From: Pseudanabaena sp. PCC 6802
Lineage (GTDB): Bacteria; Cyanobacteriota; Cyanobacteriia; Pseudanabaenales; Pseudanabaenaceae
Direction of reading: 5' to 3'
DNA: 64,000 nt
Assembly (NCBI RefSeq): GCF_000332175.1
Contig: NZ_KB235910.1
Location: 1 to 64,000 of the forward strand
In this document: positions 1 through 64,000 of the stretch, one piece after another
Numbering within the stretch: position 1 is the first letter of the stretch
Layout of the letters: every line of letters begins with the position of its first letter
Made by a program: the position numbers and the translations under genes
Notes under the pieces: generated by a model
Database searches by the model: none
What the model was told of the DNA's origin: nothing
Seen by the model: only the letters and a program-made list of their open reading frames with translations

Positions 1-2
1 GC

Positions 3-530
3 CTGATTCACCTCGAAGAAAAAGCGATCGAGGACGAGCTGCGCGGTTACCTCGACGATGCCCAATTCCTCCCCTATCGCAGCGTTTTCAAACAGTTCGG
101 ATTCGGCGATCGCGTCCAGGCGATCGTACTGAGTCAGATTTACCCGTTTGAAAACTACCTCGACAACGGTAGAGCGATCGTGAAAATACGCAAGGGACGC
201 AAATCTGGCAAGCCTACTAAACGCTACTTAAGCCTCCGACGATTCATGAAAGCATTGGGCGTGGCACCCACCGAAAATTCATCGGGTGACAAGCAGAATC
301 GTTCAGTGGTCGGAGGTTCAGATCTGTGCCGTCGTAGTTTATGGCAGTGGATTTTTACTCGGGTCGAGCCTCATAAGTCAAGGGGAACCAACCCCATACT
401 CAACGAACTCGGTAAAGACCTGGATGAATATAAAGCGATGGGCAGGCCGATCAAACTAGCCAGAATCACCGTTGCCGCTAAAGCAGTCAAGTTATTATTT
501 AAAGAACTCCTACTAACCCAACGGGATTAA
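3..530 (+). CDS. IS110-like transposase, C-terminal part (runs off the left edge)
   Basis: The frame is open from base 3, so the 5' part lies outside the window. The visible 175 residues look like the C-terminal half of an IS110/IS1111-type transposase (Transposase_20 region). A segment FGFGDRVQAIVLSQI is followed by LGVAPTENSSGDK, which fits the family's GLAP...SSG pattern. These transposases recombine DNA with a catalytic serine in this C-terminal half. Apart from the missing start no internal break is seen. A strong terminator follows within 35 bases. The end of this gene overlaps, on the opposite strand, the end of a truncated integron cassette gene, which suggests that the element landed in the cassette. 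The family call rests on motif resemblance only. Confidence 0.65.
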   Translation: MIHLEEKAIEDELRGYLDDAQFLPYRSVFKQFGFGDRVQAIVLSQIYPFENYLDNGRAIVKIRKGRKSGKPTKRYLSLRRFMKALGVAPTENSSGDKQNRSVVGGSDLCRRSLWQWIFTRVEPHKSRGTNPILNELGKDLDEYKAMGRPIKLARITVAAKAVKLLFKELLLTQRD

Positions 531-1068
531 CAGATCTGTACGCCAGTCGAAAGGCTGGCTTTTTAATAAAATGGAAATCGTCTACAGTGAACAAGTAGAT
601 AAATAACATCGAGATTGAGATGTTATTACTGTTTCCGAGATTAGCCACGAGTAGCACTGTTTTTTCTGGAAACCTGACCGTCTGCTCCAAAATCTCACCA
701 AGATTACGAAAATTACCTTTTGTAGAAAAGATGTGATTGTCAAGCTCAGAAAGAGTGATGAAGTCTTTCGAGATAACCTTAGCGACAGTTTCTTGAAGCT
801 CAAGCTCAAAGTCTTTCAACTTGATTTTCTTAACCCTATCCAGAATCCGAGGGAAAAGTGAAAAAAGAAGAACTACAACCGATGCCCAAACCATTATAAG
901 GGCTGGTGTTGTCGCAATAGGTGGTGGAGCAACTATCTTCAGAAATGCATACCAAGCTCCAGCGATGATCGCTGCAACAAGAAGGAATTTAAGTGTCGAC
1001 TGGATATATCGCCAAAGGACTGGCCCTCGCTTCTTAAAAAATGGCCATAGCTTCATTTTGATCCGCAT
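499..1068 (-). CDS. Membrane protein of integron cassette 2, 3' end replaced by IS sequence
   Basis: This is a 189-residue hypothetical protein with no family recognised. It has two hydrophobic segments (about residues 28-47 and 55-72), then a basic stretch and a soluble C-terminal domain. That suggests an inner-membrane hairpin with a cytoplasmic domain. It reads in the cassette direction, away from intI, and starts 22 bases inside the cassette that begins at the attC crossover near 1096. The last 20 or so residues (from about KKPAF) are the reverse complement of the terminator and the transposase end. The native C-terminus and this cassette's own attC have therefore been lost to the IS insertion. 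The function is unknown. Confidence 0.6.
   Translation of the reverse strand: MRIKMKLWPFFKKRGPVLWRYIQSTLKFLLVAAIIAGAWYAFLKIVAPPPIATTPALIMVWASVVVLLFSLFPRILDRVKKIKLKDFELELQETVAKVISKDFITLSELDNHIFSTKGNFRNLGEILEQTVRFPEKTVLLVANLGNSNNISISMLFIYLFTVDDFHFIKKPAFRLAYRSVNPVGLVGVL
542..564 (+). terminator. Rho-independent terminator after the transposase
   Basis: A stem GCCAGTC/GGCTGGC (one G-T pair) closes a GAAA tetraloop at 549-552 and runs straight into TTTTT at 560-564. It lies 11 bases after the transposase stop. On the opposite strand the same bases encode the spurious tail of the truncated cassette gene. Confidence 0.8.
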
Positions 1069-1090
1069 GATTTCGTGGAAATTTTATGGC

Positions 1091-1179
1091 GTATAACGGC
1101 CTGCGGCTCACCGGACGCCAATACACTTGCATCACAAACGATTGAGTAACAACGTTCCGTGTGAAGCCGCTTGTTAGCT
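1091..1179 (-). other. attC: Integron attC recombination site of cassette 1
   Basis: Read on the minus strand the site opens with AGCTAAC (1173-1179, R'' box) and closes with GTTATAC (1091-1097, R' box, crossover after G). Between them, arms GCGGC-TCAC-CGGA pair across a loop of about 40 nt: 1103-1107 with 1166-1170, 1108-1111 with 1161-1164, and 1112-1115 with 1156-1159. Two unpaired bases (1160 and 1165) lie on one arm only, as the extrahelical bases of attC sites do to select the strand. The stop codon of the upstream cassette gene lies inside the R'' box, a common cassette arrangement. The length of 89 bp is within the attC range. Confidence 0.8.
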
Positions 1180-1881
1180 ACTAAGTTTTTTCTCAGAAAT
1201 TACCTCACGCATAGTTCTCGAAATTTCTATAAGTAGATCTAACTTTTGAACTAGATCTCTCAAGGCAACCCTAGTAATTTTTGCAAACCTTATTTTCTCA
1301 ATCAATTCGTCATTGTCTGGGTTTTTAATCCATGTCCTGTCAAGTTCCTGCTCAAAATTATTACTTTCTTTTGTTCTGTCAAGTTCAAGTTGACTATTGT
1401 ATTTTTCATGATTAACTAACAATGTATCGTAATTTTCTAGCAGCGTAATTGCAGGTCTCACGGAAATCATTTCTACTCTTTTAAAACAAAGAGAGTGCAA
1501 ATTAACAACGTAGTCTAAAATATTTCTTGGTACATGCGGTCTTACGGAACTCCACGCTTCCTCCCAAGGTCTTAACTGTTTCATGAATTCCACATGATTT
1601 TCATTAATTAATTTTACCGATTCCTTGGGAGAATCTATCCATCGGTCTAGAACTCTTTCTATCCACCATTCATAGCTCATACATCGTATTTTAAATAATT
1701 CAGTTTGTTTTTCAAATTCCTTAAATACTTCATATTCGGACTTAGTTAAGCTAGCATCAATCTCTAAACCTAGTCTTCTGTCAGAAGATTTCAAAGTTTG
1801 CCTTGAAATGTATATGTTTCCAATTAGTGTTATCAAAGAAACTACTGCCGCAATAATTGCAACAACAATGGCTACTTCCAT
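1174..1881 (-). CDS. Membrane-anchored hypothetical protein of integron cassette 1
   Basis: This is a 235-residue protein with one N-terminal hydrophobic segment (about residues 3-26, AIVVAIIAAVVSLITLIGNI) and a long, charged, probably helical soluble part rich in Glu, Lys, Leu and Trp. No family is recognised. It is the first cassette next to intI and ends inside its attC site. The DNA is visibly AT-rich and almost free of the HIP1 octamers that fill the neighbouring genes, so it looks acquired. Expression would come from a promoter in the attI region. A membrane-tethered sensor or effector is possible, but nothing in the sequence shows it. Confidence 0.75.
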   Translation of the reverse strand: MEVAIVVAIIAAVVSLITLIGNIYISRQTLKSSDRRLGLEIDASLTKSEYEVFKEFEKQTELFKIRCMSYEWWIERVLDRWIDSPKESVKLINENHVEFMKQLRPWEEAWSSVRPHVPRNILDYVVNLHSLCFKRVEMISVRPAITLLENYDTLLVNHEKYNSQLELDRTKESNNFEQELDRTWIKNPDNDELIEKIRFAKITRVALRDLVQKLDLLIEISRTMREVISEKKLSS

Positions 1882-1954
1882 ATGTTATTTCAACGTATTC
1901 ACTCGTGACATGGGCTTATTATTTACGATGGTTGTTTTTAATTTTCTGAGTAGC

Positions 1955-2069
1955 GGCTAACTATTTATTACTATGCAAAATGCTGGATAAACAACCCTTA
2001 TGGGTTGTTATCCTACTATCTGCAGAATAAATCAACCACTGGTGTTATTATCCATGCTTTTGTTGGGTA
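1955..2069. other. attI: Probable attI region with a hairpin, between cassette 1 and intI
   Basis: At 1955-1961 the minus strand reads GTTAGCC, a fit to the crossover core. It also differs at only one position from the complement of cassette 1's R'' box, which is expected if both once belonged to one attC on the free circular cassette. At 1985-2013 a 12-bp inverted repeat (GGATAACAACCC with one extra A on the left arm, loop TTAT) is followed at about 2040-2053 by a similar half (TGGTGTTATTATCC). These could be integrase-binding repeats. The exact attI limits are inferred. Confidence 0.5.
1965..1994 (-). promoter_or_regulatory. Candidate cassette promoter (Pc) in attI
   Basis: The minus strand reads TTGTTT (1994-1989), an 18-base spacer and TAATAA (1970-1965). 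This would start transcription at the proposed cassette boundary and read into cassette 1. The call comes from sequence similarity to -35/-10 boxes only. Confidence 0.35.
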
Positions 2070-3134
2070 ATGTCCCGATCTAGGGTTTTATTTAACAAAA
2101 TGCAAAATAACGTACCAAAACCTATCCTGAAAAATAAATTAACCGTAACTGCAAATACTGGCTTGCGATCTGAGCCTCCACCCAAAAAACTCCTCGATCG
2201 CGTGCGGGATGCAATTAGGGTCAAGCACTATTCCTATCAAACTGAAAAGAGTTACGTGCAGTGGATACGGCGCTATATTTTGTTCCATAATAAGCGGCAT
2301 CCCAGCGAGATGGGTGGCAATGAAATCAATGCTTTTTTGACGCACCTGGCTGTTGTCGAAAATGTTGCGGCTTCCACTCAAAACCAGGCTCTAAGTGCCA
2401 TTCTTTTTCTCTACCGCGAAGTTTTGCAACAGGAACTCGATCTCAATCTTGATGCTGTGCGTGCTAAGCGTCCTCGCAGATTACCAACGGTTCTTACCAT
2501 TGAAGAAGTGCGTGAGGTATTGCAGAACATGGACGGAGTTTGCCAACTGGTAGCAAAGTTACTCTATGGTAGTGGTTTACGTGTCAATGAAGCCTTGGGA
2601 CTACGAGTCAAGGATATAGATTTCGCCCAAAAACAATTGCAAATAAGGGATTGCAAAGGCATGGAAAGCCGCATAACGATGCTGCCAGATTCCCTTGTTG
2701 AATCTTTGCAAGATCATTTGCATTCCGTGAAGTTAATTCATCGCCAAGACCTGGAAAGGGGACGTGGAGAAGTACATCTGCCGTTTGCCTTAGAGCGTAA
2801 GTATCCGAATGCGGCAAGGGAATGGATTTGGCAATATGTTTTTCCGAGTAATAACCTTGTGAAAGACCCACGTTCAAAGGCGGTTCGCCGTTATCATTTA
2901 CATGAAAGCAACATCCAACGGGCATTAAAGGCAGCAGTCAGGAGTACCAATTTAACAAAACGGGTGAGTTGCCATACGTTTCGCCATAGCTTTGCCACGC
3001 ATTTGCTGCAAAATGGCTACGACATCCGTACCGTGCAGGAATTATTGGGACACAAAGATGTCAAAACGACGATGATCTACACGCACGTCCTCAATCGTGG
3101 GGGGCGAGGCGTACGCAGCCCGCTAGATGCATAG
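2070..3134 (+). CDS. intI: Integron integrase (tyrosine recombinase)
   Basis: IntI recombines attI and attC sites to capture and shuffle gene cassettes. The 354-residue protein has the whole tyrosine-recombinase set: R171, K196, H302, R305, H328 and Y337. Each is exactly 25 residues beyond the remembered IntI1 positions (146, 171, 277, 280, 303, 312). It also has the IntI-specific insert between them ([12 protein letters not shown], then EW.WQYVFPS and DPRS) and the typical ending GVRSPLDA. These features separate it from XerC/D. The frame is intact and full length. An ATG at 2100 is an alternative start. It diverges from the cassettes, the normal integron layout. No LexA-type box was recognised upstream. 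Confidence 0.95.
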
Positions 3135-3194
3135 GCTCAGCCTACTCCAGGCAACGTGCTAAATTTAAGGCTGATTAATATGTAAAAGGTTTTC

Positions 3195-4313
3195 ATGGCG
3201 ACGGTGCGCTTGTGTGGTGTGTCCAAAGCATTTGGGCAACATGTGGTTCTTAAGGATATAGATCTGACGATCGCAGATCGCGAGTTTATGGTGCTGGTAG
3301 GGCCGTCAGGCTGCGGCAAAAGTACGCTCCTGCGCCTGATTGCCGGACTAGAAACGGTTACCGATGGGTCGATTTATCTGGGCGATCGCGCGATCGACGG
3401 TCTGCCCCCCAAAGCCAGGGATATTGCCATGGTGTTTCAAAGCTATGCCCTGTACCCGCACATGAACGTGTACGACAATATTGCATTTGGCCTACGCCGC
3501 CAACTAAACAAGGGCAATACGATCGCACCCTTCAGCCCGCAGAAAAAAGCCGCAATCGATCGCCGCGTGCGCCAGGTGGCGGAGTCGCTACAAATTACCG
3601 CATTACTCAACCGCAAACCCAAGGAGCTATCGGGCGGACAAAAGCAAAGAGTTGCCCTCGGTAGAGCGATCGCCCGCGATCCGCAGGTTTTCTTGATGGA
3701 CGAACCGCTCTCTAACCTCGATGCCCAACTGCGCTACGAAACCAGAGGTCAGATCGTACAGTTGCAAAAACAACTGCAAACCACTACGATTTACGTGACC
3801 CACGACCAAACGGAAGCCATGACTATGGGCAACCGCATTGCCGTACTCAAGGATGGCAAGATCCAGCAGGTAGACACCCCCCTGAACCTCTATCGCAAGC
3901 CCGCCAACCAGTTTGTCGCTGGCTTTTTGGGTTCTCCCACCATGAACTTTCTGCCCGTGCATGTTGATGCAGAGGGTTATCTCCACAGCGATTATTTCGC
4001 CCAGGGAATAGAACTAAACGAACTACAAAGAAAAGCGATCGCCCCCGATCGTCCCCTCATCCTCGGTATTCGTCCCGAACACCTCCAACCTGCCGATCTC
4101 CAGAACGCTCATCTCTGCGGATTCGTGCAATTAGTCGAAGCGCTTGGCTCGGAGACTAATTTGGCGATTGAGATCGACGATCTTTCGGTAAATGCTAAGG
4201 TGTCTGCCGATCTTACCTATGCGATCGCGGAAAAATCTGGCTGGCGTTTAGATGTCAGCAAGCTATACCTATTCGATCGCGAGTCGGGAGATGCTTTGCT
4301 TCACGCTTATTAA
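3195..4313 (+). CDS. ABC transporter ATPase, MalK/UgpC type
   Basis: This is a 372-residue ATPase that would power a sugar or glycerol-phosphate importer on the cytoplasmic side of the membrane. Visible motifs are Walker A GPSGCGKST (residues 36-44), the Q-loop in AMVFQSYALYPH, the signature LSGGQKQR, Walker B VFLMDEP and the switch histidine in YVTHDQ. A C-terminal regulatory OB-type domain of the MalK/MsmK class follows (GIRPEHL). Length is usual for the class. No permease or binding-protein gene is nearby, so it probably serves transporters encoded elsewhere, as shared MsmX-type ATPases do. HIP1 sites are plentiful, so this is native chromosome just beyond the integron. The substrate is unknown. 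Confidence 0.88.
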   Translation: MATVRLCGVSKAFGQHVVLKDIDLTIADREFMVLVGPSGCGKSTLLRLIAGLETVTDGSIYLGDRAIDGLPPKARDIAMVFQSYALYPHMNVYDNIAFGLRRQLNKGNTIAPFSPQKKAAIDRRVRQVAESLQITALLNRKPKELSGGQKQRVALGRAIARDPQVFLMDEPLSNLDAQLRYETRGQIVQLQKQLQTTTIYVTHDQTEAMTMGNRIAVLKDGKIQQVDTPLNLYRKPANQFVAGFLGSPTMNFLPVHVDAEGYLHSDYFAQGIELNELQRKAIAPDRPLILGIRPEHLQPADLQNAHLCGFVQLVEALGSETNLAIEIDDLSVNAKVSADLTYAIAEKSGWRLDVSKLYLFDRESGDALLHAY

Positions 4314-4330
4314 CGTGAGGTCTGTTGACT

Positions 4331-4357
4331 CCCCTTCTCCTGCCTTGGGAGAAGGGG
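4331..4357. repeat. Perfect 10-bp inverted repeat after the ABC gene
   Basis: CCCCTTCTCC and its exact complement flank a 7-base loop, 17 bases after the ABC stop. There is no T-run, so it may act as a transcript 3' hairpin or be a short dispersed repeat. A similar hairpin is at 30008-30026. Confidence 0.6.
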
Positions 4358-4402
4358 TTGGGGGATGAGGGAGTATGAGGTTCGGATTGGCAGCTACAAA
4401 AT

Positions 4403-5182
4403 CTATGGCGATAAAGGCAATGTCACATAACAGCTCGTACCCTCGCCACCCTTACTAGTAATATTAATGTTACCTCCATGCAAGTCTACGCATTTTTTAA
4501 CTACGAGCAGTCCTAGACCTGCACCAGGGATTTTACCAACGTTCTTACCGCGATGGAATGGCTGATATAATCGCTCGAGATCTTCAGGTGGAATACCGAT
4601 TCCATTATCCTTAATTTCCAGGTATAGATTGTTTGCTCTCAAGTTCAGGCGAATATGGATCGTGCTTCCTCGATGCGAGTATTTAATTGCATTGGAAATT
4701 AAATTAGACATAATTGAACGCAACAATTCTTTATCTAAGCAAACAGATGCTATTTCGGTGTGACAGTCGAGGACGATCGCGCGATCGCTAGCACTTGCTC
4801 GCATCTCTTCCATCAAATGATGGCAAAAAGATTCCAAATCGATTTGTTGGGGTGTAAATTCCAAACTGCCAGTTTCAGCCCGGTTGATTGTTAAGATATC
4901 ATCGAGGAGTTGAACCATGTGCTTGGCAGCGCTTTGAATGCGATGCAGGTTGCGCGATCGCTTGGTGATGTCATCCCACTCTCGATCGTTACTCTCTAAA
5001 ACTTGTGCGGCAGCTAGAATGGTGCTGAGGGGAGTACGAAATACATGAGATGCCATTGAGAAAAAACGGTTTTCGATTTGACTCAGTTCCTTTTCAGGTT
5101 CTAAAGCTAACCGCACCTTATCCAGATACTTCTGCTCATCTGTGGCTTGCTTTGATTCCTGATTTTGCTCTGGGACATCCAC
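4403..5182 (-). CDS. Sensor-less histidine kinase
   Basis: This 259-residue kinase consists almost only of a HisKA dimerisation domain and an HATPase_c domain. The phosphoacceptor is H46 in MASHVFRTPLS, followed by the second helix (LLDDILTINRAETG). The ATP-binding N box is NLISNAIKYS, the G1 box DNGIGIPPE and the G2 box GAGLGLLVVKK. There is no transmembrane or recognised sensor domain, only about 35 charged residues before HisKA, so it should be cytoplasmic and take its signal from a partner. No response regulator gene is adjacent. It ends facing the ABC gene, and a dispersed repeat lies beyond its start. Confidence 0.88.
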   Translation of the reverse strand: MDVPEQNQESKQATDEQKYLDKVRLALEPEKELSQIENRFFSMASHVFRTPLSTILAAAQVLESNDREWDDITKRSRNLHRIQSAAKHMVQLLDDILTINRAETGSLEFTPQQIDLESFCHHLMEEMRASASDRAIVLDCHTEIASVCLDKELLRSIMSNLISNAIKYSHRGSTIHIRLNLRANNLYLEIKDNGIGIPPEDLERLYQPFHRGKNVGKIPGAGLGLLVVKKCVDLHGGNINITSKGGEGTSCYVTLPLSP

Positions 5183-5260
5183 AATTGCTGTCCTTAGACT
5201 GTCATTTAGTAACTGGGTCGAATAGCGGAGCGATCGCCGATCGTTGCTTTAGCCAGGTTG

Positions 5261-5367
5261 TAGCTATAGCCGTAACAGATCGATTATTACAGGGGGGGTG
5301 GGGGCTGCGCCCCCACGCAGGGGTGCAACCCCTGCACCCCATCCTAAGCCTGTCGGCTATAGCTATA
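5261..5367. repeat. Dispersed dual-hairpin element, family A
   Basis: The outer ends TAGCTATAGCC and GGCTATAGCTATA are inverted repeats. Inside are two GC-rich hairpins (TGGGGGCTGCGCCCCCA and GCAGGGGTGCAACCCCTGC). It lies between the kinase and metallopeptidase genes. Confidence 0.85.
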
Positions 5368-5371
5368 AGTA

Positions 5372-6235
5372 CTACAGCCGATTGACTGAAAAAGTATCGC
5401 ATTGTTTGATGTCGCCGGACTCAAGTCCGCGCCTGAACCAGGTTACTCGCTGTTGCGAGGTACCGTGGGTAAAGGATTCGGGCACCACATGACCCTGCGC
5501 CTGCTTTTGCAAATAGTCGTCGCCAATCTGAGTTGCCGTGTCTAGAGCTTTAGCAATATCGCGATCGCCAATTAACCCGCGCTGCGCTGTAAAGTGTCCC
5601 CAAACCCCGGCATAGCAGTCGGCTTGCAGTTCGACTCGCACGGATAGCTCGTTGGCTTTTGCTTTGCTGGAGGTTGATTGCAATTGCCTGACCTGGCCTG
5701 ACGTACCCAATATGGTTTGGATGTGATGCCCTACTTCATGGGCGATCGCGTAGGCTTTGGCAAAATCGGCATCGTTACCCGTAGCTGTTGCTTGCAGGTG
5801 TTCAAAGAAAGCCATGTCTAGATATACTTTCTGGTCAGCCGGGCAATAAAATGGCCCAGATTCCGTTTGAGCCGAGCCACAGGCAGAGTTAACAGCGTTA
5901 CGAAACAGGACTAGCTTGGGTGGTTGGTAGCGAGCTTTGAGTTGCTGTTGAAAGATCCGATTCCAGGTATCTTCGGTATCGCCCAGTATCGATCTGACAA
6001 AAGCCGAGTCGCGATCGTTGATGGGTTTGGTTTGCGTCTGCTGGACGGGGGCAGTGGAATTGCCGGAAACCAGACCCAGGATCTCAAGCGGGTTAACTCT
6101 GAAAATTAGCCCGGCAAGCACGGCGATCGCAATAGTGCCAAGACCGACTTTCCCGATCGCCTGCCGAGGTGCCTGGCCGGACGAACCGCGCTCATCCTCC
6201 ACATTGTCGCTCTGGCGCATTTCATCCCACTTCAT
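5372..6235 (-). CDS. Neutral zinc metallopeptidase, YpfJ family, membrane-anchored
   Basis: This is a putative membrane-bound zinc peptidase of 287 residues. The family opening KWDEMRQSDNVEDERG is present. One transmembrane segment follows (GLGTIAIAVLAGLIFRV, around residues 30-46), with the catalytic domain outside or in the periplasm. Zinc ligands are in HEVGHH, with the downstream Glu in VRVELQADCYAGVWGH. Four cysteines may pair. The ATG at 6235 is chosen because the family begins with MKW or MRW and an AGGTGG sits 6 bases upstream. The GTG at 6244 would overlap that site. The substrate is unknown. It ends at the edge of a family A repeat. Confidence 0.85.
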   Translation of the reverse strand: MKWDEMRQSDNVEDERGSSGQAPRQAIGKVGLGTIAIAVLAGLIFRVNPLEILGLVSGNSTAPVQQTQTKPINDRDSAFVRSILGDTEDTWNRIFQQQLKARYQPPKLVLFRNAVNSACGSAQTESGPFYCPADQKVYLDMAFFEHLQATATGNDADFAKAYAIAHEVGHHIQTILGTSGQVRQLQSTSSKAKANELSVRVELQADCYAGVWGHFTAQRGLIGDRDIAKALDTATQIGDDYLQKQAQGHVVPESFTHGTSQQRVTWFRRGLESGDIKQCDTFSVNRL

Positions 6236-6352
6236 AATGACCACCTGTCCTGCTTAATGCCACTTTTATAGAGAATAGCATCGACCAGCAGGCTGGAGCC
6301 TGTGCGATCGCTTTTCCTTAAAGTGTCAATAAATGGCGATCGATTAAATAGG

Positions 6353-9127
6353 CTAATTAAGGACGATCTCGGCTTTAACGAGACCGGAATCCCGTTGCAA
6401 GCGGAACCCGACTTTTTCGGCCACTCGCTGCATCGCCTCGTTCTCAGGCAAAATATCCGCAGTGATGCGCTCCAGGCGTTCGTCTCGCCCGACCTGGATC
6501 AATTGGCGCAGCACCTCGGTACCTAATCCTTGCCTTTGAAAGGCATCGCTGACCATCAGTGAGAATTCCGCTTCATTCACGCCATGTAGTTTGCTCAAAC
6601 GGCCTACCGCCAGAATTTCATGCATCTCCGTTTCTGGGTTCTTGTAATCCGCTACCAGGGCCATCTCGCGATCGTAGTCGATAAAGCAGAGGCGCATCAG
6701 CCGTTCGTGGGCAATCCGCTGGCTCAGCTTCATCAAGTGGAAATAGCGAAGATAGACGCTTTGCTCGGATAGGGTTTTATGGAACCGCACGGCAAGCGGT
6801 TCGTCTTCTGGCTGAATCGGTCGAATAGTCACTTTCGTACCGTTATGCAATTTCCATGCCATAACGTATTGGGTGGGATAAGGTCGAATCGCCGATCTGG
6901 GCAAGTCCTCTAAGTTTAGATGTGGCTCGTGGATGACGACGCGGGCATCTAAGGCGAGCAGCGACTCGCGATTCTCTTTCTTTACCGTTGATGCCAGCAA
7001 AGGATTGATATCTATTTCCTTAATCCAGGGCTGCTCTACAACAAGCTGGCTGAAGCGTACCAATAGTTGCTCTAGGGCTGCGAGATCGACGGGCGGGCGA
7101 CCTCGCACGCCTTTAAGCGCGCTGTAGATGAGAGTTTGTTCCAGCATCCGTCTTGCCAGGGTTGTATTGAGAGGAGGCAGAGCGATCGCGCGGTCTTTGA
7201 AAATCTCTACTAATTGACCGCCCGTTCCAAATAAAAGAACTGGGCCAAACTGAGGATCGAGACTGCTGCCAATAATCAATTCATAGCCGCCATCGAGGTC
7301 GATTGTGGGTTGTACGGTAACTCCAGCAAAGTGCTCCAGGCCAACCTTCTGACTGACCGCAGATTTAATAGCTCGGTAAGCCCAACTGACAGCATCGGCA
7401 TCCATGAGATTTAACCGCACGCCTCCCACATCGGTTTTATGGGTAATGGTGTGGGAGTAAAGTTTGAGCGCCACTGGATAGCCGATCGCATTGGCACGAT
7501 CGATTGCCTCAGCTTCGCTAACTGCGATGTAAGTTTTCACGGTGGGAATACCGTAGGCTTCCAGAATTTGCTTGGATTCAAGTTCCGTCAGTAAAGTGCG
7601 TCCTTCCCGATGCGCCCGATCAATTAATTGCTGCGCTAACTGACGATCTGGCAATCCATCGCGATCGTCTATCAGGATCGGCGTTTCGTAGATACCACGC
7701 AGGTTATAGCTGTATTGCCACATATAATTAAACACCCGCGTTGCCGAATCAGGGTAGGCATATGTGGGAATGCCAGCGCTATTGAGAATAGCTTCACCTG
7801 CCATCACCTCAGCCCCACCCATCCAGCTTGCTAAAATCGGCTTGCCCTGGAAGTCTGTAGAGCGATCGCGGACGTAGGATTTTAAATGCTCCGCCGTCTG
7901 GGTGGGATCGGTCATGGACTGGGGCGTGAGAATAACAAGCGTGCCATCGCTGCCCTCATCTTTGACGATCGTTTCCAAAGTTTTGGTAAAGCGCTCCGGC
8001 TCTGCATCTCCTAGAATATCGATGGGATTGCTATGGCTCCAATAGGTGGGTAGTACTCGATTGAGATTGGCGATCGTATCTTCCGAGATTTCTGCCAATT
8101 CACCGCCGGTAGAGATCAGCATATCGGTTGCCAAAACTCCCGGCCCGCCAGCATTGGTAATAATTGTGAGGCGGGGGCCTCTAGGACGCGGTTGTTTTGC
8201 CAATACTTCCGTCATATTGAACAGTTCGGAGACGCGGGTGACTCTAAGTACTCCGCAACGGTGAAAGGCAGCATCCAGTACTTTGTCGCTACCAGTGAGC
8301 GCTCCTGTATGAGAAGCAGATGCTTTTGCTGCCGCTTCAGTACGTCCGGCTTTAATTACGATAATTGGCTTGGTCAACGCCACTTCTCGGGCGGCGGAAA
8401 GGAACGATCTGGCATCCCCAATCGATTCCATGTAGATCGCAATACTTTTAGTGTGCGGATCGTCGCCGAGATAATAGATCAGATCGCCCCACCCCACATC
8501 AAGCATGGAGCCAATTGAAACAAAAGCACTAAATCCCACATTTTCGCGGAAACTCCAATCAAGAATGGACGTACAGAGCGCGCCACTTTGACTGATAAAT
8601 CCCACATTCCCCGGTCGCGCCATGCGCGGGGCAAAAGTGACGTTTAAACCAGTATGGGGATTCATGAGTCCCAAACAATTGGGCCCAACAATTCGCAGCC
8701 TGCCCTTGCGGGCTCGCTCCAGGATTTGATGCTCTAGTTCGATGCCCACTGGCCCGATCTCTTTAAAGCCAGCCGATACGATAATCGCGCTCTTAACCCC
8801 AGCATCGACGCACTCTTGAATAATGTCGGGTACTGTGGCAGCGGGCGTAGCGATCGCTACTAGATCGATAGGATCGGGTATGGCAGCAATCTTGGGATAG
8901 GCTTTGATCCCCATCACGCTACTGTGTTTGGGGTTAACTGGGAAAACAGTGCCGCCAAAGGGACTGCTAATGAGATTCCATAAAAGGGTGCGACCGACGC
9001 TGCCAGGGCGATCGCTAGCACCGATTACAGCCACGGTTTTGGGCGCAAAGATCGAGCTGAGTGGTTGGCGCTCGGAACGCAGAATATCGTAAACCGGATC
9101 GGTCGTGAGTGAGATAGGAGTCAGCAT
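6353..9127 (-). CDS. ADP-forming acyl-CoA synthetase fused to a GNAT acetyltransferase
   Basis: This 924-residue protein has the Pat/YfiQ-like order. A CoA-binding Rossmann domain comes first ([14 protein letters not shown] near residue 35), then succinyl-CoA-ligase-like domains ([25 protein letters not shown]), an ATP-grasp domain in the middle ([17 protein letters not shown]) and a C-terminal GNAT domain (last 150 residues, [13 protein letters not shown]). Relatives acetylate lysines of acetyl-CoA synthetase and other enzymes. The ADP-forming half may sense acyl-CoA or work as a synthetase. Whether the catalytic histidine of true ADP-forming synthetases is kept was not established. The ATG at 9127 is preferred because family members start close to [10 protein letters not shown]. 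It appears monocistronic. Confidence 0.88.
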
Positions 9128-9265
9128 AGAAGTCCGTGTATTTGTGTCTGTATATGTTAGATCTCTAAATCGACTGAAAACTTGAAGCCCTGCTAACTGC
9201 AATTCTCCTGGAATAGCATCTGATGCTACTATATAATGCCAATTCGCAAGCGATCGCGATAGATC

Positions 9266-9354
9266 CTACAGACTAAAGGGGTAACACCCCTTTTGGGGGA
9301 CGCACCCCCTACACCTTATCTGAAACTTCAACTATAAATTAATATAGTCTGTAG
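9266..9354. repeat. Dispersed dual-hairpin element, family C
   Basis: Perfect 10-bp terminal inverted repeats CTACAGACTA (9266-9275) and TAGTCTGTAG (9345-9354) enclose two hairpins, GGGGTAACACCCC and GGGGGACGCACCCCC. The core design is that of families A and B but the ends are different. The rest of 9128-9522 holds no gene I can support. Confidence 0.75.
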
Positions 9355-9522
9355 TGAGAGACGAAGGTTGAGGATTGTATGACGAAACAAACACAATCGT
9401 AGCAATTATACTCAATCAGTTTGCAACGGTTTATACACCCGCTCTCGGCACTAAATTTGCTGGAGCATTGAAGTTTTAACCACCTTCAACACCCAATACA
9501 TCATGAGTTAGGCCGACCAACC

Positions 9523-10152
9523 CTAAACCTGAGAGTTGCGGATGACATCGCGCCAAGCCTTGACTGCTTCTGGTTCTTCTTCTGGTCTGATGTAGGTTGG
9601 CAAAAGGTTGATATCCAGATTGGGGAATAACTCGCTGCGGGTGATGGTGTCGTAACCAGTTCGATCTTCGCGTAGACGGTACAGAGCTAGTTGTCCGTCT
9701 TGCCAAAACCAGACTTCAAGCACCTGCAAACCCTTATAAATTTCTAGCAGATCGATATTGCCGCTCGTAACCACAATCTCGATCGCTAGATCGGGGAATT
9801 CTTTACGATTGCCAATGCAATAGCTTTCATCCGGCTCTAGACCTCGCATCTGAGCCGCCTGCTTAAATGTAGCCGAGCCATAACTGTATAGAGGAATATC
9901 TACCTCCAGGGCGTAAATTTCCAGAAGCCGCGCCAGGATCTTCTTGAGGGCTTCATGCTCTAAAGAAGTAGTCATAATCTCCAGGTTTCCCTCCAGGTAG
10001 GTAAGTCGGAGATGAGGGCGATCGCGAAATATTTCGACCAACTGCTCGTAGGCTTGCCAACTAATTTCGTGCAGCAGAATACGCGATTCCGCGATCGCTG
10101 GACTAACCAACCTCTCTAGATCTGCCTGAGGAATATCTAAAGTGACTCTCAT
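9523..10152 (-). CDS. Uma2 family protein (DUF820, PD-(D/E)XK fold)
   Basis: This 209-residue protein belongs to the Uma2 family, which is greatly expanded in cyanobacteria and has a restriction-endonuclease-like fold. Visible conserved parts are LTYLEGNLEIMTTS, GLEPDESYCIG, the acidic core FPDLAIEIV and LEIYKGLQVLEVWFW. The role of the family in the cell is not settled, and nuclease activity is inferred from the fold. It is closely similar along its length to the protein at 62286-62891, so the two are paralogues. It stands alone. A HIP1 site lies near the start and a family A repeat lies beyond its 5' end. Confidence 0.88.
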   Translation of the reverse strand: MRVTLDIPQADLERLVSPAIAESRILLHEISWQAYEQLVEIFRDRPHLRLTYLEGNLEIMTTSLEHEALKKILARLLEIYALEVDIPLYSYGSATFKQAAQMRGLEPDESYCIGNRKEFPDLAIEIVVTSGNIDLLEIYKGLQVLEVWFWQDGQLALYRLREDRTGYDTITRSELFPNLDINLLPTYIRPEEEPEAVKAWRDVIRNSQV

Positions 10153-10198
10153 AGGCGAATGTAAAACAACTATAAAGCTGGTAGCTAAAACCTACTAA

Positions 10199-10303
10199 TA
10201 TAGCTATAGCCAACAGGCTTAGGACGGGGTGCAGGGGTTCCACCCCTGCATGGGGGCGCAGCCCCCACACCCCCATGTCCTAACAGATCTGTCTATGGCT
10301 ATA
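10199..10303. repeat. Dispersed dual-hairpin element, family A
   Basis: This is a near-consensus copy. The left end is TATAGCTATAGCC, followed by GCAGGGGTTCCACCCCTGC and TGGGGGCGCAGCCCCCA hairpins and the right end AGATCTGTCTATGGCTATA. Its right end is fused into the last codons of the broken SIMPL copy. Confidence 0.9.
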
Positions 10304-10747
10304 ACTAAACTCTACAGTAACAGAGGTTTGAACTCTTTGTTCGCCACCAATTACAGGCTTTGATGGAGCAGCATCGGCGGCTTGCAGCGCAGCGCGATTA
10401 GTAAATACTGGTTGAATTGGCGAAGCATTATTTACCTGGATGGTGCGGACGGACTGCTCTTTGAGATTGAGCGCGCCGAGCACGGCATCAGCTTGCGCGT
10501 CTTTGACCGCATCTTGCAACGAGGCATTACGGGTTGCACGAATTGCATCTTCGGGTGCAATAAAGCTAATTTGATCGACGCGATTGGCACCAGAGTTAAC
10601 GGCTGCATCCAGGGTGGTGCCCGCTTCGTCGAGGGAGGTGACGAAACTAACGCTGGCTTGTCCCGTAAAACCTACCTGGCGCTGGCGATTATTTTCGAAT
10701 TGTTTTAGTCCTTGCAAAACTTGGATGCGTCGATCGGTATTTTCCAT
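10280..10747 (-). pseudogene. Truncated duplicate of the SIMPL-domain gene
   Basis: The 155-residue frame repeats, almost word for word, the C-terminal two thirds of the SIMPL (DUF541) protein at 20464-21216. Shared stretches include NNRQRQVGFTGQASVSFV and NSGANRVDQISFIAPEDAIR. It lacks the signal peptide and the first half and has lost two codons (DAQADAV against DAQAQADAV). Its first 15 residues are unrelated to the long copy. At the 3' end the intact copy reads AGTTATTAG (stop), whereas here AGTTAT continues into the family A repeat and adds SHRQIC before a new stop. With no export signal it is unlikely to work. Confidence 0.8.
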
Positions 10748-10818
10748 GAGTCGATAAGTTTGCGATTGGCTGGGTTGAGACGAACTTTGACCGCTTTTAT
10801 CATGAGTTTTGATAGCCG

Positions 10819-11457
10819 TTAAGGTAAGCTAATCAGCCCGCGCTTCAGCGCCACAATCACGGCTTGAGTGCGATCGCTAACATTCAGCTTACCGAGAATA
10901 TTGTTAATGTGAGATTTGACCGTTCCTTCTGTAATTTGCAGCGTTGCGCCAATCTCCATATTGCTCATCCCTACTGGGATCAATTCCAGAACTTCGCGTT
11001 CTCGCTTACTCAATACAGGGCTACTCATCCGTTCTGCTAATCTCATGCCGATATCGGGTGGGATGAACGATCGCCCAGCATGGACTGTCCGAATGCACTG
11101 TAATAGCTCCTCAAGGGGAGTATCTTTGAGGAGATAGGCTTTTGCCCCTGCCTGCAAGCCTCGGTAAATATCCTCGTCGCCATCATAGGTTGTGAGGATA
11201 ATCAGGCGAGCTTCGGGGAACTGCGAGCGAATCTGCGCGATCGCTTCTGCTCCGCTCATTTCTGGCATCCGCAAATCGACTAATCCGATATCAGGTTGGA
11301 GTTGCGCAAATAATTCCACCATTTCGCGGCCATTCCTGGCTTGACCGACAACGTGAAGGTTTGCCTCTGGGTCAATTTCGAGCATTGTGGCAATACCTGA
11401 GCGTACCACCGGATGATCGTCGGCAATTAAGATGCGGATGGGAGGTTTCTGGCTCAT
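10819..11457 (-). CDS. NarL/FixJ-type response regulator
   Basis: This is a 212-residue two-component regulator. The receiver domain (about 1-125) has the acidic pair in ILIADDHPVV, the phospho-accepting Asp in DIGLVDLRMPEMSG and the Lys in AYLLKDTP. The C-terminal LuxR helix-turn-helix is SKREREVLELIPVGMSNMEIGA cut here only for length, followed by EGTVKSHINNILGKL. It starts 17 bases after the stop of the sensor kinase gene and has an AGGA site ahead of its ATG, so the two are co-transcribed. It should bind DNA when phosphorylated by that kinase. Target genes are not visible. Confidence 0.92.
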   Translation of the reverse strand: MSQKPPIRILIADDHPVVRSGIATMLEIDPEANLHVVGQARNGREMVELFAQLQPDIGLVDLRMPEMSGAEAIAQIRSQFPEARLIILTTYDGDEDIYRGLQAGAKAYLLKDTPLEELLQCIRTVHAGRSFIPPDIGMRLAERMSSPVLSKREREVLELIPVGMSNMEIGATLQITEGTVKSHINNILGKLNVSDRTQAVIVALKRGLISLP

Positions 11458-11474
11458 AATGCACTGTCCTCTTT

Positions 11475-14294
11475 CTATAGAACTTTTATCTTGCGCGTCG
11501 TTGGCAAGGGTGCTGTTAATGGCACGATCGCCACCACTTCTGTTCCTTGCCCCACTTGGCTATTGACGATCGACTGCCCGCCTAGATTCTGAACGCGCTC
11601 CCGCATTCCCACTAGACCAAAACCCAAACCATTATGGCGATCGGGAGTAAATCCATCACCATCATCCTTTACTTTCAATCGAATGACTTGGGCATCAAAG
11701 GTCAATTCCACAGAAATTGAACTGGCATTGGCATGTTTGATCGCGTTAACAGTCGCTTCCTGCACAATTCGCAACAGATTCGTTTCGACATCGTCAGGGA
11801 GGCGATAAGGAGGGGCTTGAATCTGGCACTGAACTTGGAGGTTAGTACCCGTTGTCAGCCCATTGACCAGGCGTTGTAAAGTATGGCTCAAACCTTCTCG
11901 ATCTAATAGAGGTGGACGGAGTGCCCAGACCGATCGCCGCGCTTCTGCTAACCCTTCTCGTGCTAAATCGTAGGTTGCGTCGATCATAGCTCGAACCTTC
12001 GAGTTGTTTGCTACTACAACTTTTGCCGTTTCCAACTGAAGAATTACCCCTGTGAACACTTGTGCGAGCGTATCGTGAATCTCGCGGGCAATGCGGTTGC
12101 GCTCTTCTAAAGTTGAGGCTTCTTCAGCGCGTTTGCGTTCGCGTAGTTCAGCCTCTCGCTGTTCGCTAATGTCTGCGATCAGACCATAGTATCCTTTCAC
12201 TCGATTACTATGACCGAAGTCAGGGATTAAAGTAGCGCTGATATACTTTTCGCCCAATGGATTGGGAATTCTCGCTTCAAATGTTGTAATCTGCCCTGCC
12301 AATGCTCGATCGATAAACGGCTCAGAAATTTGATAAGCCACTTCACCCAGGAGGTCGCGGATATGCTTGCCCAGAATTCGATCGCGAGGACAACCAAACC
12401 AGACCTCATAGGTTTGGTTGACAAACCGAAAGCGCCGATTTGCATCGACATAACAGATACAAACAGGTAGCGCATCGGTGATCAGTCGCAGTTCCTGTTC
12501 TCGATGGCGCAGAGCCTCTTCAGATGCTTGTAGTGCTGCTGTGCGGTGCGCTACTTGATGTTCTAAAGTCCGATTGTAGTCGAACAATAGCTGCTCTGCC
12601 TGTTTGCGCTGGGTAATGTCTTGAAAGGCGGCGATCGCATAAGCGACATTGCCCATTCGATCGAAGATCGGAGTTCCCCGACCTTCTATGGAGACGATCC
12701 GGTCGCTGTGGCGGATTTCTAAATCTTCGGCTGTGGTTCGATCGCCTCTGAGCGCTCGCACGATCGGCAATGCTTCTGTGGGATAGTGACGATCGGTACC
12801 AGCCACATAGATTTGATATATCTCCGCGATCGCTTCAGTAGGGACTGATGAGATCGCGCCTTTGCCCAATAACTGAATCGCCTTCTGGTTTGTGTAATAA
12901 GGATGACCTGCTGCATCCAGCACCGCAATTCCCACAGGTACCGCCTCCAGGAATTGCTTGAGTCGGCTCTCATTCTGCGATCGAGCTTCGTTCAGAGCTT
13001 GCAGTTCGATAAAGGAAGTTTGAAGTCGATCGGCCATCTCATTGAAGGATGTGGCAAGTTCTCCTAAATCGCCCGATCGCTTAATTTCGACAGTCTGTTC
13101 CCATTCTCCTCTGGCGAGTGCTTTGGCAGAGCGACTGAGGCTGACCAGTGGGCGAGTAATCCATCTAGCTGTGAGAATACTAATAGCAGCTCCAACCATT
13201 AAAGCGGCAATACACAATAGGATAGTGATGTAGGTGTTGGCTTGGATGCGCTCCATGAAATCGGCTTCTGGAATCACCGTTACAATCAGCCAATCTAACC
13301 CCCGTGGATCTTTAAACGGTAGTACCTGGACAAACTGTTGTTTGCCATCCATATTGAAATCTAATAGCTGAGAAGACTGAATTCGGTCGAAACTACTAAA
13401 GCGATCGCGCAGGTATTTTGCCGTTGCCTGTACGGTTCTATTCTGATTGGACATTGCGTTGAAGCGTTGAGCCGGATTAGAATGACTCCCGCTAGTCGCT
13501 CTCTCAGTCGAAGTAGAGACTAGCATTCCCGATCGCTCGATGATAAAAGCGGTGCCGCTCTTGCCAATCTCCAGGCTTTCTAGAAATCGGTTCATCTCTT
13601 GCGGCAAGAAAAAATCGGTCGCACAAACTCCTCGCAACGATTTATTCGTCGGATCGTAGATTGGCATACTGGCCGTAATTGTGGGTAAACCCGTGGCGAA
13701 ACTGGCATAGATAGGACTCCAGGTTGGCTGACCCGCAACCACTGCTGCCTTGTACCACGGACGCAGCCGTGCATCGAACCGTTTTGTAGCTTTGCGCAAG
13801 AGGAGATCGCGCTTGCCCTGGGAATTTAAGCTGTAATAATGCGAAATATTATTGGTAGTAGCGTTACTAATCCAAAGCTGCAATGAGCTTTCTCCTGCCA
13901 GTCTGCCAGTGCCAATAGCCCCTCCGATGCGATCGCTACCACAATAAATCAAGCTAGTGGAAGGAAACATCAGGGTTTGTTGCCAGAATTGATCCTCTCC
14001 CTTGGCATTGTCTACATCAATGCTATTCTGGGCAAAAGCGATCGCATTAAAGCGATTGATAGTATGCGGAATCTCCGTATAGGTTCTAAGTTTTTCTTCA
14101 ATCCGATTTGTAATGCCGCGCCGCAGTTGACTGGACAAATCGCTAACAGTTTGCTGTCCATTTCTAAACGAAAAATAACCGACTAAACCAACGGTTAAAA
14201 GAGTTTGCCCTACAAACGGAAGAATTAGAACGGCTTGTAAGGGCACAGTTTTCGAAATTTGGAGGATTGCATGGTTAAGTCGTTTGAGTAACAT
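11475..14294 (-). CDS. CACHE-HAMP-PAS-PAS sensor histidine kinase (NarX/DesK type)
   Basis: This 939-residue membrane sensor is the partner of the regulator downstream. Order: a short cytoplasmic N-terminus, TM1 (LILPFVGQTLLTVGLVGYFSF), a periplasmic double-CACHE ligand domain of about 300 residues, TM2 (TYITILLCIAALMVGAAISIL), a HAMP domain, two PAS domains (about 460-570 and 605-720), then HisKA_3 with the phospho-His in RNRIAREIHDTLAQ and an HATPase domain (NAIKHANAS, GLGFGLVGMRERV). The start at 14294 is chosen because AGGAAG precedes it at good distance. A TTG at 14327 and an ATG at 14309 lie upstream without such a site. The ligand is unknown, though CACHE domains usually bind small extracellular molecules. 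Confidence 0.88.
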   Translation of the reverse strand: MLLKRLNHAILQISKTVPLQAVLILPFVGQTLLTVGLVGYFSFRNGQQTVSDLSSQLRRGITNRIEEKLRTYTEIPHTINRFNAIAFAQNSIDVDNAKGEDQFWQQTLMFPSTSLIYCGSDRIGGAIGTGRLAGESSLQLWISNATTNNISHYYSLNSQGKRDLLLRKATKRFDARLRPWYKAAVVAGQPTWSPIYASFATGLPTITASMPIYDPTNKSLRGVCATDFFLPQEMNRFLESLEIGKSGTAFIIERSGMLVSTSTERATSGSHSNPAQRFNAMSNQNRTVQATAKYLRDRFSSFDRIQSSQLLDFNMDGKQQFVQVLPFKDPRGLDWLIVTVIPEADFMERIQANTYITILLCIAALMVGAAISILTARWITRPLVSLSRSAKALARGEWEQTVEIKRSGDLGELATSFNEMADRLQTSFIELQALNEARSQNESRLKQFLEAVPVGIAVLDAAGHPYYTNQKAIQLLGKGAISSVPTEAIAEIYQIYVAGTDRHYPTEALPIVRALRGDRTTAEDLEIRHSDRIVSIEGRGTPIFDRMGNVAYAIAAFQDITQRKQAEQLLFDYNRTLEHQVAHRTAALQASEEALRHREQELRLITDALPVCICYVDANRRFRFVNQTYEVWFGCPRDRILGKHIRDLLGEVAYQISEPFIDRALAGQITTFEARIPNPLGEKYISATLIPDFGHSNRVKGYYGLIADISEQREAELRERKRAEEASTLEERNRIAREIHDTLAQVFTGVILQLETAKVVVANNSKVRAMIDATYDLAREGLAEARRSVWALRPPLLDREGLSHTLQRLVNGLTTGTNLQVQCQIQAPPYRLPDDVETNLLRIVQEATVNAIKHANASSISVELTFDAQVIRLKVKDDGDGFTPDRHNGLGFGLVGMRERVQNLGGQSIVNSQVGQGTEVVAIVPLTAPLPTTRKIKVL

Positions 14295-14456
14295 AGCAAG
14301 CTTCCTCATAATTGTTCGCGAATCCAATTCGATCGCTATCGTAATTGTGAGCTATAATCGCGAATTCGTCAAATTATGAGGACATACACAGGCAACATAT
14401 TTGACTTTAAAACCGTAATAAGTACATTCAACTCTTCAGCATATAGTTTCTCCCCA

Positions 14457-14525
14457 AATTTGTAAGTGATAAAAAGTGTGAATTTGTAAGTGAGAAAAAG
14501 TGTGAATTTGTGTGAGAAAAAGTTG
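14457..14525 (+). repeat. Tandem repeat, about three 24-bp units, in the 5' region of a small-protein cluster
   Basis: Units AATTTGTAAGTGATAAAAAG, AATTTGTAAGTGAGAAAAAG and a shortened AATTTGTGTGAGAAAAAG are each followed by TGTG or TTGG. The 550-bp stretch 14295-14844 has no gene. It holds this repeat and the palindrome at 14616. Confidence 0.7.
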
Positions 14526-14615
14526 GTTCATCTACCAAATGAATGTAAAAGCAAGTAAATAAACAAGCCCAGTATAGGTTTGAGAGTCGTATTGCACATT
14601 TTTACAGATCGGCCA

Positions 14616-14637
14616 AACTCTAACTTTAGTTAGAGTT
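14616..14637. promoter_or_regulatory. 22-bp palindrome, possible operator
   Basis: AACTCTAACT and its exact complement AGTTAGAGTT flank TT. It sits about 210 bases ahead of the DUF4278 gene in a gene-free region. A dimeric regulator could bind here, or it may form a hairpin in a long 5' leader. Confidence 0.45.
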
Positions 14638-14844
14638 GATTTTGCGCTTTAGTTGGAGTAAAAGATGTATCTCCCGCTGAATGTAAATTGTGAGTTAGTC
14701 ATCTACTATGTAGCCATGGATGAGGAACAAGTCAGTGATTCTCAGGCTTGAACTCAGTTTGCAGTAGAGTTTGATGAATATATCAGGTTCAAACTTTCTA
14801 TCTATCTTTCAAATCAACGATTTAACCTACAAGGAGTCTTAATC

Positions 14845-15114
14845 ATGAAACTCACCTATCGCGGCATCTCTTACGAAGTTTCTGCCCCTATCCAGCCTAA
14901 CTCCGTTCCTAAGGAACAACCCAAATTTAAACTCATTTATCGAGGCAACACATTCGACTACACTCCACGTCCTATGGTGGTGCCTGAAGCGGAAGAAACA
15001 GATTGGTCAACTGTAACCCTAATCTACCGAGGGAATACCTACGAGCGTAGACTTCCCCCGCCCAAACCCTATCAAAAGCCCCGTGCGATCAACTGGCGTT
15101 GGCAGTTTGAATAA
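14845..15114 (+). CDS. DUF4278 domain protein with three YRG repeats
   Basis: This 89-residue basic protein belongs to the cyanobacterial DUF4278 group. The hallmark is repeated three times: LTYRGISYE at the start, LIYRGNTFDY in the middle and LIYRGNTYERR near the end. There is no signal peptide or membrane segment. AAGGAG lies 8 bases ahead of the ATG. The function of the domain is not known to me. Genes after it on the same strand have similar strong ribosome-binding sites, so it may open a co-expressed set. Confidence 0.8.
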   Translation: MKLTYRGISYEVSAPIQPNSVPKEQPKFKLIYRGNTFDYTPRPMVVPEAEETDWSTVTLIYRGNTYERRLPPPKPYQKPRAINWRWQFE

Positions 15115-15183
15115 TGTATCGTCTAATACCTCTTCATCAGAATTGCTACTAATCCAATATTTCAAGTATGAGGTGTAAATGTT

Positions 15184-15504
15184 ATGAGCTTATTTACGCA
15201 ATTGCCTAAAATATCTGCTTTCACAGAATCAGATCGCCAGAAAGCAGACAAATGGCAAAAGTACAGCGACTCAGACCAAATTCCAACTGAACAGAGCGAT
15301 CGCTCTGTTAGCAAAGTTCAGTCGATCCTAACTCTAATAGGGAATCTATGGCAGAACGCGATCGCATCCCTAACTAAAGAACCGGAAATACATGAACGGC
15401 AGGAAAAAGATCGCAGCGATTGGCATGAATACGACCCATGGACAAGCGAATGTTTCTTAAGAGACCGTTTCTTTAGAGATCAACTCAACGATCTCGATCG
15501 TTAA
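15184..15504 (+). CDS. Small hypothetical protein, paralogue of the next gene
   Basis: This is a 106-residue hydrophilic protein of no recognised family. Its central 40 residues (IPTEQSDRSVSKVQSILTLI and onward to LTKEPE) are almost identical to those of the following gene, while both ends differ. The shared DNA includes an 18-bp palindrome ACAGAGCGATCGCTCTGT at 15291-15308, a HIP1 octamer extended on both sides. The Glu- and Asp-rich end is WTSECFLRDRFFRDQLNDLD. The strand, the spacing of 69 bases from DUF4278 and the 13-base gap to its paralogue suggest joint transcription. Confidence 0.65.
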   Translation: MSLFTQLPKISAFTESDRQKADKWQKYSDSDQIPTEQSDRSVSKVQSILTLIGNLWQNAIASLTKEPEIHERQEKDRSDWHEYDPWTSECFLRDRFFRDQLNDLDR

Positions 15505-15517
15505 GGAGCCAAAAGTG

Positions 15518-15829
15518 ATGTATACATTGAATCTCCAAACAGCCATCCAGTGGAAAGATTACTGCGACTTAGAATTAATTCCAACTGAACAGAGCGATCG
15601 CTCTGTTAGCAAAGTTCAGTCAATCCTAACTCTAATAGGGAATCTATGGCAGAGTGCGATCGCATATCTAACCAAAGAACCGGAATTAAAGTTATGGCAA
15701 AACAAAGATCGCTTGGGTCACATGCATTGGCACGCTAATGACCCAGTGACAGGGAAATCAGTTTCCTTTGCTTCTGAGTTGGAAATGCTGAGCTGGATTG
15801 AGAACCTTTATAGTCGCGATCGCTGGTAA
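15518..15829 (+). CDS. Small hypothetical protein, duplicate of the previous gene
   Basis: This protein of about 103 residues shares the conserved core IPTEQSDRSVSKVQSILTLI with its upstream neighbour and then diverges into a His-rich stretch (HMHWHANDP). The duplication covers roughly 110 bp at near identity, including the HIP1 palindrome (15589-15606). AAGGAG at 15503-15508 serves either the ATG at 15518 or the GTG at 15515. No function is recognised. A recent tandem duplication with quick divergence of the ends is the simplest reading. Confidence 0.65.
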   Translation: MYTLNLQTAIQWKDYCDLELIPTEQSDRSVSKVQSILTLIGNLWQSAIAYLTKEPELKLWQNKDRLGHMHWHANDPVTGKSVSFASELEMLSWIENLYSRDRW

Positions 15830-15943
15830 CGAACTATATGCTCCATTCGCAAAATGATTTGTTCTGAAGATGCGATCGTTAAACTCAGGCACGAATGCCG
15901 AACTTTATATTCCCAAAAACTCAATTTCTTAAAGGAGAAAATC

Positions 15944-16456
15944 ATGACTCACGCAATATTGCAGACAAAAATCAATGCTACAGCAATTCTTGTTGGTGCA
16001 ACATTAGCTGTAATAGGTGGTGTTTTACCTGCTTCAGCCAATGAACTCCTGAATGCCCACAACTCGTACCGATCGCAAGTCGGTGCACCACCCCTCACTT
16101 GGTCTAATACTTTGGCAAGGCAGGCTCAAGACTGGGCAAATCACCTCAGTTCCAACAGAAAATTCGAGCATAGCAGATCTGGTCAAGGAGAAAACCTTTG
16201 GATGGGTACATCACGTAAGTTTAGCTTTACACAAATGGTTGGGAGTTGGGGTGGAGAAAAGCAGTATTTTGTCAATGGAACCTTTCCTAATGTTAGCAAG
16301 ACTGGTGATTGGGCAAAAGTCGGTCACTATACTCAAGTAGTTTGGAGGAATACTAAGGAAGTAGGATGTGCTGGTGTTGACGGGCGTGATGGAAATTATA
16401 GACTCGTTTGTCGCTACTCTCCTGGAGGAAATGTTAAAGGACAACGTCCTTATTAA
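15944..16456 (+). CDS. Secreted CAP-domain (SCP/PR-1-like) protein
   Basis: This 170-residue exported protein has a signal peptide (hydrophobic TAILVGATLAVIGGVLPASA, cut near residue 27) and one CAP domain. Family hallmarks are LLNAHNSYRSQVGAPPLTW, the HYTQVVWRNTKEVGCA signature and the C-terminal CRYSPGGNVKGQ. The CAP histidines (in FEHSRSG and GHYTQVVW) are kept. CAP proteins bind lipids or cell-wall ligands or act extracellularly, and the exact role here is unknown. The start is the ATG at 15944, which has AAAGGAG 6 bases ahead. An upstream ATG at 15854 would add 30 residues before the signal peptide and is rejected. Confidence 0.9.
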   Translation: MTHAILQTKINATAILVGATLAVIGGVLPASANELLNAHNSYRSQVGAPPLTWSNTLARQAQDWANHLSSNRKFEHSRSGQGENLWMGTSRKFSFTQMVGSWGGEKQYFVNGTFPNVSKTGDWAKVGHYTQVVWRNTKEVGCAGVDGRDGNYRLVCRYSPGGNVKGQRPY

Positions 16457-16482
16457 TTGAGTCAGCAACCTGTAGGATAAAT

Positions 16483-16517
16483 CAGCAGGAATGTAATCAT
16501 AGTGGGCATTCCTGCTG
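16483..16517. repeat. 11-bp perfect stem-loop downstream of the CAP gene
   Basis: CAGCAGGAATG (16483-16493) pairs with CATTCCTGCTG (16507-16517) over a 13-base loop. A second short stem (GAGCCA/TGGCTC) follows at 16530-16550. There is no T-run. These may end the CAP transcript or stabilise its 3' end. Confidence 0.5.
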
Positions 16518-16685
16518 GTAGAGCTTTAGGAGCCAAATGCTTACTGGCTCTTACTTCTCTCGTTATCTTTTTAAATGTAATCTCACGTAGTGTAAGTTCA
16601 TGAACGAGAAGTAGAGAGCATCTAGATGTGGAGAGAAGTAAGCACAAAGAGAACAGTGATTAACAATAGCATATGAGGTAGAGAA

Positions 16686-17078
16686 ATGAATTTTGGTGAC
16701 ATATTTACAATTGCCAAGAATTTTCCAGTAAAAGCCCTAAAAGGTTTTTTCATTGGTTGCTTAATAGGTCTAATAACTTGGTTTGTAAGTAGTATTTTTA
16801 AGGGAACATTGTATTATCCCATGTTATTTATTGGGTCTTCTGGAGTTGGGTTATACTGTGGTTTGTTTTTTTCAAATCAATTGACAAAGTTTGGGGTAAT
16901 CTTTGTGTTTACTACTCTAACTTACATAGCTATGAGTACTAACATTAGAGATGTGTTTGGAGGGAATGAGCAAGAACTTCTAAGTTATATAGCAACCTAT
17001 GGTTTTCTTTGCCTCATCTTTGGTGGTGGGATAGATAGTATTTCCACCTGGAGTAATGATGAAAGCAAAAAATCTTGA
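16686..17078 (+). CDS. Small integral membrane protein, unknown
   Basis: This 130-residue protein has about four hydrophobic segments (near residues 20-36, 42-62, 68-86 and 100-118) and a short charged tail NDESKKS. AT-rich codons and the absence of HIP1 sites set it apart from core genes. AGGTAGAG lies ahead of the ATG. No family is recognised. It sits within a run of small exported or membrane proteins on the same strand. Confidence 0.65.
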   Translation: MNFGDIFTIAKNFPVKALKGFFIGCLIGLITWFVSSIFKGTLYYPMLFIGSSGVGLYCGLFFSNQLTKFGVIFVFTTLTYIAMSTNIRDVFGGNEQELLSYIATYGFLCLIFGGGIDSISTWSNDESKKS

Positions 17079-17101
17079 CCCATAAAGAAAATAACTGATT
17101 C

Positions 17102-17272
17102 TCAATTTTGCATAACCCCAAAGATATTTTCATCAGTCAATTGAAATTCCTTGGATAGTGCGAACATAATCTCGGAGGTTGAGCGAAAGAAAGTACGATC
17201 ACCTTCCCAAAATTCTTGCAATAGAAATGCGATCGCTTCAAACAAACCGTCATCCAGAATACCTGGAGGACA
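17102..17272 (-). pseudogene. Remnant of an unidentified gene, no start codon
   Basis: The minus strand is open over 56 codons from 17272 to a TGA at 17102-17104. It has protein-like composition (LDDGLFEAIAFLLQEFWEGD, later EFQLTDENIFGVMQN) but no plausible ATG and a stop directly upstream. A HIP1 site lies in frame. It reads as the C-terminal fragment of an acidic helical protein whose 5' part was lost. The family is not recognised. Confidence 0.35.
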
Positions 17273-17293
17273 TTATCTTCAAGGAGAAGAACA

Positions 17294-17791
17294 ATGACTA
17301 CTATTAACTGTTTTCCAGTCGAATCGAAAAATAGACCAACTGTGATTCTTAATGCTCTTTCTGTTGGAGTGCTAACTTCAATATCTCTAACGCTGATTGC
17401 ATTAGCTGGAGCACCATTGGTTTTGGCTCAAACCCCTGTCATGCCAAAGCCAGATCGTAATGGCGATTACTTTGGTAATGAAGCACTCATCCAAGGCACA
17501 GTACCGAGACCATATTCCGCCGGCTCGTTATGGCAAGTCGTCGTTCCAGGGGGGGTAGATTGTCATAGCGGTGTTGGGTTAGATTATGGAATTACACGAC
17601 AGTTCAAGCGAGGAGAGCTTTTGCAGGCAGATTTAGGTCGTGGAGGTGCTGACGAAGTGTTAAGGAATGCAAAAGATAGGAATGGTAAACCCTGGATGCG
17701 TGTAAGAAGCGCTTCAGGAGAGAACTACAACTGTTATGTCAGAGCCAACAATGCCTCTATTCAGCCTTATCAAGGAAAAGGAAAAATATAA
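17294..17791 (+). CDS. Secreted protein with an SH3-like C-terminus, unknown function
   Basis: This 165-residue protein is preceded by AAGGAG. A long signal peptide (hydrophobic VLTSISLTLIALAGAPLVLA, cut near QTPV) is followed by a globular part with two or three cysteines. The ending WMRVRSASGENYNCYVRANN resembles the last strands of bacterial SH3b modules, though the match is loose. It is probably extracellular or periplasmic. The gene neighbours and similar ribosome-binding site link it to the other small secreted proteins here. Confidence 0.65.
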   Translation: MTTINCFPVESKNRPTVILNALSVGVLTSISLTLIALAGAPLVLAQTPVMPKPDRNGDYFGNEALIQGTVPRPYSAGSLWQVVVPGGVDCHSGVGLDYGITRQFKRGELLQADLGRGGADEVLRNAKDRNGKPWMRVRSASGENYNCYVRANNASIQPYQGKGKI

Positions 17792-17862
17792 CGATCACCA
17801 CTTTCATCGAGTGCGTTAACGAAGTGTAGCGCATTCTCTAAATCTCTTTAAGGAACACATTC

Positions 17863-18217
17863 ATGACTATTGCAAATGCAAACCTAGAAGGAAGTTGGAC
17901 ACTTAAAGCAGCAGTGCCTCCCGCTTCTACCAAACACGAAAATTACAGCTGAATTTAAGGATGGCAAACTTAGCGGCAATGGAGGCATCAATCAATATAG
18001 TACTATTTACACAGTTGAACCCCTAGATCGAACTTCTGGTAAAATCAAGATTGAGAAGATAACCCTGACAAAAGTAGGTGGTAGTGAGGAGGTGCTCGCA
18101 CAAGAAAGCAGCTATTTTCAGGCACTAGAACAAGTTCGCGAATACAGTGTAACCGATCGAGGCTTAACCCTCTCATATACCTCCCCGTGGCATTATTTAG
18201 GATTCATTCAGCAGTAA
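17863..18217 (+). pseudogene. META-domain gene broken by a frameshift
   Basis: The ATG at 17863 (AAGGAAC ahead) opens a frame NLEGSWTLKAAVPPAST that stops after 30 codons. A second frame, shifted by one base near 17930, carries on with KITAEFKDGKLSGNGGIN, then EEVLAQESSYFQALEQV, and ends at the TAA at 18215-18217. Joined, they give a short META (HslJ-like) domain: LxGxW, then ITAEF-DG-LSG-GG-N and a QE-xYF-AL-V core. A one-base deletion or a sequencing error would explain it. No full-length frame exists. Confidence 0.7.
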
Positions 18218-18397
18218 TCGATCGTGCATTCGACTAAACCGCAACAGAGCGATCGCCTTCTCAAAACTTTTGGTACAGAAGTGCGATCGCACCACTTGTT
18301 GGTCTAGATTCGGAAGGGGTGCGATCGCCAGTTGAGGTAATTATTACTAAACTCCAGTTATCATGGAAATGAAGCAGATCGAACAGAGGTTTTAACC

Positions 18398-18706
18398 ATG
18401 AAACAAATAACTCTACCTATTAATTTATCTCAAGAAGGAATTAAACAATTTTGTCAACGTCACTCGATCCGCAAGTTGTCTTTATTTGGCTCAGTATTAA
18501 GGGATGATTTTACCAGAGAAAGTGATGTTGATATTTTAGTGGAATTTGAACAGGGGAAAACTCCGGGTTTAGCTATTATTACGATGGAAGATGAGTTATC
18601 AAATATGATCGATCGCCAGATAGATTTAAGAACACCAGCAGATTTAAGCCGTTATTTTCGCAAACAAGTCTTAGCAGAAGCGATAGTTATCTATGAGCAG
18701 AATTGA
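18398..18706 (+). CDS. mntA: MntA-type antitoxin (minimal nucleotidyltransferase)
   Basis: This 102-residue minimal nucleotidyltransferase has the GSX10DXD motif from G31 to D45 (GSVLRDDFTRESDVD). Known MntA proteins neutralise HepT by adding AMP to a tyrosine near its HEPN active site. The next gene overlaps its last 14 bases and encodes just such a HepT, so the pair is a type VII toxin-antitoxin system. The 180 bases upstream hold four or so HIP1 octamers and no gene. AT-rich codon use and the adjacent IS630 copy fit lateral movement. Confidence 0.9.
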   Translation: MKQITLPINLSQEGIKQFCQRHSIRKLSLFGSVLRDDFTRESDVDILVEFEQGKTPGLAIITMEDELSNMIDRQIDLRTPADLSRYFRKQVLAEAIVIYEQN

Positions 18707-19040
18707 TGATTTGACTCGGCTAAAACACATCAGAGATTCAGCACAAGAGGCGCTTTCTTTTGCAAATAATCGCACTAGAGAAGATTTGGATTATGATAGG
18801 ATGCTATCTTTAGCTCTAGTAAGATTAGTTGAAATCATAGGTGAAGCTGCAAATAATGTTTCTGAACCATGCCAAACTAAGTATTTTAAAATACCTTGGC
18901 GACAAATTATTGGCATGAGAAATCGCATTATTCATGCTTATTTTGATGTAGATTTAGATATTGTCTGGCAAGTAATAACTCAAGATTTAGGTTCACTTTT
19001 GATTGAGGTTAAAAAGGCAATAAACGATTTAGAGATATGA
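18693..19040 (+). CDS. hepT: HepT-type toxin (HEPN, DUF86)
   Basis: This 115-residue HEPN protein has the RX4HXY motif as R76 to Y83 (RNRIIHAY). Relatives are metal-independent RNases, some acting on tRNA, and are silenced by AMPylation of the motif tyrosine by MntA. The helical layout and length match the family. Translation is coupled to mntA by a 14-base overlap. The IS630 terminus begins 11 bases after its stop. The full motif suggests an active toxin. Confidence 0.9.
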   Translation: MSRIDDLTRLKHIRDSAQEALSFANNRTREDLDYDRMLSLALVRLVEIIGEAANNVSEPCQTKYFKIPWRQIIGMRNRIIHAYFDVDLDIVWQVITQDLGSLLIEVKKAINDLEI

Positions 19041-19051
19041 ATTATGATATA

Positions 19052-20181
19052 TTGCTCCGGCAATGAAAAAGAAAGCATAGGATAATAGAAGTAAAGGCAC
19101 AAGGAGGTTTGACATGGATAAACCAGATGGCCGACACCTATCGATAGAGACGCAAAATTACCTTCGACAGCAAGCGATCCGGTTGCGAGAACAAGGGAAA
19201 CGAGTATGTGATATTAGTGAGTACCTGGGGATTCATCGTAACACGATTACGGAGTGGTGGTGGGCGTATCAAGATTACGGAGAAGCAGCCCTGTTTCAGC
19301 AGCGACGAGGACGAGAGGTAGGGGAAGGGCGCAGTTTAAGTGCCTCAGAGGAAACAACGATTGAAGCAATGCTGCGGGGACACAGCCCGGAGGAATACCA
19401 GATCGAGAGCGCCTTGTGGAGTAGACGAGCCGTAAAAGCCTTAATCGAGCAAGAATTAGGTGTGGAGATGCCAATCCGCACAGTGGGGAATACCTCAAAC
19501 GATGGGGCTACAGCCCCCAGAAGCCGATCGAACGTGCCTATGAGCAAGACCCCGCTGCCGTGAAACACTGGTTACAGGAAGAATATCCCGCGATTGAGCA
19601 ACGGGCACAAGCAGAAGGTGCCGAAATCGAGTGGGGAGATGAATCGGGACTCAGTTCTGATGAGTATGGGGGGCGAGGTTATGCACCCAAGGGGCATCCC
19701 CCTGAAATTCGTCCTAGTAAACGCGAGCGGACACGGTTGAATTTCATTGCTAGCATCAGTAATCAAGGCACGATTCAATTTATGCTTTACACCTGTACCT
19801 TGACAGCCCCAGTATTTATTGAATTTCTGCAACGGTTGATTGACAAGCGTTCAAGCAAACTGTTTTGGATCGTGGATCGCCATCCCGTCCATCGAGAGCG
19901 CCCCGTGCAGCAATGGTTAGAACAGCACTCCCAGGAGATCGAGTTATTTTATTTGCCTTCCTATGCGCCGCAGTTGAATCCAGTAGAGTATTTCAATGGT
20001 GATGTGAAACAGGGAGTTCACGCCAAACCTCTGACGCGAAACCTGGGTCAATTAAAACATAGATTGCTATCTCAACTGCAGAAATTGCAGAGATTGCCTG
20101 CCCACATTAGGAGTTACTTTAAGCATCCATCTATTATTTATGCTGCTCTATAGATTGCATTCTATTTTATTGCCAAGGCAA
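19052..20181 (+). mobile_element. IS630-family insertion sequence
   Basis: The element has a transposase between imperfect terminal inverted repeats: left TTGCTCCGGCAATGAAAAAG, right (complement) TTGCCTTGGCAATAAAATAG. TA dinucleotides flank both ends (19050-19051 and 20182-20183), the target duplication typical of IS630. The right end abuts a family A dual-hairpin element, the TA being part of that element's own TATAGC end. Length is 1130 bp. Confidence 0.8.
19114..20153 (+). CDS. IS630-type transposase in two frames (-1 shift near 19487)
   Basis: The first frame (19114-19563) has a helix-turn-helix domain (YLGIHRNTITEWWWAYQDYG). The second (19560-20153) has the DDE catalytic domain with Asp in EWGDESGL, Asp in FWIVDRHPVH and Glu in LNPVEYFN. 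At GTGGGGAAT (near 19487) a shift by -1 joins them into one protein reading RTV-GEYLKRWGYSPQKP-IERAYEQDPAAVKHW. This could be programmed -1 slippage on the G-run, known for several IS630 elements, or a lost G. All catalytic residues are present, so the copy may still be active if frameshifting occurs. Confidence 0.82.
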
Positions 20182-20284
20182 TAGCTATAGCCAATAGGCT
20201 TAGGACGGGGTGCAGGGGTTCCACCCCTGCACGGGGGCACAGCCCCCACACCCCCTGTCCTAACAGATCTGTCTAGGGCTATAA
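20182..20284. repeat. Dispersed dual-hairpin element, family A, with IS630 at its edge
   Basis: This is a consensus-like copy from TAGCTATAGCC to GTCTAGGGCTATAA with both hairpins. Its left terminus coincides with the TA target of the IS630 copy. From 20285 to 20463 I see only several HIP1 octamers. Confidence 0.88.
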
Positions 20285-20463
20285 TAGAGAACAGGTTAGA
20301 ACCAATGATGATGCGCGAGCGCACTCTCGTTACTCTAGGTTCAGTTGTGCGATCGCCCTCCAAAAACTTGTAACACAAAAGTGCGATCGCATCTCTCAGT
20401 ATGTAGAAGTGCGATCGCTGGCGGGATTTTGTTGGCATCAAATACTTCTCTCATCTGAGGCCA

Positions 20464-21216
20464 CTAATAACTAAACTCTACAGTAACAGAGGTTTGAACT
20501 CTTTGTTCGCCACCAATTACGGGTGTAGGCGGAGCGGCATCGACAGCTTGAAGCGCAGCGCGATTAGTAAATACTGGTTGAATTGGCGAAGCGTTATTTA
20601 CCTGGATGGTGCGGACGGATTGTACTTTGAGATTGAGCGCGCCGAGTACGGCATCAGCTTGTGCTTGTGCGTCTTTGACCGCATCTTGCAACGAAGCATT
20701 ACGGGCGGCGCGGATGGCATCTTCGGGCGCAATAAAGCTTATTTGATCGACGCGATTGGCACCAGAGTTAACGGCTGCATCCATTGTATTGCCCGCTTTG
20801 TCGAGGGAGGTGACGAAACTAACGCTGGCTTGTCCCGTAAAACCTACCTGGCGCTGGCGATTATTTTCGAAGACGTATTTGGGGTTGAGCGTGATATTTG
20901 TAGTTTGCAGTTTCTCGACATTAAGCTCTTGCAGCTTAGCGACGATCGCATTAGCTTTACGGGCAATTTCCACCTGCACATCCTGCGCGGTTTTGGCTTC
21001 TACTTCCACACCAAGCTGGACGCGAGCTTTAGTAGTTTGCACGGGGCGATCGCCCTGTCCGGTTACAACTAAAGTTCTGGCAGGACGAACTTCTTGAGCG
21101 ATCGCCGCAGGTAAATCCATCACGCTAAAACAAATTAATAGAGGCAAGACTGCGATTCTAGCAGCTTTGGCGATACTTTCCATATTTTGCTTTACTGGCT
21201 TCACAGGTCCGTTCAT
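20464..21216 (-). CDS. SIMPL-domain (DUF541) secreted protein
   Basis: This 250-residue exported protein has a signal peptide (ARIAVLPLLICFSVMDLPAAIA, cut near QEVRP) followed by one SIMPL/DUF541 domain: VTGQGDRPVQTTKARVQLGV at the start, INxTLNPKYVFENN in the middle and the usual central VNSGANRVDQISF. Periplasmic members of this family have been linked to oxidative stress, but the biochemical role is unknown. A GTGGGGA site precedes the first ATG, and an ATG 11 codons later is an alternative. A truncated near-identical copy of its last two thirds lies at 10280-10747. Confidence 0.85.
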   Translation of the reverse strand: MNGPVKPVKQNMESIAKAARIAVLPLLICFSVMDLPAAIAQEVRPARTLVVTGQGDRPVQTTKARVQLGVEVEAKTAQDVQVEIARKANAIVAKLQELNVEKLQTTNITLNPKYVFENNRQRQVGFTGQASVSFVTSLDKAGNTMDAAVNSGANRVDQISFIAPEDAIRAARNASLQDAVKDAQAQADAVLGALNLKVQSVRTIQVNNASPIQPVFTNRAALQAVDAAPPTPVIGGEQRVQTSVTVEFSY

Positions 21217-21273
21217 AAATAATCCCCACTAAAAATTTTCTACTAAATCTTATATCTACGCAATCTGATTTGA

Positions 21274-21350
21274 TATGGGTGTGTGGGGGCACAGACTCAT
21301 GCAGGAGTAAAACCTCTGACCCCGTCCTAATACTAACTTGTTGCTATAGC
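21274..21350. repeat. Decayed family A element
   Basis: The order of blocks is that of family A (TGTGTGGGGGCACAG, ATGCAGGAGTAAAACCTCTG, CCCCGTCCTAA, TTGCTATAGC), but substitutions have broken both hairpins. It marks an old insertion between SIMPL and hemH. Confidence 0.6.
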
Positions 21351-21354
21351 AATT

Positions 21355-21378
21355 AAAAAGGCAGGCTGCTTGCCTGCC
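21355..21378 (-). terminator. Rho-independent terminator, probably for hemH
   Basis: On the minus strand GGCAGGC-AAGCA-GCCTGCC is followed by TTTTTAATT. It lies about 155 bases past the hemH stop. A nearer 9-bp stem (AACTGGGAA/TTCCCAGTT, 21483-21507) without a T-run may also mark the 3' end. Confidence 0.75.
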
Positions 21379-21531
21379 CCCCTGTGGTTGCCGAGTGCTC
21401 AATCAAGTGTTTGACAAATGGTTGCTCACTCTACTTGACAAATTCACAGAGAAAAACTACATGTGCTGAAATGTTAAGTCGCAACTGGGAAGAATTTGTT
21501 CCCAGTTCTTGCTCTAAATCGCAATTAACAA

Positions 21532-22545
21532 TTAAGCAGTTACAGCTTTAGATTCAACTCCACCTAAAGATTCCAACACGATATCTGCAAGGTCGTTGAT
21601 AAATAAGGGATGGACGTTGAGTGCGGGAACGCGCTCAAAGTGGTGAATGCCAACAGATTCAGCAACTTCACGGTATTCCATATCAATTTCTTGTAGCGTC
21701 TCGATATGCTCTGAGATGAAACTAATGGGAATTACGAGCAAATCTTTGATGCCGCGCTTAGCCAACTGGGCGATCGCTTCTTCAGTGTAGGGCTGCAACC
21801 ACTCAACAGGGCCGACGCGACTTTGGTATGCCAGAGTATGGGCGTTAAAGCGTCCGTAGTGCTGGCGCAGCGATCGCATGATCAGGTCAACGCAGTTTTC
21901 GATTTCGACTTGATAGGGATCGCCGTACTCGCTTACGTACTTCTTGGGTACGCCGTGGGCGCTGAAAAATATATGTACGCGATCGGGGTCGTCAAAGGCG
22001 TGCATCTTCGTATCGATCGCCTCGCTCATGGCTTTAATATATCCGGGACGGTCGTACCAGGATTCAATCGTGATGCGCTCGATCTTTTGCAGTTCTTTGT
22101 CATTTTCCCAGAGCCGATCGATTAGCTTAAAACTGGAACCGCTGGTACTGATTGAAAACTGAGGATAGAGCGGCAATACGATCAGCTTGGTGATTCCATC
22201 CTGCTTTATTTGCGCCAGAGCTTCCTCGGTGTAGGGCTTCCAATAGCGCATTCCCACATATACTTTAACAGGCTGCCCGCGATGTTCTAAAGCGGTGGCG
22301 ATCGCTTCTGCCTGCGCCTCAGTAATTTCGCGTAGTGGAGACTTACCACCAATAAGGGCATAGTTTTGTTGGGACACGGGTGCGCGTGTCGCTGCAATCA
22401 GTGTAGCAATGGGTTTTTGCAGAAATCTTAGCGGAAGGCGGATCAAATCCGGGTCAGAGAACAGATTGTAGAGAAACATGTAAACATCCTCTAGCTTATC
22501 TGGCCCTCCGAGATTTAATAGCAAAACACCAACACGGCTACTCAT
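21532..22545 (-). CDS. hemH: Ferrochelatase
   Basis: HemH inserts iron into protoporphyrin IX, the last step of heme synthesis. The 337-residue protein has the family opening [31 protein letters not shown] and the catalytic region [12 protein letters not shown] with the conserved His, then a Glu-rich metal path ([16 protein letters not shown]). It ends at about the length of the core enzyme. The hydrophobic light-harvesting-like (CAB) segment found at the C-terminus of most cyanobacterial ferrochelatases is missing, and no remnant of it is apparent in the bases after the stop. Heme export to ctaA and ctaB in this window is a metabolic, not a physical, link. Confidence 0.95.
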
Positions 22546-22677
22546 GCGGCAGATCCTGAATCTTAGATAATTATTAATAATAGCTTAATACTTGTTAATA
22601 ATTATTGTTATAAGTGATTTGTTATGGTTTACATGCCGGGCATAAACAAAAGTAAGTAAGAAAGTGATTCCAGGGTT

Positions 22678-22928
22678 GTGAGTGCAAATCTGACAGCAAC
22701 AATTATAGGGTTGGTCGTTGCCTTATTCGGGCCAGTGTTATTGGCTGTCGCAGACGCTCGATTTATTCCACCGCAGTCCCCATTGTTTCTGCAGATGCTT
22801 GCGATGGGCATGTATGTTGCTATTGTCGGTTATGGCAACGCGATCTCGTCGCGATCGTAATTGCCCATGTTATTACAGATTTGTCGGGTATCGTTATTAT
22901 GCCATTGTTAGCAAGGTTGAAAGTATAG
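22678..22928 (+). pseudogene. Decayed CPBP-type membrane protease gene
   Basis: A GTG-started frame (22678-22860) encodes hydrophobic LTATIIGLVVALFGPVLLAV and then MLAMGMYVAIVGYG. After a frameshift near 22830 another frame gives VAIVIAHVITDLSGIVIMPL and stops at 22926. The second part resembles the last conserved helix of CPBP/CAAX-like proteases (His and Asp in AHVITD). The middle, with the catalytic EExxxR motif, is absent. It is a deletion and frameshift relic. Confidence 0.55.
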
Positions 22929-22942
22929 CGAAGTAGATATCC

Positions 22943-23055
22943 TATAGCGGTTTTCAGATGAAAACGAGAAGGGGGTTTGGGGGCAACGCCCCCAAGAAGG
23001 GGTTTCACCCCTTCACCCCGTCAATAAAACCTGTTCTCAATTGAAAAACGCTATA
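22943..23055. repeat. Dispersed dual-hairpin element, family B
   Basis: The ends TATAGCGGTTTTCAGATGAA and TTCTCAATTGAAAAACGCTATA are inverted repeats. The core has GGGGGCAACGCCCCC and GAAGGGGTTTCACCCCTTC hairpins. It follows the CPBP relic. Confidence 0.88.
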
Positions 23056-23063
23056 TTTTCCGG

Positions 23064-24209
23064 CTAGTCCCTTATTGAGATTGGTGCTGTAGTAGAAACC
23101 ATAGCTGCTGTTAGTTGGCTGGGAGAAACCGTAAAGGGAAGGCGATGAATATCTGATTCCGGTCGGCAAGCGACGATAGCCGCAGTTTCTAATTCCCGTA
23201 ATGTCACGTCCGCTAAACCTAAATCTGCTAAATTTTTGGGTAGTCCGATATCATCGTAGAACTTGAGTAGCTGGTGTCTGGCAGTGGTAGCTAATTGGCT
23301 GCCTTGAAATTCTTCCAGGCGTAACTGCACGAGAATACCATAGGCTACCTTTTCACCGTGCAAAGTGCCGTGGGATTGCAACAAATGCGTCAGGCCATTA
23401 TGGACGGCATGGGCGGCAACTGTGCGACACTGAGCGCCACCAACCCCACCAATTACACCTGCTAGGCAAACCGTGGCATCTACAACCTCGCGCCAGACAT
23501 CTCCACCCAGATTTTCGATCGCTTCTTTGGACTTTTGCAACAGAATATCGCGCAAGATCCTGGCTTCCTGCACCGCTGCAATTACCATGGTGCGATCGCT
23601 GCTACCACTACTGACTGATGCTTCGTACCATTTGGCGATCGCATCGCCTATCCCTGCCACCAGCGTACGCTGTGGTGCCGTCGCAATCAGATCGTAGTCC
23701 ACTACCATTAAGTCGGGACAGCGACCGAGCGCCACGTCATAACTAAATGCCCCTGCTTCGCTATAGACATTACTCAAAGCCGTCCAGGCCGCGCAGGTAG
23801 CACCTGTTGTCGGAATCGTCACTACAGGCAAATTAGCTAGATCGCCTGCAAGTTTGGCGGTATCTAAGGCTTTACCGCCGCCCGCACCAACAATTGTGGC
23901 GATCTGATGGGTGGAGATTTCCTCGCGTAAAATGGCGAGGTTAGTTTCCGTACAATCCGCGATCGCGGGTGCATAATGAATTGTTGCCTGAGTTGCGATC
24001 GCGGCACGCTCTAGATGGGGAGCAATTAAATCTTTTGCCCTGGCTCCCGCCACGACCAAAATACTACGACTAACCCCATACCGCCAACGAGATAAGTAAT
24101 CGCCAAGTTGTGAGATAATTCCCTGACCGCGCCAAACTTGTGCTGGAGCGATCGCCAGCATTGGTAAGCTATCAATAGTATTTGCGACCATTTTGGAGTA
24201 TAAGCTCAT
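23064..24209 (-). CDS. Iron-containing alcohol dehydrogenase, glycerol dehydrogenase-like
   Basis: This 381-residue NAD(P)-dependent dehydrogenase is of the GldA type. The dinucleotide-binding part has IVGAGGGKALDTAK and VVTIPTTGATCAAWTALS. The metal-binding half has the ligands Asp in GIGDAIAKWYE and His in AAHAVHNGL and TLHGEKVAYG. Relatives oxidise glycerol or related polyols; glycerol-1-phosphate dehydrogenases are a neighbouring group. The start at 24209 has AGG at a fair distance, and M7 is possible. The next gene diverges with a 66-base gap. The true substrate is not known. Confidence 0.85.
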   Translation of the reverse strand: MSLYSKMVANTIDSLPMLAIAPAQVWRGQGIISQLGDYLSRWRYGVSRSILVVAGARAKDLIAPHLERAAIATQATIHYAPAIADCTETNLAILREEISTHQIATIVGAGGGKALDTAKLAGDLANLPVVTIPTTGATCAAWTALSNVYSEAGAFSYDVALGRCPDLMVVDYDLIATAPQRTLVAGIGDAIAKWYEASVSSGSSDRTMVIAAVQEARILRDILLQKSKEAIENLGGDVWREVVDATVCLAGVIGGVGGAQCRTVAAHAVHNGLTHLLQSHGTLHGEKVAYGILVQLRLEEFQGSQLATTARHQLLKFYDDIGLPKNLADLGLADVTLRELETAAIVACRPESDIHRLPFTVSPSQLTAAMVSTTAPISIRD

Positions 24210-24275
24210 TTAACCTAATACAGAAATTATATCGAAACTATATCCAGCTTAGTTATCCAGCTTACATAATTAGCC

Positions 24276-25361
24276 ATGCATAATCTAACTTCTCGTCGGT
24301 GGTTTTTAGGCAGCGTGTCGGGCGCGATCGCCATGACCGCGCACCAACTAGTCGGTCAGTTACAGGCAAGTGCTGAGTCCCAAAAAGCAAGTACCTCTGG
24401 CGTAGCGATCAAGCCACCCATGCTCAGGTCGGGCGACACAGTGGGAATGGTAGCACCTGCGAGTAATGTCTACGAGCAAGAGGAAATTAAAATTGCGATG
24501 GAGACGATGGAGCAGTATGGATTTAAGGTCGTATTGGGCAAGCATATCAACGCTCAATATGGATATCTCGCTGGCAGAGATAAAGAGAGAGCTGAGGATA
24601 TTAATGAAATGTTTCGCCGCTCTGATATTCGCGGTATAGTCACGTTTTCCGGTGGCTATGGCTGCAGCCGCCTGTTACCTTTTCTGGATTACGATCTAAT
24701 TCGCCAGAATCCCAAAGTCGTGGTCGGGCATAGCGATATTACGGCTTTGCTAATCGGAATTTATCAAAAGACAGGTCTGATTGGATTTCACGGTTCGTCG
24801 GGTCTAACGGGTGTAGGCGACTATGCGATCGCCAGTTTCCGCCAGGCAATTATGAACTCTGGCAAAATTGGTAGAGTTGCGGCACCACCAGCTAATGGTA
24901 AATCGGTAGAAAGGGATAATCGTCTAGTCACGATCGTTCCGGGTCGGGCTACGGGGCAACTAGTGGGAGGGAATCTCACACTGGTAACGAATCTGATTGG
25001 TTCGCCCTACGAACCCGACACTAAGGGCAAAATCCTATTTCTAGAAGATGTGGGCGAAGAACCCTATCGCATTGACCGCATGTTAACGCAACTGTGGCTG
25101 ACAGGGAAATTGCAGGATGCTGCTGGCATTGCCCTGGGACATTTTAAAGATTGCGTTCCCAAGGAATTCCAACCGAGTTTCTATCAGACGCTAAGTTTAG
25201 AACAAGTTTTGCGCGATCGCTTTGAACCCCTAGGCATTCCCACACTATATAACCTCATGTTCGGCCACATTCGAGAGAATGCCGTACTACCGATTGGTGC
25301 AATGGCAACCCTAGATGCTACAGCCAGAACCCTCACTGTTGAGGAGAATGCAGTTGTCTAG
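24276..25361 (+). CDS. Tat-exported LD-carboxypeptidase (peptidase S66)
   Basis: This 361-residue murein tetrapeptide LD-carboxypeptidase would recycle or trim peptidoglycan stem peptides. The N-terminus TSRRWFLGSVSGAIAMT is a twin-arginine signal, so it should be exported folded. S66 features are GDTVGMVAPAS, the nucleophile S153 in VVGHSDITALL, Glu in LFLEDVGEEPYRIDRML and the catalytic His in MFGHIRENAVLPIG. The length is usual for the family plus the signal. Many S66 enzymes are cytoplasmic, so the Tat signal places this one in the envelope. A partial family B repeat end lies about 100 bases downstream. Confidence 0.88.
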   Translation: MHNLTSRRWFLGSVSGAIAMTAHQLVGQLQASAESQKASTSGVAIKPPMLRSGDTVGMVAPASNVYEQEEIKIAMETMEQYGFKVVLGKHINAQYGYLAGRDKERAEDINEMFRRSDIRGIVTFSGGYGCSRLLPFLDYDLIRQNPKVVVGHSDITALLIGIYQKTGLIGFHGSSGLTGVGDYAIASFRQAIMNSGKIGRVAAPPANGKSVERDNRLVTIVPGRATGQLVGGNLTLVTNLIGSPYEPDTKGKILFLEDVGEEPYRIDRMLTQLWLTGKLQDAAGIALGHFKDCVPKEFQPSFYQTLSLEQVLRDRFEPLGIPTLYNLMFGHIRENAVLPIGAMATLDATARTLTVEENAVV

Positions 25362-25462
25362 CAACTGCATTTATAGCTAAAATTAGCCGCCTAACCATTA
25401 CAATTGACCGATTTCGACAATTTCGGAGAGCCTTGCATCAACATTTCAGCCAGCGACGTGAT

Positions 25463-25480
25463 ATATAGCAGTTTTCAATT
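25463..25480. repeat. Solo left end of a family B element
   Basis: ATATAGCAGTTTTCAATT matches the family B terminus (TATAGCGGTTTTCA) but no core or right end follows. The rest of 25362-25573 holds nothing I can identify. Confidence 0.4.
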
Positions 25481-25573
25481 CGCTTTTTTCAGTGACATTC
25501 GTCTGAGTAATACTAATAGCTACATCGCTGTTTGGGTTTGGTATTATTTTATTGAGTAATAAGAGATGAACCT

Positions 25574-25846
25574 ATGACCACAAGTAACAATAAGAACGAC
25601 AGAATAGATCGAATAGAGGAACTCATAATCAAACTTGCTAACACTCAGGAGCGACTGGCTGAGACAATGGGAAATAGTCATGAGTTCATGTCGGAAATCC
25701 GAACTACGATGACTGAAAATATTACGCTACTCACTCAGGCAATAGTCGATTTAAGACAGCGTCAAGATGAAACGGATCGGAGGTTTTATGTTTTACTAGA
25801 GGAGTTTCGCCATCTGAATCGCCGCAACCAAACCTCTCAAAACTAG
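25574..25846 (+). CDS. Small coiled-coil protein, unknown
   Basis: This 90-residue, highly charged protein is predicted to be almost entirely helical, with heptad-like spacing (IDRIEELIIKLANTQERLAE, later LTQAIVDLRQRQDETDRRF). It has no signal or membrane segment. Similar small coiled-coil proteins are common in cyanobacteria next to unrelated genes. No function can be given. AGAGATGAACCT precedes the ATG. Confidence 0.6.
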   Translation: MTTSNNKNDRIDRIEELIIKLANTQERLAETMGNSHEFMSEIRTTMTENITLLTQAIVDLRQRQDETDRRFYVLLEEFRHLNRRNQTSQN

Positions 25847-25957
25847 GGCAAAATAGGCACTGCAACAATATCCTGGCCAAACATCATTTGACGAGTTTGA
25901 CGAATTGCACGAGAGTCGTTCGCTTTATAATTCTTGACCGCAGAAAGAATTCGCAAA

Positions 25958-26512
25958 CTAGAACTTTTCCAGCGATCGCCAGTAGCGACTCATTGGAAAG
26001 TGCAATACTGGAGACCAGAGACTACTAAGAATTGCAGATCCCAAAGCAACCCGTTGCTGAAGCATCCAAACCGCGACAAAATTTTTCTCTATCAGAGCTA
26101 GTTGAATTGCCAGTGATGTCTCAGTAATTACCGTCATGCCAAACACGATCAACGCTACAGAGATAAAGTCTTCTTGCATATAACGTTGCTTTTGCAACAT
26201 AGCAGTCAGACTGCCTGCGATACCCATACCAATAGCATGGGTAGGAGCTAGTATCACCTGGCTCGGAATTGTAATTGCATCCTGCAGAAACCCTAACGCT
26301 ACACCCGCGATCGCGGCAATTAAGACCGGACGCTTCAAACTCCATGCCACCAGCCAGATTAATAACCAGTTAGGTCCTAATCCCATCAAACTCATGCCGG
26401 GTAGCCTTGTATGTAAAGCTAAGGTACATAGCAAAACTGACAGTAAGGTAACCAGCCAACTAACTATAAAACGGGACTTTGCTCCAGGGGCCTTGAGGTT
26501 ATGTAACGACAT
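25958..26512 (-). CDS. mreD: Rod shape-determining membrane protein MreD
   Basis: This is a 184-residue polytopic membrane protein with about five hydrophobic segments, including the family-like opening SRFIVSWLVTLLSVLLCTLAL and GPNWLLIWLVAWSL. MreD binds MreC and helps the elongasome guide cell-wall growth. It is third in mreB-mreC-mreD, 22 bases after mreC. Sequence conservation in MreD is weak, so the name rests mainly on position and topology. Confidence 0.85.
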   Translation of the reverse strand: MSLHNLKAPGAKSRFIVSWLVTLLSVLLCTLALHTRLPGMSLMGLGPNWLLIWLVAWSLKRPVLIAAIAGVALGFLQDAITIPSQVILAPTHAIGMGIAGSLTAMLQKQRYMQEDFISVALIVFGMTVITETSLAIQLALIEKNFVAVWMLQQRVALGSAILSSLWSPVLHFPMSRYWRSLEKF

Positions 26513-26534
26513 TAAATAGAGTTCATGAATTAAC

Positions 26535-27323
26535 TTATTGTCTGGGGTTTAATCTATCTTCGGAATTGGATAGCTCGGATACAGATTCAGTGTAAGGGTA
26601 AACTCTCACAAACTCCAACGGCCCCATAGGTACAGAGAACTCTACTTGTGCTTCAGGCGCTGGTTGCTTATCTAAGTTGACAGACTTAATCCTGCCCACC
26701 GGAATTCCCGCTGGAAACATAGAACTAAAGGGTGAGGTGAGGACAATATCACCGGGTTTGACTCCCGGATCGCGATCGAAAAATTCCAAAATCGCCAGAT
26801 CTTGCGCTTGACCGTGCAGCACCCCCATACTACGAGTGCGACTGATCGTCACGCCTACCTGACTAGTCGGATCGCTAATTAACAGAACGCGGCTGCTATT
26901 TGGCGAAACGCTGGCAACTCTTCCGACCAGGCCGCCTGGGCCAACTACTAACGCACCGATATTAATCCCATCACTGCTACCGCGACTGATTACAATCTGC
27001 TGCCACCAGGAGTCACCGCTACGACCAATGACCGAAGACCAGATACCGCGTCCTGCTAACCTCGATTTTGTCCCCAATAACGCCTTAAGCTGACGATTTT
27101 GATTTTCAATCTCAGTGATGCGGTACTGTAACTCGCGAATTTGAGCATTCGCAAGCACCTCCTTATCAGAATATTCAAACTGAAAAGGACGACTTAATAA
27201 CTGGTAGATCTCCATTAGAGCAACGCCTTGGGTTTGCCTAATTGCCCAGGCAATTGCCAGCCCTAAGCTCGCAAGCAATACCTGTAACCTATAGCGCTCC
27301 CACCAACGGCGAATAGACTCCAT
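26535..27323 (-). CDS. mreC: Rod shape-determining protein MreC
   Basis: This 262-residue bitopic protein has a short cytoplasmic N-terminus and one membrane helix (LQVLLASLGLAIAWAIRQ). A coiled coil follows (LANAQIRELQYRITEIENQNRQL region, about 58-85), then a periplasmic beta-rich domain with the family pattern VVGPGGLVGRVASVSPNSSR and LISDPTSQVGV. MreC links MreB filaments to periplasmic cell-wall synthases. It follows mreB by 3 bases and precedes mreD, so it is one operon. Confidence 0.93.
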   Translation of the reverse strand: MESIRRWWERYRLQVLLASLGLAIAWAIRQTQGVALMEIYQLLSRPFQFEYSDKEVLANAQIRELQYRITEIENQNRQLKALLGTKSRLAGRGIWSSVIGRSGDSWWQQIVISRGSSDGINIGALVVGPGGLVGRVASVSPNSSRVLLISDPTSQVGVTISRTRSMGVLHGQAQDLAILEFFDRDPGVKPGDIVLTSPFSSMFPAGIPVGRIKSVNLDKQPAPEAQVEFSVPMGPLEFVRVYPYTESVSELSNSEDRLNPRQ

Positions 27324-27326
27324 AGT

Positions 27327-28352
27327 CTAGAAATTACGGATGCGATTCGTCAGGACGCGACTCAGTCTCTTATAGTCTTCTAGCACGTGACCCGCACCCA
27401 TCACTACGCAGTTTAATGGTGCCGGTGCAATATGAGTAACGATACCAGTTTCATGACTGATCAAGGTATCGATACCATTTAACAAAGCACCACCACCAGC
27501 AAGCATAATGCCGCGATCTACAATATCCGCCGCTAGCTCGGGTGGAGTCCGCTCCAGGGTGCGCTTAACAGCCTCAACAATCACTGATAAAGGCTCTGCC
27601 ATGCTTTCCCGAATCTCGCTGGCTTTAACAGTTACAGTACGAGGCATTCCAGATAGCAGGTGCAAACCTCTGACCTCCATCGAGGCATCGTCATTTGTGG
27701 GGTAGGCAGAACCTATTTTAATTTTGATTTCTTCAGATGTTCGCTCGCCGACAACTAGATTGTGCACTTTTTTCATGTAGTTCATGATTGCTTCGTTAAG
27801 CTCGTCGCCAGCGACCCGCACCGACTCGCTAAGTACGATGCCCTGTAAGCTCATGACGGCAACTTCTGTGGTACCCCCACCGATGTCGATAATCATATTG
27901 CCAGTTGCTTCAGTTACTGGTAACCCCGCCCCGATCGCCGCTGCTACCGGCTCGTCGATCGGATACACTTCTCTGGCACCAGCCCGACGCGCCGCATCCA
28001 TCACTGCGCGCCATTCCACGCCAGTTACTCCACTGGGAATGCCGATCGCAATGCGCGGATTAAATATGCCGCGTTTGACGCGCTGGATAAACGCCCGCAG
28101 CATCATTTCTGCCGCATCAAAATCGGCAATTACGCCGTCGCGTAATGGTCTGACGGCAATAATGTCGCCTGGGGTACGACCAATCATCTTATTGGCTTCA
28201 TCACCCACTGCGTAGGCAGTATTGTCTCGCTTATCGATCGCAACCACTGAAGGCTCTTGTAAGACTATGCCCTCGCCTGAGACATATATAACAGTGTTGG
28301 CAGTACCTAGGTCGATGCCAATATCCTTTGAGAAGCTACGTAAGATACCCAC
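27327..28352 (-). CDS. mreB: Rod shape-determining actin homologue MreB
   Basis: This 341-residue actin-fold ATPase forms membrane-associated filaments that orient lateral cell-wall synthesis. Family motifs are DIGIDLGTANTVIYV (phosphate 1), PLRDGVIADFD, IGIPSGVTGVEWRAV, MIIDIGGGTTEVAV (phosphate 2) and GIMLAGGGALLNGID (adenosine). Translation starts at a GTG (28350-28352). It is first gene of mreBCD. RodA, its partner SEDS glycosyltransferase, is at 47549-48811. Length and sequence are typical. Confidence 0.97.
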   Translation of the reverse strand: MGILRSFSKDIGIDLGTANTVIYVSGEGIVLQEPSVVAIDKRDNTAYAVGDEANKMIGRTPGDIIAVRPLRDGVIADFDAAEMMLRAFIQRVKRGIFNPRIAIGIPSGVTGVEWRAVMDAARRAGAREVYPIDEPVAAAIGAGLPVTEATGNMIIDIGGGTTEVAVMSLQGIVLSESVRVAGDELNEAIMNYMKKVHNLVVGERTSEEIKIKIGSAYPTNDDASMEVRGLHLLSGMPRTVTVKASEIRESMAEPLSVIVEAVKRTLERTPPELAADIVDRGIMLAGGGALLNGIDTLISHETGIVTHIAPAPLNCVVMGAGHVLEDYKRLSRVLTNRIRNF

Positions 28353-28420
28353 GTCAGGTTATTCCAGAGAGTAAAAGTTAAAGTTCACCGGCAGATTCTA
28401 GTACGATCTCGGCACAAAGT

Positions 28421-28864
28421 CTAGTCGGTCGCCCCCTCCGCATAGGTGCGGAAACGCTCGAGATCGGCTTTCAGCGTGGACTCTACCATTCGCCCTAAAA
28501 ATAAATTGTCCATGACTTGCCCGATGATACCAGGTATAGCGTAGGCAACTGTTAGCTTTACAATCGTACTATGATGGTGGCGATCGTAAAACCTGATCGC
28601 ACCTCGGTTGGGCAGGCCGTCAATCGATTCCCATTGCACGATCTGATTTGGTATTTGCTTGAGAATGCGCGATCGCCAGGTAAAGGTAAAGCCGTTAGAA
28701 CCCAATTCCCAATTAGATATGTCGGGGCGATCGGGCAATATTTTGACTGACTCGATCCACTTCATCCAGCGCGGCATCTTCTCCAGATCCGACCACATCG
28801 ACCAGACGCGCTCGACCGGACGATCGACTTCAACTTGTACCGTATGCTCTAGCCAGTCGGACAT
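28421..28864 (-). CDS. SRPBCC (START-like) family protein
   Basis: This 147-residue protein has the polyketide cyclase/dehydrase type of SRPBCC fold. The opening is EHTVQVEVDRPVERVWSMWS, followed by LEKMPRWMKWIESV, with a long C-terminal helix (MVESTLKADLERFRTYAE). Such proteins enclose hydrophobic ligands, and cyanobacterial members are annotated only as cyclase/dehydrase. It is 68 bases upstream of mreB on the same strand, so it might lie in the same transcript, but a functional link is not established. Confidence 0.8.
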   Translation of the reverse strand: MSDWLEHTVQVEVDRPVERVWSMWSDLEKMPRWMKWIESVKILPDRPDISNWELGSNGFTFTWRSRILKQIPNQIVQWESIDGLPNRGAIRFYDRHHHSTIVKLTVAYAIPGIIGQVMDNLFLGRMVESTLKADLERFRTYAEGATD

Positions 28865-28933
28865 GATTGTAATTATTGGGGGAGTATCGAGATAGTCATA
28901 ACTGTTATTATAGCTTTCAGCAGCCAGCGGTTA

Positions 28934-28950
28934 TCTGAAAACCGCTATAT
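28934..28950. repeat. Solo right end of a family B element
   Basis: ATCTGAAAACCGCTATA matches the right terminus of family B copies at 38546 and 38789. The core is missing. It may be a deletion scar. Confidence 0.4.
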
Positions 28951-28958
28951 ATGCCAGC

Positions 28959-29783
28959 TCACTTGCGTTGGGTTAGACCTTCACCTACTAAAGACAGGCT
29001 TACCACCATCAGCGTAATTGCGAGTCCAGGAAAAAATGCCGTCCACCAAATATTTTCCCCTGTAGATAGGGCATCTAAGGCTTGCTTGAGATCGTGTCCC
29101 CATTCTGGTATGTCATCGGGTACGCCCAAGCCTAAAAAGCCCAACCCTACCAAAGTTAAAATGGCATCCGCCGCATTTAGCGTAAATAATACGGGAATGC
29201 TTTGAATTACATTTTGTCCTAGATAACGCGTCAATACCGTCCAGGTGTTAGCTCCCAAAGCCTGCGCCGCTTCAATATATTGTTCGTTTTTAACGCTAAC
29301 AGTTTGATTGCGAATCACGCGGTAGTACTGCGGAATATAGGCAACGCTGAGCGAGATTGCGGCATTCCACACGCCTCCTCCTACTACAAAAGCAATGGTC
29401 ATGGCAAGCAAGAGACTTGGTAACGTATAAATGCTGTCCATTACAAACACCAGTCCTCGATCCAGCCAGCCACCGCGATAGCCGCTGATCGTACCGAGCG
29501 GAACGCCTATGGCGAGACTGAGCAGAGTAGAAGCAAAAACTACTTGCCACGCTACGCCCGCCCCTGCAATCGTGCGAGCCAGTACGTCATGACCGAGGGC
29601 ATCAGTCCCGAACCAGTATTGACTGGATGGGGCGGCATTGGTGGGATTGCTGAGAAACTCATTGGGATCGGCCAGGATACCCCAAGCCTGAAAGATTGGC
29701 ATCAGTAAAGGCATTAGCATGAAAGCTAAGGCAATTGCTATACCTATGTACGTCAAACGATTAGAAGTTGAAGTTTGGGACAT
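28959..29783 (-). CDS. Peptide/nickel-type ABC transporter permease (DppC-like)
   Basis: This 274-residue inner-membrane permease has about six helices. It carries the DppC/OppC opening YWFGTDALGHDVLARTIAGA and the EAA-loop ATPase contact YIEAAQALGANTWTVLTRYL. It should form a heterodimer with a DppB-type permease, with ATPases and a binding protein, but none of these is next to it, so partners must be elsewhere. The substrate is not predictable from the sequence. HIP1 sites mark it as native. Confidence 0.88.
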   Translation of the reverse strand: MSQTSTSNRLTYIGIAIALAFMLMPLLMPIFQAWGILADPNEFLSNPTNAAPSSQYWFGTDALGHDVLARTIAGAGVAWQVVFASTLLSLAIGVPLGTISGYRGGWLDRGLVFVMDSIYTLPSLLLAMTIAFVVGGGVWNAAISLSVAYIPQYYRVIRNQTVSVKNEQYIEAAQALGANTWTVLTRYLGQNVIQSIPVLFTLNAADAILTLVGLGFLGLGVPDDIPEWGHDLKQALDALSTGENIWWTAFFPGLAITLMVVSLSLVGEGLTQRK

Positions 29784-30007
29784 TAATTCAGCGATCGATT
29801 ATCCAGTTCGGTTCAGAGCGGTTGAGTAATTTAGCAAAACTATAGTAAACCAACGAGCCTCAGCTACGATAAATTCTCCTAAATTAACTATTACACCTCT
29901 CGAAATCTAGCGACAACCTGATATTGTTGAGATCGGCTGTGCTGCAATTAAGTACATCAGGCACGTCGGGATCGTCCCAGTTGCAATTACCCTTCCGCCT
30001 CCGGCAC

Positions 30008-30026
30008 CTCCCCTTGGCAAGGGGAG
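30008..30026. repeat. 8-bp perfect inverted repeat
   Basis: CTCCCCTT and AAGGGGAG flank GGC, much like the hairpin at 4331-4357. It lies in the 316-bp gene-free gap 29784-30099 between divergently oriented genes. Nothing else is recognised there. Confidence 0.5.
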
Positions 30027-30099
30027 AATGTGTGGGGTTATGAACCTGCAAACTTGAGATACCCCCAGCACGTTATCCTTCTAATCGCAACCGTATAAC

Positions 30100-31050
30100 A
30101 TGAATTCTCAGCAACTTGGCAGCAACCAGAACAAGCTAATGGTAGGCTGCTGGCAACTTGACGATCGCAGTTGGAAGAAGATCTCAGAACCCGATATTGC
30201 CCATGCCATAGATACCTACATTTCTTTGGGCGTTAACGCCTTTGATACGGCTGACATTTACGGACGCAGCGAGGAAATTTTGGGAAATTTACTCAAAAAA
30301 CGCGACTGTCAAGTTTTTACTAAGGCCGTGTTTTTTAGTGGCATACCCTCTGCCATGCAAGTACGCAGCAAGATTGAAACATCCCTGCACAGGCTGCAAA
30401 GAGATACGCTTGACTCCGTGCAGGTTCACTGGCATGACTCTAACCTCGACTTTGCTTCTACCTTTGATACTCTGAATGAGTTGGTGGAGCAAGGTAAAAT
30501 CCAGCAAATAGGGGTAACTAATTTCAATACCGCCATGCTGGAGAAAGCTCTCAAATTTGCCCCAATTCATACCCATCAAGTCCAATACAGCTTGATCGAT
30601 CGCCGCGTGGAAGCCTCGATGCAAGCTTTATGCCTCAAGCATAATATTCAATTACTAACCTATGGCCCCCTGGCGGGAGGCTTTTTGTCCGACAAATTTC
30701 TCGGCATGAAACAGCCGCATCTTCAGTCAGATCACGCACGGTCGTTTTACTACAGCAATACGATCCAATCTCACGGTGGTTGGCCGAGTACTTTTAGCAT
30801 GTTAGGGACTCTAGCTGAAGTTGCGCAAAAGTACGATAAATCCATTTCACAAGTAGCACTCAACTGGGTAAGTCAACAACCCGGAGTTGGTGCGGTAATC
30901 TCTGGGCTAACTCTGAGTCGCCAGCAGATTCAAAGTAATGTTGAGGCGTTTGGTTGGAACTTAGAAATAGAAGATATCGAACTACTATCAAGGCGATCTG
31001 CCGAGCTATTCATTCAACCTGGCGATATTTACTCCTACGAGCGCAATTGA
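30100..31050 (+). CDS. Aldo/keto reductase
   Basis: This 316-residue (alpha/beta)8 NADPH-dependent oxidoreductase has the catalytic tetrad visible as Asp and Tyr in AFDTADIYGRSEEILG, Lys in VFTKAVFF and His in SVQVHWHDSN. The C-terminal cofactor region GVGAVISGLTLSRQQIQSN is also present. The substrate cannot be told from sequence. It converges with the exonuclease gene 6 bases away. No operon partner is seen. Confidence 0.88.
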   Translation: MNSQQLGSNQNKLMVGCWQLDDRSWKKISEPDIAHAIDTYISLGVNAFDTADIYGRSEEILGNLLKKRDCQVFTKAVFFSGIPSAMQVRSKIETSLHRLQRDTLDSVQVHWHDSNLDFASTFDTLNELVEQGKIQQIGVTNFNTAMLEKALKFAPIHTHQVQYSLIDRRVEASMQALCLKHNIQLLTYGPLAGGFLSDKFLGMKQPHLQSDHARSFYYSNTIQSHGGWPSTFSMLGTLAEVAQKYDKSISQVALNWVSQQPGVGAVISGLTLSRQQIQSNVEAFGWNLEIEDIELLSRRSAELFIQPGDIYSYERN

Positions 31051-31056
31051 CGCTCA

Positions 31057-31830
31057 TCATAGCAAGCTTTCTATGTCTCCACGTCGATAGCGACTGGTAC
31101 CGCTGCGACTGCGGGAGCTTGAGGATGCCCGCGATCGCTTCATTAAACTGCTTACTTCAGACTCGCTGCATCCCAATAGGGCGGCAGCAGCGGTGGCATT
31201 AATCCACTGTTGGGCAAACATATCCAGTAATGCTTCATCGTCCATGTTACGGATCTCAGCGAGCAATTGCTTTGCCAGCATCCAACAGGCGAGCGTATCT
31301 GCCTCGGCACGGTGCGATCGCCCCACATCAAAATTAAAATGTTGCACGAGGGCGGGCAGCGATCGCGATCTTAATTCCGGTAACAGAAGGCGGGCTAGTG
31401 CTAAAGTGCAGAACTTTTGCTCGGGAGGAAGGACAAATAAAATTCCCAAGCGATCGTATTCCGCTTGCAAAAAAGCATAGTCAAATGGCAAATTATGTGC
31501 GGTGAGAATGCCCTGTTGTAACATTGGCAAGCACTCCCTCCACACTTCAGCCGCAGCAGGTGCACCATCCACCATAGACTGATAAATCCCAGTCAAACAC
31601 GCGATCTGTGGCGGGATCGGTACTTGCGGATTAATTAAATAGGTAACCTGTTCTTGAAAGCCATCTCGAATGCTTGCCCGCAATACGGATACTTCAATTA
31701 CACGGCTGCGATCGACACCGATTCCTGTGGTTTCCACATCGACGACAGTGAAGGGTTGCTCGCAGATATAGCGATAGTAGGCAAGTAAATTGGCCGAACT
31801 CAAAGCTGTTTGACTGAGGGTGTCGAGCAC
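31057..31830 (-). CDS. DnaQ-like 3'-5' exonuclease with a C-terminal HTH-like tail
   Basis: This is a 257-residue DEDDh exonuclease. Exo I is VVDVETTG (D31, E33), Exo II is TAHNLPFDYAFLQ and Exo III is SHRAEADTLACW with the His and Asp. After the nuclease, about 50 residues (INATAAAALLGCSESEVSSL and RYRRGDIESLL) resemble an excisionase/MerR-type helix-turn-helix, separated by a Ser-Arg-rich linker. It may be a proofreading-like or repair nuclease that binds DNA through the tail. A RecB-like nuclease gene lies 10 bases upstream on the same strand, so the two are probably co-transcribed. Confidence 0.85.
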   Translation of the reverse strand: MLDTLSQTALSSANLLAYYRYICEQPFTVVDVETTGIGVDRSRVIEVSVLRASIRDGFQEQVTYLINPQVPIPPQIACLTGIYQSMVDGAPAAAEVWRECLPMLQQGILTAHNLPFDYAFLQAEYDRLGILFVLPPEQKFCTLALARLLLPELRSRSLPALVQHFNFDVGRSHRAEADTLACWMLAKQLLAEIRNMDDEALLDMFAQQWINATAAAALLGCSESEVSSLMKRSRASSSSRSRSGTSRYRRGDIESLL

Positions 31831-31840
31831 GATCTTTCTC

Positions 31841-32635
31841 TCACAATCCTAATACTAACTGTAATTGCTGGCGCGGTCTGACTCGCTCCGGTAATGGCTC
31901 GGGATTTTCCTTTACCGCCGCACAATACCTGGCATAAGTACAGCGATCGCACTGCTCCCCTGGTGTTGCCTGCCAGCGATCGTCATGGCGCAAGCGCATG
32001 GCTAACTCGCCGATCGTGGTTTCTACTCTTGCTCTTTGGGCTGGGGTAGCCTGAAATGTAACTTTCTCTCCCGTTCGCAGAAATATCAAACTGAGTTGCT
32101 TGAGGCTCTGGTGGTAATGCTGTTCCAGGGCTAAATAGTAAAGCCCCATTTGTAAATCTAATTCAATTGGTTCGGGTAATTTGGTTTCCTTAGTAGATTT
32201 ATAGTCGATCAACTCCAGCCCCTCCTCTAGCCAATCCAGGCGATCGTAGCGACCCGCAAGCGCAAATTCCAGGTTATCGATCTGTAAGCTACCTTGAATT
32301 TTGCCCTCAACGGCAATTGGTCGCGCGATCGCTGTCTGGGTGGCAATATAGCGGTGGTAGTACGCGGTTAAGATGGATTGCCCTTCATGAACCTGGGCAT
32401 CGGATAGTCCCTTGCAATTTTCCGCCCAGCAAAAATCTATCCACTCTAAACTTGGAATCGGATGGTGGTAGTGCCAGTCGCGGTAAATTTGGGCTAGAGC
32501 CTGGTGCAATGCCGTGCCTAATGCCGCCGATCCAAAAAAAGATACATTTTTTAATCCAAGCTCATACCTGTAATGATATGACTGGGGACAGCGGTGATAA
32601 GTTTGCAGTTTTGAAGCAGACAGAAAATACGTCAT
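31841..32635 (-). CDS. RecB/Cas4-like PD-(D/E)XK nuclease with an iron-sulfur site
   Basis: This 264-residue protein has the PDDEXK_1 layout: H44 (TALHQAL), D131 (GRYDRLD), D144 and K146 (ELIDYKSTK), followed by the Gln motif region (LQMGLYYLAL). Four cysteines, C16 (YHRCPQ) and C229, C232 and C238 (CDRCTYARYC), match the 4Fe-4S staple of Cas4 and AddB-type nucleases. There is no helicase part and no CRISPR locus here, so it is a stand-alone exonuclease candidate acting with the following DnaQ-like enzyme, perhaps in repair or defence. Confidence 0.85.
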   Translation of the reverse strand: MTYFLSASKLQTYHRCPQSYHYRYELGLKNVSFFGSAALGTALHQALAQIYRDWHYHHPIPSLEWIDFCWAENCKGLSDAQVHEGQSILTAYYHRYIATQTAIARPIAVEGKIQGSLQIDNLEFALAGRYDRLDWLEEGLELIDYKSTKETKLPEPIELDLQMGLYYLALEQHYHQSLKQLSLIFLRTGEKVTFQATPAQRARVETTIGELAMRLRHDDRWQATPGEQCDRCTYARYCAAVKENPEPLPERVRPRQQLQLVLGL

Positions 32636-32791
32636 TAGCTTGTGTATTGGGCATTTGAGCGCTTGCTATCAAGCATTGTAACCGAGTTTTTGAGAAGCGA
32701 TCGCCCCTTTTTTTGTCCTGGTTTTGTGGGAATAGAATGTAAAAAAACAGGCAAATTTTCCAAAAAAATCTATATCAATTCTGTAGAGTGC

Positions 32792-32819
32792 TTGACTCAG
32801 AGCGAAATTGCGGTAACAT
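32792..32819 (+). promoter_or_regulatory. Sigma-70-type promoter of the HU gene
   Basis: TTGACT (32792-32797), a 16-base spacer and TAACAT (32814-32819) lie about 35 bases ahead of the HU start. The call is by box similarity in an otherwise gene-free gap. Confidence 0.55.
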
Positions 32820-32857
32820 AACCCCATGAAACCTATGTATGAGAGTGAATCAACTCT

Positions 32858-33178
32858 ATGAATAAAGGCGAATTAGTCGATGCTATCTCCGGTCGTGCGT
32901 CAGTCACCAAGAAAGATATTGAAGCTGTCCTTACAGCAACGCTTGAGGTAATTGTTGATGCAGTCTCATCTGGAGACAGAGTAACGCTGGTTGGTTTTGG
33001 CTCGTTTGAGTCCCGCGATCGCCAAGCACGGGAGGGTCGTAACCCCAAAACTGGTGAAGTAATGACCATTCCTGCCACCAAAGTACCAGCCTTCTCTGCT
33101 GGTAAGCAGTTTAAAGAAAAAGTAGCACCTCCCAAAGCGGATGCAAAAGGCCCAGCCAAGAAAGGCAAAGGTAAATAA
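32858..33178 (+). CDS. hup: DNA-binding protein HU
   Basis: This 106-residue nucleoid protein has the HU/IHF fold: MNKGELVDAIS, the central LVGFGSFESRDRQAREGRNP and the DNA-binding arm KTGEVMTIPATKVPAFSAG. A basic Lys/Pro/Ala tail of about 13 residues (ADAKGPAKKGKGK) extends past the usual 91-94 residues. It bends and packs DNA as a homodimer. It has its own promoter and a strong terminator, so it is monocistronic. Confidence 0.96.
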   Translation: MNKGELVDAISGRASVTKKDIEAVLTATLEVIVDAVSSGDRVTLVGFGSFESRDRQAREGRNPKTGEVMTIPATKVPAFSAGKQFKEKVAPPKADAKGPAKKGKGK

Positions 33179-33194
33179 GGTATCCGTTAAAAGG

Positions 33195-33227
33195 AAAGCC
33201 CCTGAAATAAATGCAGGGGCTTTTTTC
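33195..33227 (+). terminator. Rho-independent terminator of the HU gene
   Basis: AAAGCCCCTG pairs with CAGGGGCTTT over a 9-base loop and continues into a T-run, starting 17 bases past the HU stop. Confidence 0.88.
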
Positions 33228-33247
33228 TTAACATTCATGAATTGTCT

Positions 33248-33347
33248 TATAGCGGTTTTCAGATGAAAACGAGAAGGGGGTTTGGGGGCGTTGCCCCCGC
33301 GCAGGGGTGGAACCCCTGCACCCCTGAGCCTATTGGCTATAGCTATA
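33248..33347. repeat. Hybrid dual-hairpin element: B left end, A right end
   Basis: The left part TATAGCGGTTTTCAGATGAA and GGGGGCGTTGCCCCC are family B. The right part GCAGGGGTGGAACCCCTGC and GGCTATAGCTATA are family A. The outer ends no longer form a long inverted repeat. Confidence 0.88.
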
Positions 33348-33379
33348 AATCTCTATATCGCATTTGCAACGGTCAGTCG

Positions 33380-35668
33380 TCAGAGATGATATTTAGCGAT
33401 CGCAAAAGCACTTGTACTTTGCCAGGGAACGCTTTTACGCATCAAATTGAGCGCTAGCAGATCTCGAATACTCTTTACGTCTGCATGGGAAAGTTTATGT
33501 CGCAGGCGATCGCTGTAGGTTGGTTTAGTTTCAGAAGTACCGAACCAGCGATCGATTAAGTCTGGCGTGACATACATCGGTGCGATATTCGTTTCTACCT
33601 CCATCTGTACCGATAAACCGTTTTCAGTAAATCCGCGCTCTAGATCGCCAGCGTCCCAGTTCAACATCGGATCGGATGCTTGCTGATAAATAGCTTCCTC
33701 GGCTTCCACCCAACGGTCGTAGAGTTTAGGCTTGAGATTTACCTCGATCGAATTTGTCTCCAGCAAACGATAGATACGTTGCGTATGGAGAGGGATAGCC
33801 TCATGTAAAGAGATCGCTCCCTCCGGTAGCAGAAATTTAGCCAGTATGGCGATCGCCCCGGATTTATCTGCTTCTCGCATCAGGGCATTGTGACCCACGA
33901 TCCGATCGAACCGGATACCTGTTGCCAATTTAGCGAGCGTATTTGGCAATTCTGCGATCGCGGCAGTGAAGATTCTGGGTCGCGTTAATTCTGGTAAAGC
34001 GGAGGCGCGATCGCGGAGAGTATCTGCTTCTGCCTCGCGATAGGTGCAGGCATAGACCCCACCTTCTGGTACCTGGCGTATCGCTTCCCATGTCAGTAGA
34101 CCGCTACCCGCATTCAAATCCAGGACAACATGATGGCGCTGCAATTTGGCTCGCTCGAACAGGCGATCGCGGACGGCAGCTAATTTCTCACCCGTACTTT
34201 CAATTGTACGTTTTAGCCAGCGTTCCACCGCCGCATTGGGGGGAGAAAGGGTTAATCCTTCTGGTAGATCTTCTTTTACGTTATCCGCAAATGTCGCTAA
34301 TTGTGCTTCCCGCTGTCGCGCGACCCGATCGGCGATTTGTGCTTCGGCACCGCGATCGGATGGTTGATAGAAAACTTGTCCTTGCAGGCTGGCAGGTAAA
34401 TATTGTTGCGCCACCCAGTGGTCGCGATAGGCATGGGGATAGAGATAGCCCGCTCCGTGTCCGAATCCCTGCCGATCGCGACTGGCATCCTTGAGAGGAT
34501 TCGGAATATCTGCCTGCTGTTCCTTCTCTACGATCGCGATCGCGTCGAAAAACCCCATCACGCTGTTGGATTTTGGTGCGTTTGCCAGATAGAGCGTCGC
34601 TTGGGCGAGGTGATAGCGCCCTTCCGGTAGTCCCACGCGATCGAATGCCTCAGCGCAGGCATTCACGACAACTACAGCCTGCGGATCGGCCAATCCCACA
34701 TCCTCGCTGGCGAGAATCAGCATCCGCCGAAAGATAAAATGCGGATCTTCACCTGCATAGGTCATGCGTGCCAACCAATAGAGTGCCGCATCGGGATCGG
34801 AGCCGCGCAAACTTTTGATGAAGGCACTAATCGTATCGAAATGAGCGTCACCTTCTTTATCGTAGAGAACTGCCCGCCGCTGAATCGATTCTTCCGCTAC
34901 TTCTAACGTGATGCGAACAACTCCGGTGGCATCGGATGGCGTGGTCTCCACCGCTAGCTCCAGGGCATTGAGCAGCGCTCTGGCATCACCATTGGCAATA
35001 TTAACCAGATGCTCTAGCGCGTTGGATTCCAGATCGATTTGTTTCTGACCGTAGCCGCGCTCTGGATCGGAGAGTGCCGTCGCGGCAACCCGCCGCAGAT
35101 CCTCTAGATCGAGTGGCTTCAGTTGAAACAGCCGCGATCTGCTCACCAGAGCCTTATTCACTTCAAAAAAGGGATTTTCCGTCGTTGCTCCAATCAGAAC
35201 GATCGTGCCATTCTCTACCCAGGGCAGCAATGCATCTTGCTGAGCTTTATTAAATCGATGCACCTCATCGACAAATAGAATGGTGCGGCGACTGTAAACG
35301 CCTTGCTGTTCCTGAGCCGCCTCGATCGCGGCGCGAATCTCCTTTACCCCTGACAAGACAGCGTTAATGGCGATGAAATGGGCGTGGGTGGTATTGGCAA
35401 TAATCCTCGCCAGCGTGGTTTTGCCCGTACCGGGCGGCCCGTAGAAAATTAGCGACGATAGGCGATCCGCCTGGATGGCGCGGCGGAGCAATCTTCCCGC
35501 ACCCAGAATATGCGACTGTCCGATAAAATCGTCCAGCGATCGCGGGCGCATCCGCGCTGCTAGCGGCGCTTCCTGTTCGGTTAATCGTTGCCGATTTTGC
35601 TCGAATAAATCCATTGGGTTAGGGCGATCTGCGGTCAGCCTGAGTACACGATCGGAAAGGATGGACAT
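33380..35668 (-). CDS. rarA: RarA/MgsA-type AAA ATPase fused to a methyltransferase-like domain
   Basis: This protein has 762 residues, against about 430-450 for ordinary RarA. The first part is a clamp-loader-like ATPase of the replication-fork and recombination family: RPRSLDDFIGQ, Walker A GPPGTGKT (77-84), Walker B LFVDEVHRFN, sensor 1 GATTENPFF and the RarA tetramerisation region (GSDPDAALYWLARM, ASEDVGLADP). After about residue 480 an extra domain contains a SAM-binding-like motif VVLDLNAGSGLLTWEA, as in class I methyltransferases, and a 230-residue continuation with no known label. The start at 35668 has AAGG ahead; M19 (MDLFEQNRQ) matches the usual family start. It lies 8 bases after the coiled-coil/BRCT gene. 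Confidence 0.88.
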   Translation of the reverse strand: MSILSDRVLRLTADRPNPMDLFEQNRQRLTEQEAPLAARMRPRSLDDFIGQSHILGAGRLLRRAIQADRLSSLIFYGPPGTGKTTLARIIANTTHAHFIAINAVLSGVKEIRAAIEAAQEQQGVYSRRTILFVDEVHRFNKAQQDALLPWVENGTIVLIGATTENPFFEVNKALVSRSRLFQLKPLDLEDLRRVAATALSDPERGYGQKQIDLESNALEHLVNIANGDARALLNALELAVETTPSDATGVVRITLEVAEESIQRRAVLYDKEGDAHFDTISAFIKSLRGSDPDAALYWLARMTYAGEDPHFIFRRMLILASEDVGLADPQAVVVVNACAEAFDRVGLPEGRYHLAQATLYLANAPKSNSVMGFFDAIAIVEKEQQADIPNPLKDASRDRQGFGHGAGYLYPHAYRDHWVAQQYLPASLQGQVFYQPSDRGAEAQIADRVARQREAQLATFADNVKEDLPEGLTLSPPNAAVERWLKRTIESTGEKLAAVRDRLFERAKLQRHHVVLDLNAGSGLLTWEAIRQVPEGGVYACTYREAEADTLRDRASALPELTRPRIFTAAIAELPNTLAKLATGIRFDRIVGHNALMREADKSGAIAILAKFLLPEGAISLHEAIPLHTQRIYRLLETNSIEVNLKPKLYDRWVEAEEAIYQQASDPMLNWDAGDLERGFTENGLSVQMEVETNIAPMYVTPDLIDRWFGTSETKPTYSDRLRHKLSHADVKSIRDLLALNLMRKSVPWQSTSAFAIAKYHL

Positions 35669-35676
35669 TGCCCACC

Positions 35677-38397
35677 TTACTGCATACCCAGTAATTCCAT
35701 TAACTGAGTTTCTGATAGTTGCGCAATACCGTGTTTTTCTGCTTTAGCTAATTTATTACCAGGATTTTGTCCCACAATAATGTAGTTGGTTTTGCTGCTG
35801 GGCATAGAGTTAATGCGCCCTCCTGCCCCCTCGATTAGCGTTTTGACCTGTTCAAAGCTAAGCTTAGTAAAAGTACCTGTAATCGCAAAAGTTTGACCTT
35901 CTAGAGGCCGATCGGGGTTAGCTGTAGCTGAGGCTGCGGATTCGGGTTGCTCTGCCTTAGTCGGCGATGATTGAGGAGGAGCAGTGGATTCTGATGGTGT
36001 CGATCGCGCAGTTGTCTCCCCTGGCACCTGCTGTGGAGATGATATCTCCTTTAGCTGTTGTTCCAGAAAAGCCACCACATCCCTCGCCATCTTCATTGCT
36101 TCTTCCATCTCCCCCTTTTCTCGCTGGAGCGTCTTGACCTGCTGCTCCAAGCCATTAACTACCTGACTGGCCTCTTGTAGCCCCTGGCTCATTTTCTCGC
36201 GTTCCTGAGTAAGCACATCAATTTGCTGGACTAAATCCGGCGCGGGTTCGGCGATCGCAGGCAATTGGCGATTGCTTAATTCATCAATCTGCGCTTGCAG
36301 CGCCACCGCACGCTCTCGATCGCTCTGCAATTCCGCCACCAAGCGATCGCGCTCCTGTACAACCGCTTCCATCTGCGCGAGGCGGTTCTGAAGATTAGCA
36401 GCAGTCGATGTTTCAGTTTGGAGTGTCGATTCCAGTTGGGTTTTCTCCTGTTGCATCTCAGCCAGATGCGCTTGTGCAGTTTCTAGGGTGCGCGCGAGGC
36501 GATCGCGTTCCTGAGCAAGCGACTTTATCTCCTTCTCAAGTTCCTTTGGTTTCGCCTTACTTTCCTGGAGTTGTTGCGTAAAGGAAATCTTATCCTGCTC
36601 TAATTGACCGATCTGCGATCGAACCCGTGCTAAATCCGCTTGAGAAGACTGAAGATTGAGATTCAGTTGCTCTTGCGATTGAGTTAACTGCACAATTTGC
36701 GATTCCAATGCGGCAATAGTAGATGCCCGTTCCTGCGCGATCGCTTGTACATCCTCCTTTTCAGTTTGCAGCGCTTCGATCTGCGTTCTCAAAGGATTTA
36801 GCTCCGTCTCGGTCGATTGGAGGCTGTTTTCCAGTGACTGAATTCGCGTTTGGTACGAAGTGAGAGCTTGTTGAGATTCCGATAATTCTGCTTGCAGGCG
36901 CGCTTGCGACTGAGATGCCTGTTTAGCTGCTTCTACTACGGCATCGGCAGTAGCTTCCTGGGCGGCGTGCAGAGCCATCTCCAGCTCGCCATTTCGCCGT
37001 TCCAAGTCCTGGATTTGTTGCTGGAGCGTAGCAAGCGAGCGATCGCCAGTTTGCGTAGTTTGGCGCAGGCGCTCTTTCTCTTGGGTCAGCGTATTAATCT
37101 GAATCTGAAGTGCTTTCAACTCCCGTTGAGCAGCCTGTTGGGTGGTTTGCAACTGTGCTTCTAACTCCTGCACTTGCTGTTGCGCCCGTTCGGAATTTTG
37201 GGCGGCTGCTTGCAGTCGATCCTGAAGAGTTGCGATCGCAGTTTGATATTCCTGTTGCGCCTGCTGAATCTGTGCTTGCAGAGTCTGATTCTGCTCCTGT
37301 CGAGCAGATAAATTAGCCACAGCTTCCCGCTCCCGAGTTTCTACCGTTACGACCCGATCCTGTAATGTCGCGATCTCCTGGTGCGCCTGTTGTAAACCCA
37401 GATCGATTTGCTCCCGTTGCTGGCGTAAATCTTGAATTGCGTCCTCTAGAGACCGATTCTGTGCCTGACTGTGGGCTAGAGCATTCTCTAGATCGTTCTT
37501 TTCCCGCGTTATTGTCTCAATTTGCAACTCTAAATCAGCGACATTTTCCTCAGCTTGAGTTAGATTCGAGTTTACCTGCTCGTTGGTCTGAGTCAAGTTT
37601 TGCAGTTGCTGCTGTAGCTCTGCATTCGCAGTTTGTGCTTGGGCGATCGCGCCATCGAATTCTGCTTGCTTTTGTTGCAGTTCGCTCTCAATTTGTTCCT
37701 GCTGCCGCGCGATCGCGGTTAGTTGCTGTTCCAGTTCGGCAATTTGACTGTTGTTTTGTTGCTGGGCAGCTTCCAATTGCTCTTTCTCCTGTTGGAGTTG
37801 CAGCACGGTACGGCTTATTTCAGCAGTATCGTTTTGGGCGATTTGCAACTCTTCCTGCAAAGTATTTTGAGCTTGTGAGATGCTCTCCAAGTCCCGTTGG
37901 AGATTCCGACTGCGTTCTTGTTCTGCCTGCAAGCTTGTCTCCAGTTCGGCATAGCGTTGAGCTTGCTCTTCAAGCCGCTGCGCCAAGCTATTAGATAGCT
38001 CTTGAGCCTGTTGCAATTCGCTTTCAAGCTGTTGCTTTTCCTGACTGAGAACCTGAATTTCCGACTGCTGTCGATTTGACGTTGCCTTCTGCGATTCGCA
38101 ATCTAGAGTTAGAGTTTCTTTAGTCTGCGTGAGGGTTGTGACCTCTGACTCCATTGCTGCAACAACTTGTTTAGCAAGGTTAACCGCTTCCGTTAGATTC
38201 TGGTTATCGCCAGTTAAAGTTTGGATTTGGCTTTGCAAGGCTGCTTTTTCCGCCTCTTGCTGTTGCCGCACCTGTTCTGCTTGCTCTGCTTGAGCCGCCT
38301 GGAGTTGTTTCTGTTGATGACGGCGAAAGCCATAGCCAATTAATAAGGCTACCAGAACTATCGAACCTGCTATGGCAGAGATAATTTCAGAATCCAT
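35677..38397 (-). CDS. Membrane-anchored coiled-coil protein with a C-terminal BRCT domain
   Basis: This is a 906-residue protein. A single membrane helix (IISAIAGSIVLVALLIGYGF, residues 4-23) leads into nearly 770 residues of Gln/Glu/Leu-rich coiled coil. A Ser/Thr/Pro linker (TTARSTPSESTAPPQ) and a BRCT domain of the NAD-ligase type follow (GQTFAITGTF, GAGGRINSMPSSKTNYIIVG, GNKLAKAEKHGI) over the last 80 residues. BRCT domains bind DNA ends or proteins in repair. Here one is held on a long rod to the membrane. The following gene, RarA-methyltransferase, starts 8 bases after it, which suggests that the two act together at DNA. No family name is known to me. Confidence 0.82.
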   Translation of the reverse strand: MDSEIISAIAGSIVLVALLIGYGFRRHQQKQLQAAQAEQAEQVRQQQEAEKAALQSQIQTLTGDNQNLTEAVNLAKQVVAAMESEVTTLTQTKETLTLDCESQKATSNRQQSEIQVLSQEKQQLESELQQAQELSNSLAQRLEEQAQRYAELETSLQAEQERSRNLQRDLESISQAQNTLQEELQIAQNDTAEISRTVLQLQQEKEQLEAAQQQNNSQIAELEQQLTAIARQQEQIESELQQKQAEFDGAIAQAQTANAELQQQLQNLTQTNEQVNSNLTQAEENVADLELQIETITREKNDLENALAHSQAQNRSLEDAIQDLRQQREQIDLGLQQAHQEIATLQDRVVTVETREREAVANLSARQEQNQTLQAQIQQAQQEYQTAIATLQDRLQAAAQNSERAQQQVQELEAQLQTTQQAAQRELKALQIQINTLTQEKERLRQTTQTGDRSLATLQQQIQDLERRNGELEMALHAAQEATADAVVEAAKQASQSQARLQAELSESQQALTSYQTRIQSLENSLQSTETELNPLRTQIEALQTEKEDVQAIAQERASTIAALESQIVQLTQSQEQLNLNLQSSQADLARVRSQIGQLEQDKISFTQQLQESKAKPKELEKEIKSLAQERDRLARTLETAQAHLAEMQQEKTQLESTLQTETSTAANLQNRLAQMEAVVQERDRLVAELQSDRERAVALQAQIDELSNRQLPAIAEPAPDLVQQIDVLTQEREKMSQGLQEASQVVNGLEQQVKTLQREKGEMEEAMKMARDVVAFLEQQLKEISSPQQVPGETTARSTPSESTAPPQSSPTKAEQPESAASATANPDRPLEGQTFAITGTFTKLSFEQVKTLIEGAGGRINSMPSSKTNYIIVGQNPGNKLAKAEKHGIAQLSETQLMELLGMQ

Positions 38398-38433
38398 GAC
38401 TCAAAATACTCCAAAACTCGAACAGGGGTTCTC

Positions 38434-38546
38434 TATAGCGGTTTTCATTTGAGAACGGGTTTTATTTTTGGGGTGAAGGGGTTCCACCCCTTCTTGGGGG
38501 CAACGCCCCCAAACCCCCTACTCTTTCCGATCTGAAAGCCGCTATA
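38434..38546. repeat. Dispersed dual-hairpin element, family B (inverted)
   Basis: The ends TATAGCGGTTTTCATTTGAG and ATCTGAAAGCCGCTATA are inverted repeats. Core hairpins are GAAGGGGTTCCACCCCTTC and GGGGGCAACGCCCCC, in the opposite order to the copy at 22943. Confidence 0.88.
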
Positions 38547-38675
38547 CCACCCATTTTAGCGCTCGATTGCAATTTGGATCGCAATACTAACTTGCGAGAT
38601 GCTTCTACGTTTCCCCTTTCGCTTCCCGTCCAAACTAATTAACTTCGCCCTCCCCCCATCGCTCAACCACGATCG

Positions 38676-38789
38676 CATAGCGGTTTTCAATTTAAGAACA
38701 GGTCTTATGTTTGGGGTGAAGTGGGTTCACCCCTTCTTGGGGGCAACGCCCCCAAACCCCCTACTCTTTCCGATCTGAAAACCGCTATA
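38676..38789. repeat. Dispersed dual-hairpin element, family B, overlapping the end of coaE
   Basis: This is a second family B copy 130 bp from the first and in the same orientation. Its right 85 bases are inside the coaE reading frame and provide the last 28 or so codons and the stop. Between the two copies (38547-38675) no gene is seen. Confidence 0.88.
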
Positions 38790-39349
38790 TCTATTTGTTT
38801 AAATAGTTCTAAGTTTGTCTGAGAGTTATCAATTACGACATCAGCAAGGGCAATTTTTTGCGCTAGTGGTATCTGGCTGGCAATGCGCTGCCGCGCTTCT
38901 TGCAGCGTGAGGCGATCTCTTTGCACGAGTCGTGCTAGCTGTTGCTCCGCCGTACAGGTAACTACCCAGATTTCCGTGACTAGATTCTCCATGCCCGCTT
39001 CAAATAGCAATGGTACGACCATAGCAACTGTTGAAGGTTGATATTGTTTGGCGGTTGTTTCTAAACGCTCTCTTACATAGGGGTGAATTTGCGACTCCAG
39101 CCACTGGCGCTCTGCGGCATCTTGGAAAATAATTCTACCGAGTGCGGCGCGATCCAGGGCGCGATCGCTTGTCAACACGCGATCGCCATAACGAGAGGCG
39201 ATCGCGGCAACCAGCTCTACACTTAAGGCTTCGCGAGCATAAATATCGGCATCGAGTATGGGCAGATCGTAGGCTGTATGCAGATAATTAGAAACGGCAG
39301 TTTTTCCAGTCGCAATTCCACCCGTAATCCCAATAATGCGCTGTTGCAT
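38705..39349 (-). CDS. coaE: Dephospho-CoA kinase with a repeat-derived C-terminus
   Basis: CoaE phosphorylates dephospho-CoA, the last step of coenzyme A synthesis. The P-loop is GITGGIATGKTAV, with ILDADIYAREAL and MVVPLLFEAGME as conserved core, and DVVIDNSQT near the normal end. The kinase core finishes around residue 187. The remaining residues (FRSERVGGLGALPPRRGE) are a translation of a family B element, so the element lies within or has replaced the native stop. The core is complete, so activity is likely retained. Confidence 0.92.
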   Translation of the reverse strand: MQQRIIGITGGIATGKTAVSNYLHTAYDLPILDADIYAREALSVELVAAIASRYGDRVLTSDRALDRAALGRIIFQDAAERQWLESQIHPYVRERLETTAKQYQPSTVAMVVPLLFEAGMENLVTEIWVVTCTAEQQLARLVQRDRLTLQEARQRIASQIPLAQKIALADVVIDNSQTNLELFKQIDIAVFRSERVGGLGALPPRRGEPTSPQT

Positions 39350-39383
39350 CGATCGATAAAAATTAACAATAAAAACAAAACAA

Positions 39384-39411
39384 TATGTCCTTAGCAGAAG
39401 CTAAGGACATA
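39384..39411 (-). terminator. Terminator-like hairpin, T-rich on the minus strand
   Basis: TATGTCCTTAGC and its exact complement flank AGAA. On the minus strand it is followed by TTGTTTTGTTTTTATTG. It lies 30 bases past the stop of the secreted protein gene and ahead of coaE. Confidence 0.7.
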
Positions 39412-39440
39412 ATATCGTGACAGTTTTTAAAGAACACAGT

Positions 39441-39953
39441 CTACCAAAGCGCTGGGACGGTAATGCGCGGGCGTACGGGTGGCGGTGCTGGCGGTTCGTA
39501 TCTGGGAGGCTCGGGAGCAGGAGCTTGTGCCTCTAAACAAGAATTATCTGTCCCCGCTGGCAACTCTAGTCCAACGGAGCGATAGTAGGTACAGAATGAC
39601 GCTAGAGAGGTAGTGTAAGGACTGGTGAGATCGCGGGTGCGAATGTTGTCGTCATCCAGGGTCTGTAGGTCAAGCATCTCCCTGAAGATCGTCCGGAAAG
39701 CTGTAAACTCGCGCTCCATCTTCTGATCCATAAACTCAAACTGTATCCACGGTGGGGCTACGTTAGTAGATGAAGTTAAGTCTAAAACTTTGGTGATTGC
39801 CTCGTTATAGGTGGGCGAAAAATCACGAGGGTAGTAGTCCTGATCCGTTAATAACGGATCGGCAAAGGACGGAGCTGCTATAAGTGAGATAGCGGATATT
39901 GCTAGTGCTGAGGTCAGCAGATAAGAGCAAGTTCTCATAAAGTTCATCCTCAC
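39441..39953 (-). CDS. Secreted hypothetical protein with a Pro-rich tail
   Basis: This 170-residue protein has a signal peptide (LLTSALAISAISLIAAPSFA, cut before DPLLT) and a helical central part with paired cysteines (ASFCTYY and DNSCLEA). The proline-rich C-terminus is PAPEPPRYEPPAPPPVRP. No domain is recognised. It is probably periplasmic or wall-associated. It has its own terminator. Confidence 0.7.
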   Translation of the reverse strand: MRMNFMRTCSYLLTSALAISAISLIAAPSFADPLLTDQDYYPRDFSPTYNEAITKVLDLTSSTNVAPPWIQFEFMDQKMEREFTAFRTIFREMLDLQTLDDDNIRTRDLTSPYTTSLASFCTYYRSVGLELPAGTDNSCLEAQAPAPEPPRYEPPAPPPVRPRITVPALW

Positions 39954-40070
39954 AATTTGTCTAAACCAGTTAGAAGGTTAATTATTTTTAATCAATCTAC
40001 CAGATTAATTATATATCTCGCCATAAAAACTGTTAATTTGTACTAATTTCACCTTGATGGTTAGGAATTT

Positions 40071-40649
40071 ATGACTACAGATACCGATGTGGCAGCAATT
40101 AGAGCAAAATTGCTGGAGCTATTTTGCCGTCTAGCTTATAAAAGTGGCAATTTTACACTTTCCTCCGGGCAATCTAGCTCTTATTATGTCAATAGCAAGT
40201 TGGTAACTTTGCACCCTTATGGGGCACTGTGGACGGGACAAATTGTGCTATCCATGTTGCCACCGGATGTAGTTGCAGTAGGTGGGCTAACTCTGGGAGC
40301 CGATCCCATTGTTTCTGCTGTCAGCGTCGTATCAGCCTATGAAAACCGACCGATTGCAGCTTCGATCGTACGCAAGCAACCCAAAGGTCACGGCACGGCT
40401 GATTGGATCGAAGGGCCTGTCCTAGATGCAGGTGCGAAGGTGGTAGTGTTAGAGGATGTGGTTACGACTGGTAAGTCGGCAATGCTAGCGGTCGAGCGGT
40501 TGCGGCTGGTTGGCTATCAAGTCGATCGCATTATTGCCCTCGTCGATCGCAACCAGGGTGGTGCGGAACTCTATGCCAAGGAGGGGCTAGAATTTAGCAC
40601 GATTTTCACGATCGCGGAAATTCAAGCACATGTCGCACAACAGGGATAA
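40071..40649 (+). CDS. pyrE: Orotate phosphoribosyltransferase
   Basis: PyrE joins orotate and PRPP to give OMP in pyrimidine synthesis. The 192-residue protein has the type I PRTase PRPP motif VVVLEDVVTTGKSA, the opening KSGNFTLSSGQSSSYYVNSK, VGGLTLGADPI and the flexible loop IVRKQPKGHG with its catalytic Lys. Length is normal. The following DUF58 gene starts 28 bases after the stop. Confidence 0.95.
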   Translation: MTTDTDVAAIRAKLLELFCRLAYKSGNFTLSSGQSSSYYVNSKLVTLHPYGALWTGQIVLSMLPPDVVAVGGLTLGADPIVSAVSVVSAYENRPIAASIVRKQPKGHGTADWIEGPVLDAGAKVVVLEDVVTTGKSAMLAVERLRLVGYQVDRIIALVDRNQGGAELYAKEGLEFSTIFTIAEIQAHVAQQG

Positions 40650-40677
40650 ACACGGGGATAGATCGAGCATAAAAGGT

Positions 40678-41922
40678 ATGAATAAACATCGCTCCCGCCG
40701 CTCGGGATTTGGGGATTGGTTGGAGAGGCGGGCTTGTGTCCCTGAATTTGCGGGCGGCATGTTAATGGGAATGACCTTCTTCTTCTTCTTAGCAGCCACT
40801 AACACGCTAGCAGGCTGGCTCTATGCTATGAGCGGTGTGGGTCTTGCCATTATGTTAATCGGCGGTGTCTTGCCCGCTCGCATTCTGAGCAATATCCAGG
40901 TAGAACGGTTACCCATCGATCCCGTTAGTGCGGGGGATATTCTCACGGTGGAACTCTGGTTGCACAATGCTGGAAAGCAGAACAAGGCTCTATTAGAAAT
41001 TCGCGATCTCCTGCCCAAAGGGATTACTCGCATAGAATCGCAATCCCATGTAATTGAGTCAATCGATATCGGCGATCGCTACCGTTGGCTCTACTCGATT
41101 ACAACGCTACAGCGCGGTGTATTTCACTTCGATCGCCTGGAGCTAGCTACTGCTAGCCCATTTGGTCTTTTTCGCAGTCGGCGATCGCAGTCGGTACCGC
41201 GCCGCGCGATCGTCTATCCTACGGTGCTGCCCCTCAGTCAGTGTCCTTTAGTTGATTTCATTGGCAAAGATGATAGCCCCAGACTGTACAGTCTGGAAAA
41301 TCTACATCACAGTGCCAATGAGGGCATTACGCGCACGCTCCGGCCATATCGTTGGGGCGATCCGATTCGATTGGTGCACTGGCGGACCAGTGCGCGGTTT
41401 GGGGAACTGCGAGTGCGGGAGTTGGAATTGACCGTGGGAGGACAGGAATTAGTAATTGCGCTGGATACACAGATAGGATGGCGATCGCCGGATTTTGAGG
41501 AGGCTGTCATTGCCGCCGCTTCATTATATTTTTACGCGCAGCGGCTCAATCTCAATGTCAGGTTGTGGACGGCTGCAAGCGGTCTGGTACATGGCAATCG
41601 CGTAGTTTTGGAGACCTTAGCAGCGGTTCAGATCGATGCAAATCCTGTAGAGATATCCGATCCATCGCAACTGCCACCCGATTTACCCCAGGTGTGGATT
41701 ACGAGCCAGCCGCATAGCTTGGCAGAATTGCCAACGGGCAGCCGCTGGCTGCTATGGGGAGGCGGATCGCCCAGCAGCGCTAAATTCCCAGGCATCAGAA
41801 TCGATTCTATCGACAAAAGCGATTCTGGCACCGATCCCAGCAACGACAAGGAAGCAAGCGATCTAACCTATCGTCATCTTCAGGCACAGCTACAGACGCA
41901 ACTGGCAAGGACTGGTAACTAG
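40678..41922 (+). CDS. DUF58 domain membrane protein
   Basis: This protein of 414 residues has two adjacent membrane helices (GGMLMGMTFFFFLAATNTLA and YAMSGVGLAIMLIGGVL), then an extracytoplasmic or cytoplasmic beta-rich region and the DUF58 core LRPYRWGDPIRLVHWRTSAR, which forms part of a vWA-like fold (VIALDTQ). Relatives sit with MoxR ATPases and transglutaminases, and their role is unclear. The ATG at 40678 with AAAGGT ahead is preferred to the ATG at 40630, which would overlap pyrE. Transcription is probably coupled to pyrE. Confidence 0.85.
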   Translation: MNKHRSRRSGFGDWLERRACVPEFAGGMLMGMTFFFFLAATNTLAGWLYAMSGVGLAIMLIGGVLPARILSNIQVERLPIDPVSAGDILTVELWLHNAGKQNKALLEIRDLLPKGITRIESQSHVIESIDIGDRYRWLYSITTLQRGVFHFDRLELATASPFGLFRSRRSQSVPRRAIVYPTVLPLSQCPLVDFIGKDDSPRLYSLENLHHSANEGITRTLRPYRWGDPIRLVHWRTSARFGELRVRELELTVGGQELVIALDTQIGWRSPDFEEAVIAAASLYFYAQRLNLNVRLWTAASGLVHGNRVVLETLAAVQIDANPVEISDPSQLPPDLPQVWITSQPHSLAELPTGSRWLLWGGGSPSSAKFPGIRIDSIDKSDSGTDPSNDKEASDLTYRHLQAQLQTQLARTGN

Positions 41923-42024
41923 GGCTTTCTGAAAATTGCTTGCCAGCGCGATCGACCCGCCGCTGTTATCCCACACAGCATGGCAAGGATATTTTGTCTA
42001 TGGATCGCGATCGCTTAATCGCTT

Positions 42025-42137
42025 AATTGCGGTTTTCAGATGAAAACGAGAAGGGGGGTTGGGGGCGTTGCCCCCAAAAAGGGGTTCCACCCCTTCACCC
42101 CGTCAATAAAACCTGTTCTCAATTGAAAAACGCTATA
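42025..42137. repeat. Dispersed dual-hairpin element, family B
   Basis: The left end is mutated to TAATTGCGGTTTTCAGATGA; the right end TTGAAAAACGCTATA is intact. Core hairpins are GGGGGCGTTGCCCCC and AAGGGGTTCCACCCCTT. It occupies most of the 320-bp gap between DUF58 and Uma2. Confidence 0.85.
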
Positions 42138-42242
42138 TCTAATAGTGGAAGAGCGATCGCAAAACTACTTCTCAGCCTAACTAAAGGAGGTGGCAATATT
42201 TTAGATAATATAAATAAAGTTGGACTTGCGAGGTGTCGAACC

Positions 42243-42905
42243 ATGACCATCTCTTTAGAAAGATCTAGTAAACCCACTATACTCCAACGGTATGATGCCA
42301 CTTGGCAAGACTATGTAAAGATACGAGATAGCTCGGATATCGACTGGATTAAAATTGCCTTTTATAAAGGATGGTTGTGGGTTGATATGGGTCATATAGG
42401 GCTGAGCCACGCTCGTTTTACCGATTTGATGACAGCAGTTTTCTTTATTTGGGCATTTCTGCACCCCGACCCGGCAATAGAGTCCTTTGGAGGGTGCTTA
42501 ATCGATCTGCCAGAAACCCATGCTTGTGCCCCAGATTTGATACTTTACAAGGGTGACAATATTCCCCAATGGCAGGCAGATGAACCACGACGAATTGATT
42601 TGACGCGCCATCGACTGCCCGATCTGGTGGGGAAAATTGCGGACACGACGCTCAATATCGACCTCGACGAGCAAAAGCAGCTTTATGCCAGTTTAGGGAT
42701 TCCTGAATATTGGGTAATTGATGTCAAAGGAAGGCGGCTTTTTGCATTCGGGTTAGGTTCTACAGGCGTTTATGAGATAATTCAGGTTTCGCAGGTGTTG
42801 ACGGGATTGCCGATCGCCCTCGTAGAGCAAACAATAGAGCGATTAGTCACAGAGACAAATACAGCAGCAGCAAATTGGTTAATGCAACAGTTGCAGAAGA
42901 AATAG
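42243..42905 (+). CDS. Uma2 family protein (DUF820)
   Basis: This protein of 220 residues has the PD-(D/E)XK-type fold. The start is the ATG at 42243; the frame is open upstream only because it reads through a family B repeat. Conserved parts are GHIGLSHARFTDLM, THACAPDLILYKGD (acidic core), DLVGKIADTTLNIDLDEQKQ and LGIPEYWVIDVKGRRL. It belongs to a different subgroup from the two other Uma2 proteins in the window. The role of the family is unsettled. Confidence 0.87.
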   Translation: MTISLERSSKPTILQRYDATWQDYVKIRDSSDIDWIKIAFYKGWLWVDMGHIGLSHARFTDLMTAVFFIWAFLHPDPAIESFGGCLIDLPETHACAPDLILYKGDNIPQWQADEPRRIDLTRHRLPDLVGKIADTTLNIDLDEQKQLYASLGIPEYWVIDVKGRRLFAFGLGSTGVYEIIQVSQVLTGLPIALVEQTIERLVTETNTAAANWLMQQLQKK

Positions 42906-42956
42906 ATTGCATTTTTCAGACAATCTCCCTGCCTTCAAGCAGCTTGCACGTTCAAA

Positions 42957-43442
42957 CTACTGCCATCTTCCAATTAACCATCCCAACCCCAGTCCCACCC
43001 AACTACTGAAAGTAATCGTCCAGAAAATCTGGATGCGGTGAAAGCCTTTTTTAGTCATCTGCCACTTCGCCCAAAATAGTGGCGAGAACCAAAAAGCTGA
43101 CAGGATAAACGTCATCACGATAAAGGTAATACCGCTACCTAATGTATTGACCAGGGCTATTACCCGATCGTCATCTCGACTCCAGGCCGTTCCCTTAATT
43201 AAGGCAGTATTTAAAGCTAGCGGCAACCCTACCAGCCATGTTGCGGCGAGAATGCCAGGGATCGCTAATAATAAAGCGATGTTGATGGCGGCAGCTAAGA
43301 AAGCAGCGATCGCGGCGGCAATCAGCCAACTGCTCAATGGCGAGACAACTACTGACAATTCCCAACCGTAGAGGGTATACCAAAGAACGACTGCTAACGC
43401 GGTTAGCCAGGGTAGCTTTTCGATCGAATTCTTCACTGACAA
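42957..43442 (-). CDS. Small polytopic membrane protein, unknown
   Basis: This 161-residue protein has four or five hydrophobic segments (LPWLTALAVVLWYTLYGW, AAAIAAFLAAAINIALLLAI, TLGSGITFIVMTFILSAF, WTITFSSWVGLGLGWLIG). Positively charged loops suggest an inner-membrane or thylakoid location. No family is recognised. It lies between a Uma2 gene and a family A repeat, with no operon partner. Confidence 0.6.
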   Translation of the reverse strand: MSVKNSIEKLPWLTALAVVLWYTLYGWELSVVVSPLSSWLIAAAIAAFLAAAINIALLLAIPGILAATWLVGLPLALNTALIKGTAWSRDDDRVIALVNTLGSGITFIVMTFILSAFWFSPLFWAKWQMTKKGFHRIQIFWTITFSSWVGLGLGWLIGRWQ

Positions 43443-43458
43443 AATTTACCAATAAAAT

Positions 43459-43567
43459 TATAGCCGTATGCAGATCTGTTAGGACAGGGGGTGTGGGGGC
43501 TACGCCCCCCCGCAGGGGTTTCACCCCTGCACCCCGTCCTAAGCCTGTTGGATATGGCTTCTATAGC
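43459..43567. repeat. Dispersed dual-hairpin element, family A (inverted)
   Basis: The ends are TATAGCCGTATGCAGATCTG and GTTGGATATGGCTTCTATAGC. Core hairpins are TGGGGGCTACGCCCCC and GCAGGGGTTTCACCCCTGC. It lies between the membrane protein and the P450. Confidence 0.88.
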
Positions 43568-43649
43568 AATAACCAAACAGGTTTGAGATGTAATTATGAG
43601 GGTAAAACCCCAGCGCCTCGTTCCGAACAATCTTTTAGTTACTACGAGA

Positions 43650-45020
43650 TTACAACTGACGAAAACTAACCCGCAAAAGATCCTTTGGATGTGGGGTTGG
43701 TACTGTCACCATACTTAAATCCTGGTCTGGCAACAGTTCCCAATCGCAACTACGCAGTAACATTGTTGCAAATATCTTCATTTCTAATCTAGCAAATTCT
43801 TTGCCCAGACACTCTCGCAATCCGCCACCAAAGGGGACATAACCAAATAATTTTTGTTTGTCAGCAGCGCGATCGCTGTCGAAGCGATCCGGGTCGAATT
43901 TCTCACATTCGGGGTATAGCTCTTCTAATTTGTGAGCCTGGTTAATTTGGTAAAGTATCGTCCAACCTTTGGGAATCTGGTAGCCGTTAAACTCACAAGA
44001 CTCGATCGCTTCCCGAAACCCGCCGCCCACAGGTGGAATTAAGCGCAATACTTCCTTTAAGACGCGATCTAGATAGGTCATTGATTTTAAGTCGTCTAGA
44101 GTCAAGGAAGGCGATCGCTGTAATTTTTGCAATTGTTGCTGTTCGTTTCTCGCCTTTGCCATCACTTCTGGATGTTGGGCCAGGAGCAGGCAAAATGAAG
44201 CGATCGCCGAAGTTAAGGTTTCATGTCCGGCAAATAGCAACAACAGAATCTGATCTTTCAGTTCCTCCAAACTCAAGCTATTTCCCTCTTCATCCCTGGC
44301 TTGGAGCAAGATCCCCAGAGCGTCGTTGCCAAAATCCTGAGCCTGTTGGCGTTGCAGCACGATTTGCTCGATGTAATTTAGTAATAACCGCCGACAACGC
44401 AAGGCCCTACCGAACTTCGTCCAAGGTAAAGGTAAGGGGATAGTAAACAGACCATCGCACCAATCTTTAAATAGTTTGCCCAAAGGGGTTTGCGAGCCGT
44501 TCTCCGTACCGACTAACAATGCACTGGCAATGTCGAAGGTGTAGTTGCGCAATTCGGGGTACCAGGTTAAGGAGCCAGCCTGTTGCCATTTGTCCAGGTA
44601 ACTGGCAGTAATCTGCTCGATTGTGGGAATATAGCTGGCGAGGGCGCGGGGTTGAAAGGCTTGTGCCAATAATTTACGGCGGGCAGCGTGCAAACTACCT
44701 GTCTGCGTTGCCAGAGAGGCAGAACCAAGCAGCTTTCTGGTGCTGTACGGCCAGGTGGCGACAAAATATTTATTTTCATTCGTAAAGAGAAACTGATTTG
44801 CTTCCGCACCCACAATAAAGACGGTGACACCTCCAAAAATACGGGTTTTGAAGATCGGGCCGTATTTAGCTTGTTGCTTGCTGGAGAAATCGGGGTCGAT
44901 CAGAAAGTTGATGGTTTCACCAATGACTGGCAATCCTAAACTACCAGGTGGTAATGGCAGAGAGTCTGGCGATCTTGGCGATCGCTCTCGGGCTTCTTGG
45001 GTGCTGGTGCTTTCTGTCAT
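43650..45020 (-). CDS. Cytochrome P450, CYP120-like
   Basis: This protein of 456 residues has all P450 landmarks: PGSLGLPVIGETINF near the start, the I-helix oxygen-binding AGHETLTSAI, the K-helix ExxR in LKEVLRLIPP and the heme loop FGGGLRECLGKEFA with the cysteine ligand. It resembles CYP120A1 of Synechocystis, known to hydroxylate retinoic acid, and the wider CYP26-like group. A retinoid or terpenoid substrate is therefore likely but not certain. The start is the ATG at 45020. The frame is open for 32 more codons only because it runs into a family A repeat. No redox partner gene is nearby. Confidence 0.9.
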   Translation of the reverse strand: MTESTSTQEARERSPRSPDSLPLPPGSLGLPVIGETINFLIDPDFSSKQQAKYGPIFKTRIFGGVTVFIVGAEANQFLFTNENKYFVATWPYSTRKLLGSASLATQTGSLHAARRKLLAQAFQPRALASYIPTIEQITASYLDKWQQAGSLTWYPELRNYTFDIASALLVGTENGSQTPLGKLFKDWCDGLFTIPLPLPWTKFGRALRCRRLLLNYIEQIVLQRQQAQDFGNDALGILLQARDEEGNSLSLEELKDQILLLLFAGHETLTSAIASFCLLLAQHPEVMAKARNEQQQLQKLQRSPSLTLDDLKSMTYLDRVLKEVLRLIPPVGGGFREAIESCEFNGYQIPKGWTILYQINQAHKLEELYPECEKFDPDRFDSDRAADKQKLFGYVPFGGGLRECLGKEFARLEMKIFATMLLRSCDWELLPDQDLSMVTVPTPHPKDLLRVSFRQL

Positions 45021-45045
45021 CTTTGCTTCTGATTTGAACCGATCG

Positions 45046-45150
45046 CTATAGCTATAGCCAACAGGCTTAGGACGGGGTGCAGGGGTGAAACCCCTGCGTG
45101 GGGGCGCAGCCCCCACCCCCCCTGTCCTAACAGATCTGTCTATGGCTATA
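45046..45150. repeat. Dispersed dual-hairpin element, family A
   Basis: The left end is CTATAGCTATAGCCAACAGG and the right end AGATCTGTCTATGGCTATA. Both hairpins are perfect (GCAGGGGTGAAACCCCTGC). It lies between the P450 and the lipid kinase, 7 bases past the latter's stop. Confidence 0.9.
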
Positions 45151-45156
45151 TCTACT

Positions 45157-46032
45157 CTAGCCTGGAACGATAACTGGTATTGCCTGGGGAATGACGCGAA
45201 ACTGAGCTGGCGTGTATGTGGTTAGCTCGCCATCGGTGTTAATTGGGCGCGGCTTGCGGGTAGAGATAGTAACCTCTCGGCAATGTAGCGATCGCACGTT
45301 GCTCGCCCTACCGTGTTCGCCGCGCCACAGTGACGGCAACAGGAAAGCAATTTGCCACCAGTGCATCACCTCCAAGCTATAGAGATCGAGCCTGTGGTCA
45401 TCAATGGCAGCGTCGGCAGCAACCGCCATACCACCACCATAGAACCTGCCATTACCAACGGCAATCTGGAGGGTTTTGACCTTAACTGATTCGCCACTCT
45501 GACTGATGATGGCGGAAAAGGGGCGAGATTGCCAGATTGCTTGCAGGGCAGCTTTGGCATAGGCAAGTACGCCCCAGCGACTTTTGGCTTCTTTGGTCAA
45601 GTGGTTGGTAATTTTGACGCTCAAACCGAGGCTGGCTACGTTAAAGAAATACTTGCCATTCACCCAACCTAGATCGATGCGGCGAACCTGACTCGTGGCG
45701 ATCGCTTTACAGGCATCAATGGGTGAGGCTGCGATCCCAAGCGTTCGTGCCAGGTCATTGGCAGTACCGAGCGGCAGAATTGCCAGAGGAATTTGGGTGT
45801 CTACCAAACCAGCCGCCGCTGCATTCAGCGTACCGTCACCGCCTCCTATGACGACTAGATCGACGCGATCGCGATATTGGCGAATTAAATCCGATAAAGC
45901 TTCAGGATGCTTGATGGGTTCTTCAATTAGTTTGAGACCTAGTAATTCCAGTTGCGCTGCGATCGATACAGCATAGCGCTGCCCGTTACGCGAATGTCGG
46001 TTTACCAGTAATAAGGCATTGTAATAGTTCAT
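45157..46032 (-). CDS. Diacylglycerol/lipid kinase family protein (YegS/DagK type)
   Basis: This 291-residue soluble kinase has the DAGK catalytic fold: LLVNRHSRNG at the N-terminus, the nucleotide-binding VVIGGGDGTLNAAAAGL and LPLGTANDLARTLG. YGGGMAVAADAAIDDHRLDL follows in the second domain. Family members phosphorylate diacylglycerol, sphingoid bases or other lipids at the membrane face, and the substrate here is unknown. It is followed by a family A repeat almost at the stop codon. Confidence 0.9.
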   Translation of the reverse strand: MNYYNALLLVNRHSRNGQRYAVSIAAQLELLGLKLIEEPIKHPEALSDLIRQYRDRVDLVVIGGGDGTLNAAAAGLVDTQIPLAILPLGTANDLARTLGIAASPIDACKAIATSQVRRIDLGWVNGKYFFNVASLGLSVKITNHLTKEAKSRWGVLAYAKAALQAIWQSRPFSAIISQSGESVKVKTLQIAVGNGRFYGGGMAVAADAAIDDHRLDLYSLEVMHWWQIAFLLPSLWRGEHGRASNVRSLHCREVTISTRKPRPINTDGELTTYTPAQFRVIPQAIPVIVPG

Positions 46033-46088
46033 GACACTCGAAAGCTATAACTAGATGGACTTTTACTCTTCAGGCCAAAAGGTGTCGG

Positions 46089-46184
46089 TTAGTACTGCCG
46101 CCCTGCCCTCAACAATTCAATCGTCTGCTCTATCCAGAGATTAAAGTCTTCTTCATACGCGATCGCAGGCTTGCTGAGTGTCAT
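46089..46184 (-). pseudogene. Truncated DUF29 gene
   Basis: A 31-codon frame encodes AIAYEEDFNLWIEQTIELLR, the N-terminal hallmark of the DUF29 family, but stops after AGRQY where the family continues for 100 or more residues. DUF29 genes are plentiful in cyanobacteria. This is a leftover or a very short fragment. Confidence 0.55.
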
Positions 46185-46233
46185 TTCACTGCACCCCAAA
46201 TATTTTAGAAATTTATGGTTACTGTAAAAAATC

Positions 46234-46323
46234 CGTTGACGTAGGGGGCAGGTTTGGCCAGAGAGCTATTGATACAAGTCAACAACTTTTAGCCAAACCT
46301 GCCCCTACATGCAGACATCAACG
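46234..46323. repeat. 90-bp inverted-repeat element
   Basis: Outer arms CGTTGA/TCAACG and inner arms GTAGGGGGCAGGTTTGGC / GCCAAACCTGCCCCTAC (one base bulged) surround a 33-base centre. It resembles a small non-autonomous inverted-repeat element and is unrelated in sequence to families A to C. Confidence 0.7.
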
Positions 46324-46342
46324 AAAATTTTATAGGTGGAAT

Positions 46343-46873
46343 TTATTTTAATATGTCCGGAGGGGCATCTATTTTTCCGGAATTGTAGTCATCCCATACT
46401 TGATTCAATAATTTGCGCCTGTCTGGGGTGACATCATCGTAGGCTTGGAATTCTGCTTTGAGCAACTTCTTAAATAAAGGCCGCTTGGCAAGACTCAATA
46501 ATTCTTGCAATTCCGCCTCGGTAAAATCGGACTCCAGGCGAGCAACGTATTTAGCCTCAGTGCGTTTCCAGCCCGCACCCTGCACTAAAACCTGATGCAG
46601 CCAGGTATAAAACTTGGGTCTGCTTGTCGGCCCAACTCCCATATCCACAATACCCATGAAGTGTAGATCGTAGCGCTGAGCTATACCAAATTCAGTAAGA
46701 ACTTCTCTAGCCAATTCTTGTTTTGATTTAGTTGCTGCGGCCACTTCCGAGCGCACTTCCTTTGGTGTTTGCGCTTGGGATACTTGTTGGGAATTAGCCG
46801 TACATGCTGTCAGCAAAAGACAGCTAGCTAGCAAAACTTTTGGTAACCAAAAACTAACTTCGATTGCCTTCAT
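46343..46873 (-). CDS. Lipoprotein, DUF2059-like
   Basis: This 176-residue protein has a signal peptide ending in a lipobox (LLLTAC, Cys at residue 24), so it is probably lipid-anchored in the envelope. The mature part is helical. The second half, FTEAELQELLSLAKRPLFKK then AEFQAYDDVTPDRR, resembles DUF2059 proteins. No activity is known. It diverges from rsmD with a 98-base gap. Confidence 0.72.
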   Translation of the reverse strand: MKAIEVSFWLPKVLLASCLLLTACTANSQQVSQAQTPKEVRSEVAAATKSKQELAREVLTEFGIAQRYDLHFMGIVDMGVGPTSRPKFYTWLHQVLVQGAGWKRTEAKYVARLESDFTEAELQELLSLAKRPLFKKLLKAEFQAYDDVTPDRRKLLNQVWDDYNSGKIDAPPDILK

Positions 46874-46971
46874 AATTCAGTAAGTTAGGATCTCAAGCCT
46901 GATAATCTAGTTATTAGCCGTACTCGTTAACAATTAAATTCCGTTTTTACTGTCAGAATTTTAGATAGCTC

Positions 46972-47535
46972 ATGTCTCTTAGAGTATACGGCGATCGCCC
47001 GATCCAAACATTACCAGGACTAAAAACGCGCCCCACGCCCAGCCGCGTTCGAGAAGCCGTATTTAACATTTGGCAGGGTAGAATAGAACATTGCCGCTGG
47101 CTGGATATATGTACGGGATCGGGAGCGATGGCAGCGGAAGCTTTGTTGCGCGGTGCAGACGCAGTCGTAGGAATCGAACAATCGGGGGGAGCGTGTAAAC
47201 TAATTAAACATAACCTGGAAAAGATCGTTAGGCCAGCTCAGTTTTTTAACATCCATCGCGGTGACGCGCTCAAAGTTATTCCCAAGTTAGTATCTCAACC
47301 ATATGCTCAATTTGACCTGGTCTATTTCGATCCGCCCTACCAAAGCGATTTGTACGAGGCTGTTCTTACCGCCCTTCCTCCCCTACTCGCTACCGATGCC
47401 ACAGTTGCTGTGGAACATTCTCCCTCTCGCTATTTAGCTGATGCCATTGGCGATCTGGTCAAGCGCGATCGCCGCAAGTACGGTCAAACAGCCATCACCT
47501 TCTATGAATTAACACAACCCATAGCTATCATCTAA
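46972..47535 (+). CDS. rsmD: 16S rRNA (guanine966-N2)-methyltransferase
   Basis: RsmD methylates G966 of 16S rRNA on the assembled small subunit. The 187-residue protein has the family start LRVYGDRPIQTLPGLKTRPT and SRVREAVFNIW, SAM motif I LDICTGSGAMAAEAL and the N-methyltransferase motif FDPPYQ. rodA starts 13 bases later, so the two are probably in one transcript. Confidence 0.94.
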   Translation: MSLRVYGDRPIQTLPGLKTRPTPSRVREAVFNIWQGRIEHCRWLDICTGSGAMAAEALLRGADAVVGIEQSGGACKLIKHNLEKIVRPAQFFNIHRGDALKVIPKLVSQPYAQFDLVYFDPPYQSDLYEAVLTALPPLLATDATVAVEHSPSRYLADAIGDLVKRDRRKYGQTAITFYELTQPIAII

Positions 47536-47548
47536 GCAAATCTAAATT

Positions 47549-48811
47549 ATGTCTTCAGTTAAGTTCAATTTATTTAGTTGGGAATTGTTAAGAAGGGATT
47601 GGCGTGATATCGATCTCTTTTTGATATTTATTCCAGTGGCTTTGACAATTGTCGGCGCGATCGCCATTCATAGCTCTGCCATCAACTATTCCAATTTAAA
47701 TTCCTATTGGTTGCAGCACCTTATCATCGGCGGCATCGGTCTATTTATTGTGATGTCACTGGCGCGCTGGCAATACCAGCAACTATTGCATTTACATTGG
47801 ATTACCTACTTTATCACCAACGTATTTTTAGCGCTCGTGCTGGTAGGAGGTACATCCGCCAATGGGGCACAAAGCTGGCTGACAATCGGTGAATTTAATT
47901 TTCAACCTTCTGAATTTGCCAAGGTGGGAGTGATTATTACTTTGGCAGCGCTGTTGCATAAGCATCCAATCAAGCAACCTTCAGATATCGTTCAGGTGAT
48001 TTGGCCGCTACTATTACCCTGTGCCTTAATCATGAAGCAGCCGGATCTGGGCACTTTCCTCGTGTTCTGCGCGATCGCTCTCGGTATGCTGTATTGGGGC
48101 GGTACTAATTTGGGGTGGATATTACTGATTATTTCACCCTTAATTTCACTGATCCTATTTAGTGTTTTCATTCCGGCATGGCTGGGATGGGTGGGGTTGA
48201 TGGGAATTGTTGCTTGGCGAACGCTACCCTGGATGAGAGTAGTCGGCTTTTTGAGCGCGGTGGCAGTAAATCTGGTCTCAGCCCAAGTGGGAACTTTTGT
48301 CTGGTCTTTATTGCATGACTATCAGAAAAAGAGGCTTTTGTTGTTCCTCGACCCCACACAAGACCCCCTGGACGGTGGTTACCATTTGATTCAGTCCCGC
48401 ATTGCGATTGGGGCGGGAAAAATTTGGGGACGCGGAATTATGCACGGTACTCAAACCCAACTGAGTTTTATCCCCGAGCAGCACACGGATTTTATTTTCT
48501 CCGCGATCGGCGAAGAAATGGGGCTTGTGGGTTCTATGCTCGTCCTGATTGCATTTTTAGGAATTTGCTGGCGTTTATTAGTGATTGCCGTTAAATCTAA
48601 GGATAATTTTGGTTCTCTGCTGGTAATTGGCGTTTTTTCGATGGTGCTTTTCCAAGCTACGATCAATATCGGTATGACCATTGGAGTTGCCCCCATTACG
48701 GGCATTCCTCTACCGTGGCTGAGTTACGGGCGATCGGCACTGCTCACTAACTTTATTGCCCTCGGTTTAGTCGAATCAGTGGCAGCACATCGACGTATGA
48801 TTAAGTTTTAG
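47549..48811 (+). CDS. rodA: Rod shape-determining SEDS protein RodA
   Basis: RodA is the peptidoglycan glycosyltransferase of the elongasome. The 420-residue protein has about ten membrane helices. SEDS motifs are WLTIGEFNFQPSEFAK, LIMKQPDLGTFLVF, the extracytoplasmic loop FLDPTQDPLDGGYHLIQSRI and PEQHTDFIFSAIGEE. The end GIPLPWLSYGRSALL is typical. It works with a class B PBP and MreBCD, the latter encoded at 25958-28352. It follows rsmD by 13 bases. Confidence 0.95.
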   Translation: MSSVKFNLFSWELLRRDWRDIDLFLIFIPVALTIVGAIAIHSSAINYSNLNSYWLQHLIIGGIGLFIVMSLARWQYQQLLHLHWITYFITNVFLALVLVGGTSANGAQSWLTIGEFNFQPSEFAKVGVIITLAALLHKHPIKQPSDIVQVIWPLLLPCALIMKQPDLGTFLVFCAIALGMLYWGGTNLGWILLIISPLISLILFSVFIPAWLGWVGLMGIVAWRTLPWMRVVGFLSAVAVNLVSAQVGTFVWSLLHDYQKKRLLLFLDPTQDPLDGGYHLIQSRIAIGAGKIWGRGIMHGTQTQLSFIPEQHTDFIFSAIGEEMGLVGSMLVLIAFLGICWRLLVIAVKSKDNFGSLLVIGVFSMVLFQATINIGMTIGVAPITGIPLPWLSYGRSALLTNFIALGLVESVAAHRRMIKF

Positions 48812-48948
48812 CCTGCACAGGCGATCGAGATATTAAATGAACTGCAAAACAGTCTTTCTTAGCTTGCTGCCTGCATCCAGTACAAGCTCAGTGAAGTGGT
48901 TGAGCCTGTAGCCACGCATAATTGAGAACGCACAGGCAGATCTTTTAT

Positions 48949-49452
48949 TCATTCAGTCGCAGCAACTGTGAATACACCCTGACAAGAACATCTACCGTTT
49001 GAGACTATGAGGCTATCCAGAGCAAACTGGTCGCCAAGCTTGAGTAATAATCTTTCCAGTAAAGCTTTAATATCCGGGTCTGAAGATGGTTGAGGTACTT
49101 TATCGCCTAATGCGTCTGTCACGATCGCCGAGCTAAGACACTGCTGCAAATCCTGCGGTTCAATTGTTAAATCCAACTGTACTTGAATTGGGTCTAGCAG
49201 TTTTAATGGCTGACCTTTGAGGATTTGGGGAATATTTAAATTAATGCCCGCCGCCACAAGACTAATGGTACTGAGGCTAAGACCTTGGTAAACAATGCCT
49301 TGACCGCTGACCTCCGCTTGCGGTACCTGACCTTGCAAAATCTGGCGATTGGCACCAAGAATTTTTATGTCCAGTTCTTGTAAGGCTTCAACCTGCGATC
49401 GCAGCCACAACTTAATTACCGGACAGAGGACAGAGCTAACAATCGAAGCCAT
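48949..49452 (-). CDS. DUF2993 (LmeA-like) protein
   Basis: This 167-residue protein resembles the cyanobacterial DUF2993 family, beta-rich proteins related to tubular lipid-binding folds. The N-terminus ASIVSSVLCPVIKLWLRSQV may be an amphipathic helix rather than a signal. Typical parts are VSGQGIVYQGLSLSTISLVA and LLLKLGDQFALDSL. It is somewhat shorter than most relatives I recall. The function is unknown. Confidence 0.72.
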   Translation of the reverse strand: MASIVSSVLCPVIKLWLRSQVEALQELDIKILGANRQILQGQVPQAEVSGQGIVYQGLSLSTISLVAAGINLNIPQILKGQPLKLLDPIQVQLDLTIEPQDLQQCLSSAIVTDALGDKVPQPSSDPDIKALLERLLLKLGDQFALDSLIVSNGRCSCQGVFTVAATE

Positions 49453-49522
49453 AGGGTATAAATTAACTTTTGAGAACTTGCGGGCAAATTGAACCTGGTA
49501 AACAGTTAAGCAGTCATACTTT

Positions 49523-49627
49523 TATAGCTTTAGACAGATTATTAGTACAGGGGGTGTGGGGGCTGCGCCCCCACCGCAGGGGTTCTACCCCTGCACCCCG
49601 TCCTAAGTCTGTTGGCTATAGCTATAA
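49523..49627. repeat. Dispersed dual-hairpin element, family A (inverted)
   Basis: The left end is TATAGCTTTAGACAGATTAT and the right end TCTGTTGGCTATAGCTATA. Core hairpins are GGGGGCTGCGCCCCC and GCAGGGGTTCTACCCCTGC. It lies in the 5' region of the sigma factor gene. Confidence 0.88.
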
Positions 49628-49668
49628 CAGCTTAAGGTTACATGAACTCGATCGCATGCGCCCTATGA

Positions 49669-50274
49669 ATGAATCTAGTTTCCAAGATCGTGGCTAGAGG
49701 AGAAAGCAGCGAGCTATCCGATCGCCAATTGGTAGATCTGTGCTTGCAAGGTAATACCCAAAGCTTTGCTAAACTCTACCAACGCCATCAACAGCGAGTG
49801 AGGTCAACCCTATATCAGCTCTGCGGTGCTGAGGCACTCGACGATTTGGTACAGGAAGTATTTCTGCGCGCCTGGAAAGGTCTAAGTAAGTTTAGGCAAA
49901 CAGCACAGTTTTCCACCTGGTTATATCGCATTGCTTGGAATGTTGCCTGCGATGGGCGCAAATCGATCGCCAGGACGCGATCGCGCACGGTAACAACCGA
50001 TGATGACCAGATCCAAAGCATACCGGATCGCTCGGATGCCAGTACATCTAATCCCGCTCTGGCGAAATTGCACTACCAGGATCTCGTTCAACGAGGTCTG
50101 GAGCAACTCAGCCAGGAACATCGCACCGTAGTCGTACTGCACGATCTAGAAGAATTGCCGCAAAAAGATGTAGCAGAGATTCTAGAGATACCTGTGGGTA
50201 CGGTTAAGTCACGTTTATTTCACGCTCGCACTGCTCTCAAGCAGTTTCTGGAATTGCAAGGGGTCGAAATATGA
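49669..50274 (+). CDS. ECF-type RNA polymerase sigma factor (SigG/RpoE-like)
   Basis: This 201-residue extracytoplasmic-function sigma factor has region 2 from FAKLYQRHQQRVRSTLYQL through DDLVQEVFLRAWKGL (core and -10 binding). Region 4 is LSQEHRTVVVLHDLEELPQK and GTVKSRLFHARTAL (-35 binding helix). It overlaps the next gene, a membrane anti-sigma factor, by 4 bases (ATGA). A CpxP/Spy-like protein follows. The set suggests an envelope-stress regulon in which damage frees the sigma factor. Confidence 0.93.
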   Translation: MNLVSKIVARGESSELSDRQLVDLCLQGNTQSFAKLYQRHQQRVRSTLYQLCGAEALDDLVQEVFLRAWKGLSKFRQTAQFSTWLYRIAWNVACDGRKSIARTRSRTVTTDDDQIQSIPDRSDASTSNPALAKLHYQDLVQRGLEQLSQEHRTVVVLHDLEELPQKDVAEILEIPVGTVKSRLFHARTALKQFLELQGVEI

Positions 50275-50705
50275 ATCGCAATCGCACTAATTCTAATAAT
50301 GACTCTGGCGATCGCCTCGATCGCGATCTCAGTTATGAAGATCTGCGACTGGTTGCTTTTCTGCGGCAAAACAAGCCGATTGCCCCAGAGCCTGTCATTA
50401 ACCTGGAGCAGCGCATTATGGGTGAGATTAGCAGACAAGCTATGCCACCACAAATTAAACCCGCACGAAAACTTTGGCGTAAAGGTTTGCTAGTTGCCTC
50501 CGGCGCGATCGCGGCAGGCATCATGTCTGTATGGGCAGTCAACCGTCAAATGCAGCCAGCCACAATTAGCGAAGCAGATCGCACTCAAATCGAAGCGTCT
50601 CTGATCGAGAGTTGGTCGGCCTCAGTTGGTGAAGATATCGATGAGACTACCAATTCATATCTGGTTAAGGATCTGCATAAAGAAACCAATGAAACCTTTG
50701 AATAG
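50271..50705 (+). CDS. Membrane anti-sigma factor
   Basis: This 144-residue protein has a charged N-terminal cytoplasmic part with a helix bundle resembling an anti-sigma domain (SYEDLRLVAFLRQNK, NLEQRIMGEI). One membrane helix (GLLVASGAIAAGIMSVWAV, about residues 73-91) and a short periplasmic tail follow. The translational overlap with the sigma gene is the classic sigma/anti-sigma arrangement. Similarity in sequence is weak, so the call rests on layout. Confidence 0.82.
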   Translation: MNRNRTNSNNDSGDRLDRDLSYEDLRLVAFLRQNKPIAPEPVINLEQRIMGEISRQAMPPQIKPARKLWRKGLLVASGAIAAGIMSVWAVNRQMQPATISEADRTQIEASLIESWSASVGEDIDETTNSYLVKDLHKETNETFE

Positions 50706-50741
50706 ACTTTACCGCGCCAAAACTAAATTATGGGGGAATCC

Positions 50742-51185
50742 ATGAACCGTAAATTCCATCAATCTATTGCTGCTGCCCTAGCAATAACTATAGCTACAGG
50801 TATTCCTACAACCCATACCTTGACCCAGCCATCTCAAGCTCAAGAGATTGGCGAAGCTTCTGGCAAACTGCTACAGCAACTAAACCTGAGTAACGATCAG
50901 TTACAACAAATTAAAAATATTCGCTCTAGAAATAACTCGGAAATCAGATCTAGCAGGCAAAGAGTGCGCCAGTTGCAACAAGAAATACAAGAGTTGATGT
51001 CTGGCACTGCCTCCAGCGAGCAAGTAAGAGCTAAGTTTAATGAATTGCAATCCGTAAGACAACAAGCAGCTAAATTACAATTCGAGCAAACGCTAGCAAT
51101 GCGAGAAGTTCTAACCCCCCAGCAACGCGCTCAATTAGCCCAACTCATAAAGCAACGCCGAGAAACCAGACACAACCGTCGTTGA
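50742..51185 (+). CDS. Periplasmic Spy/CpxP-like protein
   Basis: This 147-residue exported protein has a signal peptide (AAALAITIATGIPTTHTLTQ, cut after QAQ) and a long helical mature part. An LTxxQ motif is visible as LTPQQRAQLAQL, with NLSNDQLQQIKNI at the start. Spy and CpxP are small periplasmic chaperones or stress sensors. The second ATG (50742) is taken as start because GGGGGA lies 5 bases ahead of it. Its place after sigma and anti-sigma suggests it is part of the same envelope-stress response. Confidence 0.82.
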   Translation: MNRKFHQSIAAALAITIATGIPTTHTLTQPSQAQEIGEASGKLLQQLNLSNDQLQQIKNIRSRNNSEIRSSRQRVRQLQQEIQELMSGTASSEQVRAKFNELQSVRQQAAKLQFEQTLAMREVLTPQQRAQLAQLIKQRRETRHNRR

Positions 51186-51285
51186 TAGGGGTTGGTGTAC
51201 TCCTTACAGTCTTGCTATACTGACCACCCCCTATCACCTACCCCCCGATTCAACTAAGGGAGTTGCAGGTTGATAGGATACCAAT

Positions 51286-51313
51286 GTAGGGGCGAACGGC
51301 CGTTCGCCCCTAC
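51286..51313. repeat. Perfect 28-bp palindrome
   Basis: GTAGGGGCGAACGG is followed with no loop by its exact complement. It lies in the 320-bp gene-free gap 51186-51507, about 100 bases after the CpxP-like stop and 195 ahead of ctaA. Short palindromes of this kind are scattered in some cyanobacterial genomes. Confidence 0.75.
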
Positions 51314-51507
51314 TACAGAGGCGCATTCCCGATCGTGGTAGGTTATTTAATTGCGGATCCCTAACCCCCAAATCCAAGAATATTGTTAAAGACTCAGCCA
51401 TATTTGTGAATTTCTCTTAATATGTGCCATAAGTAACTGCTCATAGCAATTAAACATTTAATTATGGGTAGCTATCGTGGCATGTATAAAGTTCCTAAAA
51501 GCTTGAT

Positions 51508-52404
51508 ATGGCTGATTCATTTTTGTTCAAATCCGTTTCTGAACCTGTAGTTCTAGTCCGTCGCTTTGCATTTTCACTGGCGATCGCTACTTTCTTTTTG
51601 ATGGCACTGGGTAGCGCTACCAGGGTGATGAATGCTGGGTTATCCTGTCCTGACTGGCCGCTTTGTTATGGCGAGCTCGTACCTGCGGCGCAAATGAACC
51701 TGCAAGTGTTTTTGGAGTGGTTCCACCGCCTGGTTGCCTCCACTGTAGGTCTACTCACGGCAACATTTTTGGGCATAGCGCTTTGGTATCGCAAGTCACT
51801 GCCTCGGTGGTTGCCTGTCGCAGCAGGCTGGGCATTTTTCCTAGTGCTATTTCAAGGCATTTTGGGCGGTCTCACAGTTACAGAACTACTGCGTTTCGAT
51901 ATCGTGACTGCCCATTTAGGTACGGGCTTGATGTTCTTTTGTACCTGGTTGGTCATTACAGTAACCCTTTTACCCTATCAAGCCTACAACACTGTGGGTA
52001 AGCTACCCTGGTTTGGTAGTGCGGCAGCAGCGTTTGTTTATCTGCAAAGTATCCTGGGGGCTCTGGTTGCCTCTCGCTGGGCAGTACACCAATGTCTCGC
52101 TGGAGCTGAGCTATGCAGTGTCGTCAACACGCACATAGCTGGAGTTGTTCCTGCTAGTCTTTCTACCTTAGCGGTTATTTATCTATCCTGGCGCACGACC
52201 GCCCTGCATCCCGCACTGCGCAGGCTTGCCTATACCGCTGGCATATTTTTGTTAATGCAAGTGGCGATCGGTATCGGCACCTATATGCTGCATCTCCAGA
52301 TTGAACCCCTGACAGTTTTGCATCAAGCGGTTGGCGCTGCTTTGCTCGGTACATTAGTTGCCTTTACCGCTTTAGCATGGCGCGATCGCACCGAAGCTGC
52401 CTGA
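51508..52404 (+). CDS. ctaA: Heme A synthase
   Basis: CtaA oxidises heme O to heme A for cytochrome c oxidase. The 298-residue protein has eight predicted helices and conserved histidines in FLEWFHRLVAS, VTAHLGTGLMF, NTHIAGVVP and VLHQAVGAAL, the heme ligands of the family. The cysteine pair CPDWPLC sits in the first loop, as in many cyanobacterial and bacterial members. ctaB lies 145 bases downstream on the same strand. Confidence 0.93.
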   Translation: MADSFLFKSVSEPVVLVRRFAFSLAIATFFLMALGSATRVMNAGLSCPDWPLCYGELVPAAQMNLQVFLEWFHRLVASTVGLLTATFLGIALWYRKSLPRWLPVAAGWAFFLVLFQGILGGLTVTELLRFDIVTAHLGTGLMFFCTWLVITVTLLPYQAYNTVGKLPWFGSAAAAFVYLQSILGALVASRWAVHQCLAGAELCSVVNTHIAGVVPASLSTLAVIYLSWRTTALHPALRRLAYTAGIFLLMQVAIGIGTYMLHLQIEPLTVLHQAVGAALLGTLVAFTALAWRDRTEAA

Positions 52405-52549
52405 ATCGCCATTCGGGATCGATTATCCCTAGCTTACCTGGCGACTAGAATTCGCGGCTATACAAGCAAAGTCCGCGCAGCCGGACTTCAAGGACATCCG
52501 ATCGCTGAAAGCTGAAAGCTAATCGCTATAAAAACTTACAACTGAAACC

Positions 52550-53530
52550 ATGCAAGAAATTATTTGTGCTGATGCGCCCAGACGCAATCAAAACATCGGA
52601 GAGATCTTTCTGAGTTATTACCAACTAACTAAGCCTCGCATTATTGTTTTGTTGTTGATTACGACAGTAGGTGCGATGTGGATTGCAGCCCAGGGGAAGG
52701 TCGATCCTTTGCTGTTAATTATGACGGTAATTGGTGGCGCGCTAGCGGCTGCGTCGGCGAATGCGATCAACTGCCTTTACGATCGCGATATCGACTACAT
52801 CATGGAACGCACTCGTTTCCGCCCGATTCCCTCCGGGCGCGTTAGTCCTAGAGATGCTCTGTTGTTTGCGATCGCGCTGGCTGCGATTTCTTTTACGCTG
52901 CTCTACACGTTTGCCAATCTTTTGGCAGCACTGCTGGCTATGTCCGGGATCGTGACCTATGTCGGCGTATATACTTGCTGGCTCAAGCGTTCCAGTACGC
53001 AAAATATCGTGATCGGCGGTGCGGCTGGCGCGATTCCACCGTTGGTTGGCTGGGCGGCGGTGACCGGCGATCTGAGTTGGGCGGCATGGGCTTTGTTCGC
53101 AATTATCTTTTTCTGGACTCCGCCGCATTTTTGGGCATTGGCACTGATGATCCGCGATGAATATGCCAAGGTAGGCGTACCAATGCTGCCTGTGGTCGTG
53201 GGGGATGAGCCGACCACGAAGCAAATTTTGCTGTATAGCATTTTGCTGTTACCCATCTCTTTGCTGCTAGTTTATCCATTGCACGTGATGGGCCTGGTTT
53301 ATGCTGCCTTCGCTCTTTATTTAGGTATTAGCTTTATTGTCAAAGCATGGCAGCTAGGGAAAACTCCTAGCGATCGCACCGCTGCCCGTTCTGTTTTTAA
53401 ATATTCGATTCTATATCTCATGTTCCTCTGTATTGGCATGGCGATCGATAGTCTGCCGATTACACATACGGCGATCGCAACCATATCGCAATACTTAGCC
53501 TCAATTATTCCCCAGTCCATAAACTCCTAA
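52550..53530 (+). CDS. ctaB: Protoheme IX farnesyltransferase (heme O synthase)
   Basis: CtaB attaches a farnesyl group to heme B, giving heme O, the substrate of CtaA. The 326-residue UbiA-type membrane enzyme has [20 protein letters not shown]. The first Asp motif is [20 protein letters not shown] and the second region is [20 protein letters not shown]. It is found directly after ctaA. The oxidase subunit genes are not in the window. Confidence 0.95.
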
Positions 53531-53612
53531 ATTTACGCTCGCCCTTATGCAACCGAATCTAGCGCCATGCTGGTTCGATTTCTTGCTAAGGACTGAATTC
53601 GCTCCGTAAAGA

Positions 53613-53716
53613 TATAGCTATAGCCAACAGGTTTAGGACGGGGTGCAGGGGTTCCACCCCTGCGTGGGGGCTGCGCCCCCACACCCCCATGTCCTAACAG
53701 ATCTGTCTATGGCTGT
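53613..53716. repeat. Dispersed dual-hairpin element, family A
   Basis: This consensus-like copy runs from TATAGCTATAGCCAACAGG to GATCTGTCTATGGCTGTT with hairpins GCAGGGGTTCCACCCCTGC and GGGGGCTGCGCCCCC. It sits between ctaB and the CorC-like gene. Confidence 0.9.
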
Positions 53717-53815
53717 TAAACTAAGATCGACAAAGCGAGCCGATATGGTTATCGCTGCCTTAATGGCGATCGTGCAGGTATGCTAGAAACATTGATTTCT
53801 GCTGGATAACCAAAC

Positions 53816-55135
53816 ATGTCCTCGATCGCTCTCGAAATTCTGTTAATTCTCCTGTTAACTATTGTCAATGGGATCTTTTCAGGATCGGAGATTGCAATGG
53901 TTTCGGCCCGCAAAGTTCGATTGGAGCAGTTAGCAGACCGAGGCAGCCGTAAAGCACAAGCTGCGCTGAAGCTGGCAAACGATCCCAATGATTTTCTCTC
54001 AACCGTGCAAATTGGCATTACGCTGATTGGCATTCTCAGTGGTGCAGTGGGCGGTGCCACGATCGCTCAACGATTAAAGGTTGGATTTGATGCCATTCCT
54101 GCTTTGCATCCTTACAGCGAGGGAATTAGCGTTGCGATTGTCGTAGCAGTTATCACCTATCTGTCGCTGACGATCGGCGAATTGGTCCCAAAACGGATTG
54201 CCCTTAACAACCCAGAGCAGATTGCCTGTAATGTTGCCAGACCCATGCGTTTTCTTTCCCGCTTGACCGCACCTATCGTTCATATTCTAGGTGTTTCAAC
54301 AGATACCTTGCTCGGGCTACTGGGGATTAGACCTTCAAACGAACCCGATATTACTGAAGAAGAAATCAAGGTGTTGATTCGGCAAGGAGCGGAATCTGGG
54401 ATGTTTGAGGAAGCCGAGCACGAGATAGTGCAACGGGTTTTCCGGTTGAGCGATCGCCCGATTAAAGCAATTATGACTCCTCGCACCGAAATTGATTGGT
54501 TGGACATTGAGTCAACTCTGGAGGAAAACTTGCAAGAAGTGATGAACAGCAACCGCTCTCGCTTTCCGGTGGGGCGGGGTAGCCTGGATCGCTGCATTGG
54601 CGTAGTTCGTGGTCGTAATTTGCTAGCCGCGCAACTGTCCGGTCGAGCAACTAACCTGGAGGCGATACTTCAGCCACCTTTGTATGTAGCAGAAAGTGCC
54701 CGTGCCCTCAATGTCATCGAACAGTTTAAGCAAACAGGAGTTCATCTGGGGTTAGTGACAGATGAATACGGTGGCATTGAAGGCTTAGTAACTCTAAATG
54801 ATTTGATGGAAGCGATCGTGGGAGATCTGCCTTCTGCGGAAAACCAGGAAGAACCCTTGATTATTCAACGGGAAGATGGCTCCTGGCTGTTAGATGGTTT
54901 ATTGGACATCAACGATTTGAAAGACCTGCTCGAACAAGAGTCATTACCAGACGAAACCACGGGCAGTTTCCACACTTTGGGTGGGTTTGTGATGCATTTC
55001 TTAGGTCACATCCCCCAATCTGGCGAGTATTTTGAATGGAGCGGACTGCGCTTTGAGGTCATGGACATGGACGGTAAAAGGGTTGATAAGATTTTAGTTA
55101 CGATACTGGTTTCTGGGGGACTTTCCAAAGATTAG
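53816..55135 (+). CDS. CNNM/CorC-type transporter (HlyC/CorC family)
   Basis: This 439-residue membrane protein has an N-terminal DUF21 (CNNM) transmembrane domain with GIFSGSEIAMVSARK and ITLIGILSGAVGGATIA. Two CBS domains follow (IMTPRTEIDWLDIES and LVTDEYGGIEGLVTLNDLME), then a C-terminal CorC_HlyC transporter-associated domain. Relatives handle magnesium or cobalt efflux. Its last 38 bases overlap the 3' end of the convergent glycosyltransferase gene. The ion carried is not shown by the sequence. Confidence 0.9.
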   Translation: MSSIALEILLILLLTIVNGIFSGSEIAMVSARKVRLEQLADRGSRKAQAALKLANDPNDFLSTVQIGITLIGILSGAVGGATIAQRLKVGFDAIPALHPYSEGISVAIVVAVITYLSLTIGELVPKRIALNNPEQIACNVARPMRFLSRLTAPIVHILGVSTDTLLGLLGIRPSNEPDITEEEIKVLIRQGAESGMFEEAEHEIVQRVFRLSDRPIKAIMTPRTEIDWLDIESTLEENLQEVMNSNRSRFPVGRGSLDRCIGVVRGRNLLAAQLSGRATNLEAILQPPLYVAESARALNVIEQFKQTGVHLGLVTDEYGGIEGLVTLNDLMEAIVGDLPSAENQEEPLIIQREDGSWLLDGLLDINDLKDLLEQESLPDETTGSFHTLGGFVMHFLGHIPQSGEYFEWSGLRFEVMDMDGKRVDKILVTILVSGGLSKD

Positions 55136-56798
55136 CAGCCCCGGAAATTACCTCTAGCTCTTTACCCTGGGCGCGAAAATGCGCGCGGAGCCTGGCTGAA
55201 GGGCGAAATGCGAGCCAGTCCGAGTATGATGGCGATAAGTTTGGTATGCCAGTCTTACTCAAGAGTTCTAAACTGACGCGATCGCTCAATAGATAGCTGA
55301 GCGATATTAGATCGCCTAACATCGTACCGTCGTCGCCTTCGTCAACAATCAGTAAAGGTTTGGCTCTCTGATTCACTAATCTGGCAGTTTCTGCATTAAA
55401 GTAGCTAGGGATATTACTCCACCATGTTTCTGCCATTGCACTCACGGTGCAGGAGGCAATGCTACAGGCAAATAAACTGACCAGAACTAAGCGCCAGAAA
55501 AATTGGCTGTAGGTTTTGCCATAGGTCTCGATCTTAGTTTGGATATTATTCCAGACATTATTGAGGGGCGATCGCTCCAGATTGCTACCGATTAAATAAG
55601 CTACAGCTAATTGAACACCCGGATAGCAAGAGATCAGATAGCGGCTGACCGAACTGCGCCGTCCGCCCAAAAGCAGATCCGGCAGTACCAACATCAAAAA
55701 AGGCACGAAAATTGACGTGACTACAAATAACCAGGTTTGTCGCTGCGTTTGACGGCATACTGCCCAAATTCCTGCCAGAATCGTTAATAGGATTGGTAAT
55801 CGAATTACATACGTCCACGCATTATCAAAACCAACATCGAGATCTAGAAACAAAGCTGTAAAGCTGAGCATCCACAACTTGAAATTAAAAAACCAGTCTG
55901 TAGCTCCCGATGCCCAATTCGTCGAGCTTAAGGCACGCTGATAGTTGCCCATCAGTACCAGGATCCAGGGCAGATATAAAACTAGCGATCCTATTGATGC
56001 CAGTAAATACCTGTAAAAGAAATTTTGCGATCGCAGTAGCTCCACTTGAGAACGTCCAACTTCTGACTTCACCCTCAGGCGATGCGATAGTGGCAGTTGC
56101 AGCAGCAGCAAATAAATACCGTGACCGATTATAGTAAAGCTAAAAAATGGGTGCGTATACAGTCCCAGAGCATTAGTCGCAGCATAAACACTCCAACTAC
56201 TGACACGCTTTAATCGCATGGCTCTTAGCAGACACAAACTACTGGCGATCGTGGTGACGGTCAGCAAGCTATATTGCCTGGCAATTTGAGCAAATAGCAC
56301 GTCAAACGGCGACAGAGCTAGTAATGCTACAGATGTAAGTGCAATTGGGCGAGAACTGAATAGCTCGAGTGCCAAACTATAAATTAATGGCAGCGATAGC
56401 AAACTAATCAGAACTGCTAAAAGCCTCATCATGGCAATGTCGCTACCAAATACCTGCATCCAGGCACGAGACATCAGATAGTACAAGGGCGGGTGCTGCG
56501 GATCTTCTTTGGCCAGCGAGGCGATCGTATCGCCAAAATCGCTACCTGGCTTAATCCGCTGAAATTTCAAGAGTTCGTTGGGCTGTACGTTCTGGTTACT
56601 AAAAATCTGCTGACCCATTTCAAGGCCAGTGTAGCCTGCCGCACGTAAAGAAGTGTAAACTTCATCGTGCCAATACAATTTACGATCCAGTGGATATAGC
56701 CTGAACCCAACTCCAATTACAATTGCTCCGATCAGGACGATTAGCAGTAAAAGATGAGTTATTTTGCCGCGTCCGCGTTCTTGATGTGGAAACTGCAT
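55098..56798 (-). CDS. GT39/ArnT-like membrane glycosyltransferase
   Basis: This protein of 566 residues has about ten to twelve membrane helices. The acidic catalytic region LYWHDEVYTSLRAAGYTG and the EDPQHPPLYYLMSRAW motif are those of PMT/ArnT-type transferases that use polyprenyl-linked sugars outside the membrane. The first in-frame start (56855) is a TTG and lies in the gene-free 5' region, so the ATG at 56798 is preferred. The acceptor may be a protein, lipid or polysaccharide. It is convergent with the CorC-like gene. Confidence 0.85.
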   Translation of the reverse strand: MQFPHQERGRGKITHLLLLIVLIGAIVIGVGFRLYPLDRKLYWHDEVYTSLRAAGYTGLEMGQQIFSNQNVQPNELLKFQRIKPGSDFGDTIASLAKEDPQHPPLYYLMSRAWMQVFGSDIAMMRLLAVLISLLSLPLIYSLALELFSSRPIALTSVALLALSPFDVLFAQIARQYSLLTVTTIASSLCLLRAMRLKRVSSWSVYAATNALGLYTHPFFSFTIIGHGIYLLLLQLPLSHRLRVKSEVGRSQVELLRSQNFFYRYLLASIGSLVLYLPWILVLMGNYQRALSSTNWASGATDWFFNFKLWMLSFTALFLDLDVGFDNAWTYVIRLPILLTILAGIWAVCRQTQRQTWLFVVTSIFVPFLMLVLPDLLLGGRRSSVSRYLISCYPGVQLAVAYLIGSNLERSPLNNVWNNIQTKIETYGKTYSQFFWRLVLVSLFACSIASCTVSAMAETWWSNIPSYFNAETARLVNQRAKPLLIVDEGDDGTMLGDLISLSYLLSDRVSLELLSKTGIPNLSPSYSDWLAFRPSARLRAHFRAQGKELEVISGAANLWKVPQKPVS

Positions 56799-56952
56799 TT
56801 TTGGATTAGTTATACTGGCCAAAAATATAGACGCAAACTTTGTAAATTTGGGCAAGCTTATAAATTACGGTACGATCTTCGACATCAACCAGAACTTTCA
56901 GCCATGTTGAATGCTGCCGTTGTGCGATCGAAACCCCACCGCAATGAGCATT

Positions 56953-56996
56953 CCCATGCTAACTCTTCGAGCACAGTGCAGGGCTTCCCGCATGGG
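56953..56996 (+). ncRNA. Possible structured leader of metK
   Basis: CCCATGC (56953-56959) and GCATGGG (56990-56996) form a perfect 7-bp stem. Inside are three very short possible hairpins (CTC-TTC-GAG, GCA-CAG-TGC, GGG-CTT-CCC) that would make a small multi-branch fold 45 bases ahead of the metK start. It matches no SAM riboswitch class I can recall. It may be chance. Confidence 0.3.
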
Positions 56997-57041
56997 TTAT
57001 ATTTAATGTTTATATTTCAGTTTGACTGGGAGGATTAGTTT

Positions 57042-58283
57042 TTGGCCAGCAGTTGCTTATTTACATCCGAGTCTGTTACAGAAGGTCACCCAGATAAAAT
57101 TTGCGACCAGATCTCAGACACAATTTTAGACGCTTTGCTCAGTGACGATCCCACATCGCGGGTTGCGGCTGAAGTAGTAGTCAACACGGGCTTGGTATTG
57201 ATCACTGGTGAAATTAGCACCAAAGCTCACCACATTAACTATGCAAACCTGGTACGCAAAAAGATTGCGGAGATCGGTTATACAGATGCAGAAAACGGGT
57301 TCTCTGCCAATAGCTGTGCCGTGATGATTGCCCTGGACGAGCAGTCGCCAGACATTGCTAAAGGTGTAGACGAGGCAATGGAAAAGCGCGAAGGTCTAGA
57401 ATCTGATGCTGCCCTCGAAGCGATCGGGGCTGGGGATCAAGGCATTATGTTTGGGTTTGCCTGCGATGAAACCCCCGAAATGATGCCCATGCCGATCGCT
57501 CTAGCCCATCGCATTGCCCGCCAGTTAGCAGCCGTGCGTAAAAGTGGCGAAATTCCCTACCTCCGACCTGACGGCAAGACTCAAGTAACCGTGCTCTACG
57601 AAAATGGTAAACCTGTCGGTATCGATACGATCCTGGTCTCCACGCAGCACGCGCCCACCGTGCACGGAGTCAGCGACGAGCAGGAAATTCAAGCCATCAT
57701 CAAAACAGACCTCTGGCAAAAAGTAGTACAACCTACATTTGTCGATACCATCGTCATTCCAGACGATCGCACTAGATTCCTGGTCAACCCCACCGGGAAA
57801 TTTGTCATTGGTGGCCCCCAGGGCGACGCAGGTTTAACCGGACGCAAAATTATCGTCGATACCTATGGTGGGTATGCCCGTCATGGCGGCGGTGCCTTCT
57901 CCGGTAAGGATCCCACCAAAGTCGATCGCAGTGCTGCCTATGCCTGCCGCTATGTAGCCAAAAATATTGTGGCAGCAGGATTGGCAACTAAGTGCGAGTT
58001 GCAGGTGAGCTACGCGATCGGGGTTGCCCGTCCCACCAGCCTCACGGTTGAGACCTTCGGTACAGGTACGGTATCCGATGAAGTGCTCTTGCATCTAGTC
58101 AAAGATAATTTCGATCTGCGACCCGCTGCCATCATCAAAAACTTTGACCTCCAGCACTTACCTGGCCAACGCAACGGGCGCTTCTACCAAAATGTCGCCG
58201 CCTACGGCCACTTTGGTCGCAACGATCTCGATCTACCCTGGGAAAAAACGGACAAGGTCGATATTTTGCGAAAAGCTCTTTGA
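57042..58283 (+). CDS. metK: S-adenosylmethionine synthetase, TTG start
   Basis: MetK makes S-adenosylmethionine from methionine and ATP. The 413-residue protein has [20 protein letters not shown], the conserved hexapeptide-type [32 protein letters not shown] and [19 protein letters not shown] (P-loop). The start is a TTG at 57042 with a strong GGGAGGA 7 bases ahead. No ATG in frame would leave the N-terminus intact, so this is a firm non-ATG start. It faces ntcA, 18 bases away. Confidence 0.96.
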
Positions 58284-58301
58284 TGGAGCGTAGGGAAAAA
58301 T

Positions 58302-58973
58302 TTAGGTGAATTGTTGCCCTAATTCGACGGGATTGTGCACGGTGATCCGTTTTTTAGAGATGGAAATCATCTTGTCTTTACGGAGATCGCCTAGCAGCCT
58401 GGTTACGGTGACGCGGGTGGAGCCGATCGCTTCGGCAATTGATTGATGTGAAAGTTTTAGATCGATAGTGACACCGTCGGCACTAGGGGTACCAAAATCG
58501 CGACAGAGAATCAGTAGGAAACTGACCAGCCGCGATCCCATGTCGCGGTGCGCTAAAGTCTCGATCATCATTTCAGTTTGCAGAATGCGCGAGGATAAAC
58601 CGCGCAATAGCACCATTGGTAGTTCGGGATCTTCTTTTAGAGCCTTTTCAACATGTTCGATCGGTACTGACAGCAACTCTACCGGCGTAAAGGCAACGGC
58701 GTGGTAAAAGCGATCCGATCGGTTGCCGGTAATCAGTGAAAGCACCCCAAATACACTGTTCTCGCGCAGCAAGGCGACAGTAATTTCTTCGCCTGCTTCA
58801 TATACTCGAGACAGCTTCACCGCGCCGCGTACTAAAAAGTAAAATCTTTCAGCAGGATCTCCAGGGAAAAAGATGGTCTTACCACGTTCAAAGGTTTCCA
58901 CCATCGGTGGAAACTTTCCTCCATTCATTTCACGGAAGACATCGGCTAAAGGACGTTCTTGCGTTATTCCCAT
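58302..58973 (-). CDS. ntcA: Global nitrogen regulator NtcA
   Basis: NtcA is the CRP-family activator of nitrogen assimilation genes in cyanobacteria. It senses 2-oxoglutarate and is assisted by PipX. The 223-residue protein has the effector domain ([33 protein letters not shown]) and the winged helix [20 protein letters not shown] that reads GTA-N8-TAC. A perfect such site lies 57 bases ahead of the start, pointing to autoregulation. Length and sequence are typical. Confidence 0.97.
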
Positions 58974-59029
58974 TTATCCCTAAAACTATCTGTTTAACAA
59001 TACTTAAACTTACTACATAAATGTATTTT

Positions 59030-59043
59030 GTATCATTATGTAC
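59030..59043 (-). promoter_or_regulatory. NtcA-binding site upstream of ntcA
   Basis: GTATCATTATGTAC fits GTA-N8-TAC exactly. On the minus strand AT-rich sequences that could serve as a -10 box (TAAGTT at 59012-59007, TATTGT at 59002-58997) lie 17 and 27 bases downstream, near the spacing used at NtcA-activated promoters. Confidence 0.75.
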
Positions 59044-59074
59044 TTTTCTGTTGTAATTTTAAGCACAAGTGCTT

Positions 59075-59180
59075 ATATAGCTATAGCCAACAGGCTGAGG
59101 ACGGGGTGCAGGGGTTCCACCCCTGCGTGGGGGCGCAGCCCCCACACCCCCATGTCCTAACAGATCTGTCTATGGCTATA
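59075..59180. repeat. Dispersed dual-hairpin element, family A
   Basis: This copy runs from TATAGCTATAGCCAACAGG to AGATCTGTCTATGGCTATA with two perfect hairpins. It begins 31 bases beyond the NtcA site on the side away from ntcA. The following stretch 59181-59506 holds no gene I can support. Confidence 0.9.
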
Positions 59181-59506
59181 TCCCCGTGTTGTGTGAAAAA
59201 TTCTAAGTTTGTTTGTGACATTACCCCCTCAAAACTAATCGATTGATTAGAATACAATCTAGAGCGTTCATTAGATATGTGCGAGTGTTGGTATTTTGTG
59301 CCTATTAAGGGAGGCGCGTTTAAATAATGTCCCCACTGTAGGATGCGTTAGGCGATAGCCGTAAAGCATTGTGGGTATCTTATTTTCATGCAAACCCCTA
59401 ACCAGCTAATAATTGGCATACAGCAAGATAGACACAGTCAGTGATATTACAACAACTTCAACTTTAATAATCGCAGAATTAACTATAAAGCTTGGTAGAG
59501 GTAACT

Positions 59507-59785
59507 GTGGAACATATTCCCATCCCATCTCACATTCATTACGAGCTATTGCTACAGTTGTTAGAGCGGCAAACTCTGCCAGCGATCGCATCGTCAGATC
59601 GCTTCTCTAGAGAGCAGATCCAGTCAACAATCGTCATGCTACGCAAAGCACTGGCTCTGCAAAAGCAGTTTGAGTCAATTTGCGAACAGCAGGGCAAGAA
59701 CATTAGCTATCGTTGGTCGCTAAACGATCTCCCCCTTGACAGTGGCAGGGATCTGGCTGAATACACTGCACAAAAAAAACATTAG
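59507..59785 (+). CDS. Small hypothetical protein
   Basis: This protein of about 92 residues has no signal or membrane segment. It opens with EHIPIPSHIHYELLLQLLER and has a helical middle (STIVMLRKALALQKQFESIC). A GTG at 59507 with AGAGG ahead is chosen; a TTG at 59492 would add five residues. No family is recognised. The next gene starts within 20 bases, so they may be co-transcribed. Confidence 0.55.
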   Translation: MEHIPIPSHIHYELLLQLLERQTLPAIASSDRFSREQIQSTIVMLRKALALQKQFESICEQQGKNISYRWSLNDLPLDSGRDLAEYTAQKKH

Positions 59786-59804
59786 TATTCAGCTATCATA
59801 GGAC

Positions 59805-60419
59805 TTGCCAAAGTTAATTTGCCAAATTGCCACACTGCGCGTGAAACCAAATCAAAGTCAAACTAATCTGGAATCATCGCTAGACGCAACTAAGCCCACA
59901 TCTGCTTCCTCTGGCGATCCGCCCGACCAAAATACCACTCTAAAACTGGGGGTGGACAAAGTCGCGACGACAAAAAGCAAGCGGCAACCCGCCAGATCGG
60001 GGCTGGGGCAAGCCACACAGTTGCAGTTGCTCACCGTGGGTTTATTGGTCTTAATTGTGGGATTGCTGATGGGCGTGTTTGCGAGGCTACTTACTATTAA
60101 GAACGATATTGGTGGCGAACAACCATCCCCAGTTACCAATAATCGCGATCGCGCGCCTTCAGGCAATTCTCAAACTACTAGCAGCAATTTGAGTGCAGCC
60201 CCAGAGAAAATTAATCGCGATCGCTTTAACCAGATTCAAAAAGGCATGACGCTCAAACAGGTGGAGGAAATTATCGGTTCTCCTGGCAAGCTAATTGCCG
60301 ATAGCAGTACCTCAGAGGAAACGGGACAGGTATATTCCTGGAAAAATCCGCAGGGCAGCAACGCTATTATCGAGTTCAAAAATGGCAAGGTTGTGGCCAA
60401 AGCCCAGGCGGGACTATAG
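59805..60419 (+). CDS. Membrane-anchored protein with a SmpA/BamE-like domain
   Basis: This protein of up to 204 residues has a hydrophilic N-terminus, one membrane helix (LQLLTVGLLVLIVGLLMGVF, about residues 73-92), a Ser/Asn-rich linker and a C-terminal domain DRFNQIQKGMTLKQVEEIIG ending EFKNGKVVAKAQAGL. The C-terminal domain is of the small SmpA/OmlA (BamE-like) alpha-beta type. The start is uncertain: a TTG at 59805 or a GTG at 59841, neither with a clear ribosome site. The last 6 bases overlap the convergent M61 peptidase gene. Confidence 0.7.
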   Translation: MPKLICQIATLRVKPNQSQTNLESSLDATKPTSASSGDPPDQNTTLKLGVDKVATTKSKRQPARSGLGQATQLQLLTVGLLVLIVGLLMGVFARLLTIKNDIGGEQPSPVTNNRDRAPSGNSQTTSSNLSAAPEKINRDRFNQIQKGMTLKQVEEIIGSPGKLIADSSTSEETGQVYSWKNPQGSNAIIEFKNGKVVAKAQAGL

Positions 60420-62237
60420 ACCAACCCCCAGCCACGCCCGCAAATTTTCACTTTGGCGAGCCGAAGGCTCAGCAATGGGAACGAGATTGTAGCGATCGCT
60501 CGCGGGAGGCTGTAGTTCCAGGTTGGTGCGATATACCAGATCCTGTTTAAACAGAGTCAGTTCGACGCTCGCGCCAGGTTCAAATTGCCGCAGGCGATCG
60601 TTCAGCGTATCGATAGCAACGCGAATGCCATTAATGGCAAGCAGTTCGTCCCCCGGATCGATGCCAGCAAGCTGCGCGGGAGAGTTGGCCTCTACGGATT
60701 TAACTGCCGATATACCGTTGCCTGGTTTGAGGGTCATGCCAGTATAGGGAGGGAGATCCTGGGTAGGTGCTGGTTGTACTTCCAGTCCAAATGGCTCCAG
60801 ATAGAAGTTATAGTCCAGTTCCTGCGTACCGTATAAATAAGCCTGCCAGAAAGATTGCAGATCGATGCCCGCAACAGAGGCGATCGCTGCTTGTAAATCT
60901 GCTTCTGTAAAACCAATCTCGTCCTTGCCAAACCGTTCCCACATCAAACGCATGACGTTATCTAAAGAAGCCCGATTTTGAGTTTGCTGCCGGATCGCTA
61001 GATCTAGAAGCATGGACACCAATTCGCCTTTGAGATAATAGGAGATCTGGTTGTTGGTGCTGTTGGCATCGGGGCGATACAGCTTAATCCAGGCATCCAG
61101 ACTAGATTCGCTTAATGGTTGTACGTGCCTGCCGTAGGTGGTTTGCAGGCGCGTAATATTATCGCTCACCAGTTTGAGGAAATGCTTGACATCATAAATT
61201 CCAGCTCTTAGGGGGATAAGCAGATCGTAGTAACTGGTCGTACCCTCGCAAAACCAGAGGGAAGGCGTATAACTCTCGCGATCGTAATCAAAGGTTTCCA
61301 GGGCTTTGGGGCGAATCCGCTTGACGTTCCAGGTGTGGAAAAACTCGTGCGCCACTAAATTCAGAAATCGCAGGTAGCGATCCTGGCGAAATCCTAACCG
61401 TTGATAGTTCAAGCAACAGCAGTTTTTATGCTCCAGGCCGCCGTTGCCGCTGGCAGACAGATGCAGCAAGAACATGTAGCGATCGTAGGGCAAGCCGCCA
61501 AACAACTCCGCCTCAGCGGTAATAATCGCCGTGGTATCTTGAATCGTGCGCTGCGGCTCCAGGTTGCCCTCTCCCCAAATTACAAGAGAGTGTGGCTTAT
61601 CCAGGACGGTAAAGTCATACCGTTTGTGGATGCCAATTTCAAACGGGCTGTCCACTAAGGTATCGAAGTCTGCAGCGTAGTAGGTATGCGGTTCCCCTAA
61701 CACTGGCGGTAGAACTGTGGCGACTGCCCAGTCTGGATGAGGTGGTACGATTTTAACGGTTAACGGTTGGCGTTCTCGACCTGGGACAAAGAGAAAAGTG
61801 GCAGCACCATTAAAATAACCGTGAGTGCGATCGAGGTGATTGGTTCTGACGGTTAGCTCGTTCGCAAAAATTTTGTAGCTAATTGCAATGCGATCGCTGC
61901 TTTCAATCCGCCATTGATTCTTCGAGACTTTTTGCCATGCTAGTGGCTTCCCCTGCCCATCTACAGCTTGAAAGTCTTGCAAGTGCTTGGCATATTCGCG
62001 CACGAGGTAGGAGCCAGGAGTCCAGACGGGTAGGCGTACCTCTAGATGCTCTCCTTGCCAGCGATCGACTGTAAATTGAATGTGGAATAAATGCGTATCT
62101 GGCTGTGGCATGGAGACTACAAACTGCCAGGGAGTAGTTTGCAGATCTGCTTGCGGGTCTTCAGGTCGATCCGAAGGCAAATTATTTTGTCTTGTCGATC
62201 GATCCGCCAATAGTTCGTCTTCTTTATCCTTAGCCAT
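60414..62237 (-). CDS. M61 family glycyl aminopeptidase-like protease with PDZ domain
   Basis: This is a 607-residue zinc protease. An N-terminal beta domain carries PVWTPGSYLVREYAKHLQDF. The gluzincin core has zinc site VAHEFFHTWNVKRIRP and the downstream Glu in LWFCEGTTSYYDLL. A C-terminal PDZ-like domain has SPAQLAGIDPGDELLAINGI. No signal peptide is apparent, so it may be cytoplasmic. Relatives show glycyl aminopeptidase activity. Three cysteines in a row (HKNCCCLNY) stand before the zinc site. It appears monocistronic. Confidence 0.9.
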   Translation of the reverse strand: MAKDKEDELLADRSTRQNNLPSDRPEDPQADLQTTPWQFVVSMPQPDTHLFHIQFTVDRWQGEHLEVRLPVWTPGSYLVREYAKHLQDFQAVDGQGKPLAWQKVSKNQWRIESSDRIAISYKIFANELTVRTNHLDRTHGYFNGAATFLFVPGRERQPLTVKIVPPHPDWAVATVLPPVLGEPHTYYAADFDTLVDSPFEIGIHKRYDFTVLDKPHSLVIWGEGNLEPQRTIQDTTAIITAEAELFGGLPYDRYMFLLHLSASGNGGLEHKNCCCLNYQRLGFRQDRYLRFLNLVAHEFFHTWNVKRIRPKALETFDYDRESYTPSLWFCEGTTSYYDLLIPLRAGIYDVKHFLKLVSDNITRLQTTYGRHVQPLSESSLDAWIKLYRPDANSTNNQISYYLKGELVSMLLDLAIRQQTQNRASLDNVMRLMWERFGKDEIGFTEADLQAAIASVAGIDLQSFWQAYLYGTQELDYNFYLEPFGLEVQPAPTQDLPPYTGMTLKPGNGISAVKSVEANSPAQLAGIDPGDELLAINGIRVAIDTLNDRLRQFEPGASVELTLFKQDLVYRTNLELQPPASDRYNLVPIAEPSARQSENLRAWLGVGL

Positions 62238-62285
62238 GAGTGCTCCTTACAGTACAGCGCGATTGACAGTGCAAAACGGAAACAA

Positions 62286-62891
62286 TTACTGAAGCGATCG
62301 CAACTGTTCTCGAAATGCCATCACTGCATCAAACTGTTCTTCAGGTTTAACGTAGCTGGCTAACAATTGAATATCGCAATTGGGTAGTAATTCACTGCTT
62401 GAAAGCTGCTCGTAACCGTCCTCACGCAAATGGTTAATCCGAAACTGTCCCGCTTCCCAAACCCAAACTTCCTTAACGCCCAAACCCCGATAGATTTCCA
62501 GCTTATCAACCAGACCGCTGGTTAACACAATCTCGATCGCCAGATCGGGAAAGTCTTTCTTTTGCCCTAAGCAATAACATTCATCAGGTTCTAGCCCCCG
62601 CTGTTTGGCCATTTTCCGAAACGTCGCCGAACCGATACAGTGATAACGAATCCTAAAAGTTTGAAAAAATGCTTCCAGTAACATGCGAATTGTGCTTTTC
62701 AACTCTTCATGCAACGGGGATGTGGTCATAATTTCCAAACTTCCTTCTAAGTAACTTAACCGCAATGCCGGAAAATCATCCCCTAGGGTAGCTAGTAGCA
62801 ATTCATACTGCTGCCAACTCACCCCTTCCAGGAGGAGGCGCTGTTCTGCCGGAACCTGAGCGATCGCGGGTGTCATTACTTGGACGGTCAT
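62286..62891 (-). CDS. Uma2 family protein (DUF820)
   Basis: This 201-residue protein is a clear paralogue of the protein at 9523-10152: LSYLEGSLEIMTTSPLHEEL, GLEPDECYCLGQKKDFPDLA with IEIVLTSG, and KLEIYRGLGVKEVWVWEAGQ. The PD-(D/E)XK core acidic residues are kept. The cellular role is unsettled. It lies 48 bases beyond the M61 start, on the same strand. Confidence 0.88.
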   Translation of the reverse strand: MTVQVMTPAIAQVPAEQRLLLEGVSWQQYELLLATLGDDFPALRLSYLEGSLEIMTTSPLHEELKSTIRMLLEAFFQTFRIRYHCIGSATFRKMAKQRGLEPDECYCLGQKKDFPDLAIEIVLTSGLVDKLEIYRGLGVKEVWVWEAGQFRINHLREDGYEQLSSSELLPNCDIQLLASYVKPEEQFDAVMAFREQLRSLQ

Positions 62892-62976
62892 GACTCATCT
62901 CCAATAGGTGCCTTCATTTTACTATTTTCTCTTCAAAAGTGCATGGCTGCGATCGCAGCCATGCACTGGCAAAAGC

Positions 62977-64000
62977 TTATCTCACTTCCACGCTCTCGAT
63001 GATATTGGTGCGAGGGTTGTGATTGAGCGTAACGCGGTAGCTGCCATCGGGGTTAACCAGCGTGAAAACTACACGACCTCTACCGTCAAGGGAGGGTTGG
63101 TAGCCAGCAAACCGAATTTGCGAGATCGCCTGCTCGATGCGTCGCCCCACAAATTGCCGTTCTACTCTCTGCCTGAGCCGTTCTGCCGAGGGATTGGGGG
63201 AATATTGAGGATCGTCGCTATCCTCACCAATCCGTCGAATTACCGCCGATGCGACCGCATCATTGAAGTTAGTCAAATTGTGACGACCGGGTTGCAAGGT
63301 AATCGAGTTTCCACTCTGGTTGTATCCCGTATATAAAGTGACTTCGTATCCCTTCGGTACGATGACGCTGGATATACGCCTGGTAAAGTAGGGCGGGACG
63401 GCATAATAGCCAGTTCTGTCCACTACCAGGCGATCGCCTCTGTAATTAAAGTCATCGAAAAACTGTACTTCTCTGCGACCTGGAATTGGAGCATTATCAG
63501 GATTGTTTGCCTCTTGTACGTCTCTAACCACGAGCGATGACACTACGTCATTGAACCCGGTCAAATTATGGCGACCAGCCCTGAGTACAATCGATCGCCC
63601 CCCCCGCTCGTAATGTTCGTAGAGAGTGACCTCGTATCCCTTGGGAACGATAATACTAGAGAGGCGATTGTCGAAGTAGCGGGGAATAGCATAGTAACCC
63701 GTGCGATCTACTACCAGGCGATCGCCCTGATAGTCAAAATCCTGATAGAGTTGCACTTCTCTGCGACCGGGGATGGGAGTGGGATTCTCAGCACTAATCT
63801 GTCTAATTACGACAGAGGAAATTCTGTCATTGAATCTACTAACATTATGACGGCCAGCCCCTAGCTTAATAGAGCGCCCAGCCTGGTTGTAATCTTCATA
63901 GAGAGTAACTTCGTAGCCGCTGGGGACGATCAAACTGGAGATCTTGTCGTTGAAGTAACCGGGCATGGCGTAGTAACCCAGAGTATCGACCTTTAGACGC
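62977..64000 (-). CDS. Beta/gamma-crystallin repeat protein (5' end beyond the window)
   Basis: The frame is open to the right edge, so the N-terminus is missing; at least 341 residues are seen. Three long repeats of about 90 residues alternate the patterns GRREVQLYQDFDYQGDRLVV and KGYEVTLYEHYERGGRSI, each ending in a calcium-type motif: NDKISS, NDRISS, DNRLSS and NDVVSS, with degenerate TRRISS and NDAVAS in the last pair. Such proteins bind calcium and may act as extracellular or structural proteins. A C-terminal domain of about 80 residues (RQFVGRRIEQAISQIRFAGY) follows, unrelated to crystallin. Conservation of the motif falls from N- to C-terminal repeats. Confidence 0.88.
   Translation of the reverse strand, partial: RLKVDTLGYYAMPGYFNDKISSLIVPSGYEVTLYEDYNQAGRSIKLGAGRHNVSRFNDRISSVVIRQISAENPTPIPGRREVQLYQDFDYQGDRLVVDRTGYYAIPRYFDNRLSSIIVPKGYEVTLYEHYERGGRSIVLRAGRHNLTGFNDVVSSLVVRDVQEANNPDNAPIPGRREVQFFDDFNYRGDRLVVDRTGYYAVPPYFTRRISSVIVPKGYEVTLYTGYNQSGNSITLQPGRHNLTNFNDAVASAVIRRIGEDSDDPQYSPNPSAERLRQRVERQFVGRRIEQAISQIRFAGYQPSLDGRGRVVFTLVNPDGSYRVTLNHNPRTNIIESVEVR

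Follow-up and report, generated by a model that had tools for sequence, protein, structure and literature searches.

Targeting and duplication of the dinucleotide TA, the defining behaviour of IS630/Tc1 elements, has been demonstrated for the cyanobacterial insertion sequence ISY100 (PMC2170065). Among the MITEs of the IS630/Tc1-mariner family is the cyanobacterial Nezha, cited in PMC10969869. Abundant intergenic palindromes are also known from the REP/BIME and REPIN systems (PMC3116915, PMC2817692). Template switching at hairpins leaves a footprint, a loop inverted between intact stems, described also for bacterial rRNA (PMC8794818).

Here we describe a 100-bp element located at positions 33248-33347 of a 64,000-nucleotide stretch of the Pseudanabaena sp. 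PCC 6802 genome (the whole stretch is referred to below as the window). The element is a genuine cross between two families of tiny transposons, A and B, which have unrelated arms around a nearly identical GC-rich two-hairpin core.

Results

The boundaries of the element are exact. It reads TATAGCGG...GGCTATAGCTATA and is composed, in this order, of TATAGCGGTTTTCAGATGAAAACGAGAA, GGGGGTTT, hairpin 1, the linker GCGC, hairpin 2, GCACCCC and TGAGCCTATTGGCTATAGCTATA. Its parts and the genes on either side are as follows:

33248..33347, + strand: B-A hybrid miniature element with TA...TA outer ends, 100 bp
33248..33275, + strand: family B left arm TATAGCGGTTTTCAGATGAAAACGAGAA, whose outer portion corresponds to an IS630 terminal repeat (C5:1425189-1426210)
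33284..33298, + strand: core hairpin 1, GGGGGC-GTT-GCCCCC, with a B-type loop; the B to A switch lies in the 3′ arm, at about 33293-33299
33303..33317, + strand: core hairpin 2, AGGGGT-GGA-ACCCCT, with A-type GC...GC pairs on its flanks
33325..33347, + strand: family A right arm TGAGCCTATTGGCTATAGCTATA, about 4 bp below the usual length
32858..33178, + strand: intact gene of an HU-type DNA-binding protein (PF00216), upstream neighbour
33380..35668, − strand: intact gene of a RarA/MgsA-type AAA+ ATPase (PF12002), convergent, downstream neighbour

The left arm scored 1.00 as B versus 0.25 as A and the right arm 0.75 as A versus 0.24 as B, with the 99th percentile of random genome segments at 0.40-0.41. 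Compared column by column, the element agrees with family B up to and including the hairpin 1 loop, and with family A once the linker begins. The initial annotation had assigned the left half to family B and the right half to family A, and had stated that the two families share a two-hairpin plan; the arm scores and the column-by-column letters bear out the assignment, and the common plan was confirmed as well. When the element was used as a query, about 38 copies matched positions 1-77 only and one other matched over the full length, at 90%. Other B-A hybrids are 103-104 bp long, the window hybrid missing about 4 bp of its right arm. Its ends share TATAGC only and do not form matching terminal inverted repeats. 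Except for a 5-bp outer stem, each arm folds back on itself. The whole-element stem formed by A (z -7.5) and by B (z -6.4) is absent from the folded hybrid; folding of the core is still strong (z -5.3). No curated Rfam model matched over the element. The HU-type gene upstream of the hybrid has a terminator-like hairpin.

The window also houses the following copies of the two families:

22944..23056, + strand: family B (parent type)
42026..42138, + strand: family B
38442..38546, − strand: family B subtype 2, direct neighbour of the next copy
38685..38789, − strand: family B subtype 2, 243 bp from the preceding copy, in direct orientation
10195..10303, − strand: family A (parent type)
20176..20284, − strand: family A, with an IS630 (about 19050-20183) inserted at its right-end TA
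45043..45151, − strand: family A
53609..53717, − strand: family A
59072..59180, − strand: family A
5276..5364, + strand: family A
43460..43572, + strand: family A
49535..49623, + strand: family A-like

At about 9254-9330 lies an element of yet another type; its core is related, and its perfect short ends, CTACAGACTA, do not resemble those of families A-E. We also observed that regions of a SIMPL (DUF541) gene are duplicated at 10301-10699 and 20467-20871 of the window (~92% alike), each adjoining a family A element.

A genome-wide count of A, B and hybrid types had been proposed in the initial annotation, which had also held that an independent, frequent family with the B-A arrangement and inverted ends of its own would speak against a hybrid. 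We carried out the count in two ways. A relaxed search for the two-hairpin core was run on a sample of 2.46 Mb of the 5.62-Mb genome; 0.8 Mb of this sample was picked around B hits, and unbiased rates were drawn from the remaining 1.6 Mb. Strict-end patterns were searched for in the whole genome. The 2.46 Mb contained 275 core-bearing elements, among them 94 A-A, 119 B-B, 10 C-C, 10 D-D and 9 E-E elements and eight hybrids (four B-A, one A-B, one A-E and two B-E); the remaining elements have one recognised end or none, and some copies are truncated (classes marked "?"). In the unbiased 1.6 Mb, 125 of the 136 elements were two-ended, and five of these 125 were hybrids. The strict-end patterns retrieved 74 A>A, 96 B>B and one A>B copy from the whole genome, together with two B>A copies whose junctions differ; control searches with reversed patterns gave zero. 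Given these strict-end counts, the B-A arrangement is rare and does not constitute a family of its own. No two of the eight hybrids are copies of one another.

The A-B hybrid at L180:7196-7308 overlaps the 3′ end of a histidine-kinase-like open reading frame that ends at 7281, so that the stop codon is supplied by the element.

Families A and B are TA-duplicating, non-autonomous MITEs of the IS630/Tc1 type. Duplication of TA by family B can be seen when the copy at L223:4710 is compared with an empty site in L213 (99% identical, with one TA), and also at L208:10364; for family A it can be seen at L028:16748, compared with the empty site in L040. The target duplications that the initial annotation had proposed looking for were thus found for both parent families, and a search with joined flanks found no empty site for a hybrid. 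A 1022-bp IS630 (C5:1425189-1426210; L029:10188-11209) carries 25-bp perfect terminal repeats of B type, TATAGCGGTTTTCAGATGAGAACAG, and a transposase with a DDE_3 domain (E 4.5e-33) split over two frames. Neither the IS630 copies nor the sampled DNA included an insertion sequence with family A ends. The right end of family A is TA-rich (TATAGCTATA), and two of 11 copies of another IS630 are located at an A right-end TA, from which it follows that A ends are used as targets. The right flank that the L190 hybrid has in common with the A copy at 20176 of the window was considered as a recombination signature and rejected, because the same IS630 was inserted twice at an A right-end TA. One 1135-bp IS630 copy (L161, C5:378155-378244) has an insert of ~88 bp between short direct repeats TCAATTAAAAC.

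Family B has left and right subtypes that can use the same ends. All four combinations of them occur, yet the subtypes remain associated (odds ratio 7.5, p 1.5e-4). The ends of this family are therefore only partly reshuffled.

All eight hybrids are mosaics that pass from the left family to the right family inside the core, with a few isolated exceptions among the sites. The change occurs in the G run in the L014 and L304 hybrids, in the 3′ arm of hairpin 1 in the window hybrid, in the linker or start of hairpin 2 in L190, and in hairpin 2 in L016, L212 and both L180 copies. The proposal that exchange took place in the shared core is well supported by these eight switches at several different places. 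Directly outside AGGGGT/ACCCCT, 70 of 71 A copies have a C-G pair and 74 of 77 B copies an A-T pair; in the two hybrids that change over from A within hairpin 2, this position holds an unpaired C.T.

The loop of hairpin 2 occurs in two orientations at about equal frequency (GGA/GAA/AGA in 76 copies, TCC/TTC/TCT in 69). Among pairs of copies with differing loops, 29% are exact reverse complements, versus 6.5% (maximum 7.6%) in 2000 column shuffles. Eleven B copies that are identical over ~90 bases outside the loops have six different hairpin 2 loops and both orientations of hairpin 1. When the loops are folded on TCC, 45 single-step variants are C>T and four are others, which suggests deamination of loops extruded as single strands. 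Stem diversity was 0.002, a value partly forced by a search pattern that required stems, and the fair comparison is that of loops with arms. The loops of the core hairpins (e.g., at window position 22994 and L048:3968) are thus hypervariable: they are inverted in about half of the copies, and nearly all other changes are C>T, even where the remainder of the element is identical.

Combined with other ends, the core is present in 20 of 388 sampled cyanobacterial genomes, with zero matches in the reversed-pattern control, and is common to at least six end families. In L235-L264, which represent at least six cyanobacterial families, the core lies between several unrelated types of end.

Elements of families A, B, C and E can carry a hairpin insert of 45 bp, AGGCAGGGCGGTCTTGGGGGTTCCCCGCTAGAGCCACTGCCGTG, whose position in hairpin 2 (AGGGG^T) is the same to the base. 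It is present in 37 of the 136 unbiased elements, with family-specific letters preserved on either side; within family B, its presence shows no linkage to the subtype of the arms. Sites include L011:14661-14817 and several dozen more (e.g., in L013, L015, L022, L028, L182 and L186); no clear free copy was found. The 45-bp hairpin appears to be a recurrent site-specific insertion. Relatives of the insert, GGCAGCGCGGTCTTGGGGGTTTCCCCCATGAGCGACTGCC, occur in other contexts in other cyanobacterial genomes (L265-L283), some with further loop inserts. A literature search retrieved no paper matching the letters of the core or of the insert.

Discussion

How could ends of two families have become joined around one core? 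We hold with moderate confidence that the hybrid is a recombinant MITE made by local collapse of neighbouring or nested copies through slippage of the template from core to core. TA is the insertion site of these elements and is frequent in the right end of A, so that one element sometimes lands in or next to the end of another; this yields head-to-tail pairs (e.g., A|B or B|E) that have one TA in common, their cores about 100-150 bp apart. During replication through such a pair, the polymerase or the nascent strand may slip from the first strong-hairpin core to the second. This would remove the inner half of each element and leave, at the same locus, the left arm of the first element, one core and the right arm of the second. 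The two ends of such a product would usually be recognised by no single transposase, and it would remain a singleton.

Candidate precursors are present in this genome. Direct pairs within 400 bp include A|B pairs with cores 93, 100 and 335 bp apart, B|A pairs at 144 and 232 bp, a B|E pair at 133 bp, a C|E pair at 125 bp and a C|C pair at 101 bp. A|B pairs were seen in L208, L038 and L022, B|A pairs in L030 and L021, the B|E pair, with one TA common to its two elements, in L028, and the C|E pair in L200. The pairs in L038, L208, L028 and L200 are fused at a common TA or TATAGC. Fused or close direct pairs are thus known for three of the four hybrid classes, and deletion from core to core in such pairs would yield exactly the hybrid classes B-A, A-B and B-E. 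The E copy of the B|E pair carries the 45-bp insert, as do both B-E hybrids. Outside the left arm of the A-E hybrid lies an apparent stub of an E left end (ATGCCAATT-TA, compared with ATACCAATT-TA), as expected if A had inserted in the terminal repeat of E before the collapse. That slippage acts on the core is shown by a tandem core duplication with a 72-bp repeat in L020. The loop inversions place template switching in the core and, together with its folding energy (z about -5 to -7), fit switching at hairpins. Several observations count against collapse. The window hybrid has no stub of a second element, the sample contains no A|E pair, and the E-left stub of the A-E hybrid is short (eight of nine letters plus TA). 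B-A hybrids also outnumber A-B hybrids 4:1, though A|B pairs are at least as numerous as B|A pairs; these numbers are too small to weigh. The state of the hybrid loci before collapse is not visible, as the genomes searched include no other member of this genus.

A different route would be ectopic exchange, with distant A and B copies recombining or switching template in trans through the core, so that the left flank of one locus is joined to the right flank of another or half of a copy is converted. The cores are nearly identical over ~50 bp, several hundred copies are likely per genome (judging from the 136 in 1.6 Mb), and the four combinations of B subtypes agree with such exchange; the HU and RarA genes, not found adjacent in the relatives fetched, leave room for rearrangement at the window locus. 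However, the genes flanking the window hybrid are intact, close direct pairs match three hybrid classes and the remnant of E next to the A-E hybrid suggests that the event was local, while a core of ~50 bp is short for RecA-dependent exchange. We consider ectopic exchange possible but rather doubtful, and local collapse of neighbouring copies is probably the best mechanism, ahead of exchange between distant ones.

The remaining explanations are far less probable. There are four B-A copies, one of them 90% alike to the window element over its full length, as might be expected of an independent mobile family with its own ends; yet two strict copies stand against 74 and 96, the four copies switch at three different places, their ends share TATAGC with no whole-element stem such as A and B have, and A-B, A-E and B-E forms exist too, all of which makes such a family very unlikely. 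It is just as improbable that a transposase paired a B left end with an A right end close by: both ends begin with TATAGC, but aberrant transposition would retain everything between the ends and cannot fuse two cores, whereas all eight switches lie inside the core and none of the eight hybrids has two cores. Chance resemblance or mis-assignment of degenerate copies might be suspected from the truncated "?" classes; with assigned arm scores of 0.71-1.00 in the hybrids, alternative-family scores of 0.17-0.36 and the random 99th percentile lying between them, it can practically be dismissed.

Under collapse of neighbouring copies, the genome has both candidate precursors (fused pairs) and products (hybrids), and the latter provide a small natural record of recombination between transposon pieces in bacteria. 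The suggestion that the hybrid tells how the families diversify is weakly supported between families, because the A/B/E hybrids are all singletons whose two ends do not match, and no hybrid has multiplied. Only within family B do subtypes occur in all possible pairings of left and right. Hybrids are rare one-off scars, not the start of new families.

The core itself is more surprising, with its at least six end families, both loop orientations, C>T changes and nested 45-bp hairpin. The loop data suggest genuine extrusion of these hairpins in vivo, something difficult to demonstrate by direct means. Why the core, not the ends, persists in unrelated mobile families across cyanobacteria is a question that these data raise. 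Very tentatively, and against our own expectation, one could imagine the core as a cyanobacteria-wide exchange cassette, whose extruded hairpins have loops that invert and deaminate, which would host the 45-bp hairpin as a site-specific mobile element and at which repeated template switching would join unrelated ends, new families arising as a lasting core captures new ends.

Compared with known systems, the elements resemble REP/BIME and REPIN (PMC3116915, PMC2817692) in being abundant intergenic palindromes; unlike these and REP/RAYT palindromes, among which they do not qualify, they have terminal inverted repeats and TA duplications. As in template-switch mutations (PMC8794818), loops are inverted between intact stems, but here the inversion affects the loops in roughly half the copies of a mobile element, and switches also join two elements. 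With the MITEs of IS630/Tc1-mariner type they share small size, lack of a gene, terminal inverted repeats and TA duplication, and the genome has an IS630 with the same terminal repeats as family B. They differ from the known MITEs of this type in that several families with unrelated ends have one common two-hairpin core, and in that the two ends of the hybrid come from different families. Small dispersed repeats of Nostoc are reportedly short hairpin repeats nested at fixed sites of minitransposons. The 45-bp insert is similar to these in resembling a hairpin repeat of other cyanobacterial genomes; unlike them, it is ~45 nt long and sits, in this genome, only at one base of hairpin 2 of the MITEs described here.
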